NCBI GenBank assembly: GCA_016466735.1 | Contig: JAAOED010000020.1 | Location: forward strand, 1 to 43,961 | Length of the DNA stretch: 43,961 bases | Direction of reading: 5' to 3' | From: Weissella confusa | GTDB lineage: Bacteria > Bacillota > Bacilli > Lactobacillales > Lactobacillaceae | In this document: piece by piece, positions 1 through 43,961 of the stretch | Layout of the letters: each line of letters opens with the position of its first letter | How positions within the stretch are numbered: the stretch's first letter is position 1 | Program-made: the position numbers and the translations under genes | The notes under the pieces: generated by a model | What the model saw: the letters and a program-made list of their open reading frames with translations, nothing else | What the model was told of the DNA's origin: nothing | The model's database searches: none

Positions 1-38
1 TTCAGCTTTTGTGACGCTGAAAGTTTTGCTCGTGGCAT
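1..38 (-). CDS. N-terminal fragment of a gene cut by the window edge
   Basis: An ATG at 36-38 opens a minus-strand frame that reads MPRAKLSASQKL up to the window edge. A good Shine-Dalgarno (AGGGGA, 47-52) lies 8 nt upstream, but it sits inside the 3' arm of a long terminator-like hairpin. Twelve residues are too few to name the product. In many related genomes priA follows gmk-rpoZ, but these residues do not match a typical PriA start that I recognise. The ATG itself may be spurious. Confidence 0.4.
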   Translation of the reverse strand, partial: MPRAKLSASQKL

Positions 39-40
39 AT

Positions 41-103
41 AAAAAATCCCCTAGAGGTTGACTGGAAGAAATTATATTATTTCTTCCGTCAACCTCTAGG
101 GGA
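41..103 (-). terminator. 25-bp hairpin plus T6 after rpoZ
   Basis: Arms at 47-72 and 79-103 pair over 25 bp with a single bulged base (position 63) and a 6-nt loop. On the minus strand the hairpin is followed by TTTTTT (41-46). This fits an intrinsic terminator for gmk-rpoZ. The outer end of the 3' arm contains the only good Shine-Dalgarno of the next ATG (36-38), so the hairpin could also hide that ribosome binding site. Confidence 0.8.
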
Positions 104-137
104 CTATAACACTAATGGATGGTCTTTTTTAGTGCTA

Positions 138-368
138 TTAGTCAGCCAAGTGCTCGGCTTCCAACTTAGTAGCTTCTTCGTCGATAACAACGTTACCGGC
201 TTCGATTTCTTCAAACGCTTGGCCAATTGGCTTAACTGAGTCAAAGTGAGCCAACGTTGGCAATGCACCTTGCTCCAACTCGTGGGCGCGCTTAGCTCCC
301 AAAGCAATCAACTTGTAACGTGAGTCAACACGTTCCAACAACTTATCAACTGATGGGTATAAAATCAT
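138..368 (-). CDS. rpoZ: RNA polymerase omega subunit
   Basis: This 76-aa protein is the omega subunit, which helps assemble and stabilise core RNA polymerase around beta-prime. The N-terminus [20 protein letters not shown] and the following AKRAHEL segment are the typical omega signature, in which the helix carrying SRYKLV and KRAR(E/Q) contacts beta-prime. Length is normal for Bacillota. The start codon overlaps the gmk stop by 4 nt (ATGA), so the two genes are translationally coupled, in the usual gmk-rpoZ order. The reading frame ends 35 nt before the hairpin at 47-103. Confidence 0.95.
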
Positions 369-982
369 GATTCTAGCTCCTCAATCATTGCAATATATTC
401 TGGCAACACACGGTTAACGCGCAAACGTTCAACCTTGATAATATCCTTAATACGGTCAACCGCCAAAGGTACTTCGTCATTCACGACAGCATAATCATAG
501 TTAGCCATCATACGAATTTCAGCAGTTGCAGCAGAGACACGACGGTCGATAACTTCCATCGCTTCAGTACCGCGACCAATCAAACGTTCCTTCAATGCAC
601 CAAGATCAGGTGGCGTCAAGAAGATGTAAGCACCTTCTGGCATCTTTTCCTTCACTTGCAAAGCACCTTGGACATCGATTTCCAATAGGACGTCACGGCC
701 GGCTGCCAAAGTCTTTTCAATAAAACTCTTTGGTGTGCCATAGTAGTTTCCCACGTACTCGGCGTACTCTAACATACCGTCGTTGGCGATTTCTGCCTCA
801 AACTCTTCACGAGTTACGAAGAAATAATCCTCTCCGTCTACTTCACCTGCTCGGGGGTGTCGTGTGGTCATTGAGATTGAATATTGAAAGTCGATGTCTG
901 TTTCTTCAAACAACGCCTTTCGCACAGTCCCTTTACCAACACCTGACGGACCCGATAGTACGATCAATACGCCACGCTTCAT
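365..982 (-). CDS. gmk: Guanylate kinase
   Basis: This 205-aa enzyme phosphorylates GMP to GDP using ATP, an essential step in GTP and (p)ppGpp metabolism. The P-loop GPSGVGKGT starts near residue 10. The GMP-binding segment [20 protein letters not shown] follows, and the lid region has [21 protein letters not shown]. Length matches the family. It lies 39 nt downstream of the patatin-type gene, with an AGGAG 11 nt from its ATG, and overlaps rpoZ by 4 nt. The cytosolic location and function are secure. Confidence 0.97.
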
Positions 983-1021
983 GGTACTCTTACTCCTATC
1001 TTTTTCTCTAGCTAATCAATT

Positions 1022-2581
1022 TTATATTCTACTCGTTTTTTCCGACTTAGACAACAAGAACAACACGGCACTTAGCACGACATCTAAATTAGCTAGGATA
1101 TATGTGCGACTCACCGTGCCAGTTGGCATCGGTAGCACATTACGATTTTCCTTACCGGCATTAACAATTGCTTCGATAAAGGACGTCAAATCATACTCCG
1201 TCAACTTATCAACATCTAGCAATCTTGCTAAGCGTTCGACCGTCGCTAACCCTTGACCAGCTGGCGTCTCCTTTTGTTCTGGGTCGGCATCACGGCGAAT
1301 CCACTGTTGCCAAGCCAGCCAGACTGGCAAATCAGTTAGAAGGGCTGCAATTGGCGCTGTCACCGGATCGGTTGCCAACCACTTGACCAATTGACCACCG
1401 CCCAGCCAGCTAAAATCAACGTCGGCCGGTAACGCATAATAGTAGCCACCTAGTTCACCAAGTACTTGGCGGGTTCTAATTTCACCTAGACGTACGTAAG
1501 TGGCACTTAAATCGGGGAAAAAGTCGAGCAGCGGTCCAAACTGCCATGGCGTCCGGATGAAATGAACGACCGCATCATCTGGACGGTCCCAATTTTCAGG
1601 CACCCCATCCATGATTGACACCGCATAGATTTCCTTCGCACCATGATCAGCTGCAATATTAATTGGCAAGTTATTCGAGTAACCGCCATCAATGTACTGC
1701 TTCCCGTTAATCATGACTGGTGACACAACGGGGTAAAACGCACTCGATGCCAAAATCCAATCGGTCAGTTCGTCAGCTGTGGTGTCATCCGTCACACTAT
1801 ATGGTGCAGCTTTTAGCAGTGGAAACTCCGTCGCTACCAGCGTCATTTCTGCCAATCTCGGCGTAGCCAACTCATGTACAACAACCGGGTAAATCAATTC
1901 TCGCAATGATTCTTTGTTGAAATAGTGTCGTCCGACTAAGTGTGTGGCAATCGTCTTTGTAAAATCAGTTCTAGAAACGCCGACTTCATCAACCTCATAC
2001 ACAACATCTGTCGTTAACGTGTCCCAAGTGTGGTGTGAAATATCGCTATTCAAATGCATAAACGACATCGCATTGATTGACCCAACCGAAACACCCAGTA
2101 CTTCTTGCGGCACAATACCGCGTGCCTTTAACACATCAAATACACCTGCTTCAAATGCACCATGCGCCCCGCCGCCACCGAGCACTAGCGCAACTGGGTA
2201 TGAAAAATCGTGCCGATACGTTAACTCAGCAATGCGGTTAAACCCGGCTAACAATGGACTATTTGCCTGATTTGGTGCCACCTTTATCGTTAACGACTTC
2301 ATGCGTTGCTTACTGAAATAGGTGATTAACTGTTCAAACAAAGCCAAGCGGTCGATTGCTTTCCAACCTAGAGCGCTGATTAGGGTCACATCCCCATCTT
2401 GCACACGATAAACTACCGCTCCCTCTACAGTATCGTCATCCGTTACAAATAACAATCCCTGCGCGTCCGCACTTGTCACATTATATCTGTCACGAGCTTC
2501 AGCTGCGTCCGCATACATATTCAACAGTTGTCCAAAAGGTGCAATCTGCTGTGGTGTTAATTTACCCGCTACTATCGGCAT
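1022..2581 (-). CDS. Patatin-like phospholipase with an N-terminal GNAT-like extension
   Basis: This 519-aa protein has a central patatin domain (about residues 128-315). It carries the oxyanion-hole motif GGGGAHG (135-141), the nucleophile elbow GVSVG with Ser165, and the catalytic Asp298 in DGG, so the Ser-Asp dyad is intact. The family hydrolyses acyl esters of lipids. The first ~125 residues are extra compared with compact bacterial patatins. They have a GNAT-like strand/helix pattern ending in a GF-x-R motif (inference). The C-terminal ~190 residues are unassigned and end with a hydrophobic stretch. It has its own promoter (2617-2644) and precedes gmk, which may share its transcript. The lipid substrate cannot be read from sequence. 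Confidence 0.85.
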   Translation of the reverse strand: MPIVAGKLTPQQIAPFGQLLNMYADAAEARDRYNVTSADAQGLLFVTDDDTVEGAVVYRVQDGDVTLISALGWKAIDRLALFEQLITYFSKQRMKSLTIKVAPNQANSPLLAGFNRIAELTYRHDFSYPVALVLGGGGAHGAFEAGVFDVLKARGIVPQEVLGVSVGSINAMSFMHLNSDISHHTWDTLTTDVVYEVDEVGVSRTDFTKTIATHLVGRHYFNKESLRELIYPVVVHELATPRLAEMTLVATEFPLLKAAPYSVTDDTTADELTDWILASSAFYPVVSPVMINGKQYIDGGYSNNLPINIAADHGAKEIYAVSIMDGVPENWDRPDDAVVHFIRTPWQFGPLLDFFPDLSATYVRLGEIRTRQVLGELGGYYYALPADVDFSWLGGGQLVKWLATDPVTAPIAALLTDLPVWLAWQQWIRRDADPEQKETPAGQGLATVERLARLLDVDKLTEYDLTSFIEAIVNAGKENRNVLPMPTGTVSRTYILANLDVVLSAVLFLLSKSEKTSRI

Positions 2582-2616
2582 ATCTTCACCCTCACTCTCA
2601 AAATAATCGTATCTCT

Positions 2617-2644
2617 ATTCTAGTCACTTTATAGTAGCATGCAA
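2617..2644 (-). promoter_or_regulatory. Sigma-A promoter for patatin gene-gmk-rpoZ
   Basis: The -35 TTGCAT (2639-2644) and -10 TAGAAT (2617-2622) are separated by 16 bp. The site lies just after the recN terminator and ~35 nt before the start codon of the patatin-type gene. Confidence 0.6.
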
Positions 2645-2654
2645 GTTTAGCATT

Positions 2655-2684
2655 AAAAAAAACCAGGACCTAACAGTCCTGGTT
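2655..2684 (-). terminator. Intrinsic terminator after recN
   Basis: AACCAGGAC / GTCCTGGTT pair around a 6-nt loop, and the minus-strand transcript then continues with a T-run. This closes the folD-to-recN operon. A second GC-rich imperfect hairpin (TGTCGG / CCGACA, ~2714-2739) lies between the recN stop and this terminator. Confidence 0.9.
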
Positions 2685-2751
2685 AATGTCGTTTATCAGG
2701 TGCGTCTTGGTCATGTCGGAGGTCTAACCCCCCCGACATTCCCAGTCTGAT

Positions 2752-4440
2752 TTATTCACTACGCTTTGCAACCGCTCGCTGAATCAAATCACGAGCATTC
2801 TCCTTAGCCGCTTCAGTTAACTCATCCCCAGACAACATTCTGGCAACTTCATTAACGCGCTCTTCCTCAGAAAGTGTGTGAATACTTGTTTCTGTGCGAT
2901 CGCCAACCACTTGCTTTTCAATAAAGTAATGGTTATCAGCCACTGCTGCCACTTGTGGCAAGTGTGTAATCGTTAGCACTTGGGAATAGCGACCAATCAC
3001 CGCAATCTTCTCCGCAATGGCTTGGGCGACACGCCCCGACACGCCGGTATCGACTTCGTCAAAGATAATCGATGTAATACCTTGCTCACGTGAAAAAATG
3101 GTCTTCATCGCCAGCATCATTCGGGATAACTCACCACCGGAAGCAATCTTTACCAGCGGCTTAGCACCCTCACCCGGGTTTGTTTGGATGTAGAATTCAA
3201 CCGCATCCAATCCACCGGCATTCAGTTCCTTCAACTCTGTGATGTGAGCTGAGAACACTGCCTTCTCCATGTACAAATCACTCAGTTGTTCATGAATCTT
3301 GGTCGCCAATTGCTTAGCCGCCTTAAGACGCAGTTCATGTAGCTTCACAGCTAACGTGCGGGCTTTTTGTTCAGCAGCCTCAACTTGTTCGGCTAACTCA
3401 GCTGCCGATTGCTCGCCACCACCCATTTCAGCCAATTCCGCATCGACCTTAGCTTGGTGTAACAAGACGTCGGTAATCGTGGCCCCATACTTGCGCTCTA
3501 GCGAACGAATCAAGTTCAATCGATCATCAACTTCGCGTAGGCGTTCTTCATCAAACTCCAGACCGTCGCGGACTGATAAAATCTCAGATGCCGCTTCCTG
3601 CAGTTCGTAATATGCGCCACGAACCGCCTCAGTTAACGCTGCATACTTAGGCGACAATTCTTCGATATCTTCCATCGCGCTCATGGCGGTAGAAATCGTC
3701 TCTAGTCCATTGTTATCCCAGTCACCATCCAATGCTTCATGTGCCTTAGACAACGCCGCCAAAACATCTTGGAAGTTAGTTAGTTCCTGATACTCAGCTT
3801 CCAACATTTCTTCTTCGCCTTCAACCAAACTAGCATCCGCCAATTCCTTACTTTGAAAACTTAGCATGTCGAGGCGTTGCGCCCAAGCTTGTTCATCAGC
3901 TTGACGCTTGTGGAACGCACTTTCCAGACTACGGTAGGTTTCATACGCTGAACGGTACTTTTCAAGCACTGGGCCGATTGTCTTCTTGCCATACTCATCC
4001 AACAAGGCCAGATGACGCTCAACTTGCATCAACTCTTGATGCTCATTCTGACCGTGAATATCAACCAAGTGTTGCCCGATTTCCTTAAGCGTCGTGGCAT
4101 TAACCAAACTACCGTTAACTCGAATTACATTGCGCCCACTTTTGTGCAACTCACGATGAATCAATAGTTGATTGTCCTCTAGTGGAATCCCCAACTCATC
4201 AAGCAGTTGTGCAATTGGTTGGCCAGGTTCCACATCAATTAGCCCTTGCAAGACCGCCTTATCAGCACCCTCACGAATAAAGTCTTGCGAACCACGGCCA
4301 CCAGTTAGTAAGCCCACAGCATCAATGATAATTGACTTTCCAGCCCCAGTCTCACCAGTCAAAACAGTCATCCCAGGTTGGAAGCTAATGTTGAGCTTCG
4401 GAATAATCGCAAAATTTTGAATTGATAATTCTTGTAGCAT
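2752..4440 (-). CDS. recN: DNA repair protein RecN
   Basis: RecN is an SMC-like ATPase that acts early in double-strand break repair and recruits or tethers DNA ends. The 562-aa protein has the N-terminal MLQELSIQNFAII strand and Walker A GETGAGKS (~res 29-36). A long coiled-coil middle follows (~150-380), then the signature SGGELSRMMLA and Walker B IIFDEVDTGVSG. The ends of the ABC-type head are thus on both sides of the coiled coil, as expected. It directly follows argR (21 nt) as the last gene of the operon, an arrangement conserved in Bacillota. Confidence 0.97.
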   Translation of the reverse strand: MLQELSIQNFAIIPKLNISFQPGMTVLTGETGAGKSIIIDAVGLLTGGRGSQDFIREGADKAVLQGLIDVEPGQPIAQLLDELGIPLEDNQLLIHRELHKSGRNVIRVNGSLVNATTLKEIGQHLVDIHGQNEHQELMQVERHLALLDEYGKKTIGPVLEKYRSAYETYRSLESAFHKRQADEQAWAQRLDMLSFQSKELADASLVEGEEEMLEAEYQELTNFQDVLAALSKAHEALDGDWDNNGLETISTAMSAMEDIEELSPKYAALTEAVRGAYYELQEAASEILSVRDGLEFDEERLREVDDRLNLIRSLERKYGATITDVLLHQAKVDAELAEMGGGEQSAAELAEQVEAAEQKARTLAVKLHELRLKAAKQLATKIHEQLSDLYMEKAVFSAHITELKELNAGGLDAVEFYIQTNPGEGAKPLVKIASGGELSRMMLAMKTIFSREQGITSIIFDEVDTGVSGRVAQAIAEKIAVIGRYSQVLTITHLPQVAAVADNHYFIEKQVVGDRTETSIHTLSEEERVNEVARMLSGDELTEAAKENARDLIQRAVAKRSE

Positions 4441-4461
4441 AGCATGCTCCTCTTCCGTTGA

Positions 4462-4911
4462 CTAAGCTTGCGCCGTCAACTTATTCGCAAAGTCCTTCGC
4501 AAGCTCACCTTCACGCAAGATGACCAAAACACCTGCATCATCCCCGATTAGCCCAAATACTTCTGGCAAATTTGCTTCTTCAAGGGCTGTCTTCAGAGCG
4601 GGACCAGTTCCTGGCGCCACCTTAATCATAATCATATTCCCTTGGGTTGCGACATCAGTTGTGGTTTCTTGCAAAATACGACCAAGCTGACCAAAATAGT
4701 CAGCCCCTGACATCACGGCGTAGGCAAATCCACCAGCAGGTAGTGGCACCTTCACTAATTGCATTTCGGTAATATCACGTGAAATTGTTGCTTGCGTGAC
4801 TTCCCAACCAGCTTCATTCAATTTACGTACCAAGTCTTCTTGGCGTTGAATTTGCTCGTTGCTAATCAACGTCTTGATGGCTTGTTGACGTTCTTGCTTA
4901 CTTCGTCTCAT
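4462..4911 (-). CDS. argR: Arginine repressor ArgR
   Basis: ArgR is a hexameric, arginine-sensing regulator of arginine biosynthesis and deiminase-pathway genes. The N-terminal winged helix spans ~1-70, with VTQATISRDITEMQLVKV as recognition segment. The C-terminal oligomerisation and arginine-binding half contains GTGPALKTALEEA and GDDAGVLVI. I place the start at 4911 (MRRSKQERQQ, 149 aa, the family length), with GAGG 9 nt upstream. An in-frame ATG at 4935 has no good ribosome site. The chosen start overlaps the tlyA stop by 14 nt, which suggests coupling. Confidence 0.95.
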   Translation of the reverse strand: MRRSKQERQQAIKTLISNEQIQRQEDLVRKLNEAGWEVTQATISRDITEMQLVKVPLPAGGFAYAVMSGADYFGQLGRILQETTTDVATQGNMIMIKVAPGTGPALKTALEEANLPEVFGLIGDDAGVLVILREGELAKDFANKLTAQA

Positions 4912-5746
4912 CCGTCTTTTCCTCACGACGTGCATTCAATTGTGCGTGCGCACCAGCTACCACCGCTTCACGTTCAGCTTCAGACATCGTGCTATCCCCA
5001 CCATCAAGGACCAAGTGGGCCAAGAATTCAATATTTCCTGATCCACCCTTAATTGGTGAATAGTCTAACCCAACAATGCTGAACCCAGCTGCTTTGGCGT
5101 AGCCAGCAACTTTATCAATAACTGCCAAGTGTGTTGCGGCATCCTTGACGATCCCGTGCTTACCGATTGCTTCACGACCCGCCTCAAATTGTGGCTTAAT
5201 CAATGTGGCGACTGAACCACCCGGCGTCAAAATCTTTGAAAGAGGTGGCAAAATCAAGTTCAACGAAATGAATGACACATCAATCGTTGCCACTTCTGGT
5301 TGACCCTGCGTGAAATCTTGCAATTCTGAGTAGCGGAAGTTGGTATTTTCCATTACAACCACACGGTCATCTGAACGCAACTTCCAGGCCAATTGGTTTG
5401 TTCCCACATCCAGAGCGTAAACCAACTTAGCCCCGTTTTGCAATGACACATCAGTAAAGCCACCTGTTGATGAACCAATATCCAAGACTGTCTTGCCATC
5501 CACTGAGATGTCAAACACATCCAAAGCCTTTTCGAGCTTAAAGCCACCACGCGATACATACGGCATCGGAGCACCCTTCAAGTGCAACTCAGTTGTTACG
5601 GGAATCTTCTCCCCCGCCTTGTCCATCCGTTGCTCGTTTTCTCCCAAAATTTCGCCAGCCATAATCGCACGCTTAGCTTGTTCACGTGAGGTAAAAAGCC
5701 CTTGCTGAACTGCTAAAACGTCTACTCGTTCTTTCTCAATCGCCAT
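4898..5746 (-). CDS. tlyA: TlyA-family rRNA 2'-O-methyltransferase
   Basis: This 282-aa protein has an N-terminal S4 RNA-binding domain (ERVDVLAVQQGLFTSREQAKRAI, ~5-65). A FtsJ/RrmJ-like Rossmann methyltransferase follows, with SAM motif LDIGSSTGGFTDV (~90-102) and catalytic-lysine region ATLIKPQFE. Family members methylate ribose of 16S/23S rRNA; the old name hemolysin is historical. It sits between ispA (stop and start share one base, TAATG) and argR, in the standard Bacillota cluster. Whether it modifies one or both rRNAs cannot be decided here. Confidence 0.92.
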   Translation of the reverse strand: MAIEKERVDVLAVQQGLFTSREQAKRAIMAGEILGENEQRMDKAGEKIPVTTELHLKGAPMPYVSRGGFKLEKALDVFDISVDGKTVLDIGSSTGGFTDVSLQNGAKLVYALDVGTNQLAWKLRSDDRVVVMENTNFRYSELQDFTQGQPEVATIDVSFISLNLILPPLSKILTPGGSVATLIKPQFEAGREAIGKHGIVKDAATHLAVIDKVAGYAKAAGFSIVGLDYSPIKGGSGNIEFLAHLVLDGGDSTMSEAEREAVVAGAHAQLNARREEKTDETK

Positions 5747-6609
5747 TATTTCTCCAATGTCTCGTTAAAGTAATCCAAAAATGATACCAACAGCGTGATG
5801 TCATTACCTGTTAGTTCACCAAACTTTTGCAACGCCTGATTGGCAAGTGCAACTTGCTCACGTAAAGCATCAATCGCGCCTTGCACCCCAAGCAGCGTTG
5901 GATATGCTTGCTTATCCTCATCATCGTCCTGACCAAGGTCATCCAAGTCATCCTTGATTTGGAAAGCAAGGCCATAAGCCATTCCAAAATTCCAAAGTTG
6001 TTCTTTGACTGCTTCTGATGCGTGGGCCATGATACCACCTGCAATGGCAGCATAGGCAATCAACGCACTGGTCTTGCGGTAATGAATTGCCTTTGCTTGA
6101 TCAAGTGTGATTGTATCAGCATTCGTTGCCGCCATATCCATCACTTGACCGGCCACCATACCGTTTGCACCTGATGCCAAAGCTAATTGCAAAGTCAACT
6201 CAGCCTTTTGCGGCGTGGTTAATAGCGGATCACTCGCCAACCATTGATATGCCAACGGTTGCAAGGCATCACCCGCTAGAATTGCGACATCTTCACCAAA
6301 CTGACGGTGTGTCGTTGGCTTACCACGACGCATATCATCATTATCCATCGCTGGTAAATCATCGTGAATCAAGCTGTACGTGTGAATTAATTCCAACGCA
6401 CTCGCTGCGCGAACCAATCCAGGCACACCCATGCCGTAAGATTGGGCAACTGCCAACGTCAACAACGGACGCAACCGCTTACCACCTGCCATTACGGCAT
6501 AGGTCATAGCATCACGTAGTGTCTTTTCCGTTGTGCTTTGCTTCAATTCTGTTGCCAAAGTCTCTTCAATCTTTGGGACAACTTCACTGGCAAACTCTGT
6601 TAAATTCAT
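5746..6609 (-). CDS. ispA: Polyprenyl (farnesyl/geranyl) diphosphate synthase
   Basis: This enzyme chains isopentenyl diphosphate onto allylic diphosphates and feeds undecaprenyl and quinone side-chain synthesis. The first Asp-rich motif is DDLPAMDNDDMRRG (~res 85-98). The second is KDDLDDLGQDDDED near residue 220, slightly richer in Asp than usual. I choose the start MNLTEF at 6609 (287 aa), with GAGG 8 nt upstream and one base after the xseB stop. An in-frame upstream ATG (6657) would overlap xseB by 47 nt and add residues unlike the family. Chain length is probably C15, as for other genes beside xseB. Confidence 0.93.
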   Translation of the reverse strand: MNLTEFASEVVPKIEETLATELKQSTTEKTLRDAMTYAVMAGGKRLRPLLTLAVAQSYGMGVPGLVRAASALELIHTYSLIHDDLPAMDNDDMRRGKPTTHRQFGEDVAILAGDALQPLAYQWLASDPLLTTPQKAELTLQLALASGANGMVAGQVMDMAATNADTITLDQAKAIHYRKTSALIAYAAIAGGIMAHASEAVKEQLWNFGMAYGLAFQIKDDLDDLGQDDDEDKQAYPTLLGVQGAIDALREQVALANQALQKFGELTGNDITLLVSFLDYFNETLEK

Positions 6610-6610
6610 A

Positions 6611-6829
6611 CTACGCCTCGGGGTTAAAATCTGAGGTTGAACCATCTGCATTGACAATCTTTGCCAAGCTTTGTTCAGCCGTTTGTAGTGTTTTTTGTAG
6701 TTCTTGACTCAACTTGACGCCGGTCTCAAACTCCTTTAACGCTTCTTCCAAAGGCACATCACCCTTTTCCAAGCGGGCAACGATTTGTTCCAACGTTGCC
6801 AAGTTTTCTTCAAATGTCTTTTCTGCCAT
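6611..6829 (-). CDS. xseB: Exodeoxyribonuclease VII small subunit
   Basis: This 72-aa partner of XseA forms the multi-subunit nuclease that degrades single-stranded DNA. The [19 protein letters not shown] segment and the following [11 protein letters not shown] helix are the standard XseB signature, and the length is normal. Its start shares a base with the XseA stop (TAATG). Confidence 0.95.
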
Positions 6830-8094
6830 TATTCTGTTTCTTCCTTTTTCGTTACCGTTGCTGTCACTTCACCATCTGACAGGCGAATCAAAACATCTTC
6901 TTGCAACGTGACATCTGCCACAGAGTTCAGAATATGTCCATCTTGTTCAACAACACTATAGCCACGCGCTAAAATTGCCAATGGACTAACCAATTGCAAC
7001 CCTGCCGCAGCTCGGCCAACCCGTTGCTGCGCATTTTCCGTTTGACGCGTCATCGCATTCGTTAAACGGGGTGCAATCAAATCGAATTGATGGCGACGTT
7101 GCGTCACCAAAGTCACAACAGATTGTTGTAGTCGTTGCTGAGCAATGTCCAAACGTTGTAAGTAACCCTCATACAGACGAGCCGGTTGTGTCAACACATA
7201 ACTGTTTTGCAAACGTTGTAACCGTTCTTGAGAATTAACAACTTGACGTTGCATTTGATTCACCAAACGTTGTTGCATTTGTTGGATGCCTAGCCACAAA
7301 TCGGCCAAAGGAACTGGCGTTGCCAATTCGGCCGCTGCCGTTGGTGTGGCCGCACGTTGATCAGCAATAAAGTCGGCAATTGTTGTATCCGTTTCGTGTC
7401 CAACTGAACTAATGATTGGCATTGGCATGGTCAACATTTGACGAGCCACAGCTTCTTCGTTAAATGCCCACAAATCTTCAATCGAGCCACCACCACGACC
7501 CATAATCAAAACGTCGTAATCACCAGCTTCAGCAACAGCCGTCATCTGAGCAGTTAGCGACGGTACCGCACCATCGCCTTGCACAACCGCCGGATAAAGT
7601 ACGATTTCAGCAATCGGATAACGTCGTTGTACCGTCGTCATAATGTCACGAATAACCGCACCACTTGGCGATGTGATGACCGCAATTTTCTTTGGAAAAC
7701 GTGGGATTGGTCGTTGCAATTGATTAAACAAACCTTCCTCAGCTAACTTCGCTTTCAATTGTTCATACGCTTGATATAATGCGCCGACCCCATCTGGTTC
7801 CAGTTTATCAATAATCAAACTATAAGAACCGTTGGGCGCATACAAATCCATGTGACCAACGGCGTTCACCTTCATCCCCGGTTCCAGTTTAAACTGTAAC
7901 TTTTGGAAAGCGAACTTAAACATGGTTGCGTTCAACACTGCCCCATCATCTTTCAATGAAAAGTATTGGTGACCTGGACGTTGGCGATAATTGGAAATTT
8001 CACCAGTTACGTAGACCTCCTTTAGATAGGGATCCGCTGTGAACTTACGCTTTAAGTAAGACGTCAACGCCGATACTGTTAGATAGTCTGCCAT
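6829..8094 (-). CDS. xseA: Exodeoxyribonuclease VII large subunit
   Basis: This 421-aa protein has an N-terminal OB fold ([15 protein letters not shown] to ~100) that binds single-stranded DNA. The catalytic domain contains [30 protein letters not shown] and [15 protein letters not shown] Gln-rich coiled-coil arm (~270-380) follows, and a C-terminal LARGYSVV strand contributes to assembly. It acts in DNA repair with XseB. Its start overlaps the folD end by 16 nt. Length is slightly below the usual ~440-450 residues, with no obvious loss of motif. Confidence 0.96.
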
Positions 8095-8969
8095 GGGTCC
8101 TCCAATGCAACCCCGTGGTGTTGTGCGGCAAGTTCAACCGTCGTTTGTAGCAACGTTGCAATTGTCATTGGTCCGACACCACCTGGGACTGGTGTAATCA
8201 AGCTAGCCACGGGTTCAGCTGATGCAAAATCAACATCTCCCACCAATGAACCATCTTCAAGACGGTTGATTCCGACATCGATGACAACCGCACCCGCCTT
8301 CAGCTCTGATCCCTTGATCAAGCCAGCCACACCGGTTGCCACAATCACGACATCAGCTTCACTTACTAGCAATTCCGTCAAAGATGCTGGCGTGTAGCGA
8401 TGCAAAAGTGACACGGTTGCGTTAGCGCCTTGTAGCAAGGCTGCCATTGGACGGCCAACTAAGATTGAACGACCAATGACAACAACGTGCTTGCCAGCCA
8501 CATCCACACCCTCGTGATGCAACATCGTCATAATGCCACGTGGCGTGTTGGCAACTGGGTAGTAGCCTTCACGGTTAGCGTATAAGCGACCAATGCTTTC
8601 TGGGTGGAAGCCGTCCACATCCTTACGTGGATCAATTGCCTCTTGCACCTTGTGTTCATCAATTTGTGATGGCACTGGGCTTTGTACCAAAATGGCATCA
8701 ACACTATCATCGGCGTTCAGTTCCGCAATTTTTGCGAGCACCTCTGCTTCTGAAGCGTCTGCCGGGTACTTAATCGTTTGTGCATTCACACCAACCTTAC
8801 CAGCTGCACGTTCCTTGTTGCGAACGTAAATCTCACTGGCCGGGTCATCCCCAACCAAAATTACAGCTAACCCTGGTGTAATCCCTTGCGTCGCCAACTT
8901 TTCAGTTTGAACTGCAACGGCTGCACGTAAGTCCTTGGCAATTTGCTTGCCGTCAATTAACTTTCCCAT
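8079..8969 (-). CDS. folD: Methylene-THF dehydrogenase/cyclohydrolase FolD
   Basis: FolD interconverts 5,10-methylene-THF, 5,10-methenyl-THF and 10-formyl-THF using NADP, supplying one-carbon units for purines and fMet-tRNA. Seen are GDDPASEIYVRNKERAAGKVG (with the YxxxK catalytic pair), PRKDVDGFHPESIGRL, the Rossmann loop GRSILVGRPMAALL, and PVPGGVGPMTIATLLQ. The start MGKLIDGK at 8969 (296 aa) has GAGG 7-8 nt upstream; a GTG 12 nt earlier is less likely. First gene of the folD-to-recN operon. Confidence 0.97.
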   Translation of the reverse strand: MGKLIDGKQIAKDLRAAVAVQTEKLATQGITPGLAVILVGDDPASEIYVRNKERAAGKVGVNAQTIKYPADASEAEVLAKIAELNADDSVDAILVQSPVPSQIDEHKVQEAIDPRKDVDGFHPESIGRLYANREGYYPVANTPRGIMTMLHHEGVDVAGKHVVVIGRSILVGRPMAALLQGANATVSLLHRYTPASLTELLVSEADVVIVATGVAGLIKGSELKAGAVVIDVGINRLEDGSLVGDVDFASAEPVASLITPVPGGVGPMTIATLLQTTVELAAQHHGVALEDPWQTI

Positions 8970-9005
8970 GGTGCACCTCACTTTTTATTCATTATCAATG
9001 CATAA

Positions 9006-9014
9006 ATTTTACCA
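9006..9014 (-). promoter_or_regulatory. Extended -10 promoter for the folD operon
   Basis: The minus strand reads TGGTAAAAT, a TGn-extended -10 located ~40 nt before folD and directly downstream of the preceding terminator. No good -35 is seen. Confidence 0.45.
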
Positions 9015-9050
9015 CAATCTGTAACTTTAAACCATGAACCAGTTCAATCA

Positions 9051-9092
9051 AAAAACGGCTAAACCCTTTAAGAATAAGGGCTCAGCCGTTTT
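9051..9092 (-). terminator. Terminator after the ECF-S gene
   Basis: AAAACGGCTGAGCCCTT and AAGGGTTTAGCCGTTTT pair, and the minus-strand transcript continues into a T-run. This ends the operon 11162-9152. Confidence 0.88.
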
Positions 9093-9151
9093 GATTTGTG
9101 TTAATTTTAGAAAATCATTAGCCGTAATCGATAATGAATAAAGCAGACCGA

Positions 9152-9691
9152 CTACTTAACAAACCAGTTATGATACATCTTAATAAATAGTGAGCCAAGA
9201 ATTGCAATCACCAAGGTATTGGCTAACATCGCCATACCGCCTTGCGCATACGCCTTGCCAAGCGTTGTGCCGTAAATCCAGTGATCTCCAAGTGGTGCGA
9301 TGACCAACCAAACCACCGCATTCGCGATGACTTGCCAAATGTTGAACAACACTAACTTACGTGACGTTAATTCACCAACAAAAACGCCAATACGCGTCGT
9401 TGCAAGTCCCATAAAGAAGCCGAACATACCATCAGCAATTGCCCAGGTCCACCAAACTGAATCCAAGTTAGCTGATGACAAATCAGTCAAAGAATGGCCG
9501 ACGAACGCGACAATAAATCCGGCGATTGGACCAAAAATAGCTGACATCAACGCCAACCAGGCCGGCGCCAAGGTAACATCTGTATGTGAAACGCCTGAAG
9601 GCCAGGCAACATATTTAAACAACAACACAAAAATAATCGTCCCAACAATTGTCCCGATTACTTTGTGCGCTGACAAAACATTATGATTCAT
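9152..9691 (-). CDS. ECF transporter S component (UPF0397-like)
   Basis: This 179-aa protein has about five or six hydrophobic segments, starting with IGTIVGTIIFVLLFKYVAW. The N-terminal half has the layout of UPF0397/ECF-type S components: P-A-W-L-A-L-M-S-A-I-F-G-P-I-A-G-F, then FVGHSLTDL, then WWTWAIADGMFGFFMG. These are vitamin-binding membrane subunits that pair with a shared EcfAA'T energising module, which is not encoded here. It lies 26 nt after the matrixin gene and ends at a terminator. The ligand is unknown; automated names of this family often say riboflavin, which I would not take literally. Confidence 0.8.
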   Translation of the reverse strand: MNHNVLSAHKVIGTIVGTIIFVLLFKYVAWPSGVSHTDVTLAPAWLALMSAIFGPIAGFIVAFVGHSLTDLSSANLDSVWWTWAIADGMFGFFMGLATTRIGVFVGELTSRKLVLFNIWQVIANAVVWLVIAPLGDHWIYGTTLGKAYAQGGMAMLANTLVIAILGSLFIKMYHNWFVK

Positions 9692-9717
9692 GGAATCACT
9701 CCTACATCTATTTTTCT

Positions 9718-10638
9718 TTATTCATGACTGTCGTTCAAGACAACCAAACCTTGCGGCAAATCTTGCCCATTAAGTTGTTGATAGTACTTTCGGAAAACAG
9801 AGTTGTACGATCCTTCACTTAGCAAATCCGGATTCATTGCTAGGTAACGAATTGTCTTAACTTGCATTACTTCCGTTTTATTCGGCTTACTCAAGTCATT
9901 GATACCCACCATTGGTGACATCAAATCATCAGCTTGACCTTGGTGCTTCAAAGCAAGTGCGTGGCCGAACTCGTGAATAATTGTATGCTCAGCTTCTTGG
10001 TTGTGCAAGGCCTCAATATCTCGTGATGTTACCGGACCATATACTGCACCCGACAGGTAGTCTTCACGTTGGATTGACTTTGCAAGCCAAACCTTAGCCG
10101 CTTGTTTTGAAATCCACATCGTATTACCCGCCTCAGTGGTTGTCGCCAAAACAGTTGTATCAGTCTTACCTGAATCATCTGTAATATCTTTATACCCGAC
10201 TAGCAATTGATAGTCCGCATCGTGTGGCCAAACATTCCGGTCAACGTTCGCCTCTTGATCAGCCTTAGAGGAATTGACGTGAATAAAGTCAACGCCCAGT
10301 GCCTTATTCCAAACGTCAGCTGCCTTTTTTACCCAAACTAATGCCCGCCCGTCAGTCTCACTCATGGCCTTAGATGAAACAACAACGTTCATTTCACCCT
10401 TAGCATTTAAATCCCAGTGAGAAGTAACCGGCAGTTTATCTGCATCGTCAGCACCTAAGGTTTCTTGTTGCTTACCTACCTTAGCAATGTAAGCTTTTTC
10501 TTGTTTAGCGGCTGCATTTGCGTCAGCCACATTCATATAATACCGAATAATTTGGGGCGCAATCAACACCAACAAAATAATAATCGTCAACACGATTGCC
10601 AATCGCTTGTTACGACTCATTCGCTTCTTTCGTGCCAT
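9718..10638 (-). CDS. Membrane-anchored matrixin-type zinc protease
   Basis: This 306-aa protein has a Lys/Arg-rich N-terminus, one membrane segment (~13-34) and an extracellular domain. The zinc site is HEFGHALALKH (His222, Glu223, His226, His232), a HExxHxxxxxH metzincin motif with Ala in place of the usual Gly before the third ligand. A Met-turn-like DLMSPM follows at ~238-243. The WVKKAADVWNKALGVDF helix resembles the start of matrixin domains. It is probably a surface protease; the substrate is unknown. The upstream gene (42 nt away) and the ECF-S gene flank it in one operon. Confidence 0.85.
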   Translation of the reverse strand: MARKKRMSRNKRLAIVLTIIILLVLIAPQIIRYYMNVADANAAAKQEKAYIAKVGKQQETLGADDADKLPVTSHWDLNAKGEMNVVVSSKAMSETDGRALVWVKKAADVWNKALGVDFIHVNSSKADQEANVDRNVWPHDADYQLLVGYKDITDDSGKTDTTVLATTTEAGNTMWISKQAAKVWLAKSIQREDYLSGAVYGPVTSRDIEALHNQEAEHTIIHEFGHALALKHQGQADDLMSPMVGINDLSKPNKTEVMQVKTIRYLAMNPDLLSEGSYNSVFRKYYQQLNGQDLPQGLVVLNDSHE

Positions 10639-10679
10639 AGTTACTCATACCTCATCTCAAAACCCAAACCCAAGAACGC

Positions 10680-11162
10680 TTATTCAGCATCCTCTATCTC
10701 TTCAGCTGGTGCGTTCTTTTGCTCTTCAATCGCTTCATTAATTGCCGTCAATTCTTTGTCAAAGAAGGCCGCAATTTTCGTTTCAACCGTTTCTGGATCA
10801 TCCAAAAAAGCTGCAACTGTTGCCGCTGTTTCGATACGAAGGCCAGATTTGGTTACTAGTGGGTGTTCCACAATCATATAGAGCGTTACTTCAGTCTCTG
10901 GATCGTTAATCACAATCTTGCTAATCGCATTCGTATAGCGAATTGGCAAGTTAATCAGACCTGTCTCCAAACGCAGACTAATGGGCTCATCCCCACTGAT
11001 AAGCAACTCTGCGCTGAAAAGTTTGCTCTCTGCCAATGCTTTTTCAGTATATGTAAATAAATCATCCAAATTAACAGTTGCTTGGTCTGCCGCGGTAAAC
11101 GACTTCACGTCATACTGTTCATCTTTGATTGCTGCAATAAAATCATTACCCGTTAATTGCAT
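10680..11162 (-). CDS. Hypothetical protein, first gene of the matrixin operon
   Basis: I do not recognise this 160-aa acidic protein. It has no signal peptide or membrane segment. The middle is beta-rich (ISLRLETGLINLPIRYTNAI, TEVTLYMIVEHPLVTKSGL), and the C-terminal ~50 residues form a charged helix ending EEIEDAE. The ATG at 11162 is preferred over a GTG three bases earlier. A TGn-extended -10 (TGCTACACT) lies just upstream, right behind the terminator of the preceding operon. Co-transcription with a membrane protease is the only hint to its role. Confidence 0.75.
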   Translation of the reverse strand: MQLTGNDFIAAIKDEQYDVKSFTAADQATVNLDDLFTYTEKALAESKLFSAELLISGDEPISLRLETGLINLPIRYTNAISKIVINDPETEVTLYMIVEHPLVTKSGLRIETAATVAAFLDDPETVETKIAAFFDKELTAINEAIEEQKNAPAEEIEDAE

Positions 11163-11206
11163 CACATTTCTCGCTTTTCATTGATATCTAACGATTAGTG
11201 TAGCAC

Positions 11207-11241
11207 AAAACAGGCCGAGGTTTGTTTTCCTCGGCCTGTTC
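11207..11241 (-). terminator. Terminator of the three-gene ABC operon
   Basis: GAACAGGCCGAGG and CCTCGGCCTGTTTT form a 12-13 bp GC-rich stem with an 8-nt loop, ending in TTTT on the minus strand. Confidence 0.9.
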
Positions 11242-11246
11242 TTAAC

Positions 11247-11912
11247 TTAATCTGTAATTGGCGTAAACACGTGGTCCTTCAACAACAGTTGTTCATCTGC
11301 TTGCTTAGCAACTTCACGATCGTGTGTAATCAAGATGACCGTCTTGCCAAACTCATGTGCCAACTCCGCGAAGAGGGCCACGATTTTTTCTGAATTCTCG
11401 TGATCCAAATTCCCGGTTGCTTCGTCTGCTGCAACGATTGGTGCGTCAACTAGCAAAGCACGAACAATCGCAACACGCTGCTGTTCACCACCGGACAAGC
11501 GCTGCACATTCTTTTGCGCTTTTTCTTCGTCGATACCAACACGCGCTAGTTGCTCCAAAATATAAGCTTTGTCGTTCGCGTGCTTTGACTTCGTAATTGC
11601 CAACGCCGTTTGGACATTTTGAAATGCCGTCATTGTCGTTAATAAATTATATGACTGGAAAATTGTAGAGACGTACTTTTGTCGAAAGGCAGTTAAACCA
11701 ATCTTCTTAATCGATACCCCATCAACCAAGATGTCACCTTCACGTGGCACATCTAATCCGGCCAAGAATGACAGCAATGTCGTCTTACCTGATCCAGATT
11801 CACCGACAATGGCGTAAAATTTACCACTCTCGAAGGTTAGATTAACGTCCTTGTATAAGGCGTTGTCAGCCGTCGTGTACCAATGCGTTAAATGTTTAAT
11901 TTCTAGCGTCAT
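11247..11912 (-). CDS. ABC transporter ATPase, MacB/LolD/FtsE type
   Basis: This 221-aa ATPase powers the permease encoded just upstream (12 nt gap). It has Walker A GESGSGKTT (~37-45), Q-loop STIFQSYNLL, signature LSGGEQQR (~140), Walker B VAADEATGNLD and the H-loop ITHDRE. The TGNLD after Walker B is typical of the MacB/LolD mechanotransmission subfamily, which drives extracytoplasmic conformational changes rather than classic import. Cytoplasmic, membrane associated. Substrate unknown. Confidence 0.95.
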   Translation of the reverse strand: MTLEIKHLTHWYTTADNALYKDVNLTFESGKFYAIVGESGSGKTTLLSFLAGLDVPREGDILVDGVSIKKIGLTAFRQKYVSTIFQSYNLLTTMTAFQNVQTALAITKSKHANDKAYILEQLARVGIDEEKAQKNVQRLSGGEQQRVAIVRALLVDAPIVAADEATGNLDHENSEKIVALFAELAHEFGKTVILITHDREVAKQADEQLLLKDHVFTPITD

Positions 11913-11924
11913 TATTCTTCCTCA

Positions 11925-13403
11925 CTAATCAGCTTGCAAAATTTGCTTTGGTCGCATACGCAAGATGCTAAAGGCCGCCCCTGACACTGAAAGCACAGCA
12001 ATCAAGAAGGCAACACCGCCCAATTCTGCGATTGCTGCTGGTGTCATGGCAACATCCAACTGGTCATTCTTAGCAGCTGAACCGCCTCCCATCATTGGGC
12101 CACCACCCATACCACCGCTAGGCTTGCCTGCTGGTGCGCCACCTTGTTGACCGTTTTGCCCACCGCCTGGCATACCACCACGCGCTGATTGCATTTGCTG
12201 TGTCGTCTGTTGTTGCACAAGTTGCTTACCAACTAAGCCAGACACACTGTTACCAGCCGCCGTGGCAATACCTAATGCAATCGCCAAAATGACTAACATT
12301 TCAGTGAACAATTGGGCAACCACCTTCGGCTTTGACTCACCGATTGATACTAAGATACCAATTTCGCGGCGACGCTCACGGGTAATCAAAATAATAATCA
12401 ATCCCAGAATAAGCACACCAGCAATTGACACAATCCAAACAATCTTAGAGGCAAATGCCGCCACGTTCTTCATACTTGCAGCTACCGTCTTGTATTGACT
12501 TGCATCAGACGTCAATGTGAGTTCTGACGTATCAATCAACTTTTTGGCTTGCTTCACAAAGGCATTTGTTTTGGCAGGCTCAGCCATCGTAAATGTCACG
12601 TTTGATGCTTGATCTGGTGTGCCATTAATGTCATTAGCCAATGTGAATGAACCATAAATCGTGTTCGCTGGGTCTTCACGTTGGAATCCGTCGGTCGTTG
12701 TCTTCAACTTGTAGATTCCAACAACCTTAATCTTCTTTTCGGTGGCCGCATCATCTGCCGTCTTAACAGTTAACGTGTCACCAACCTTAATGTTGTTGGC
12801 CGTTGCCAATTCGTTTGCAATGACAACATTATTGGTGTTTTGGTCACTTGTTTTAATGCCACGTCCAGACACAATCTTAGCTGTGCCGTCTGTAAATGAA
12901 GCCGTTGACGTGGTTGACGTCACACCGTTGATTTGGATGTCGCCTGAATTTTGGTTGCCCATCATACCACCACGATCACCACCACCCATTGGCGTATTCG
13001 TTGATGTGGTTGTAATCGCCTTAAAACTTGAGGCGTTTACTGAGGCACTGTTCGTAATGTTGTATGAAGCGACATTTGAAAGGGCCGCAATCTTCTTAAC
13101 TTCTGAAAGCGTTGCCGTTGGCATCGTAATTGACGTTGTCGTGTCTGTAGATGACGAATCTCTAGAAGAAGATGCCGACGATTGCGCGGCCTTCATCTGC
13201 TCAAACATTTTCTCTCGGTTAGCCGACAGCGTTACTGTTGATCCAACTGAGTTAGCTGCATTTGTAGCTGCTTTCAAGGCCGCATTTTGTACAATCAACC
13301 CAGCCATCACAAACGCTAAAATTACTGTTGACGTGAGGACTAACAATACTGACCGTCCTTTTCGCGCCCACAGTGTAATACCTGCTCGTTTTACGAAATT
13401 CAT
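11925..13403 (-). CDS. MacB/FtsX-type ABC permease with Gly/Met/Gln-rich loops
   Basis: This 492-aa permease has one N-terminal membrane segment, a ~250-residue external MacB-like domain, then three membrane segments (about 318-340, 362-382, 455-475). Two low-complexity segments stand out: TPMGGGDRGGMMGNQNSG in the external domain, and a ~40-residue Gly/Met/Gln-rich stretch between the third and fourth membrane segments (plus-strand 12063-12190). A start at MNFVKRAG (13403) fits the family; a start at 13424 would overlap the upstream gene by 4 nt (ATGA). Possible roles are peptide sensing or export, as for BceB/MacB relatives; no MacA-like protein or two-component system is adjacent. Confidence 0.88.
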   Translation of the reverse strand: MNFVKRAGITLWARKGRSVLLVLTSTVILAFVMAGLIVQNAALKAATNAANSVGSTVTLSANREKMFEQMKAAQSSASSSRDSSSTDTTTSITMPTATLSEVKKIAALSNVASYNITNSASVNASSFKAITTTSTNTPMGGGDRGGMMGNQNSGDIQINGVTSTTSTASFTDGTAKIVSGRGIKTSDQNTNNVVIANELATANNIKVGDTLTVKTADDAATEKKIKVVGIYKLKTTTDGFQREDPANTIYGSFTLANDINGTPDQASNVTFTMAEPAKTNAFVKQAKKLIDTSELTLTSDASQYKTVAASMKNVAAFASKIVWIVSIAGVLILGLIIILITRERRREIGILVSIGESKPKVVAQLFTEMLVILAIALGIATAAGNSVSGLVGKQLVQQQTTQQMQSARGGMPGGGQNGQQGGAPAGKPSGGMGGGPMMGGGSAAKNDQLDVAMTPAAIAELGGVAFLIAVLSVSGAAFSILRMRPKQILQAD

Positions 13404-13420
13404 GTTACTTCTCGCTCCTA

Positions 13421-13675
13421 TCATTGCGTCGTTGCACTGCTTGCTGCAGCATCATCGATTGAATTTGACTGTGATTGATTACCATATCCACCCATTGGAC
13501 CACCATTGCCACCAAAACCGCCGTTTTGTTGGGTCATATTTGGCCGACTGGTTTCGCCTATGCCAAACGGGTGAAAAGCTGCAATTGCACTAAACGCCAT
13601 CGCTAACGTGGCAATTCCAAGCGTGACGTACTGTAGCCAAGGTCGTTGTTTCTTTTGTTCATAACGATCTGTCAT
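13421..13675 (-). CDS. Small single-pass membrane protein with Gly-rich tail
   Basis: This 84-aa protein has a short charged N-terminus (MTDRYEQKKQR), one membrane segment (~12-34) and an external Gly/Asn/Gln/Ser tail with GGFGGNGGPMGGYGN. No known family is recognised. The start at 13675 has GGAGG 8 nt upstream; an ATG at 13690 contains that ribosome site and is rejected. The stop overlaps the possible long start of the permease. The tail resembles the low-complexity loops of the permease, so it may be an accessory subunit (inference). Confidence 0.7.
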   Translation of the reverse strand: MTDRYEQKKQRPWLQYVTLGIATLAMAFSAIAAFHPFGIGETSRPNMTQQNGGFGGNGGPMGGYGNQSQSNSIDDAAASSATTQ

Positions 13676-13802
13676 ATCGCTATCCTCCATCTATTTTTTG
13701 ACAAGGTTTATAATATGAGTCCAAGCTTAGGCGATACTTCACGGGGGCTAAAAGCAAACATAAATTTTTATGTCTATGGAATTGTTAGTGGCAAATCAGG
13801 TA

Positions 13803-13840
13803 CAAAAAAACGCCGTACGACTAAAATCGTACGGCGTTTA
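13803..13840 (-). terminator. Terminator after hup
   Basis: Perfect 13-bp stem AAACGCCGTACGA / TCGTACGGCGTTT with a 6-nt loop. The minus strand then continues with Ts. It also ends in TTTA on the plus strand, but no plus-strand gene precedes it. Confidence 0.92.
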
Positions 13841-13858
13841 ATTTATGCAATCTAATGA

Positions 13859-14137
13859 TTACTTGTTAACGGCTTCCTTGAAGTCCTTACCAGCCTTGAA
13901 GGCAGGTGCCTTTGCGGCTGCGATTTCAATTTCTGCACCAGTTTGTGGGTTGCGACCCTTACGTGCTGCACGCTCGCGAACTTCGAAAGTTCCGAAGCCT
14001 ACCAAAGCAACCTTCTCGCCCTTAGCAAGTTCGTTCTTGATAACGTCCAACAATGCGTTAACTGTCTTAGCAGTTTCTGACTTTGGCAATTCAGTTTGTG
14101 CTGCAACCAAGTCGATCAATTCTGTCTTTGAAGCCAT
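13859..14137 (-). CDS. hup: DNA-binding protein HU
   Basis: This 92-aa histone-like nucleoid protein bends DNA as a homodimer. The helical base [14 protein letters not shown], the [20 protein letters not shown] segment and the arm [12 protein letters not shown] with its Pro tip are intact. Length is standard. It is monocistronic, between its own promoter and a strong terminator; a GAGGT ribosome site precedes the ATG. Confidence 0.97.
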
Positions 14138-14171
14138 GTGATAATACCTCTTTATTAATTATTACCTGATT

Positions 14172-14177
14172 AGTATA
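14172..14177 (-). promoter_or_regulatory. -10 of the hup promoter
   Basis: TATACT on the minus strand, ~35 nt before the hup start codon. No clear -35 at 17 bp (GTGTAT is the closest). Confidence 0.4.
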
Positions 14178-14261
14178 CGCTATGCATCGCAAAATACACA
14201 GCTTTTTGTGCGAAATTCCTAAGCGGTCTTAGTGAATTTTTAAAAATGTATGCAAAATACA

Positions 14262-14354
14262 TACCCATAAAAAGAGAATGCCGCTATAACTGGCAAGTTA
14301 CAGCGGCTAAGAGAGAGAAAGAGAATTGGTTGTGTAAAGCATCACTGCTTTACG
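14262..14354 (-). ncRNA. Candidate small RNA, two hairpins with a CU-rich linker
   Basis: A good promoter (14361-14389) predicts a start near 14354. The transcript would begin with hairpin GTAAAGCA/TGCTTTAC (14334-14353) and continue into a CU-rich single-stranded stretch (14308-14333, with CTCTTTCTCTCTC). It ends in a hairpin GCCGCT...AGCGGC with inner TAACT/AGTTA (14280-14307), followed by TTCTCTTTTT. The interval contains no open frame with a ribosome site. CU-rich loops in Gram-positive sRNAs often pair with Shine-Dalgarno sequences. The second hairpin could also be just the nagB terminator. Confidence 0.55.
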
Positions 14355-14360
14355 AGTATT

Positions 14361-14389
14361 AATATAACACCCCATGTATACGTTTGCAA
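14361..14389 (-). promoter_or_regulatory. Promoter of the candidate small RNA
   Basis: TTGCAA (14384-14389), a 17-bp spacer and TATATT (14361-14366) on the minus strand. It lies downstream of the nagB stop (14427) and upstream of no gene except the sRNA unit. Confidence 0.6.
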
Positions 14390-14426
14390 CCAATGACCTT
14401 GCCTATTCTCCTATTAGTCGGATTTC

Positions 14427-15155
14427 CTACACAAACGGCACAATTTCTTCACGATTGGTCAATTTTGCACCAGCTGCTTCATCAATAATAACTGTGACAT
14501 TTGCATGCTTTTGTAAGATACTTGCAGGCATCTCCTCCGTCACAGGTCCTTCGATCATAGCTGCCACAGCATCTGCCTTCGCTGCACCATAGGCAACCAA
14601 TAAAATTTGCTTCGCCTTCATGATGCTACCAATTCCCATTGAGTAGGCGTAGCGAGGCACTTCGTTTTCGTTCTCGAAGAAACGTGCATTCGCTTCGATT
14701 GTTGACTCAGTTAGCGTTACTTCGTGCGTCAAAGAGTCAAATGGCGTACCAGGCTCGTTGAACCCGATATGACCATTTTGACCCAATCCCAAAATTTGTA
14801 GATCGATTGGGTTGGCATCAATGATACCTTCGTAACGCCTCGTCTCAGTTTCGGCATCAGCCATACCGTCCGGCACGTAACTCTCCTTAAATGGCTTAGC
14901 GTTGAACAAGTGCTCGTTCATGAAGTAACGGTAGCTTTGCTCGTGCGTACCAGGCAAGCCCTTGTATTCGTCCAAGTTGATTGAAATCTTATCAGAGAAA
15001 TCCAAATCACTGGCCTTCAACTCATCATAAATTGAGATTGGCGTTGAACCAGTCGCCAACCCGAAAACTTGTGCGCCATTCTTAACAGCCTCTGCGAATA
15101 CTTCGTACCCTGCGCGGCCACCAGCTTGTTGATCTTTAACTTGTAGAATCTTCAT
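14427..15155 (-). CDS. nagB: Glucosamine-6-phosphate deaminase
   Basis: This 242-aa enzyme converts glucosamine-6-P to fructose-6-P and ammonia, feeding amino sugars from GlcNAc and wall turnover into glycolysis. It shows [15 protein letters not shown] (~34-48), the sugar-binding [19 protein letters not shown], and [16 protein letters not shown] with the catalytic Asp/Glu/His region. Length matches short Bacillota NagB. AGGGG lies 8 nt before the ATG. It is monocistronic with NagR-like operators at its promoter. Confidence 0.96.
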
Positions 15156-15198
15156 TTTATTTCCCCTTAAAAAATGCGTTCTGTGTTTTTATTTATCT

Positions 15199-15240
15199 TT
15201 GGTATAGACCAATTATAGACCAATTTCTATACCAATTCAA
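15199..15240 (-). promoter_or_regulatory. nagB promoter overlapped by NagR/GntR-type operators
   Basis: The promoter is TTGAAT (15235-15240), 17 bp, TATAAT (15212-15217). It overlaps TTGGTATAGACCAA (15199-15212), an inverted repeat like the dre sites bound by the GntR-family regulator NagR/YvoA of Bacillus. Further half-sites (ATTGGTCTAT, ATTGGTATAG) lie between -10 and -35. Repression relieved by glucosamine-6-P or GlcNAc-6-P is expected from that family. Confidence 0.75.
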
Positions 15241-15263
15241 CTCAGAAGGTCATTTTTGTTTAA

Positions 15264-15616
15264 GGTTTTGTTAGTTGGTGGCTAGTGTCGTCGCTATCGC
15301 ACCGAGGCATGGGATTATCATCCACCGGAAAATAGATGGATAAACTGTTCACCCCGCAGTTTTTTCGGTGGATGATAATCAAACAATCAGAGTATTGCTC
15401 GGCTGCTGTGCTTGGCCCCGCCACGCGTATAGACACGTGCAGACCTTGACCCGCAGGTGTGGGTTCTTAGCGGTTTTACCGCTTAGAGCCACGGGAGGTA
15501 AAGGCGTACGCGCCAACGGCGTGGACTCCGCTCCCTGCAGGTCATGGTCTGGACGTGTTAGCGTGCCCTAGAAGGGGCCAAGCACTCCGGCCGTCAGGAC
15601 GGACACTAACCGAAAA
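15264..15616. ncRNA. Structured repeat element, copy 1 (possible large ncRNA)
   Basis: The ~350-nt non-coding element folds into nested long-range helices. These are P1 terminal 15280-15289/15602-15611, P2 15313-15327/15366-15380 (perfect 15 bp) with inner 15342-15347/15357-15362, P3 15408-15419/15574-15585 (perfect 12 bp), P4 15433-15445/15546-15558, P5 15447-15457/15534-15544, P6 around 15462-15489, and P7 15511-15514/15518-15521. Most of these recur with compensated sequence in copy 2. Unpaired conserved blocks include TCAAACAATCAGAG and GAGGTAAAGG. It lies between the nagB promoter and the thrS terminator. Strand is uncertain because wobble pairs give conflicting hints. Confidence 0.75.
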
Positions 15617-15660
15617 CTAAAAAGACCTGACATCAGGAATTCCCCAACATCAGGTCTTTA
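15616..15660 (-). terminator. thrS terminator
   Basis: AAAGACCTGA / TCAGGTCTTT pair, with partial pairing further in, followed by TTTTTAG on the minus strand. Confidence 0.88.
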
Positions 15661-15671
15661 ATCGTTAATTA

Positions 15672-17648
15672 TTATCCCTTAACGGCCTTTTCCAATGTCT
15701 CCATTGCGCGTGAGTGACGTGCAATATCTGACATCAACTCTGCTTCAAAGGCATCAACAGACTTTGACTTCGTGTCCGTTGAACCGAAGCGACGAATTGT
15801 AACCGTGTTGTTGTTAACTTCTTCATCACCGATAACCAACGTGTAAGGAACCTTAGACGTTTGAGCATCGCGAATCAAGTAACCCAACTTCTCGTTACGG
15901 TCTTCGTATTCGGCACGGATACCTTGCTTGATCAAACGATCAGCCAAGTCCTTAGCGAACTTACCATGAGCATCGCGGTTAACAGGAATGATACGTACTT
16001 GGTGTGGTGCCAACCAAGTTGGGAACGCACCCTTGTACATTTCAGTCAAGTAAGCCGTGAAGCGCTCCATCGTAGAAATAATTCCACGGTGGATCATAAC
16101 TGGACGGTGCAATTCACCATCTGGTCCAACGTAAGTAACATCGAAACGCTCAGGCAACAAGAAGTCCAATTGGATCGTTGACAACGTCTCTTCACCACCC
16201 AAAGCCGTCTTGATTTGCACGTCCAACTTTGGTCCGTAGAACGCAGCTTCACCTTCAGCTTCGAAGTAATCCAACTCCATGTCGTCCATGGCCTTCTTCA
16301 ACATCGTTTGTGCCTTGTCCCACATATCATCGTCATCGTAGTACTTTTCCGTGTTTTCAGGGTCACGGTATGACAAACGGAAACGGTAATCCGTGATATC
16401 AAAGTCAGCGTATACGTCGATCATCAAGCCCAAAATCTTCTTGAACTCGTCCTCGATTTGGTCTGGCATAACGAACGTGTGACCGTCGTTCAACGTCATT
16501 TCACGAACACGTGACAAACCAGTCAAGGCACCTGACTTCTCGTAACGGTGCATCATTCCCAATTCAGCAATTCGGAATGGCAACTCACGGTATGAACGTG
16601 GCTTGTGCTTAAACACCATGATGTGAGATGGGCAGTTCATTGGACGCAATTCCAAGAACTCGCCATCACCCATATCCATAGGTGGGAACATGTCATCGCG
16701 GTAGTGATCCCAGTGACCTGATTGCTTGTACAAGTTCAAGTTTGACATGATTGGCGTGTAAACGTGTTGGTAACCATCTTGCACTTCACGGTCAACAATG
16801 TAACGCTCCAACGTACGACGGATAGCAGCACCGTTTGGCATCCAAACAGCCAAACCAGCACCAACTTCTTGAGACGTGAAGAACAAGTCTTGCTCAGCAC
16901 CGATCTTACGGTGATCACGTTCCTTAGCTTCTTCACGACGCTTCATTTCAGCATCCAAGTCTTCAGCCGTCCAGAATGCCGTTCCGTAAATACGTTGCAA
17001 CATTGGGTTTGAAGACTTTCCACGCCAGTAAGCACCAGCAACTGACGTCAACTTAAAGTGCTTGATCCAGTTCGTTGATGGTACCAAACCACCACGATCC
17101 AATTCAACGTGCTCACCTTGCACAGCAATTGAGATGTGCTCATCGGCTGGCAAGTCGTTAATCAATTCAATCTTGTATGGATCGTTCTTGAACATTTCCA
17201 AAGCTTCGTCGCGCGTAATCTCACGAGAAACAATTGGCAAGTTTTCTGAAGCAATTTGCTTCATCATCTTTTCAATCTCAGGGAATTGCTCAGCTGAAAT
17301 TTGGCTACCCTCAACCTTATCAGTATCGTAGTAGAAACCGTTGTCGATGGCTGGACCAACACCGTAGTGAATTTGGTCTGGGTACAAACGGTTCAAAGCT
17401 TGTGCCAACAAGTGAGAAACAGAGTGACGCAACAATTGCAATCCTTCTGCATCATCCTTGGTAATCAATGAGAAAGCACCATCTTCTTGAATGCCATCGT
17501 TCATACCAACGTAGTGACCGTTCAACTTACCTGAAACAGACTTCTTAGCCAATGACTTTGAAATACCATTAGCAATTTCCAACGGCGTTACGCCAGCTGG
17601 GAATTCCTTCACAGCACCGTCTGGGAATGTAATCTTTACATCTGCCAT
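15672..17648 (-). CDS. thrS: Threonyl-tRNA synthetase
   Basis: This enzyme charges tRNA-Thr. The start [11 protein letters not shown] at 17648 gives 658 aa, the usual size, with an N-terminal TGS domain (1-60) and an editing domain (~70-230). The class II core includes the zinc ligands in RPMNCPSHI, and the C-terminal anticodon-binding domain begins [10 protein letters not shown]. The open frame continues 67 codons further upstream, but that sequence is the T-box leader and is not coding. Regulated by uncharged tRNA-Thr through the leader at 17698-17935. Monocistronic. Confidence 0.97.
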
Positions 17649-17697
17649 ATTGTGTAATCTCCTATTTAATCTGCGTGCGACTTGACGCGCGAAAAAC

Positions 17698-17935
17698 AAA
17701 AACGTCCCGTTACAACAATTATACTTGTCGTAACGGGACGTTTGCACGCGGTACCACCCGAATTCGAGAGGGTTCCCCCTCACCTCATCGTCCCTTAACG
17801 CGGGAAACGGAACTGGTTCACCAGTTCGCTTGGAAGTAGTACCGTTCAACGACCGTTATCTGCCTCCCACCGATGGCAAACTCTCTATAAACAATCTTGT
17901 TCAACGACTTATCTTCGTCAACGCTTTATTCTTAA
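17698..17935 (-). promoter_or_regulatory. thrS leader: Threonine T-box riboswitch leader
   Basis: On the minus strand the leader carries the T-box core GGGTGGTACCGCG (17747-17759), which pairs with the tRNA acceptor end. It is followed by a long terminator hairpin (AAACGTCCCGTTAC / GTAACGGGACGTTT, 17698-17743) ending in GTTTTTG. Stem I upstream begins with AGAGAG and has a GGTGGGAGG apical region. It contains the likely Thr specifier ACT, found twice in GGTACTACTTCC (17832-17843). Uncharged tRNA-Thr is expected to stabilise the antiterminator and switch thrS on. Confidence 0.93.
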
Positions 17936-17938
17936 CTT

Positions 17939-17944
17939 ATTATA
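17939..17944 (-). promoter_or_regulatory. -10 of the thrS promoter
   Basis: TATAAT on the minus strand just before the T-box leader. The hexamer 17 bp upstream (GTTTCA) is a weak -35. The direct repeat TCGAGTTTTCGAG lies in the spacer. Confidence 0.5.
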
Positions 17945-17987
17945 CTCGAAAACTCGAAAAATGAAACCCTTAACTGTTGGTGCATCA

Positions 17988-18791
17988 TTAGTTAACGCCT
18001 TCTTCTTCGCCAGGATTAAACCATGAAGCATGAGCATTAGTCTTTTGGACCGTCAAGTCAAAATAGTGAACGATCTTATCTGGTGCATCGTGCCATTCCC
18101 ACGACTTATCCAATGACGCTTTCGTAATAATACGATATTGCGTACTTGGAAATAAGCAACTGATAATCGTCAGTTGCGGTGATTGTGTTTGGCGCAACAC
18201 GTTGGTATCTCCCTTATTTACCAAGATTTGGTTCGTCACCTTATATTCGTAAATACCTGACCGGTTTGCCATGTATATTGGCTGGCCATTTAACCAATCG
18301 CTCCCTTTTAGTTCACCATCAACAAGGTAAGGCGCATCCTGATTAAGTCTTTCCTGCAAGGCAGAAAAGCCAGTTTTACCATCATTAAAATTGTGACTAG
18401 CTAAGCCGTAATTCCCTTGTCCCATAACCGGCACCTGTTTACCATCCGGATCATCAGCCGTGCGATTCGCATAATTTGCCCCAGCATCTAAGCCAACCTC
18501 ACTGTATGCATTATCGAAGATTGGTTGCAAAATTCCCAGTGATGGCATGCTGACAAAGCCTTGTTTATGCAAGCCTTCAGCGCGGTGGGTTTCCTTCATC
18601 ATCCGATTAACAATAGCTTGTCGATCAGATAGGTTAATTTTCTCATTAGACACCTTAACCCGCTGCTTCAATTCTTCGTGTTGAATTGTGCCGCGGATAT
18701 TCAACGTGTTCTCTTGGTACCCGTAATAGCCACCGGCTACGACACCTCCTACCAAGACAGCCGGCACGACTCGCCGTATTAGCTTACTCAT
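17988..18791 (-). CDS. srtA: Class A sortase
   Basis: This 267-aa membrane transpeptidase anchors LPxTG-type proteins to peptidoglycan. One N-terminal membrane segment (~6-25) is followed by the sortase barrel. His133 (GLASHNF), Cys212 (LTIISC) and Arg220 (STQYR) form the expected catalytic triad, with the family's LSG/ILQP start motif at SLGILQPIFDN. ISCLFPS replaces the more common TLITC, a mild variant. It has its own promoter at 18824-18852, and AGGGGG lies 7 nt before the ATG. No LPxTG substrate gene is in this window, which suggests the housekeeping enzyme. Confidence 0.92.
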   Translation of the reverse strand: MSKLIRRVVPAVLVGGVVAGGYYGYQENTLNIRGTIQHEELKQRVKVSNEKINLSDRQAIVNRMMKETHRAEGLHKQGFVSMPSLGILQPIFDNAYSEVGLDAGANYANRTADDPDGKQVPVMGQGNYGLASHNFNDGKTGFSALQERLNQDAPYLVDGELKGSDWLNGQPIYMANRSGIYEYKVTNQILVNKGDTNVLRQTQSPQLTIISCLFPSTQYRIITKASLDKSWEWHDAPDKIVHYFDLTVQKTNAHASWFNPGEEEGVN

Positions 18792-18823
18792 TAGGTGCCC
18801 CCTTCGTTTCTCTTAGTCAGTCT

Positions 18824-18852
18824 ATTCTAGTGCCAGAAAGGTCTGTGGACAA
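18824..18852 (-). promoter_or_regulatory. Sortase promoter
   Basis: TTGTCC (18847-18852), 17 bp, TAGAAT (18824-18829) on the minus strand, ~33 nt before the start codon. Confidence 0.6.
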
Positions 18853-18883
18853 GTCAATCATCAGCAAATTATTTTTAAACGAA

Positions 18884-18915
18884 CAAAAAGATTGGTATCA
18901 GCTACCAATCTTTTT
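18884..18915 (-). terminator. Terminator between the orphan gene and the sortase gene
   Basis: AAAAAGATTGGTA / TACCAATCTTTTT stem. It has T-runs on both strands, so it could work both ways; it serves the gene at 18938. Confidence 0.88.
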
Positions 18916-18937
18916 GAGTTTCAATAAATTTAGTTAA

Positions 18938-19198
18938 CTATTGCAAAGTTACGCCAGCCTCACGCGCTAGTTGACGCAATTCAGAAGATTCCAAATGTAA
19001 ATCCGAACGTAGTCGCCCAAATGAAATTCCTGGCTTGTTGGCGACACGATCTTGAATACGCTTGATTTGACGCTCACGATACTCACTCTTGTGGGCACTT
19101 TCGTTTTCAACCGTCACGCTAAATTCTGATGCTGCAGACGTTGCAAAGGTATAGTTTAATTGTCCGACCCCTGTTGACATTGATGTAAAGTTAGCCAT
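18938..19198 (-). CDS. Orphan 86-aa protein, paralogue A
   Basis: I do not recognise the family. The protein is the paralogue of the one at 19370-19630: both are 86 aa and share MSTGVGxLNY, EFxVxVEN, QIKRIQDRVA and LRQLAREAGV. No signal peptide or membrane segment is seen. The N-terminal half looks beta-rich, and the C-terminal half (DRVANKPGISFGRLRSDLHL, then ESSELRQLAREAGV) looks helical, perhaps a small winged-helix-like fold (inference). The start at 19198 matches the paralogue; a start 15 nt earlier would sit on the G-tract. It has its own -10 TATAAT (19254-19259) and a terminator. Confidence 0.75.
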   Translation of the reverse strand: MANFTSMSTGVGQLNYTFATSAASEFSVTVENESAHKSEYRERQIKRIQDRVANKPGISFGRLRSDLHLESSELRQLAREAGVTLQ

Positions 19199-19203
19199 GA
19201 TAG

Positions 19204-19211
19204 CCCCCCCC
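19204..19211 (-). promoter_or_regulatory. Eight-G tract acting as Shine-Dalgarno
   Basis: A run of eight G on the minus strand lies 5 nt before the ATG at 19198 and is the only purine-rich site there. The paralogue uses GGGGGA at the equivalent place. Confidence 0.6.
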
Positions 19212-19323
19212 AATAACCGTACATTGACGATGTTTTTCTTTAAGATAGTTCCTATTATACGCCATTGTTCGTAAAAACGCGATTTTTTGTTTCTTATATC
19301 GACTTTTCGTTCATAAATAAAGA

Positions 19324-19362
19324 AAAAATCCGATGTTTCAGATAGAAAAACATCGGATTTTT
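19324..19362 (-). terminator. Terminator after orphan paralogue B
   Basis: AAAAATCCGATGTTT / AAACATCGGATTTTT-type stem (11 bp core) with T-runs on either strand. Confidence 0.9.
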
Positions 19363-19369
19363 AAGTTAA

Positions 19370-19630
19370 TTATCGTAGTTCAACACCAGCTTCACGCGCG
19401 AGTTGGCGCAAATCAGCTGTTTCTAAATTCAAATCAGCGCGCAAACGTGCAAACGTGATATCTGGCTTAGTTGCCACACGATCTTGAATGCGCTTAATTT
19501 GTGCTTCGCGATAGTGGTTCGGACGACCGCTTGCGTTTTCTACTTTTACGCCAAATTCGGCTGCAGTAGGTGTTGAAAATGAATAGTTCAACTTTCCAAC
19601 ACCCGTCGACATTGCTGAATAATCTGCCAT
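19370..19630 (-). CDS. Orphan 86-aa protein, paralogue B
   Basis: Paralogue of 18938-19198, with about two thirds of residues identical by eye. Conserved blocks are MSTGVGKLNYSF, EFGVKVEN, QIKRIQDRVA, RLRADLNLE and LRQLAREAGVEL. The linker between VEN and the helical half varies most. GGGGGA precedes the ATG. It is transcribed alone from the region upstream of 19631 (TATGAT -10 near 19665) and ends at its own terminator, so the two genes are separate units made by duplication rather than an operon. Function unknown. Confidence 0.8.
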   Translation of the reverse strand: MADYSAMSTGVGKLNYSFSTPTAAEFGVKVENASGRPNHYREAQIKRIQDRVATKPDITFARLRADLNLETADLRQLAREAGVELR

Positions 19631-19747
19631 AATGTTTCCCCCATATGACTATCTCTAATTTAGAAATATCATACAAGTCATATATGGCTGAATTGTGATT
19701 TGTTTCCGAAGTCTAAAGAAGCAAATTTTGTCCGTGAAGTCAAATAA

Positions 19748-20911
19748 TCAATTTTGCTTGCGCCATAAATCTGAAAGGTGCCATTGTGGTCGACCAACCA
19801 AGAATCCAAATGGCGGTAGCTTAAACGCAACGTAAGAAATACCGTAACCAACTGCAACCGTCAGTGCAAACACCAACGGAATCATCAAAAAGTTACCCCA
19901 CGTTGGCAGATTCAAGACGGACACCCCGGCCTCTACAATCCAGAGTGCTACGGTTTGTGACAAGTAAATACCGAACGAAATTTTCGCACCGGTTGAGACG
20001 AAAGCAACAAACCACTTAGGTAGACCGTTTTCACGATATGTGACGTATTGTTGCCCCAACCAAATAATGAAGCCGATAATAAACAAATCATAGACAAAGA
20101 TATAAGGTTGGTGGATTTCTAACGTCTTCTTCAAAGTCAAACCAAGTACAGTTTGGTTGTACCAGAACTCGCCGACCGTACCAATGGCCAAAATGATTGT
20201 CATCCACCCGATAAAGCCGTGATTACGCTTAATAAAGTCTACGAATTCCGCGTAGTGAATCGACGCGAAGCCACCCAAAACAAAGTAGAATTGGTAAACC
20301 AAAAGATTAAAGCCATAATTTTTCAGCAAGAATGGCCAGTCTGACGTATGCAAATGTGGCATCCCATACTTCAAGAAGACCAATAGCAGAATTTGCACCA
20401 AGAATGAGATGAACAAAATGTGCCAGTGATGCTTATTAAAGCGCTTGAAAAGCCATACTAGTAGCGGAAATACTAAGTAAAGTTGCAAGGTCACCATGAT
20501 GTAGTACATGTAGTAATCAGTACCATGGGTCACCAAGTAACCAAACCTTGGCCAAAAGGTTCCCCAACTAAAGCGACTGTGAATTAACATATCCAACATC
20601 AAAATGATGAATGTCCAGCTGACGAAAGGAATCAATACCCCGAGATAACGTTTCTTCCAGAAAGACCAAATGTGCATGTCTTTGTTGTAGTGCTGTAAAA
20701 ATAACACCAATCCCGTGATGAACATGAATCCCATTCGCGTGAAGTGCAGTGAAAGGTGCGTCATATCCAGGAATTCCTGTTCCCAAGATTCATTCACGAT
20801 ATACCCGCCCATCATCGAGGTCACGTGATTCAACAAGACCCCCGAAATAAAAATAATACGTAAGAAGTCAACCTCATAAAGGTACGGCTTCTTCTTTTTT
20901 TCTTCTGCCAT
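19748..20911 (-). CDS. Acyltransferase-3 family membrane protein
   Basis: This 387-aa protein has about ten membrane segments and the N-terminal signature EVDFLRIIFISGVLLNH, with the conserved Arg and His of the AT3 (OafA-like) family. These enzymes move acyl groups across the membrane onto surface polysaccharides, peptidoglycan or lipids. It starts 3 nt after the stop of the acyl-CoA ligase gene, a spacing that strongly implies translation coupling. The ligase could make the acyl donor this protein uses (inference). No terminator is evident after it. Confidence 0.85.
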   Translation of the reverse strand: MAEEKKKKPYLYEVDFLRIIFISGVLLNHVTSMMGGYIVNESWEQEFLDMTHLSLHFTRMGFMFITGLVLFLQHYNKDMHIWSFWKKRYLGVLIPFVSWTFIILMLDMLIHSRFSWGTFWPRFGYLVTHGTDYYMYYIMVTLQLYLVFPLLVWLFKRFNKHHWHILFISFLVQILLLVFLKYGMPHLHTSDWPFLLKNYGFNLLVYQFYFVLGGFASIHYAEFVDFIKRNHGFIGWMTIILAIGTVGEFWYNQTVLGLTLKKTLEIHQPYIFVYDLFIIGFIIWLGQQYVTYRENGLPKWFVAFVSTGAKISFGIYLSQTVALWIVEAGVSVLNLPTWGNFLMIPLVFALTVAVGYGISYVAFKLPPFGFLVGRPQWHLSDLWRKQN

Positions 20912-20914
20912 AAA

Positions 20915-22429
20915 TTACTGCGCCAGTTGTTCAACCAACTTGTGGCGCATCACCTTTCCTGTAGGATTACGTGGATAGTCAGTGACAAAAACGACCTTAG
21001 TGGGACGAGCTGGCCGTGACAAGGTTGTTGCTGCATGTTCCAAAACTGCCTTGGTCATATTCGTCTCAGACAAGGTCACCCCGTCGTTCACAATAATTAC
21101 TGCCGTGACTTCTTCGCCATATAACTTATCTGGCAAACCGACAACCACAATATCCTTTACAAATTCTAATTGGCGTATCGCCCCTTCAATCGCCGCCGGT
21201 GCTACCTTTTCACCACCTCGACTGATAATTTCCTTGATGCGACCAACAATTGTTAAGTACCCTTCAGTGTCGAATTGGCCAAGATCACCCGTGCGTAACC
21301 ATCCCTCATAGAACGAACTTGGGTTTGAATCGACGTAATCCGTAATGACGTGATCCCCACGCAATAAAATTTCACCGGCTACATCAGCATCCGTGGTTAA
21401 TTCGCCATTCACTAACAAAGCAATATCCGTTGCGACCGGTAGCCCAACCGTTCCAGCTTTAGGTGCATCAAACGGATTCAACGCGATCAAAGACGCAGCT
21501 TCAGTCATGCCATACCCTTCAATAACCGGAATGCCAAACGTTGCTTCGAAGACTGCCAAACTTTCCGCTGGCAATGAGAATGACGCTGAGCGCACGTACT
21601 GAATGTGCATCTCGGCACGCCGTACATCGAAACGTTGCTTAGCCGTCTCATTCATCTCTAGAATTTGAATAATCGTTGGTACGATTGATGCCCAAGTGAC
21701 ACCGTGGTCGGCCACTGCATCCCAGAACTTTGATGCTGAGAACTTCTCCGCGATGACCAATTTGCCACCCGATAAGCGTGTTCCAAGAATAGAAATCACT
21801 TGCGCATTTACGTGGAACATTGGCATCACTACCATCGTGGCATCAGCATTTGTTAGCCCCTGTGACTCACCAATGTGTGTTGCTGAGTTAAAAAGTTGTG
21901 CGTGAGTCAGCCCAACCCGTTTAGGCTTACCGGTTGAACCCGATGTATTCAAAATGACAGCCAAATCGGTGTCCGCTAAGTCATCAACCGGCATCCCAGC
22001 TGGCGCTACATCGGTGTTGTGATATAGGTTCAACGTCCACTCGCCTAGTGCCACCGGTTGCGCACGAAATTGTTCGTCCCCTGCTAACACTTCTTGAAAA
22101 CTATCATCCCCAATCATCGCGACATAGTGATACTCGTCAAACTCTGACTTGATTTCAGTCACTGCGCTCGATGGTGCAATCGGGTGGGCAATCGCACCAA
22201 TCGTCCACAAAGCTTGTTCAATAACGGGATAGCTAACTGCGTTGGTCAACGCCAGCAATACCACGTCTCCTTTGCCAATACCGGCAACACGAAAAGTGTC
22301 AGCCAAATCAGCCACCAAGTTCGCGATTTCTTGACCAGTGTACGAACGATCATCTGCCAATGACACCATCATCACGTCATCTGCGCGCTCAGCCAATTGT
22401 GTTTGTAACCTGTCTATTAATACTGTCAT
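20915..22429 (-). CDS. AMP-forming acyl-CoA ligase (adenylating enzyme)
   Basis: This 504-aa ANL-superfamily enzyme has the P-loop LNTSGSTGKPKRVGLTH (~165-181), the A5 motif GYGMTEAA, WLRTGDLG, RIKEIISRGGEKVAPAAIE and the C-terminal catalytic lysine region PRNPTGKVMRHKL. By eye, VVMPMFHVNA, FSASKFWDAV and WASIVPTIIQIL recall the oxalate/short-acid CoA-ligase branch (Pcs60-like), but the substrate is not proved. Located between the ABC importer (27 nt) and the acyltransferase (3 nt) in one operon. Confidence 0.88.
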   Translation of the reverse strand: MTVLIDRLQTQLAERADDVMMVSLADDRSYTGQEIANLVADLADTFRVAGIGKGDVVLLALTNAVSYPVIEQALWTIGAIAHPIAPSSAVTEIKSEFDEYHYVAMIGDDSFQEVLAGDEQFRAQPVALGEWTLNLYHNTDVAPAGMPVDDLADTDLAVILNTSGSTGKPKRVGLTHAQLFNSATHIGESQGLTNADATMVVMPMFHVNAQVISILGTRLSGGKLVIAEKFSASKFWDAVADHGVTWASIVPTIIQILEMNETAKQRFDVRRAEMHIQYVRSASFSLPAESLAVFEATFGIPVIEGYGMTEAASLIALNPFDAPKAGTVGLPVATDIALLVNGELTTDADVAGEILLRGDHVITDYVDSNPSSFYEGWLRTGDLGQFDTEGYLTIVGRIKEIISRGGEKVAPAAIEGAIRQLEFVKDIVVVGLPDKLYGEEVTAVIIVNDGVTLSETNMTKAVLEHAATTLSRPARPTKVVFVTDYPRNPTGKVMRHKLVEQLAQ

Positions 22430-22456
22430 GTCAGCCCTTTCTCTCTAAATATGTTG

Positions 22457-23422
22457 TTACTTAATTGCGATAACGTTATCGGTCGTGTTAATTTGCTTCT
22501 TAATCAAACCGTTCTCGTAGAACACATCGGCGATTTGTTGCTCTTCAGCGACAACCTCATCTGTCACTGTTCTCAAAGTCCAATCACGACGACTCACCAT
22601 CTTTTCAACGATATCCTGCTTCATTGACAAGGCCTTCGTCAGCAACTTAACTAACTTCTTTGGATGTTCATTTGCCCAAGTCATGTCAGCAGCCAAATAC
22701 TTTACCAACAACTTGTTAACCTTTTTGTGTTTCTTTGCATACTTCTGCGTTGACAAAATAAAGTCACGGTTATTTGAAAGTCCTTCACCAGTCGTCAACA
22801 CCTTGGCGTTTTGGGTCACTTCACCTTGCGCTGTGTATGGATCCCAAGTTACCCAAGCGTCGACTTTGCCCTTAGAAAATGCAATGGCGGCATCTGACTG
22901 CTTCATGTTTACCCAGGTCACATCCTCTTTGCTCAAGCCAGCTTTTTGCAACGCCATCAGCAACAAGTACTGTGATGATGTGCTTTGCGTGTAGGCAACT
23001 TTCTTGCCCTTCAAATCAGTAACCGACGCGATGGCCGAGTTTTCCTGAATCAGGATTGCAGAACCAGACGAACGTGTTGCGCCGGCGGCAATGTAAGCAA
23101 TGTCTGTCCCGCTGGCCGCGGCAGTAACTGGCGGTGTATCCCCAGTCCGGGCATAGTCGATTTTACCCGTCGCCAATGCCTGCATTTCCGAGGCACCGTC
23201 AGCAAACTCCTTGTAGACTACTTTATAGCCATGTTCTGCCATCTTTTCGACCAGTACGCCACGTTCCCGTGAAACATCTACCGGATCACCCTTTTGGTAG
23301 CCAATTGTCACCGTTTCCAAGTTTTCGCCTGACGTAACCGTTTGGCGGTATCCGTAATATGTCCCCCCAGCCCAGGCAACCAATAACACCGTTAATAAAA
23401 TTTTTAAAAATCTACGTTTCAT
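22457..23422 (-). CDS. ssuA: ABC transporter substrate-binding protein, SsuA/taurine type
   Basis: This 321-aa protein has an N-terminal hydrophobic segment (~5-22) without an obvious lipobox Cys, so it is probably membrane-tethered. The binding-protein fold has VTIGYQKGDPVDVSRERG, DYARTGDTPPVTAAASGTDI, SSGSAILIQ and WVTWDPYTA, typical of aliphatic sulfonate/nitrate/taurine binders. It works with the ATPase and permease upstream in the same operon. No desulfonation enzyme (SsuD) is nearby, so sulfonate as the ligand is a family label only; the downstream ligase suggests a carboxylic acid is possible. Confidence 0.88.
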   Translation of the reverse strand: MKRRFLKILLTVLLVAWAGGTYYGYRQTVTSGENLETVTIGYQKGDPVDVSRERGVLVEKMAEHGYKVVYKEFADGASEMQALATGKIDYARTGDTPPVTAAASGTDIAYIAAGATRSSGSAILIQENSAIASVTDLKGKKVAYTQSTSSQYLLLMALQKAGLSKEDVTWVNMKQSDAAIAFSKGKVDAWVTWDPYTAQGEVTQNAKVLTTGEGLSNNRDFILSTQKYAKKHKKVNKLLVKYLAADMTWANEHPKKLVKLLTKALSMKQDIVEKMVSRRDWTLRTVTDEVVAEEQQIADVFYENGLIKKQINTTDNVIAIK

Positions 23423-23433
23423 GTTATTTCCCT

Positions 23434-24150
23434 CTAGTCCGCCAGGATGAAGTCTTGAACGACATCAGCAGCTTGAATCATGGCCATTTCATCATCAGAA
23501 CCACGAAGCCCCGAAACTTCTAACCCAAGGTTACCGTGTTTAATTACGACAACCCGGTCAGCCATCTTAACGGCTTCGCGAACATCGTGGGTAATCAATA
23601 TCGTCGTCAAATTTTCCTGTGACACGACGTCACCAATCAACTCTTGCATGCGCAAACGCGTCAAGGCATCCAACGCACCCAACGGCTCATCCAATAACAA
23701 TAGTTTTGGGGAAGACATCAAGGCACGTGCTAAAGCAACTCGTTGCTTTTGTCCGCCTGACAATTGACCAGGAAAATAATCTGCATAGTCAGCAAGTTGG
23801 ACCAAGTTCAACAGCTCGCGAGCGCGGGCCTGTGCATCCTTATTGCGTGACTTGAATGACAAGTTATCCAAAACCGTCAACCATGGTAACAATCGGTCAT
23901 CTTGAAACATCACTCGAGCTGACTTGTTCAATCCTGTCAAAGCTTGTCCATTCATTAAAAGCTGGCCCGATGAAACTGATTCCAAACCAGCAATTAAGCG
24001 TAGCAAAGTTGACTTACCACCACCAGATTCTCCAACGAAGGCCACAAACTCACCTGCTTGGATATCAAAATTAACAGACTTTAGAACTTGGTGCTCACCG
24101 TAACGCTTTTCGACGTTTTGAATTTGTACGACGGCTGTGTTATTTGACAT
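23434..24150 (-). CDS. ssuB: ABC transporter ATPase, SsuB type
   Basis: This 238-aa ATPase has Walker A GESGGGKST, signature LSGGQKQR, Walker B LLLLDEPLGALDALTR and an ITHDVREA H-loop. The DALTR after Walker B is characteristic of SsuB/TauB/NrtD ATPases. The start MSNNTAVVQ (24150) overlaps the permease end by 11 nt; longer in-frame starts read through the permease gene. Energises uptake by the permease at 24140-24952. Confidence 0.95.
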   Translation of the reverse strand: MSNNTAVVQIQNVEKRYGEHQVLKSVNFDIQAGEFVAFVGESGGGKSTLLRLIAGLESVSSGQLLMNGQALTGLNKSARVMFQDDRLLPWLTVLDNLSFKSRNKDAQARARELLNLVQLADYADYFPGQLSGGQKQRVALARALMSSPKLLLLDEPLGALDALTRLRMQELIGDVVSQENLTTILITHDVREAVKMADRVVVIKHGNLGLEVSGLRGSDDEMAMIQAADVVQDFILAD

Positions 24151-24952
24151 TCGCTTTACCACCTTCCGCACGCTGCCATTCAAGCAATAACATTTCGAAC
24201 AATTGTGCAATCCAATCTGAAACCTTACCTAAAATGGCATAAATCAAAATTGCCAAGAAAATGGTTGGCATATCTAAAAATTGTTGCGCATTGGTTTCCA
24301 TGTACCCAATTCCTGAGCTTGATGAAATCGTCTCAGACACAATCAAAGTCGTCCACATCACACCCAAAGCGTAACGGAAGCCCATCAAAATTGTGGGCAT
24401 CGCCCCGGGCAACACTATCTTCGTGAACATTTGCCACTTCGACAAACCGTACGAACGGCCCATTTCAATCAAATTGGGGTCGATTGATCGAATGCCGTGG
24501 AAGGTATTAATGTAGATTGGGAACATAACACCAATCGCCACCAATGAAATCTTAGCTGATTCGTTTATACCAATCCAAATAATAATCAGCGGAATCAAAG
24601 CCAGGTGCGGAATGTTACGTACCATTTGAATCGTTGAGTTGAACAAGGCGCGGCTTGTCTTTGACAGACCATTCGCGACACCTAAGACAAACCCAATCAA
24701 GCCACCGATGATTAATCCCATCGTGGCTCGGTACAAAGAAATCCCCATGTTCTCTTGCAGCGTACCCGCTTGCCAGAGTGACACGCCTTTATCGACAACC
24801 GCCAGTGGACTAGGTACATATGTCCCATCCACCCAGTTTGCATCAACAGCAAGCTGCCAGATAATGATTAGCCCGACTGGAATCAGCCAGGGCAAAAAAC
24901 GTTCGAGTGACTGTTTGGAAAAGACGTCACCTCGTTTATCGGAATTATTCAA
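24140..24952 (-). CDS. ssuC: ABC transporter permease, SsuC type
   Basis: This 270-aa membrane protein has about six segments and the EAA loop (EMGRSYGLSKWQMFTKIVLPG) that docks the ATPase. It belongs to the nitrate/sulfonate/taurine permease family (BPD_transp_1). The start is a TTG at 24950-24952 (MNNSDKRG), supported by AGGAG about 9 nt upstream; no better ATG is present nearby. First gene of the five-gene operon permease-ATPase-binding protein-ligase-acyltransferase. Confidence 0.93.
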   Translation of the reverse strand: MNNSDKRGDVFSKQSLERFLPWLIPVGLIIIWQLAVDANWVDGTYVPSPLAVVDKGVSLWQAGTLQENMGISLYRATMGLIIGGLIGFVLGVANGLSKTSRALFNSTIQMVRNIPHLALIPLIIIWIGINESAKISLVAIGVMFPIYINTFHGIRSIDPNLIEMGRSYGLSKWQMFTKIVLPGAMPTILMGFRYALGVMWTTLIVSETISSSSGIGYMETNAQQFLDMPTIFLAILIYAILGKVSDWIAQLFEMLLLEWQRAEGGKANVK

Positions 24953-24995
24953 ACTCTCTGCTCCTCTATCTATTTTGCACCACTAACGGTGTCTG

Positions 24996-25025
24996 ATAAT
25001 AAAATCACAATAAGCAATGTATCAA
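24996..25025 (-). promoter_or_regulatory. Probable promoter of the ABC/ligase/acyltransferase operon
   Basis: TTGATA (25020-25025), 18 bp, TATTAT (24996-25001). Further upstream CTTGTA-N6-TACAAG (25099-25116) is an inverted repeat of unknown meaning. The rest of 24953-25170 is AT-rich and shows nothing else I can name. Confidence 0.5.
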
Positions 25026-25169
25026 GATAAACTTAAACCCAACTTCAGTAAAACTCACGCTTACTTAATGTAAATTTCATTATTTTTTCATTAAACCACT
25101 TGTAAAAGTATACAAGAATATTCAAACATACAACACCCTTTCAAACACATGCGTAGTCATAAGAGCGCA

Positions 25170-25204
25170 AAAAAAGCCGCCGAACCCGAAAGTTCAGCGG
25201 CTTA
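25170..25204 (-). terminator. Flavodoxin terminator
   Basis: AAGCCGCTGAACTT / GGGTTCGGCGGCTT stem followed by a T7 run on the minus strand. Confidence 0.9.
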
Positions 25205-25229
25205 AGTTGTTAATAAATTGTTGTTGTAA

Positions 25230-25682
25230 TTAAGCGTTAGCCTTTTCAATCAAAGCCTTCGTGAATGCTTGCAACTCTTCAGTTGCTTCAACATCAGGGC
25301 TCAAGTTAACCTTGACACCATCGGCACCCTTAGTAGCGCCTGACTTCTCAAATTGCGCTTCGAACTTGTCGATAGCAACGGCAAAGTCCTTACCGTAGAA
25401 GTCATCACCAGAACCTGAAACACCATAGACAATACCAGTCAAATCAGCGTCTTCCAAGTCCTCAAAGAAGTCCAGTGACTCATCAGGAACAGTTCCCTTG
25501 TCAAACGTGTAAGGTACAACCACCACGATGTCAGTCTCATCGGCTGAAATGTCGTGTGGGTCAATCATTGAGATGTCTTCCTTCGTCACTTCAACACCTT
25601 CTGATTCGAACGTGTCGATGATAACGTCCGCAACATCTTCATTGTTACCAGTAATTGTAGCGTAAAATACACGAGCCTTCAT
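25230..25682 (-). CDS. Flavodoxin
   Basis: This 150-aa FMN-binding electron carrier has the phosphate loop TITGNNEDVA (~9-18) and later FMN-contacting segments PYTFDKGTVPD and GVSGSGDDFYG. It is strongly acidic, typical of flavodoxins. It may supply electrons to enzymes such as IspG/IspH or class I ribonucleotide reductase partners; nothing here identifies the partner. Monocistronic, with a strong promoter overlapped by an inverted repeat (25711-25758) and a terminator. Confidence 0.93.
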   Translation of the reverse strand: MKARVFYATITGNNEDVADVIIDTFESEGVEVTKEDISMIDPHDISADETDIVVVVPYTFDKGTVPDESLDFFEDLEDADLTGIVYGVSGSGDDFYGKDFAVAIDKFEAQFEKSGATKGADGVKVNLSPDVEATEELQAFTKALIEKANA

Positions 25683-25710
25683 GATAATCTACCTCTTTTA
25701 AAATCTGTCA

Positions 25711-25758
25711 TTTCGTATTTGTTGATACAAGTATATTGCGAATACGAAACACTTTCAA
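25711..25758 (-). promoter_or_regulatory. Flavodoxin promoter with a flanking 9-bp inverted repeat
   Basis: TTGAAA (25753-25758), 17 bp, TATACT (25730-25735). TTTCGTATT (25711-25719) and AATACGAAA (25741-25749) are a perfect inverted repeat on either side of the -10, 30 bp centre to centre. A dimeric or looping repressor could bind here. Confidence 0.7.
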
Positions 25759-25759
25759 A

Positions 25760-27757
25760 TTAAAAGGGGTGGTTATCGTATTCGATCCAAGATTCGTGTG
25801 AATCTTGAATACGCTTAAACATCTTTTGCATGTCCAAAGTTGAGAACGTTACCAAAACAGGGCGTCCGTGTGGGCAGTTGTATGGGTTCTCTGAGTGTGA
25901 CAATTGATCAATCAAGCCCTTGGCCTCGAAGTCATTCATTGACCAGTTAGCCTTGATTGATCGCTTGCAGGCCATCATAATCGCCGTACGCTCACGGAAC
26001 TGGGCAGTCGTTAGATTACCATCACGCAAAATCCAATCAACCATTTCACGAATCGTATCTTCTTCTTGTCCCTTCTCAAACCACCCCGGGTGTTCACGGA
26101 CAATCACCGCGTCGTCCCCAAATGGCTCCAAATGCAACCCAACCTTAGCTAGCTCGGCTTCGTGTGATTGAATCTTCAAGATATCGATCTTAGGATATTC
26201 CAACACGATTGGCACCAGCAACTTCTGCATTTCCATGCCGACTTTACCAATTTCTTCACGGTAGTACTCATATTTCACACGCTCTTGGGCAGCGTGTTGG
26301 TCAATCAAGTACAAACCTTCTTCAGATTGCGCAAACAAGAACGTACCGTGCATTTGACCAATATAGTCAAGCTTGGGGAAACTTTGCCCGTGCTCATCAA
26401 CAGCCGTAATGCTGTCATCCTTCAGGTCTAGTGATTCTTGCTCGGCTGCCATCGTCACGCCCCCTTCATCAAAGGGGTTAACTGCATCGGCATCTTGATA
26501 CTTTTCAGCGAATTCACTCACCGCGGTTCCTTCTAGCTCATCCGCATTATGCACAACAACCGGCGCGATATCGTCAACCGAGAAGTTATCAGCCAATTTT
26601 TCGTAATCCGCCGTCGACATAGGGGCTGGGTGATTGGCAGGTGTGTCCGGTTCATATGAGCTAACATATGGCTTTGACGCTTCGTTTAGCTGCGCCAAGA
26701 ACGCCTCGTCATTTTCAGCTGCGTTTTGCTCCTCGCCTAGATAGTTTTCATAGGCGTTCGGAATCAAATTCTGGTTCGCAAAGCGTTCCTTAACTGTCCG
26801 CTCAATCAAATCCATCAACTGACTTTCCTTAGAAAGACGAACTTCATGCTTTTGTGGGTGCACGTTCACATCGACCAATAGCGGATCCATCGTAATTTGC
26901 AAAACAGCAATTGGGAAACGACCGACCATCAACTTTGATCCATACCCCTTAACAAGAGCGCGACTCAGGTTGAAGTTCTTGATATAACGTCCGTTAATCA
27001 AAATTGAAATGTATGAACGATTAGCACGCGTCAATTCAGGCAGTGAGATATAACCGTTCAACTCAAAGTCATTGTCCTCAGCCTGAATTGCCAACATCTT
27101 ACGGGCTTGTTGTACACCGTAAATCGAAGCAATGACCTGTTGTAGATTGCCGTTACCTGCTGTACGCATTACTTCGTTGCCGTTGTGTGATAGACGGAAT
27201 GAAATATCAGGATAACTCATCGCTAAACGATTAATCACATCCACAATCTGTGCTAATTCCGTCGATTGTGACTTCAAGTACTTCAAACGGGCTGGGGTGT
27301 TAAAGAACAGCTCTGACACCGTAATATCGGTTCCCTTGCGTGCCCCAGTACCGACTTCTTCAAGTAGTTCCCCACCCTTGAAGTGAACACGCGTACCTTG
27401 TGGCGCATCAGCCGTCGCCGTTTCTAGGATAACATCCGCAACTGACGCGATTGATGGCAAGGCTTCACCACGGAACCCCAACGAGTGCACACGGAACAAA
27501 TCATTACGTGACGTAATCTTAGACGTCGCATGACGCAAGAACGCTTTCTTAACTTGATCAGCCTCAATACCATCACCATCGTCAATAATGCGAATCGACT
27601 TTACACCAGCCTCTTCAACCAGCACATCGATTTGATGACTGTTAGCATCAATTGCATTTTCAACCAATTCTTTGACGACAGATGCAGGTCGTTCAATAAC
27701 CTCACCGGCCGCAATTTGGTTAGCTAAAATATCTGATAATTCATGAATTTCTGCCAT
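25760..27757 (-). CDS. mutL: DNA mismatch repair protein MutL
   Basis: This 665-aa protein has a GHKL ATPase N-terminus: ELVENAIDANS, DDGDGIE, RHATSKI, SLGFRGEALPSIASV, and GTDITVSELFFNTPARLKYLK. A ~150-residue acidic linker follows, then the dimerisation domain. There, DQHAAQERVKYE matches the endonuclease motif DQHA(X)2E(X)4E of MutL homologues lacking MutH. ACKRSIKA and CPHGRPV support the nicking site. It nicks the new strand after MutS recognises a mismatch. Located 15 nt after mutS in one operon. Confidence 0.97.
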   Translation of the reverse strand: MAEIHELSDILANQIAAGEVIERPASVVKELVENAIDANSHQIDVLVEEAGVKSIRIIDDGDGIEADQVKKAFLRHATSKITSRNDLFRVHSLGFRGEALPSIASVADVILETATADAPQGTRVHFKGGELLEEVGTGARKGTDITVSELFFNTPARLKYLKSQSTELAQIVDVINRLAMSYPDISFRLSHNGNEVMRTAGNGNLQQVIASIYGVQQARKMLAIQAEDNDFELNGYISLPELTRANRSYISILINGRYIKNFNLSRALVKGYGSKLMVGRFPIAVLQITMDPLLVDVNVHPQKHEVRLSKESQLMDLIERTVKERFANQNLIPNAYENYLGEEQNAAENDEAFLAQLNEASKPYVSSYEPDTPANHPAPMSTADYEKLADNFSVDDIAPVVVHNADELEGTAVSEFAEKYQDADAVNPFDEGGVTMAAEQESLDLKDDSITAVDEHGQSFPKLDYIGQMHGTFLFAQSEEGLYLIDQHAAQERVKYEYYREEIGKVGMEMQKLLVPIVLEYPKIDILKIQSHEAELAKVGLHLEPFGDDAVIVREHPGWFEKGQEEDTIREMVDWILRDGNLTTAQFRERTAIMMACKRSIKANWSMNDFEAKGLIDQLSHSENPYNCPHGRPVLVTFSTLDMQKMFKRIQDSHESWIEYDNHPF

Positions 27758-27772
27758 AACGCAGCCCTCTTA

Positions 27773-30409
27773 TTACTTCATTTGCTTTTGCCACTCATTT
27801 AGTTTCATCATCGCATCAAGTGGCGTCATCGTTGCGATGTTGGTTTGCTTAATTTCATCCAAAATGGCTTGTAGCGCAGGATCAACTGCTGGTTCCAACG
27901 CAAACAAGTCAAGCTGCGTATCTTCTTCAACAACTGACTCAGGTGTCGGCGTAACTGGTAGTTCAGCTACTGGTTCAGCTAACTCGGCTGATACTGGTTG
28001 TGGTTGTACTAACGTTTCTGAAATCGTCACATCTTGGGCTTCAAGACTTGCCAAAATATCAGATGCCCGGGCAATCAATGAGTCTGGCAAGCCAGCCAAC
28101 TTCGCCACGTTAATACCGTAACTTTGGTCAGCTGGACCTGTCAAAACCTTGTGTGAAAAGACCAATTCACCATTCTCTTCCGTTGCACCAACGTGGACAT
28201 TGCGCAAATGATCAAGCTCATCTGACAATGCCGTCAATTCGTGATAGTGAGTTGAGAAGAGCGTCTTGGCCTTGGTGTTATTGTGAACATACTCAATAAT
28301 CGCTTGTGCCAAAGCCATACCGTCATACGTTGCCGTTCCGCGGCCCAACTCATCAAACAAAATCAGTGAACGCTTCGTCGCATTTTGCAACGCTGTATTG
28401 GCTTCGGCCATTTCAACCATGAACGTTGAATTTCCAGAAATCAAATCATCGGCAGCCCCGATACGGGTGAAGATTTGATCGAAGATTGGTAGTTCCGCCT
28501 CACTAGCAGGGACATATGATCCAATTTGTGCCATCACGACTGTCAAGGCTAATTGGCGCATGTACGTTGACTTACCAGACATGTTCGGTCCAGTAATCAG
28601 CATAATCGTTTCGTCTTCGTCCATGTAGACGTCGTTGGCAACGTATGATTGGTGGCCCAACACCTTTTCAACAACCGGGTGGCGACCATCCTTGATAACC
28701 AACTTTTGGCTATCAACCAAGGTTGGACGGGTGAACTTGTACTGCTCAGCTACCGTCGCAAGTGATTGCAAAACGTCCAGTTCAGCCAAAGTTGCCGCCA
28801 ACTTTTGAATACGGGCAATGTTGTCCTTAATCTGGTCACGTACCTCGGTGAACAATTGGTATTCCAAATCGCTCGACTTTGTTTCAGCTTCCAGAATGAT
28901 TTGCTCGCGTTCCTTCAATTCAGGCGTGATGAAACGTTCGGCATTTGCCAACGTTTGCTTACGCGTGTAACGGTCAGGGTCAAGCTTACCAATGTTAGCC
29001 TTCGTAACTTCAATGTAGTAACCAAAGACCTTGTTGAAACCAATCTTTAATGTACTAATACCAGTGGCTTCACGTTCTTTGGCTTCCAGCTCGGCTAGCC
29101 ACTTCTTACCGCCCTTCATCACATCGCGGTACTCATCCAAACGGCTGTTATATCCTGAGCGAATCACACCACCGTCAGTAACTGAAATAGGTGGTTCCTC
29201 GGCAATCGCCTTTGAAATCAAGATTTCGATATCTGACACTGGATCCATGCGACGTAGCAAGTCACCAAAGACAGCTGGGTCTAAATCACCAAGCGTCACC
29301 ATAATATCCGGCACTTGGCGCAATGAATTACGTAGTTGCAATAAGTCACGACCATTCGCCGTACCATAGGCGACACGGCCAGCCAAACGTTCCAAATCAT
29401 AAACAGACTTCAACGTTTCTTGCAAAGCCGCGCGTGAGAAGAAGTCCTTTAACAATTCACCAATCTTGTCATAGCGGGCTTCAATGGTCTCACGATCAAG
29501 CAACGGTTGCTCCAACCATTGCTTCAATGCACGCCCCCCCATCGCTGTCTTGGTATTATCCAACAACCATAAAAGTGTGCCTGAACGTTGTTGCGTACGC
29601 AAGTTAACCGTCAATTCCAAGTTAGCACGTGAATTACGGTCTAACTTGAGGTATTGCGCAATCTCATAAGGCGTTGCCATCTGCAAGTGATCCAATGAAC
29701 GCTTTTGCGTTGTGAACAAATAAGCCAACAAAATATCAGCCGCTTCTTTTTGTTCTGGCACTTCCAGCTGTTGCGTCAAATATGACGTTTCAGCGTTGGC
29801 TGGCCCTTCTTCTTGCTTAGAAACCAAGATACCCAAACTTGTGAGGTTGGCCATCAATTCATCGGGCAACTCAGCGTTCGTCACAATTTCCTTCGTCTCC
29901 AAACGGCTGATTTCATTCAAAACGCCGTTCGTTGCTGAAACCGACGTCGCCTTCACTTCACCAGTTGAAAGGTCCGCATAAGCCAGTCCAAAGCCACCAA
30001 CTGGCGTCATTGATAAGCTAACCAAGTAGTTGTTTTCCTTAGCCGCATCCGCTGTGTTGCGCATACGTGTTCCAGGTGTCACCAGTTGGACAACCTCACG
30101 GCGAACCATCCCCTCAGCTTCAGCCGGATTTTCCATTTGCTCAACAACGGCAACCTTATAACCCTTATCAACCAGAATATCGATATAGTTTTGTGCGGCG
30201 TGGTGAGGCACACCCGCCATCGGAATTGGTTCAGCAGAATTCTTATTACGTTGTGTCAACGTCAACTCCAAAAGTTGTGACCCTAACACCGCGTCATCAT
30301 TAAATAATTCATAAAAATCGCCTAGACGATAAAACAAAAACGCATCAGGGTATTGCGCCTTAATTTCGTTATATTGTTTCATCATTGGTGTTTCTTTTGG
30401 CTTAGCCAT
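27773..30409 (-). CDS. mutS: DNA mismatch repair protein MutS
   Basis: This 878-aa protein recognises mismatches. The N-terminal mismatch-binding segment [14 protein letters not shown] has the Phe-x-Glu wedge. The clamp and lever region covers ~250-560. The ATPase contains [25 protein letters not shown] and [10 protein letters not shown] long C-terminal tail (~800-878) is acidic and Pro/Thr/Val-rich with a terminal helix. It is first of the mutSL pair. The start is 34 nt after the terminator of the preceding operon, with no recognisable promoter in between. Confidence 0.97.
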
Positions 30410-30440
30410 TATGCAAACTTTCCTTCCCCATCAAAATGTG

Positions 30441-30475
30441 CAAAAACGCCCACCGGTTCAGCGCCGGTAAGCGTT
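30441..30475 (-). terminator. Terminator-like hairpin between yceD and mutS
   Basis: AACGCTTACCGG / CCGGTGGGCGTT (12 bp with two G-T pairs), a 7-nt loop, then TTTTTGC on the minus strand. Confidence 0.85.
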
Positions 30476-30481
30476 CATTTT

Positions 30482-31024
30482 TTAATCTTCGTCCTTGAAC
30501 AAATCTGCCAAGCCAGCCAAAGGTGTATTGGCTTGTGCTGGTGCTTCTTCTTGCTTTTGTTCAAAATCGTCTTCAGAAATGACAGCCCAGCCCTTACCTT
30601 CTGGCATTGGTTGGTCCTTCTCTTCTTCCGTCAAGACTTGAAGTGGCACTGACAAGGCAACGTATTCCATCAATGCTTGATCAAAATCAATCAACCCATC
30701 TTCAATCAAAATAACTGAGTCTTCGATTTCGTAACGATCAGCGTGCTCTTCGTTTTGCAAGTAAACTTCATCGATATCGAAATCAACATCCATTTCAACC
30801 GGCGTCAATGAACGCGTTGATGGCGTCACCAACTTACCCTTCACGTTAGCGTGAATAATGATATCTTCACGATCAGCTTGCGCAAATCCAGTAACCGTCA
30901 GCGGTGTAACGTCCAATACAACGTCACCAAAAGTTGCCAACAAAGGCTCCTTCAAATCAACGACCTCACTGAATTGCAATGATTCAGTCTTGTACTTTTG
31001 GAGTTCAGCATATTGCCACTTCAT
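30482..31024 (-). CDS. yceD: YceD/DUF177 family protein
   Basis: This 180-aa acidic protein belongs to the YceD (DUF177) family, linked to 23S rRNA accumulation and usually encoded before rpmF. Recognised by VDVDFDIDEVYL-like and DGLIDFDQALMEYVALSVPLQVL segments. Here no rpmF follows; the next genes are mutS-mutL after a terminator. It is 4 nt downstream of tmcAL and ends the yqeG operon. The C-terminus ends PLAGLADLF, a common YceD ending. Confidence 0.85.
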   Translation of the reverse strand: MKWQYAELQKYKTESLQFSEVVDLKEPLLATFGDVVLDVTPLTVTGFAQADREDIIIHANVKGKLVTPSTRSLTPVEMDVDFDIDEVYLQNEEHADRYEIEDSVILIEDGLIDFDQALMEYVALSVPLQVLTEEEKDQPMPEGKGWAVISEDDFEQKQEEAPAQANTPLAGLADLFKDED

Positions 31025-31028
31025 GTGA

Positions 31029-32222
31029 TTATCCTCTTTCTATAAAAACTGGAATACGTCCCGTATCTAGCGGTGACGCTTTGTCCTGACGTGTCCGTGA
31101 GAACTGTTGATACAAGCGACCAGCTCGGTAATCAAGCATTAAGATTCCAGTCAGGTCATCCTTCTCAACTTTATGTATCAACGGCAACGTGAATGACTCA
31201 CGTTGTTGCTTCAAATATCGGCGACCGATCGTTGTTGCACCTAACATGCGCAAATAAGGTCGTTGCATCGCCGTTTGCATCTCAGCATCCGTTATATTCA
31301 AAACAGTGTACAACAGCGTGCGTTGCAAGCGCGCCTGCGTATAACGCTTTGACTTAAACGTTGTCATAAACGTCTCATAGTCAGCTGTTGTGTCCCGTTC
31401 AATGGTTTCTTTAAGACGGTAGGCCAACCCGTCGGTCAATTGATAAATGTTTTCCAATTCGTCGATTGGCGTGGTCAATACCTTATAACGCAACGCATCA
31501 TACCACGTTTCAGACCAATCAGCCGTTTGTGCACCTTGTGCTAACCATTCAGCTGCAGGTTGCGAAACATAGTCAGCAAATGCCGTTGCTGGCGCCTCCT
31601 GATTAATCAACTCACGTAGCGCAGTCGCACTCGCAATGTGATCATCCGAAAGCGTCGTATCGTGATACCCGGCTTTAATACGTTGAATCGGTTGGAGGCG
31701 AATTTGATTCACCAACCCAAGTTCAATAACCGCTGTGGCATAAGCAAAGCCCAACATATCATTTGGATCCGTCAATCGGAATCCAACAACCTCGGCCAGA
31801 ACATCATTAAATGCTGTGGCATAGGTCTGTGAATAATCAGCTGAGAAATGTTCATCCTCTGCCAAACGGTCACGGGCCTGCTGTGCGAGTGCTAAGAAAT
31901 CCAACTCAGCATGCTCGGCGCCAAAAACGATACTTGAAACGCCGGCATCCGCTAACAGTTGTACGGCACCACGCGCAAAAATATGGGCTGGTTGCACAGC
32001 AAAAGCGAAGGGGAGTTCAAAAACGATATCAACCCCACCCGCTAACGCTAATTCCGTACGTCGCCACTTATCAAAAACGGCAGGTAACCCACGTTGCACA
32101 TAGTTACCGCTCATGACCGCCACAACTGTATCAGCTCCGGTAACCGTCTTTGCTTGGGCGACATGGTAGGCATGTCCATTATGGAATGGATTATATTCAG
32201 TTACTAACCCAACTGCCTCCAT
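31029..32222 (-). CDS. tmcAL: tRNA(Met) cytidine acetate ligase TmcAL (YlbM)
   Basis: This 397-aa enzyme uses acetate and ATP to make ac4C34 in the anticodon of elongator tRNA-Met. The nucleotidyltransferase core is plain: GLVTEYNPFHNGHAYH with the HxGH motif, MSGNYVQRGLPAVFDKW, and ELPFAFAVQPAHIFA. The C-terminal helical half binds tRNA. It follows yqeM (15 nt) in the conserved cluster and precedes yceD. Confidence 0.93.
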   Translation of the reverse strand: MEAVGLVTEYNPFHNGHAYHVAQAKTVTGADTVVAVMSGNYVQRGLPAVFDKWRRTELALAGGVDIVFELPFAFAVQPAHIFARGAVQLLADAGVSSIVFGAEHAELDFLALAQQARDRLAEDEHFSADYSQTYATAFNDVLAEVVGFRLTDPNDMLGFAYATAVIELGLVNQIRLQPIQRIKAGYHDTTLSDDHIASATALRELINQEAPATAFADYVSQPAAEWLAQGAQTADWSETWYDALRYKVLTTPIDELENIYQLTDGLAYRLKETIERDTTADYETFMTTFKSKRYTQARLQRTLLYTVLNITDAEMQTAMQRPYLRMLGATTIGRRYLKQQRESFTLPLIHKVEKDDLTGILMLDYRAGRLYQQFSRTRQDKASPLDTGRIPVFIERG

Positions 32223-32237
32223 GTTGTCCTCCGTACC

Positions 32238-32984
32238 TTACGCTTTCGTTGCGTTAAAGAACCAGCGTGGTGACTCATCAGTCACCTCTGATCGACCAAA
32301 GTCAGCCGTCACTTCAATGTTCGTGAAGCCCGCTTCAGTCAACAAACGCTTGTATGTGTCCAAAGAATATGTGCGTTCAGTGTGTACTTCTTGCAATTGT
32401 TGGAAGCCATCAATGTCTTCGTTATAAACAAAGAATGTCAATTCATGTTCCACCGTATGCGGTTGTTCTTCAACCCCATATGATGACCACATAAACGCAG
32501 TTTCATCATCATGCCAGTTATACATATAACCAGGATAATAAACGTCCGTTTGCCATGGTGAAATCACATCAAACAAGAATTGCCCACCGTCTTCTAAGTG
32601 CTCAGCAACTTGCTTAAACGCCATCAACGTTTCGTCTTCATTAGCCAAGTAATTAAATGAATCCGCAAATGATGTAATCGTTGCAAAACGCTCATCAAAG
32701 TCTGACCATTCACGCATGTCGCCTTCAATCAATGGCAAGTCCAACTCAGCTTCTTGCGCGTGTTGCGCAGCTAGTGCCAACATCTCAGTAGACAAGTCCA
32801 AGACTGAAATATCGGCATAACCAGCTTGCTTCAATTGAATCGCCAAGCGTCCTGCACCACCGGCTAGCTCCAATAACTTACCATCCTTGTTCTTAATGAA
32901 CTTGGTTGCATATTGGAACCAATCTGCGTAGGCTGCTTCGTCAAACAAGTCGTCATACAGCTTCGCAAAAGTTTGGTAATTCAT
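32238..32984 (-). CDS. yqeM: Class I SAM-dependent methyltransferase YqeM
   Basis: This 248-aa protein has motif I LLELAGGAGRLAIQL (~38-52), acidic motif II VLDLSTEM and a short motif post-I near EGDMREW. The family (YqeM) is always found beside rsfS, and its substrate is not established. The Gly-Ala-Gly loop carries Ala in place of the second Gly of GxGxG, which is common in these. The start shares one base with the rsfS stop (TAATG). Confidence 0.88.
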   Translation of the reverse strand: MNYQTFAKLYDDLFDEAAYADWFQYATKFIKNKDGKLLELAGGAGRLAIQLKQAGYADISVLDLSTEMLALAAQHAQEAELDLPLIEGDMREWSDFDERFATITSFADSFNYLANEDETLMAFKQVAEHLEDGGQFLFDVISPWQTDVYYPGYMYNWHDDETAFMWSSYGVEEQPHTVEHELTFFVYNEDIDGFQQLQEVHTERTYSLDTYKRLLTEAGFTNIEVTADFGRSEVTDESPRWFFNATKA

Positions 32985-33355
32985 TAGAATTCTTCCTTAA
33001 CGATCCATTGGTCGATGTCGATTTCAGGTGCAGCACCCCACAACTTTTCCAAGTTGTAGAATTGGCGCATGTCGTCCTTAAAGACGTGCACAAACAAATC
33101 GCCAAAGTCCATCAAGACCCATTCACCTTCACGACGACCTTCGTGACGCTTCAACTCAAAACCAGCTTCAGCCATCTTGTCTTCAATTTCATCAACAATC
33201 GCCAAAACTTGACGTTGCGTTGGGGCATCCAAAATCAAGTATGCATCTGATACCAAGCTAATCTCGTGGATATCCAATGCGACCAAGTTTTCAGCGCGCT
33301 TTTGGTCAGCAGCCTTAACAGCCACTTCCAACATTTCGTTTACGTTGCTTTCCAT
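32984..33355 (-). CDS. rsfS: Ribosomal silencing factor RsfS
   Basis: This 123-aa protein of the Iojap/YbeB family binds L14 (uL14) on the 50S subunit and blocks subunit joining during starvation. Signature ALDIHEISLVSDAYLI and later GEWVLMDFGDLFVHVF are present. I set the start at MESNVNEML (33355), 2 nt after the yqeK stop; an earlier in-frame ATG lies inside yqeK. Length is normal for the family. Confidence 0.95.
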   Translation of the reverse strand: MESNVNEMLEVAVKAADQKRAENLVALDIHEISLVSDAYLILDAPTQRQVLAIVDEIEDKMAEAGFELKRHEGRREGEWVLMDFGDLFVHVFKDDMRQFYNLEKLWGAAPEIDIDQWIVKEEF

Positions 33356-33357
33356 TA

Positions 33358-33954
33358 TTACTTCACACTCCATGCGTTGTATGTCAAAAGCGTGCCCGGA
33401 TAAACCGGAACCTGCTTTTCAATTAAATAAGCAAGCGTGTGGCCCGTTTGCCACCCGACACTTGCTGCCAAGTCTTCAAATGCCAAGGCGCGAACTTCTT
33501 CAACACCTGGGAAATCGCGACCTGACTCAATATAGTCTGCCATGTAGATAATTTGGCTCAGCGTCGTCATGTATGGCGCACCAGTTGTGTGCTGACGAAT
33601 TGCTGTCAGGATATCTTCGTTTTCAATACCTAGCTCGTCCTTGACCATCTCGGCCCCGACGATACCATGCCAAACGTTGTTTCCCCAATTAACCAAATCT
33701 GGGTCCAATTGCTTTTCAGCAATCTTCGCCAAGAAATCAGCATCAGAGCGTTCCTTGGCGTAATCATGCGTCAAGGCTGCCACAGATGCTATCTCTGTAT
33801 CAACACCCCACTTTTCAGCCAAGGCCACAGCCATTTCCTCAACACGCAACACGTGTTGGAAACGGTACTCTGACATCGCTGCTTGGGCTGCTTCAACTAA
33901 GCTTTTACGCGAACCGTTATAGTAACGGCCCCGATAAATCATCTCGTTTGTCAT
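33358..33954 (-). CDS. yqeK: HD-domain hydrolase YqeK (Ap4A hydrolase)
   Basis: This 198-aa HD phosphohydrolase cleaves diadenosine tetraphosphate symmetrically in characterised homologues. Metal ligands are in RFQHVLRVE (His), ALTHDYAKE (HD) and the later NVWHGIVGAEM and HTTGAPYM. It overlaps the nadD end by 38 nt if the first ATG is used; MIYRGRYYNG, 12 nt later, is an alternative start. The pair nadD-yqeK is the standard order. Confidence 0.93.
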   Translation of the reverse strand: MTNEMIYRGRYYNGSRKSLVEAAQAAMSEYRFQHVLRVEEMAVALAEKWGVDTEIASVAALTHDYAKERSDADFLAKIAEKQLDPDLVNWGNNVWHGIVGAEMVKDELGIENEDILTAIRQHTTGAPYMTTLSQIIYMADYIESGRDFPGVEEVRALAFEDLAASVGWQTGHTLAYLIEKQVPVYPGTLLTYNAWSVK

Positions 33955-34582
33955 CCATGTATAACCCTTTTTCTACAATGTAGGCTGCTACCATGTCAGG
34001 TAGCAAATAGCGCACGCTTTGCTTATTAGCAATGCGCTTACGAATATCCGTTGAACTAATTTCAAGGTTTGGTACCTCAACCCATTCAACAGGATAATCT
34101 GTTACTCGTGGTTGTCCTGGGCGATTAACACCAACAAAGTGAACTAACTTAAGCAAGTCATCAATGCGATACCATGTCTTTAAGTACGCCACTTCATCAC
34201 CACCGATAATGAAATAGTATTCGTAGTTTGTGTGCTCCACCTTCAGTTGCAACATTGTGTTGTAGGTGTAGCTCTTGCCGCCGCGTTGTACTTCAAGCAA
34301 TTCAATACCAAAGCGACTGTTACCCGCAATGGCCGCTTGGACCATCTTGGCACGGTGCAATGGATCGATGGCGTGCTTCACATCAACGTGCGGTGGCTTA
34401 GCATTTGGCATGAAGTATACCTTGTCTAAGCCAAGCTTATCTGCCACCTGTTCAGCAATGACCAAGTGACCAACGTGTGGCGGATTAAACGTCCCACCCA
34501 AAATACCAATTTTCTTTGTTTCACCGATAAACGCACGCTCAGCTTGTGCTTGCGTGACGGTTTTTTCGATTGTATTAATCAT
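33917..34582 (-). CDS. nadD: Nicotinate-nucleotide adenylyltransferase
   Basis: This 221-aa enzyme adenylates nicotinate mononucleotide on the way to NAD. The core starts with GILGGTFNPPHVGHL (HxGH) and ends with SSTDIRKRI (ISSTxIR). There are about 25 extra residues before the first strand, in-frame from a good ATG at 34582, so the family domain begins near residue 26. It lies 27 nt after yhbY. Confidence 0.96.
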   Translation of the reverse strand: MINTIEKTVTQAQAERAFIGETKKIGILGGTFNPPHVGHLVIAEQVADKLGLDKVYFMPNAKPPHVDVKHAIDPLHRAKMVQAAIAGNSRFGIELLEVQRGGKSYTYNTMLQLKVEHTNYEYYFIIGGDEVAYLKTWYRIDDLLKLVHFVGVNRPGQPRVTDYPVEWVEVPNLEISSTDIRKRIANKQSVRYLLPDMVAAYIVEKGLYMDDKRDDLSGPLL

Positions 34583-34609
34583 GCCCGAACCCCCGTTTCG
34601 AGAGTGATA

Positions 34610-34924
34610 TTAAATCTTTTGTACAGCCACTGAGTAGTGACGGTTTTCCTTGTCAGCTGATTCACCAAACAACACCAACGTGTGTCCAATTGTTTGTACA
34701 ACTTGGATGTCCGTGTTTTCTTCGATGAATTCCTTCAAAGCTTCAACTTCAACGTCTGAGTTTGCCAAGATGTTAACCTTGAACAACTCACGCTTGTTGA
34801 TGGCATCTTCTAGTTGATCCAACCAGTTTTGTGTCAATCCTTGCTTACCAATGCTAAACAATGGACGCATGTCATGTGCTGATGCACGCAAGTAACGCTT
34901 TTGCTTTCCGCGTAGTGAAATCAT
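34610..34924 (-). CDS. yhbY: YhbY/CRM-domain RNA-binding protein
   Basis: This 104-aa single-CRM protein associates with pre-50S ribosomal particles. Sequence LRGKQKRYLRASAHDMRPLFSIGKQGLT carries the GxxG loop of the family. The stop of yqeH precedes its ATG by 1 nt. Length and context are typical. Confidence 0.95.
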   Translation of the reverse strand: MISLRGKQKRYLRASAHDMRPLFSIGKQGLTQNWLDQLEDAINKRELFKVNILANSDVEVEALKEFIEENTDIQVVQTIGHTLVLFGESADKENRHYSVAVQKI

Positions 34925-34925
34925 A

Positions 34926-36068
34926 TTAAATCATTGCCCTTCGTGTTAATACTGAAACCCCTTCAGGAGCCCAGCCTGCTACAACCGTGTTGGCAGGAAC
35001 TGTAATCCAACCCAAACCGTCAATCACGATATCTGTCTTCTCAGTCACCTTGAACTCGTGGCGTTGCAATGGTGGCAACATGTCCAAGTTCTCCGTCGTT
35101 GGTGGCAACAACAATTCACCAGCGTGCTTGCTGTAGAATTCGTCAGCCTTTTCCAACTTCGTACGGTGAATCATCAAGTTGTTCTCGAAGTAAGCCGTAA
35201 TACCAGCCTTCTCACCTTGGATAAAGTCGAAACGTGCCAAAGCGCCCATGAACAATGTTTGTTGTGGGTTCAATTGGTAAGTCTTGGGCTTCAATTCCTT
35301 TTGTGGTGAAACGTACTTCAAGTCCTTTGGCGTCAAGTAGTGCGCCATTTGGTCTTGGTGAATGATTCCTGGTGTGTCGATGATAAACGTATCGTCATCC
35401 AATGGAATCTCGATACGATCCAACGTCGTTCCTGGGAAACGTGACGTCGTAATCACATCCTTGTTGTCACCCGTTGCATCCTTGATGATTTGGTTAATCA
35501 ACGTTGACTTACCAACGTTGGTAACACCAACAACATAAACTGAGCGACCTTCACGGTACTTTTCAATCATGTCCATCAAAGCTGGCACATCATCACCACT
35601 CTTACCTGACGTCAATTGGACGTCAACGGGACGCAAACCAGCAATGTTAGCTTGTTGACGCATCCAATCCTTAATCTTTGAACGCTTCAAAGACTTTGGC
35701 AAAACGTCGACCTTGTTACCAACTAGCAAAACTGGGTTGTTACCAACGAAACGGTGCAACCCTGGAATCAATGAGCCAGAGAAGTCAAACACGTCCATAA
35801 CGTAAACAACCAATGAATCCGTTGCTGAAATTTCGTTCAACAACAAACGGAAATCGTCATCCGTCAAATCAACGGGTTGGATTTCGTTGTAGTGACGCAA
35901 ACGGAAGCAGCGTTGGCACAACACTTCTTCGTTTTCAAATCCCTTCAACAAAGCTGACATTGGGGCATAACCCAATTCACCCTTGTGCTCAGTTTGGATC
36001 AACGCACCACATCCAATGCATCGCAATCCGTCTGCCAAGTAACCTTGAACTTCTGCTTCACTAATCAA
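34926..36068 (-). CDS. yqeH: Circularly permuted GTPase YqeH
   Basis: This 380-aa GTPase is needed for 30S ribosome assembly. It has an N-terminal zinc finger (CIGC near 17, CQRC near 53) and a permuted G-domain order: the G4 motif VGNKVDVLPKS comes before G1 (GVTNVGKSTLIN) and G3 (DTPGI). A C-terminal RNA-binding domain follows. The start overlaps the end of yqeG by 8 nt. Confidence 0.97.
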   Translation of the reverse strand: MISEAEVQGYLADGLRCIGCGALIQTEHKGELGYAPMSALLKGFENEEVLCQRCFRLRHYNEIQPVDLTDDDFRLLLNEISATDSLVVYVMDVFDFSGSLIPGLHRFVGNNPVLLVGNKVDVLPKSLKRSKIKDWMRQQANIAGLRPVDVQLTSGKSGDDVPALMDMIEKYREGRSVYVVGVTNVGKSTLINQIIKDATGDNKDVITTSRFPGTTLDRIEIPLDDDTFIIDTPGIIHQDQMAHYLTPKDLKYVSPQKELKPKTYQLNPQQTLFMGALARFDFIQGEKAGITAYFENNLMIHRTKLEKADEFYSKHAGELLLPPTTENLDMLPPLQRHEFKVTEKTDIVIDGLGWITVPANTVVAGWAPEGVSVLTRRAMI

Positions 36069-36588
36069 GTGTCGTCCTCCATTGTAGTTCTGGGTGCGCC
36101 TTTAGCATGCGCTTCTTTACACCCTTCTCAAAAAATCGGTTAATCTTTGTATTCCATTGGTCAGTCTCAATTAGAGGCTTGACCAAGATGCTACGCACGC
36201 CGTGGTTGTTTGATGACCAAACATCCGTCAACAATTGGTCACCGACCATCACGACGTCGTGCTTTTGCAAGTTAAGCTTTGTTACGGCTTCATTCAAGCC
36301 ACGCGTCAACGGCTTTAGGGCACGTGACACAAACGGTAGATTCAATGGCTCAGCAACCCGTGCGATACGTTCAGCTGAGTTATTTGAAACAATCATTACT
36401 GGGATGCCAGCTTCATTCATTCGCTCAAGCCAGTCATGCAATTCAGTCGTTCCGTCGGGGTTATTCCAAGCAATCAACGTGTTATCCAAGTCAGTCAAAA
36501 CTGCCTTAATACCTTGTGCCTGAAGTTGTTCTGGCGTCAAACGGTAGATTGCATCAATCATCCAAGTTGGTGTAAATGATTCAGTCAT
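36061..36588 (-). CDS. yqeG: HAD phosphatase YqeG
   Basis: This 175-aa HAD IIIA phosphatase has motif I DLDNTLIAW, motif II IVSNNS and motif III VMVGDQLLTDV. The substrate is uncertain; a phosphatidylglycerophosphatase role is known for some relatives. First gene of the nine-gene operon, with AAAGGA before the ATG and a promoter at 36622-36650. Confidence 0.94.
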   Translation of the reverse strand: MTESFTPTWMIDAIYRLTPEQLQAQGIKAVLTDLDNTLIAWNNPDGTTELHDWLERMNEAGIPVMIVSNNSAERIARVAEPLNLPFVSRALKPLTRGLNEAVTKLNLQKHDVVMVGDQLLTDVWSSNNHGVRSILVKPLIETDQWNTKINRFFEKGVKKRMLKAHPELQWRTTLD

Positions 36589-36621
36589 TTTTCGTCCTTT
36601 TCACAATTTGTCTTACTATAA

Positions 36622-36650
36622 ATTATACGCTAAATACTGCCGTTTATAAA
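36622..36650 (-). promoter_or_regulatory. Promoter of the yqeG-to-yceD operon
   Basis: TTTATA (36645-36650), 17 bp, TATAAT (36622-36627), about 35 nt before yqeG. Confidence 0.6.
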
Positions 36651-36660
36651 GTGGCGATAA

Positions 36661-37030
36661 CTAGTTTTGTGGTGTGTGTCGACGCGTTGCGTCGAGTGGC
36701 TGGGGGCTTCTAGTCTGTTATGGATTTCCATCTACCGGAAAACAAATTGGTGAACAGTCCACCCTGTTATCTTGTGGTAGATGAATATCAAACAATCAGA
36801 GCATTGCTCGGCTGCCGTGACCTGCCCCGCCGAGCGTATAGACCCAAGTGGACCTTGACCCGTGGGTGTGGGTTCTTAGCGGGTTTCCCGCTTAGAGCCA
36901 CGAGGAGGTAAAGGTGTACACTGCAACGCAGTGGACTCCGCTCCCCACAGGTCATGGTCCACTTGGGTTAGCGAGCCTAAAGAAGGGGCAGGTCACTCGG
37001 CGCGATAGCGACGACACTAACCACCTAACT
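36661..37030. ncRNA. Structured repeat element, copy 2 (possible large ncRNA)
   Basis: Same architecture as copy 1, but helices carry different, compensated sequences. P1 is 36669-36680/37013-37024. P2 is 36729-36736/36776-36783 with inner AACAG/CTGTT (36753-36757/36764-36768). P3 is 36817-36828/36985-36996 (perfect 12 bp), P4 36843-36854/36956-36967 (perfect 12 bp), P5 36856-36866/36944-36954, and P7 36920-36924/36928-36932. Unpaired blocks AAACAATCAGAG, TTGCTCGGCTGC and GAGGTAAAGG match copy 1. It lies between the yqeG promoter and the ddl terminator. No coding capacity is conserved. Confidence 0.75.
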
Positions 37031-37041
37031 ACCACCTAAAT

Positions 37042-37079
37042 AAAAACAACCAGCAACGGAGAAACCATCGCTGATTGTT
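37042..37079 (-). terminator. ddl terminator
   Basis: AACAATCAGC / GCTGGTTGTT stem with G-T pairs, then TTTTTA on the minus strand. Confidence 0.8.
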
Positions 37080-37090
37080 CTTAAAATCTA

Positions 37091-38239
37091 TTACTTAGCG
37101 CGCTCGGCGTTGTACTTCTTTTCACCAACGTGTTCTTCACCCAATGAAACGAAGTCGTATGACAACTTGGCGTTACGCTCGAATTCAGCCAAACCATAGT
37201 TAATGATTTCGTCGATCAAGTTCGTGTAGCTCAAGCCTGAAACTTCCCACATTTGTGGATACAAAGAAATGTTTGTAAATCCAGGCAACGTGTTTGGCTC
37301 ACCCAAGTATGGTGTACCATCAGCATCAATCATGAAGTCCATACGCGTCAAACCAACAAGACCCAATGCCTTGTAAGCCGTCAATGCCATGTCGGTGATT
37401 TCCTTTTCTAGGTCATCCCCCAACTCAACAGGCAATTCAAAGACCATTCCTGAGGCGTCAACGAACTTGTTGTTGTAGTCGTACCAAACATCTTGTTCAG
37501 GCAATACGATACCACCCAAACGTGATGCACGAGGTTGCTCATTTCCCAAAATTGAAATGAAGACCTCACGTGGCTTGTTCAAAGCAGCTTCAACCAATAC
37601 CTTGTAGTCGTATTGCAAAGCATCCTTAACACCAGCTTCGAATTCTTCAGCGTTTGTTACGCGTGAAATACCAACTGATGATCCTTGCTTAGCAGCCTTA
37701 ACAAACAAAACTTCCGTACCAAGTTCCTTTACAAGACCTTCGTATGTGTAGTTTTGGTAATCTTGGTCCGTCAACAAAACGTACTTCGTGTTGCGTACGC
37801 CAGCTTGGTTCAAGATACGCTTCGTCAAATCCTTGTCGAATGACATGGCTGACGCAGCCGTACCAGCACCGATATATGGCTTTTGCAACAAACGGAACAA
37901 CGCTTGCAAAGTACCATCTTCACCCAAGTTACCGTGAACAACTGGGTAGAACAAATCGATTTCTGACATTTCACCCAAAACGGCAATTGGTGCCAATGGG
38001 TTCGTCAAATCCATCTTTGACTTCGCTGCAGCTACCACAGTGTCTTCATCTTCACCATCAAACACACGCTTTGAATCAGCGGCGTTGATCATGTAACCAT
38101 CCTTTGAAATCAAGAAAACAGTTACGTTGTACTTTTCCTTGTCCATTGCATCGTAAATGTTACGAGCAGAGCGCTTTGAGACGTCGTGTTCTGATGAGTT
38201 ACCACCAAAGAACATCGCAATGTTTAGCTTTTCTGACAT
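37091..38239 (-). CDS. ddl: D-Ala-D-X ligase, Phe-type (likely D-Ala-D-Lac)
   Basis: This 382-aa ATP-grasp ligase makes the terminal dipeptide or depsipeptide of peptidoglycan precursors. It shows FFGGNSSEHDVS (N-terminal), KAAKQGSSVGIS (ATP loop), GLVGLTRMDFMID and NTLPGFTNISLYP. The substrate-deciding residue is Phe259 in YDYNNKFVD, where D-Ala-D-Ala enzymes have Tyr. In Leuconostoc Ddl this Phe gives depsipeptide (D-Ala-D-Lac) synthesis and goes with vancomycin resistance. Monocistronic, with extended -10 TGTTATACT at 38279-38287. Confidence 0.95.
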   Translation of the reverse strand: MSEKLNIAMFFGGNSSEHDVSKRSARNIYDAMDKEKYNVTVFLISKDGYMINAADSKRVFDGEDEDTVVAAAKSKMDLTNPLAPIAVLGEMSEIDLFYPVVHGNLGEDGTLQALFRLLQKPYIGAGTAASAMSFDKDLTKRILNQAGVRNTKYVLLTDQDYQNYTYEGLVKELGTEVLFVKAAKQGSSVGISRVTNAEEFEAGVKDALQYDYKVLVEAALNKPREVFISILGNEQPRASRLGGIVLPEQDVWYDYNNKFVDASGMVFELPVELGDDLEKEITDMALTAYKALGLVGLTRMDFMIDADGTPYLGEPNTLPGFTNISLYPQMWEVSGLSYTNLIDEIINYGLAEFERNAKLSYDFVSLGEEHVGEKKYNAERAK

Positions 38240-38278
38240 GTCGTTCTCCCTGTCAAACTGATTGAATTTAGAACCCTA

Positions 38279-38287
38279 AGTATAACA
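38279..38287 (-). promoter_or_regulatory. Extended -10 promoter of ddl
   Basis: TGTTATACT on the minus strand, ~40 nt before the ATG. There is no -35 of note. GGGAGAA lies before the start codon. Confidence 0.5.
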
Positions 38288-38308
38288 CGAAACTGTAAAC
38301 CGGACCGA

Positions 38309-39292
38309 TTACGCTAGGAAATTGCGTGCTTCGTTAAGATAATCATAAATTTCTTTGGGTAATTTTTCGCGTAGCAACAACCCTTGTAGCAACCGTTGTT
38401 GATTGTACATACGGTGCCAGTCGGCTTCAACTTCCGGTTGCATGCGACGCGTCATTTCTTGGCGCCATTGCTTGAGTTGCTTCAAGAAGTATTGCTCGTA
38501 CAACGGGTTCAAGTTCACCAACGTCACAATGTAGCTATCGATCCGACGGTTTTCACCCATTACCAGCGGCGTTTCCAAACGCTTGATGCGTTCAATCAAA
38601 ACCGTGAGCAAGAATACCTTATCTGCGCGTGTCACTGCATCATCATGCGTCAGCTCATCCAACAAGTTTGCGATGTGCAAGAAAGCATGTGCCCAACCCT
38701 TACCTTCAACAAAACCACGCGTATCGTGTTCTAGTGCAATGTACGTTGCCAAGTTATCGATAAGCATTTCGTGCAAATCGTCGCTAAACAACTCTACTTC
38801 ACTATTGCGATTTGCGTAGTTCAACATCGACAAAATGAAGACCGCGAATGAACGGAAGAAGATGCCGTCATTATCAGTCTCATCAATGTGTGAGAACAAC
38901 ACTGAATCTTGCAATAAGTAGCGCGTCATCATCACAATTTGTGCATCGGTAAAGACATTCGCTTGCAACGCATCGCTAATAAAGAAAAAGACACCCTTAT
39001 CACGCAACTCAGGATCAATTTGGCGCAACCCACTCATCACGTCCAACAACTCTTGGTCAGTGACGACAAACGGTTGACCCGCAATCAACGCATTTTGCCA
39101 ATCAGAGACCTTTTCATGAATTGCAGTCGCCGTTACCGGATCAAGCTGCTCAACAACAGTCGGTGCGTCGTAATCAAACTGGTCAATCAAACGACCAACT
39201 TCTGTTCCAAGTGAATCAAACAATTCACCATGGTGCACACGCGCACGCATATTTTTTAATTCTTCACGGACATCATCAACGGTGTAATCCAT
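38309..39292 (-). CDS. DUF2785 family protein
   Basis: This 327-aa, all-helical soluble protein is recognised by RGFVEGKGWAHAFLHIANLLDELTHD (~195-220), the hallmark of DUF2785. The function of the family is unknown. No membrane segment or signal is seen, and the length matches the family. It is probably monocistronic, between the repeat block and ddl; no terminator is evident between its stop and the ddl promoter, so some read-through into ddl is likely. Confidence 0.82.
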   Translation of the reverse strand: MDYTVDDVREELKNMRARVHHGELFDSLGTEVGRLIDQFDYDAPTVVEQLDPVTATAIHEKVSDWQNALIAGQPFVVTDQELLDVMSGLRQIDPELRDKGVFFFISDALQANVFTDAQIVMMTRYLLQDSVLFSHIDETDNDGIFFRSFAVFILSMLNYANRNSEVELFSDDLHEMLIDNLATYIALEHDTRGFVEGKGWAHAFLHIANLLDELTHDDAVTRADKVFLLTVLIERIKRLETPLVMGENRRIDSYIVTLVNLNPLYEQYFLKQLKQWRQEMTRRMQPEVEADWHRMYNQQRLLQGLLLREKLPKEIYDYLNEARNFLA

Positions 39293-39400
39293 TATCTCTA
39301 TCCCTTTTCCGTATTATTGCTTCCTAAATCAAAGCTACCTCCACTAGATTAACACAACCACGCAAAGATATCAGTTTATTATATTTTGTTTCCAGCCGGG

Positions 39401-39668
39401 GCGATGACACTTTACCCGATTTCGGTTCATCTAGACACAATTTGAACGTCGGCGAAAGCCCGCCATTTCAGCGTTTATTTTCTTTCACCCGTTTTTCACC
39501 CATCTAGACACGATTTTCGCCCGTTTCGGCACAGTTTGTTTCACCCGATTATTCCCTGTCTAGACACAGTTTGAACTCGTAACGAAGCCCACCGTTCCAG
39601 TGTTTATTCTCCTTCACCCGTTTTTTCAGATTTCGACACGTTTTTCACCGATTTAGACACAATTCTTA
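39401..39668. repeat. Iteron-like repeat block, two ~128-bp units
   Basis: A (C/T)TAGACACAnTTT-type motif (GACAC core) occurs at 39406, 39434, 39507, 39528, 39563, 39635 and 39656. Spacings 73-21-35-72-21 show that a ~128-bp unit is repeated (39434/39507/39528 and 39563/39635/39656). Between cores, TTCACCCGTTTTT and TTTGAAC blocks recur. No coding capacity is seen. It fills most of the 450-bp gap between kimA and the DUF2785 gene; the 39293-39400 part shows nothing I can name. Confidence 0.8.
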
Positions 39669-39677
39669 TTTGTTGCA

Positions 39678-39715
39678 TAAAAAAGCCCCAGCCGACACGC
39701 AGTCGACTGAGGCTA
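39678..39715 (-). terminator. kimA terminator
   Basis: AGCCTCAGTCGA / TCGGCTGGGGCT stem (G-T pairs) followed by TTTTTTA on the minus strand. Confidence 0.88.
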
Positions 39716-39740
39716 ATTAATATATCTATTTCAACAACAA

Positions 39741-41573
39741 CTATTCCTTGAGGTGGAAGTAGTATGTTGACACAGTCACGTCACGTGAAGCCAAGGCTGT
39801 ACGCAAACGCAAACTATTTTGATTGTGCAACGCATTTTGCCAACCGTGACGAGGCACGAATTGTGGAATCAAAATCGTCAATGAGTGATTACGTTCCTTC
39901 GCCCCCTTCGCAATTTCATCTACGAAACGCAATGAAGGCTCTGTGATTGAACGATATGATGAGTGAATGTCCACGTAACGCACATCTGGGAACTCGCGCT
40001 TGAACTCAACGCCCAAACGGTGCTCCTTTTCAGGGTTCGAATCAAATGAGACGTGCATCGCCAAAACGCGATCACCCATTGATTGGGCATAATCAATCGC
40101 ATCAGCCGTTGCCTTAGTCAAGTTTGAGACCAACACAATCACCGTCGAACCATCGTAGTGATGACGCTTGATTGGTTCCTTAGACAACACACGCAACTGC
40201 TTAGCAACCGCCTTGTAGTGACGGTTAATCGTCCAGAACATGCGAAGCAAAACTGGCATGATAATCAAGTATGGCCAGACAGACTTAAAGTGCATCCAGA
40301 ACAAAATGATAACCAAAGCAAATGAGATGAACGCCCCAACAAAGTTGATTGACGCCTTTCCCAACCAGAAGCCTTCACGTTCACGGAACCAGTGAATAAT
40401 CATTCCTGATTGCGACAATGTGAATGGCACGAAAACTCCGACCGCATAAAGCGGAATCAAAGCTTCAGTTGAGCCATTAAAAATCAAAAGCAATACGATG
40501 GCACCAACAGCCAACGACATAATACCGTTTGAGTATCCCAAACGATCTCCCTTGTCCATGTAGATGTGTGGCATGAACTTATCCTTAGCCAAGTTAAAGG
40601 CCAATTGTGGGAAGGCTGAGAAACCAGTATTAGCAGCAACCGCCAAAATCAAGGCCGTTGCAATTTGCAAAAGGTAGAACATTACGCCGTGACCGAAAAT
40701 CGTTTGACCAATTTGGGCCAACACCGTCACGTGGTCATTTGGTCGAATACCGTACCAGTATGACAAGAACGTAATACCACCAAAGAAGAAGGCCAAAATC
40801 AACGCCATGATTGATAGCGTTGCTGCCGCATTACGTGGCTTTGGCTCCTTGAAGTTCGGCACGGCATTTGAAATGGCCTCAACTCCAGTCAATGAAGATG
40901 AACCACTTGAGAACGCACGCAAGAACAACAAGATTGTGATACTTGATGATGACGTACCAATTGCTGCTGCAGCATGGAAGGCAACTTGACCGGTCGCGAT
41001 GTTATACAACCCGTACAAGACCATTCCTGTAATCATCACAATGAACAAGTAAACCGGCACCATCAGGAACCCGGCTGACTCGCGCACACCACGCAGGTTA
41101 ATTCCCATCAAAATCAAGATGATGACCACTCCGATCTCCACTGAATATGGGTGGAGCGCTGGAACCGCTGACGTAATGGCTTCTGTTCCGGCCGCCACAG
41201 ACACGGCAACCGTCAACATGTAGTCAACCAACAAAGATCCACCGGCGACAAGCCCAGCGTTACGACCCCAGTTCGTTGATGTCACGACATAAGCACCACC
41301 ACCAGATGGGTAGGCGTGAATGATTTGGCGATACGATAGCGTAATGGCCGTCAACAATACCAACACCAAAATGGCGATTGGGATTTGCAACCATAACGCA
41401 ACCGTACTTGCAGCAATCAACGCTGTCGTAATCTGCTCGGTACCATACGCAACTGATGACAATGCATCAGACGAAAGCAAAGCCAAGGCCTTGGTTCGGC
41501 TCAAATGTTGCGAGCCCTCTTCCAATGTCTTAAGAGGCTTTCCAATCAACAACCGCTTTAAAAAGCGCCACAT
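39741..41573 (-). CDS. kimA: KimA-type potassium importer (YdaO family)
   Basis: This 610-aa APC-superfamily K+/H+ symporter has LLSSDALSSVAYGTEQI (TM1), about twelve membrane segments and a cytosolic USP-like tail (~460-610) ending LIPQFVPRHGWQNALHNQ, as in Bacillus KimA. The start MWRFLKRLLIGKPLK (41573) has AGGAG 7 nt upstream; an earlier in-frame ATG adds six residues and lacks a site. No c-di-AMP (ydaO) riboswitch precedes it: the leader is only ~60 nt. c-di-AMP may still act on the protein, as in Bacillus. Confidence 0.9.
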   Translation of the reverse strand: MWRFLKRLLIGKPLKTLEEGSQHLSRTKALALLSSDALSSVAYGTEQITTALIAASTVALWLQIPIAILVLVLLTAITLSYRQIIHAYPSGGGAYVVTSTNWGRNAGLVAGGSLLVDYMLTVAVSVAAGTEAITSAVPALHPYSVEIGVVIILILMGINLRGVRESAGFLMVPVYLFIVMITGMVLYGLYNIATGQVAFHAAAAIGTSSSSITILLFLRAFSSGSSSLTGVEAISNAVPNFKEPKPRNAAATLSIMALILAFFFGGITFLSYWYGIRPNDHVTVLAQIGQTIFGHGVMFYLLQIATALILAVAANTGFSAFPQLAFNLAKDKFMPHIYMDKGDRLGYSNGIMSLAVGAIVLLLIFNGSTEALIPLYAVGVFVPFTLSQSGMIIHWFREREGFWLGKASINFVGAFISFALVIILFWMHFKSVWPYLIIMPVLLRMFWTINRHYKAVAKQLRVLSKEPIKRHHYDGSTVIVLVSNLTKATADAIDYAQSMGDRVLAMHVSFDSNPEKEHRLGVEFKREFPDVRYVDIHSSYRSITEPSLRFVDEIAKGAKERNHSLTILIPQFVPRHGWQNALHNQNSLRLRTALASRDVTVSTYYFHLKE

Positions 41574-41629
41574 GATTTTTCTCCTAAACACCTATATTAG
41601 GCAAAACGCCCAAAAATAATTTCAATTTT

Positions 41630-41670
41630 CTACAACGACTTATTGTAGTTCTATTTAAGCTCGTTGTCTA
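41630..41670 (-). promoter_or_regulatory. kimA promoter with inverted repeat
   Basis: TAGACA (41665-41670), 17 bp, TACAAT (41642-41647). CTACAA-N7-TTGTAG (41630-41648) overlaps the -10 and could be an operator. Confidence 0.6.
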
Positions 41671-41695
41671 TCATTGATACTTACTTTCGGAAATC

Positions 41696-41731
41696 AAAAA
41701 CGCCGCCCCTCTCACAGGAAGGTCGGCGTTT
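41696..41731 (-). terminator. groESL terminator
   Basis: AAACGCCGACC / GGGCGGCGTTT-type stem ending in TTTTTGA on the minus strand. Confidence 0.88.
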
Positions 41732-41747
41732 AATATTTATTATGAAA

Positions 41748-43394
<1,647 letters not shown>

Positions 43395-43420
43395 TTATTA
43401 GTTAATCTGTTTGTTTCAAA

Positions 43421-43696
43421 TTAAAGAACTGCAACGATATCCTTTTCGTGAACTACCAAGTAATCCACACCATCGACCGTCACTTCTGAGCCAGCGTACT
43501 TATCGAAGATGACCTTGTCACCCTCCTTCACTGCAGCTGGGGCCGTCAAGTCACCAACTGATTGCGTTGAAACAGCGACAACAGTTCCCGTAACTGACTT
43601 TTCTTGCGCGTTTGACGCAAGCAAAATACCACCAACTGATTGCTCAGGCGCTTCCTCAACTTGCAACACAACACGATCTCCCAAAGGCTTCAACAT
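43421..43696 (-). CDS. groES: Co-chaperonin GroES
   Basis: This 91-aa lid of GroEL begins [20 protein letters not shown], with the mobile loop [14 protein letters not shown] and the C-terminal [15 protein letters not shown] strong GGAGG precedes the ATG. First gene of the operon. Confidence 0.98.
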
Positions 43697-43727
43697 GTTA
43701 TATGACCTCCATAGGCAAAAATTATTA

Positions 43728-43754
43728 TTAGCACTCTCAATATCTAAGTGCTAA
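43728..43754 (-). promoter_or_regulatory. CIRCE operator (HrcA)
   Basis: TTAGCACTC-N9-AAGTGCTAA, one mismatch from the consensus TTAGCACTC-N9-GAGTGCTAA. It lies between the promoter and groES. HrcA repression relieved by heat is expected. Confidence 0.95.
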
Positions 43755-43766
43755 CTTACATAAACA

Positions 43767-43794
43767 ATAATAGCACACCCACACGTTTTTGCAA
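43767..43794 (-). promoter_or_regulatory. groESL promoter
   Basis: TTGCAA (43789-43794), 16 bp, TATTAT (43767-43772), just upstream of CIRCE. Confidence 0.65.
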
Positions 43795-43813
43795 CATATT
43801 TTGGTTAGAAATT

Positions 43814-43961
43814 GAGTTTGTGGTGTGTGTCCGTCCTACCGGCCGGAGTGCTTGGCCCCTTCTAGGGCACGCTAACACGCACTGACCATGACCTGCAGGG
43901 AGCGCGAACCACAGCAAGCTGCGTTTCCCTTCCATGTATAGTCAAGCAGGACGCTCATTTA
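43814..43961. ncRNA. Structured repeat element, copy 3 (inverted, cut by window edge)
   Basis: Reading on the plus strand this matches the reverse complement of the 3' half of copy 1. It has the terminal GTGGTGTGTGTC, then CGGAGTGCTTGGCCCC (one arm of P3, 43848-43859), the GACCATGACCTGCAGGGAG block and a P7-like hairpin CAGC/GCTG (43912-43920). Beyond 43925 the match to copies 1 and 2 weakens before the window ends. It lies upstream of the groESL promoter. Confidence 0.6.

Follow-up and report, generated by a model that had tools for sequence, protein, structure and literature searches.

According to PMC3049150, the BOX elements of Streptococcus (boxA-boxB-boxC, and boxA to boxF in S. suis) are composite interspersed repeats with varying modules and strong predicted folding that spread mainly in the past, and MITEs are described as AT-rich. 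BIME/REP sequences are mosaic palindromic repeats (PMC2817692), the REP units measure 20-40 bp (PMC3733652) and REPs are targets of insertion sequences (PMC1525189).

The element described here was found in Weissella confusa, on a contig of 43,961 nucleotides (JAAOED010000020.1) that is referred to below as the window and whose numbering is used throughout. The large structured bacterial RNAs, which include HEARO, GOLLD, ROOL, OLE and raiA, resemble it in size and fold complexity but differ from its dyad layout, and none is matched by it in Rfam. It shares with MITEs the small size, the terminal inverted repeats and the folding, whereas its G+C content of 55% (window 46%) is not AT-rich and no consistent target-site duplication accompanies it. 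With BIME/REP sequences and their RAYT it has in common the mosaic of palindromic repeats, but the host assembly contains no Y1 transposase. The likeness to BOX extends to the assembly from modules, the variable module content, the strong fold and the mainly past spread. In BOX, however, boxA and boxC stand around a variable boxB tandem array and even the large modules of S. suis have mean lengths of 115 and 133 nt, whereas the Weissella element has two outward arms of approximately 175-208 nt, a dyad centre and interchangeable arm families; the comparison is one of described features. The family is a new one, like BOX in kind, that is set apart by its dyad plan, by large arms that covary and by an arm content differing between species at fixed sites. 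No report of it was found in the literature on Weissella repeats and RNA (most subscription papers lying outside the search), no title about it stood among the matches listed for the broader repeat literature, and a term search of PMC10969869 gave no mention of Lactobacill-, Weissella or Leuconostoc.

The window copy and the plan of the element

The repeat family is composite, dyad-symmetric and non-coding, and the interval 15264-15616 is one of its truncated members. The interval is flanked by two ORFs of the minus strand, which from their sequences we take to be nagB-like (14427-15155) and thrS-like (15672-17849). The thrS terminator (15659-15621, minus strand) lies on one side, its tail being the place where the interval ends, and on the other side a promoter-like site upstream of nagB (15240-15212, minus strand) adjoins the interval start. 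A T-box leader (17731-17930, minus strand, 100.9 bits) is located upstream of the thrS-like gene.

The original prediction had presented the interval as a non-coding, strongly folded repeat of no known class, and in these respects it was borne out. None of the listed ORFs (80 aa or longer) extends over the interval. The named helices GATTATCATCCACCG/CGGTGGATGATAATC, TGCTTGGCCCC/GGGGCCAAGCA and ACGTGCAGACC/GGTCTGGACGT are present, and the fold has a z-score of -7.4 on the plus strand and -11.3 on the minus strand, with none of 100 shuffles equally stable on either. A DNA search of the host genome returned 51 matching pieces, and a covariance model recovered at least 29 distinct centres. No Rfam family matches the element, either in the window at the gathering score, in the interval up to an E-value of 5 or in six loci with other arms up to an E-value of 0.5; what the search did yield, the thrS T-box and three weak matches that fell short of the gathering score, lies outside the element.

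The interval is not, on the other hand, the whole unit that it had been taken for, since it lacks the left arm and a portion of the centre. As ordered by eye, a full copy consists of a G/T-rich end, an end hairpin, a left arm in reverse orientation, a centre, a right arm in forward orientation, a second end hairpin and an A/C-rich end. The centre is quasi-palindromic and measures 124 nt, the arms approximately 175-208 nt and the ends with their hairpins approximately 40 nt per side; the full element, calculated from these parts, is approximately 550-620 bp long. Each arm is a self-closed folded domain when read outward from the centre, and both arms are in sense in that direction, so that on one strand the left arm appears as the reverse complement of its type. 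The terminal inverted repeats, compared by eye in the printed copies, are imperfect and consist of the G/T-rich left and A/C-rich right ends around GTGTC/GACAC. Four arm families (A to D) were distinguished, and sorting by motif of 80 arm positions around 40 centres gave 46 B, 12 A, 13 C and 3 D arms and 6 positions that fall into none of these families, the modules varying between copies and sites.

The window copy begins with the G/T-rich terminal repeat GTTAGTTGGTGGCTAGTGTC (15270-15289), recognised by eye as the counterpart of the A/C-rich right end of other copies, and a left end hairpin of the type CGTCGCTATCGC..CG (15289-15304, by eye). The following AGGCATGG (15305-15312) corresponds in full copies to the base of an A- or C-type arm and is the remnant of the lost left arm. 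The truncated centre occupies 15313-15408 on the plus strand, where R1, a covariance model of the 124-nt centre built from 31 copies, matches at 15297-15408. Then comes the one arm that was kept, a B-type folded domain (15409-15584, plus strand) with the hairpins CTTAGCGG..CCGCTTAG and GGTAAAGG..GGACTCC, assigned by a match of 195 bits to the B-arm model R2 and by the covariation of its family. The right end hairpin CTCCGGCCGTCAGGACGG (15585-15602, by eye) and the A/C-rich right end (15603-15620) close the copy; the latter runs into the thrS terminator tail, as seen in the sequence and the terminator scan.

A second copy at 36661-37035 (plus strand) comprises a left end with its hairpin, a remnant of a B'-type arm, a centre (36693-36817, plus strand), a B2-type arm matched by R2 (36818-36995, plus strand), a right end hairpin and an A/C-rich end. 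A third copy (43812-43929, minus strand) is represented by the right part alone, that is, the 3' half of a B arm, the end hairpin and the right end, and it is followed by the end of an insert in the B-arm tip (43930-43961, minus strand), within which the contig stops. The G+C fraction is 0.555 and 0.548 in two element copies against 0.456 for the window. In one host locus (L002, contig C2) a simple G-run/C-run hairpin takes the place of one arm.

A single large non-coding RNA, as had been proposed, is not supported: the element is a dyad whose arms point outward, so that in any one transcript the two arms have opposite senses, and a scan of two copies revealed no promoter-like site within them. 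The statement that no protein gene is attached is true of the window copy, but several host copies carry the B-arm tip insert, the interior of which is unassembled. The insert occupies one exact position of the tip in several host copies, among them the third window copy, L020 and L027, and contig ends break host copies at this point on four right sides and three left sides. It was absent from the 59 other genomes searched; its ends had no match in the plasmid collection, and one of them had none in the viral contigs. The insert may represent an insertion sequence with the arm as its target. A different, hairpin-rich insert of approximately 72 nt follows TTAGCG in both a B' and a B2 arm of host contig C16 (L016 and L028), at the same place in each.

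Covariation and wobble pairs in the arms

Covariation among the copies is present in the B arms and lacking in the centre. In the 28 of 40 B-family arms that were tested, both sides had changed in 37 of 65 pairs against 30.0 in shuffles, and in 314 cells against 112.3, values that none of 500 shuffles reached, although the B arms form few subfamilies and the independent events are consequently fewer than the counts. Control structures slid out of place gave 3-9 pairs, and further pair types were without excess (59 against 62.7 in shuffles). In the centre, 6 pairs had changed on both sides against 5.1 in shuffles, and further pair types numbered 22 against 19.3, a value reached in 23 of 500 shuffles. 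The centre as an RNA hairpin is unsupported, the double-sided changes being at the level of the shuffles. Compensatory Watson-Crick columns, counted among the pairs common to the folds of both strands, occur in all four arm families: 35 of 65 in B (40 arms), 30 of 79 in C (24 arms), 16 of 69 in A (16 arms) and 13 of 59 in D (9 arms).

The cells with GU and with AC in these common pairs are balanced in B (29:28) and D (8:10) and biased in A (24:5) and C (47:7); the RNase P RNA of the genus, taken from 28 genomes as a control, gave 58:6. The wobble and compensatory counts of A, C and D cover all arms found by motif (16, 24 and 9, respectively), the earlier A and C sets having been partial with 11 arms each. 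This alignment-based count replaced a single-sequence count of 1x1 mismatches that had used minimum-energy folds and an unoriented RNase P control. Pairs formed on one strand only, with forward GU set against reverse AC, gave 95:0 in B, 46:41 in A, 96:58 in C, 22:10 in D and 339:159 in RNase P, but these numbers lean toward the strand used for the prediction and were not relied on. The bias seen in the aligned A and C arms points to folding of the outward strand, with wobble pairs tolerated. A G.T pair is also a mild mismatch in DNA, and RNA and single-stranded DNA are therefore not told apart by this bias.

Unpaired blocks and mismatches are part of what is conserved. Of the two unpaired blocks proposed at the outset, GAGGTAAAGG is nearly invariant in the B arms, but TCAAACAATCAGAG is conserved only in part. 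CTTAG..CTTAG, GTATAGA and GGTAAAGG are likewise nearly invariant across the B arms, and CTTAG..CTTAG is also found in the C arms. The lower stems of the A and C arms vary between copies and pair nearly perfectly throughout.

Distribution and comparison of sites

A search at the DNA level covered 100 genomes, namely those of the host, 27 congeners and 72 others. It matched the host and the congeners G003, G004, G021, G023 and G027; a 25-nt match in another genus was taken as chance. Distinct centres found with R1 number at least 29 in the host, at least 6 in each of G003, G004 and G023, at least 4 in G021 and at least 9 in G027, the two strands of one place being counted once. These are lower bounds, with 150 of 657-787 candidates scored per genome (150 of 787 in the host). 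The B-arm model R2 was applied to 251 genomes of the family, with strict filters and the scoring limited to 10 candidates in each genome. Besides the host, it matched five genomes from other genera: a genus here called g15 contributed two of them, with six matches each, and the other three had single matches, of which two were weak (1.1e-4 and 4.7e-4). None of the five congeners known to carry the element is among these matches, presumably since they were not in the sample drawn, and absence elsewhere is not proven by this search. Among 295 genomes of the order, the host was the sole match to R2.

Fifteen loci of the other-genus genomes, 12 of them from g15, were searched again. An inverted two-arm layout occurs in 5 of the 12 g15 loci (L292 and L295-L298), with a centre of 285-371 nt between outward arms. 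The hairpin CTTAGYG..CRCTTAG with its T.T mismatch is present in all six other-genus loci that were printed, one-base variants of it occur in other copies (L292 and L297), and GU:AC in the common pairs of other-genus arms is 13:3 and 7:2. Plasmid and phage collections contained no match to the element or to its other-genus counterpart. In viral contigs the B-arm core had no match, and four stretches matching the centre pattern were all judged chance after inspection. Genome contigs gave 22 matching stretches, of which 7 are real and all in Weissella confusa records; the other 15 come from unrelated taxa, and the four examined look like chance matches in coding sequence.

At the thrS-nagB site the element is present in the host, G003, G004, G023 and G027 and lacking in G001, G005, G011 and G017, and G021 has other sequence there. 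Among the loci compared, 10 of 25 host sites have an orthologous copy, with flanks approximately 93-99.5% identical between carriers. The remaining 15 were searched in G027, G023, G003 and G021, G004 being omitted because it is 66% complete. The flanks lie close together without the element at 15 of 15 of these host-only sites in G027 and at 14 of 15 in G003; for C14b, one flank alone matched in G003 and G023 was used for comparison. Inspection by eye revealed remnants of the element in relatives at six of the 15 (C1a, C2a, C13, C17, C17b and win2). At win2, the site of the second window copy, the scar GTGACC|AGGTCAC joins the two base halves of the B2 stem; at C2a a remnant is also found in the more distant G021 (L274); and at C13 half an element with an A arm stands in G023, against C and B2 arms in the host. 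The reading of all host-only copies as fresh insertions is weakened by these remnants. At the other nine sites the relatives show no clear remnant, so the host lineage may have gained the element there recently. The 15 comparisons of filled and element-free sites revealed no consistent target-site duplication, and six element-free sites look like deletion scars.

Arm content differs between species at fixed places. The arm pair agrees at one (C7) of the 11 sites occupied in at least two genomes, as scored by the motif scan; at C3b, C14, C8b, C2d, C2b, C4m, C2c, C13, C23b and thrS-nagB the arms are not the same or, in a truncated copy, are absent. The scan missed the A arm of G003 at C23b, which was found separately. 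The centre is inverted, together with the whole element, in G003 at thrS-nagB and in G027 at C2c. Most genomes compared are drafts in which repeats of this type could be mis-joined, but G027 consists of three contigs, which makes mis-joining unlikely as the whole cause of the arm differences. In G004 the element and its flanks are scrambled and partly inverted at L140 and L167, which may be an assembly error in this 66% complete genome.

Proposed spread, exchange and loss of the element

The composite repeat, which is observed, is best explained together with a mechanism of spread and exchange that we infer, and the joint reading is given a probability of about 0.6. The element would be non-autonomous selfish DNA that spread, at least largely, before the species of the group split. 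Its arms would be recognised as folded single strands by a protein encoded elsewhere, and the strand may be marked by mismatches and loops that are conserved, the T.T mismatch of CTTAG..CTTAG among them. Much of the present change would consist of recombination or conversion between resident copies, by which arms are replaced or inverted at fixed places, and further change probably comes from deletions that leave short scars, one of them apparently starting at the base of a stem.

No mobilising protein was found: a Y1 transposase (PF01797) was absent from the assemblies of the host, G003 and G027, where unassembled repeats could hide one. PF01797 matched 3 of the 12 genomes searched, with one match in G021, one in G023 and three in G001, a genome that gave no match to the element. 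No autonomous transposon with shared ends was found in the host, the insert-bearing copies being unassembled. That the element is a non-autonomous derivative of a known transposon, with the B-arm tip insert as the autonomous parent, would explain the exact position of the insert in several host copies, but this origin is very doubtful: the insert was found in the host alone (0 of 59 other genomes) and splits an existing arm hairpin, as a repeat-targeting insertion sequence would, and its interior is unassembled.

The arms could instead be functional RNAs with a cellular role, like other large and ornate RNAs of bacteria, either two outward structured RNAs or one long transcript. The strong covariation in every arm family speaks for such a role, and the wobble bias of the A and C arms and of the other genus (13:3 and 7:2), similar to that of a structural RNA such as RNase P (58:6), leaves room for it. 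We nevertheless consider it unlikely, as the B and D arms have no such bias, the scan of two copies found no promoter-like site within them, every single transcript would have one arm in antisense and the presence of copies varies among close species. Distinctly less probable is a BIME-like chromosomal repeat useful to the host, whose folded arms would be bound by a nucleoid, gyrase or terminator-related protein and whose copies would be kept for that reason. Of 24 host sites, 16 have a terminator-like hairpin directed toward the element, and 17 of 48 flanks carry one against 11 of 200 random window pieces, a loose, unmatched control that is mostly coding; the scan missed the thrS terminator beside the first window copy. 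Some sites are also old. Against this usefulness, the 15 host-only sites are element-free in G027 (15 of 15) and G003 (14 of 15), and the arm type at a site is unconserved. Long palindromes perfected by template switching during replication, with no selection for the fold, would account for lower stems of A and C arms that differ per copy yet pair nearly perfectly. Template switching would erase loops and mismatches too, so the near invariance of those of the B arms (CTTAG..CTTAG, GTATAGA and GGTAAAGG) counts against this mutational origin, as does the recurrence of the CTTAG hairpin in other genera, and we regard it as highly improbable.

Beyond the preferred reading of selfish DNA exchanged between resident copies, a bolder proposal, held only tentatively and thought rather unlikely, is a superfamily of two-armed repeats, new to this bacterial family, in which the unit of spread is the folded arm, and arms copy themselves as folded single strands over resident arms by module homing. 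If this were true, sites would stay fixed while their arm content turns over.

A common explanation for composite repeats in bacteria is that a resident transposase moves short hairpins; the modules of this family are large folded domains that clearly covary. The family offers a natural system for studying the exchange and loss of folded DNA in chromosomes, and for asking which protein reads it. Host contigs C4, C7, C8, C9, C20, C23 and C27 end inside element copies, so that the family fragments the draft assembly of the host and matters for genome comparison in this group.
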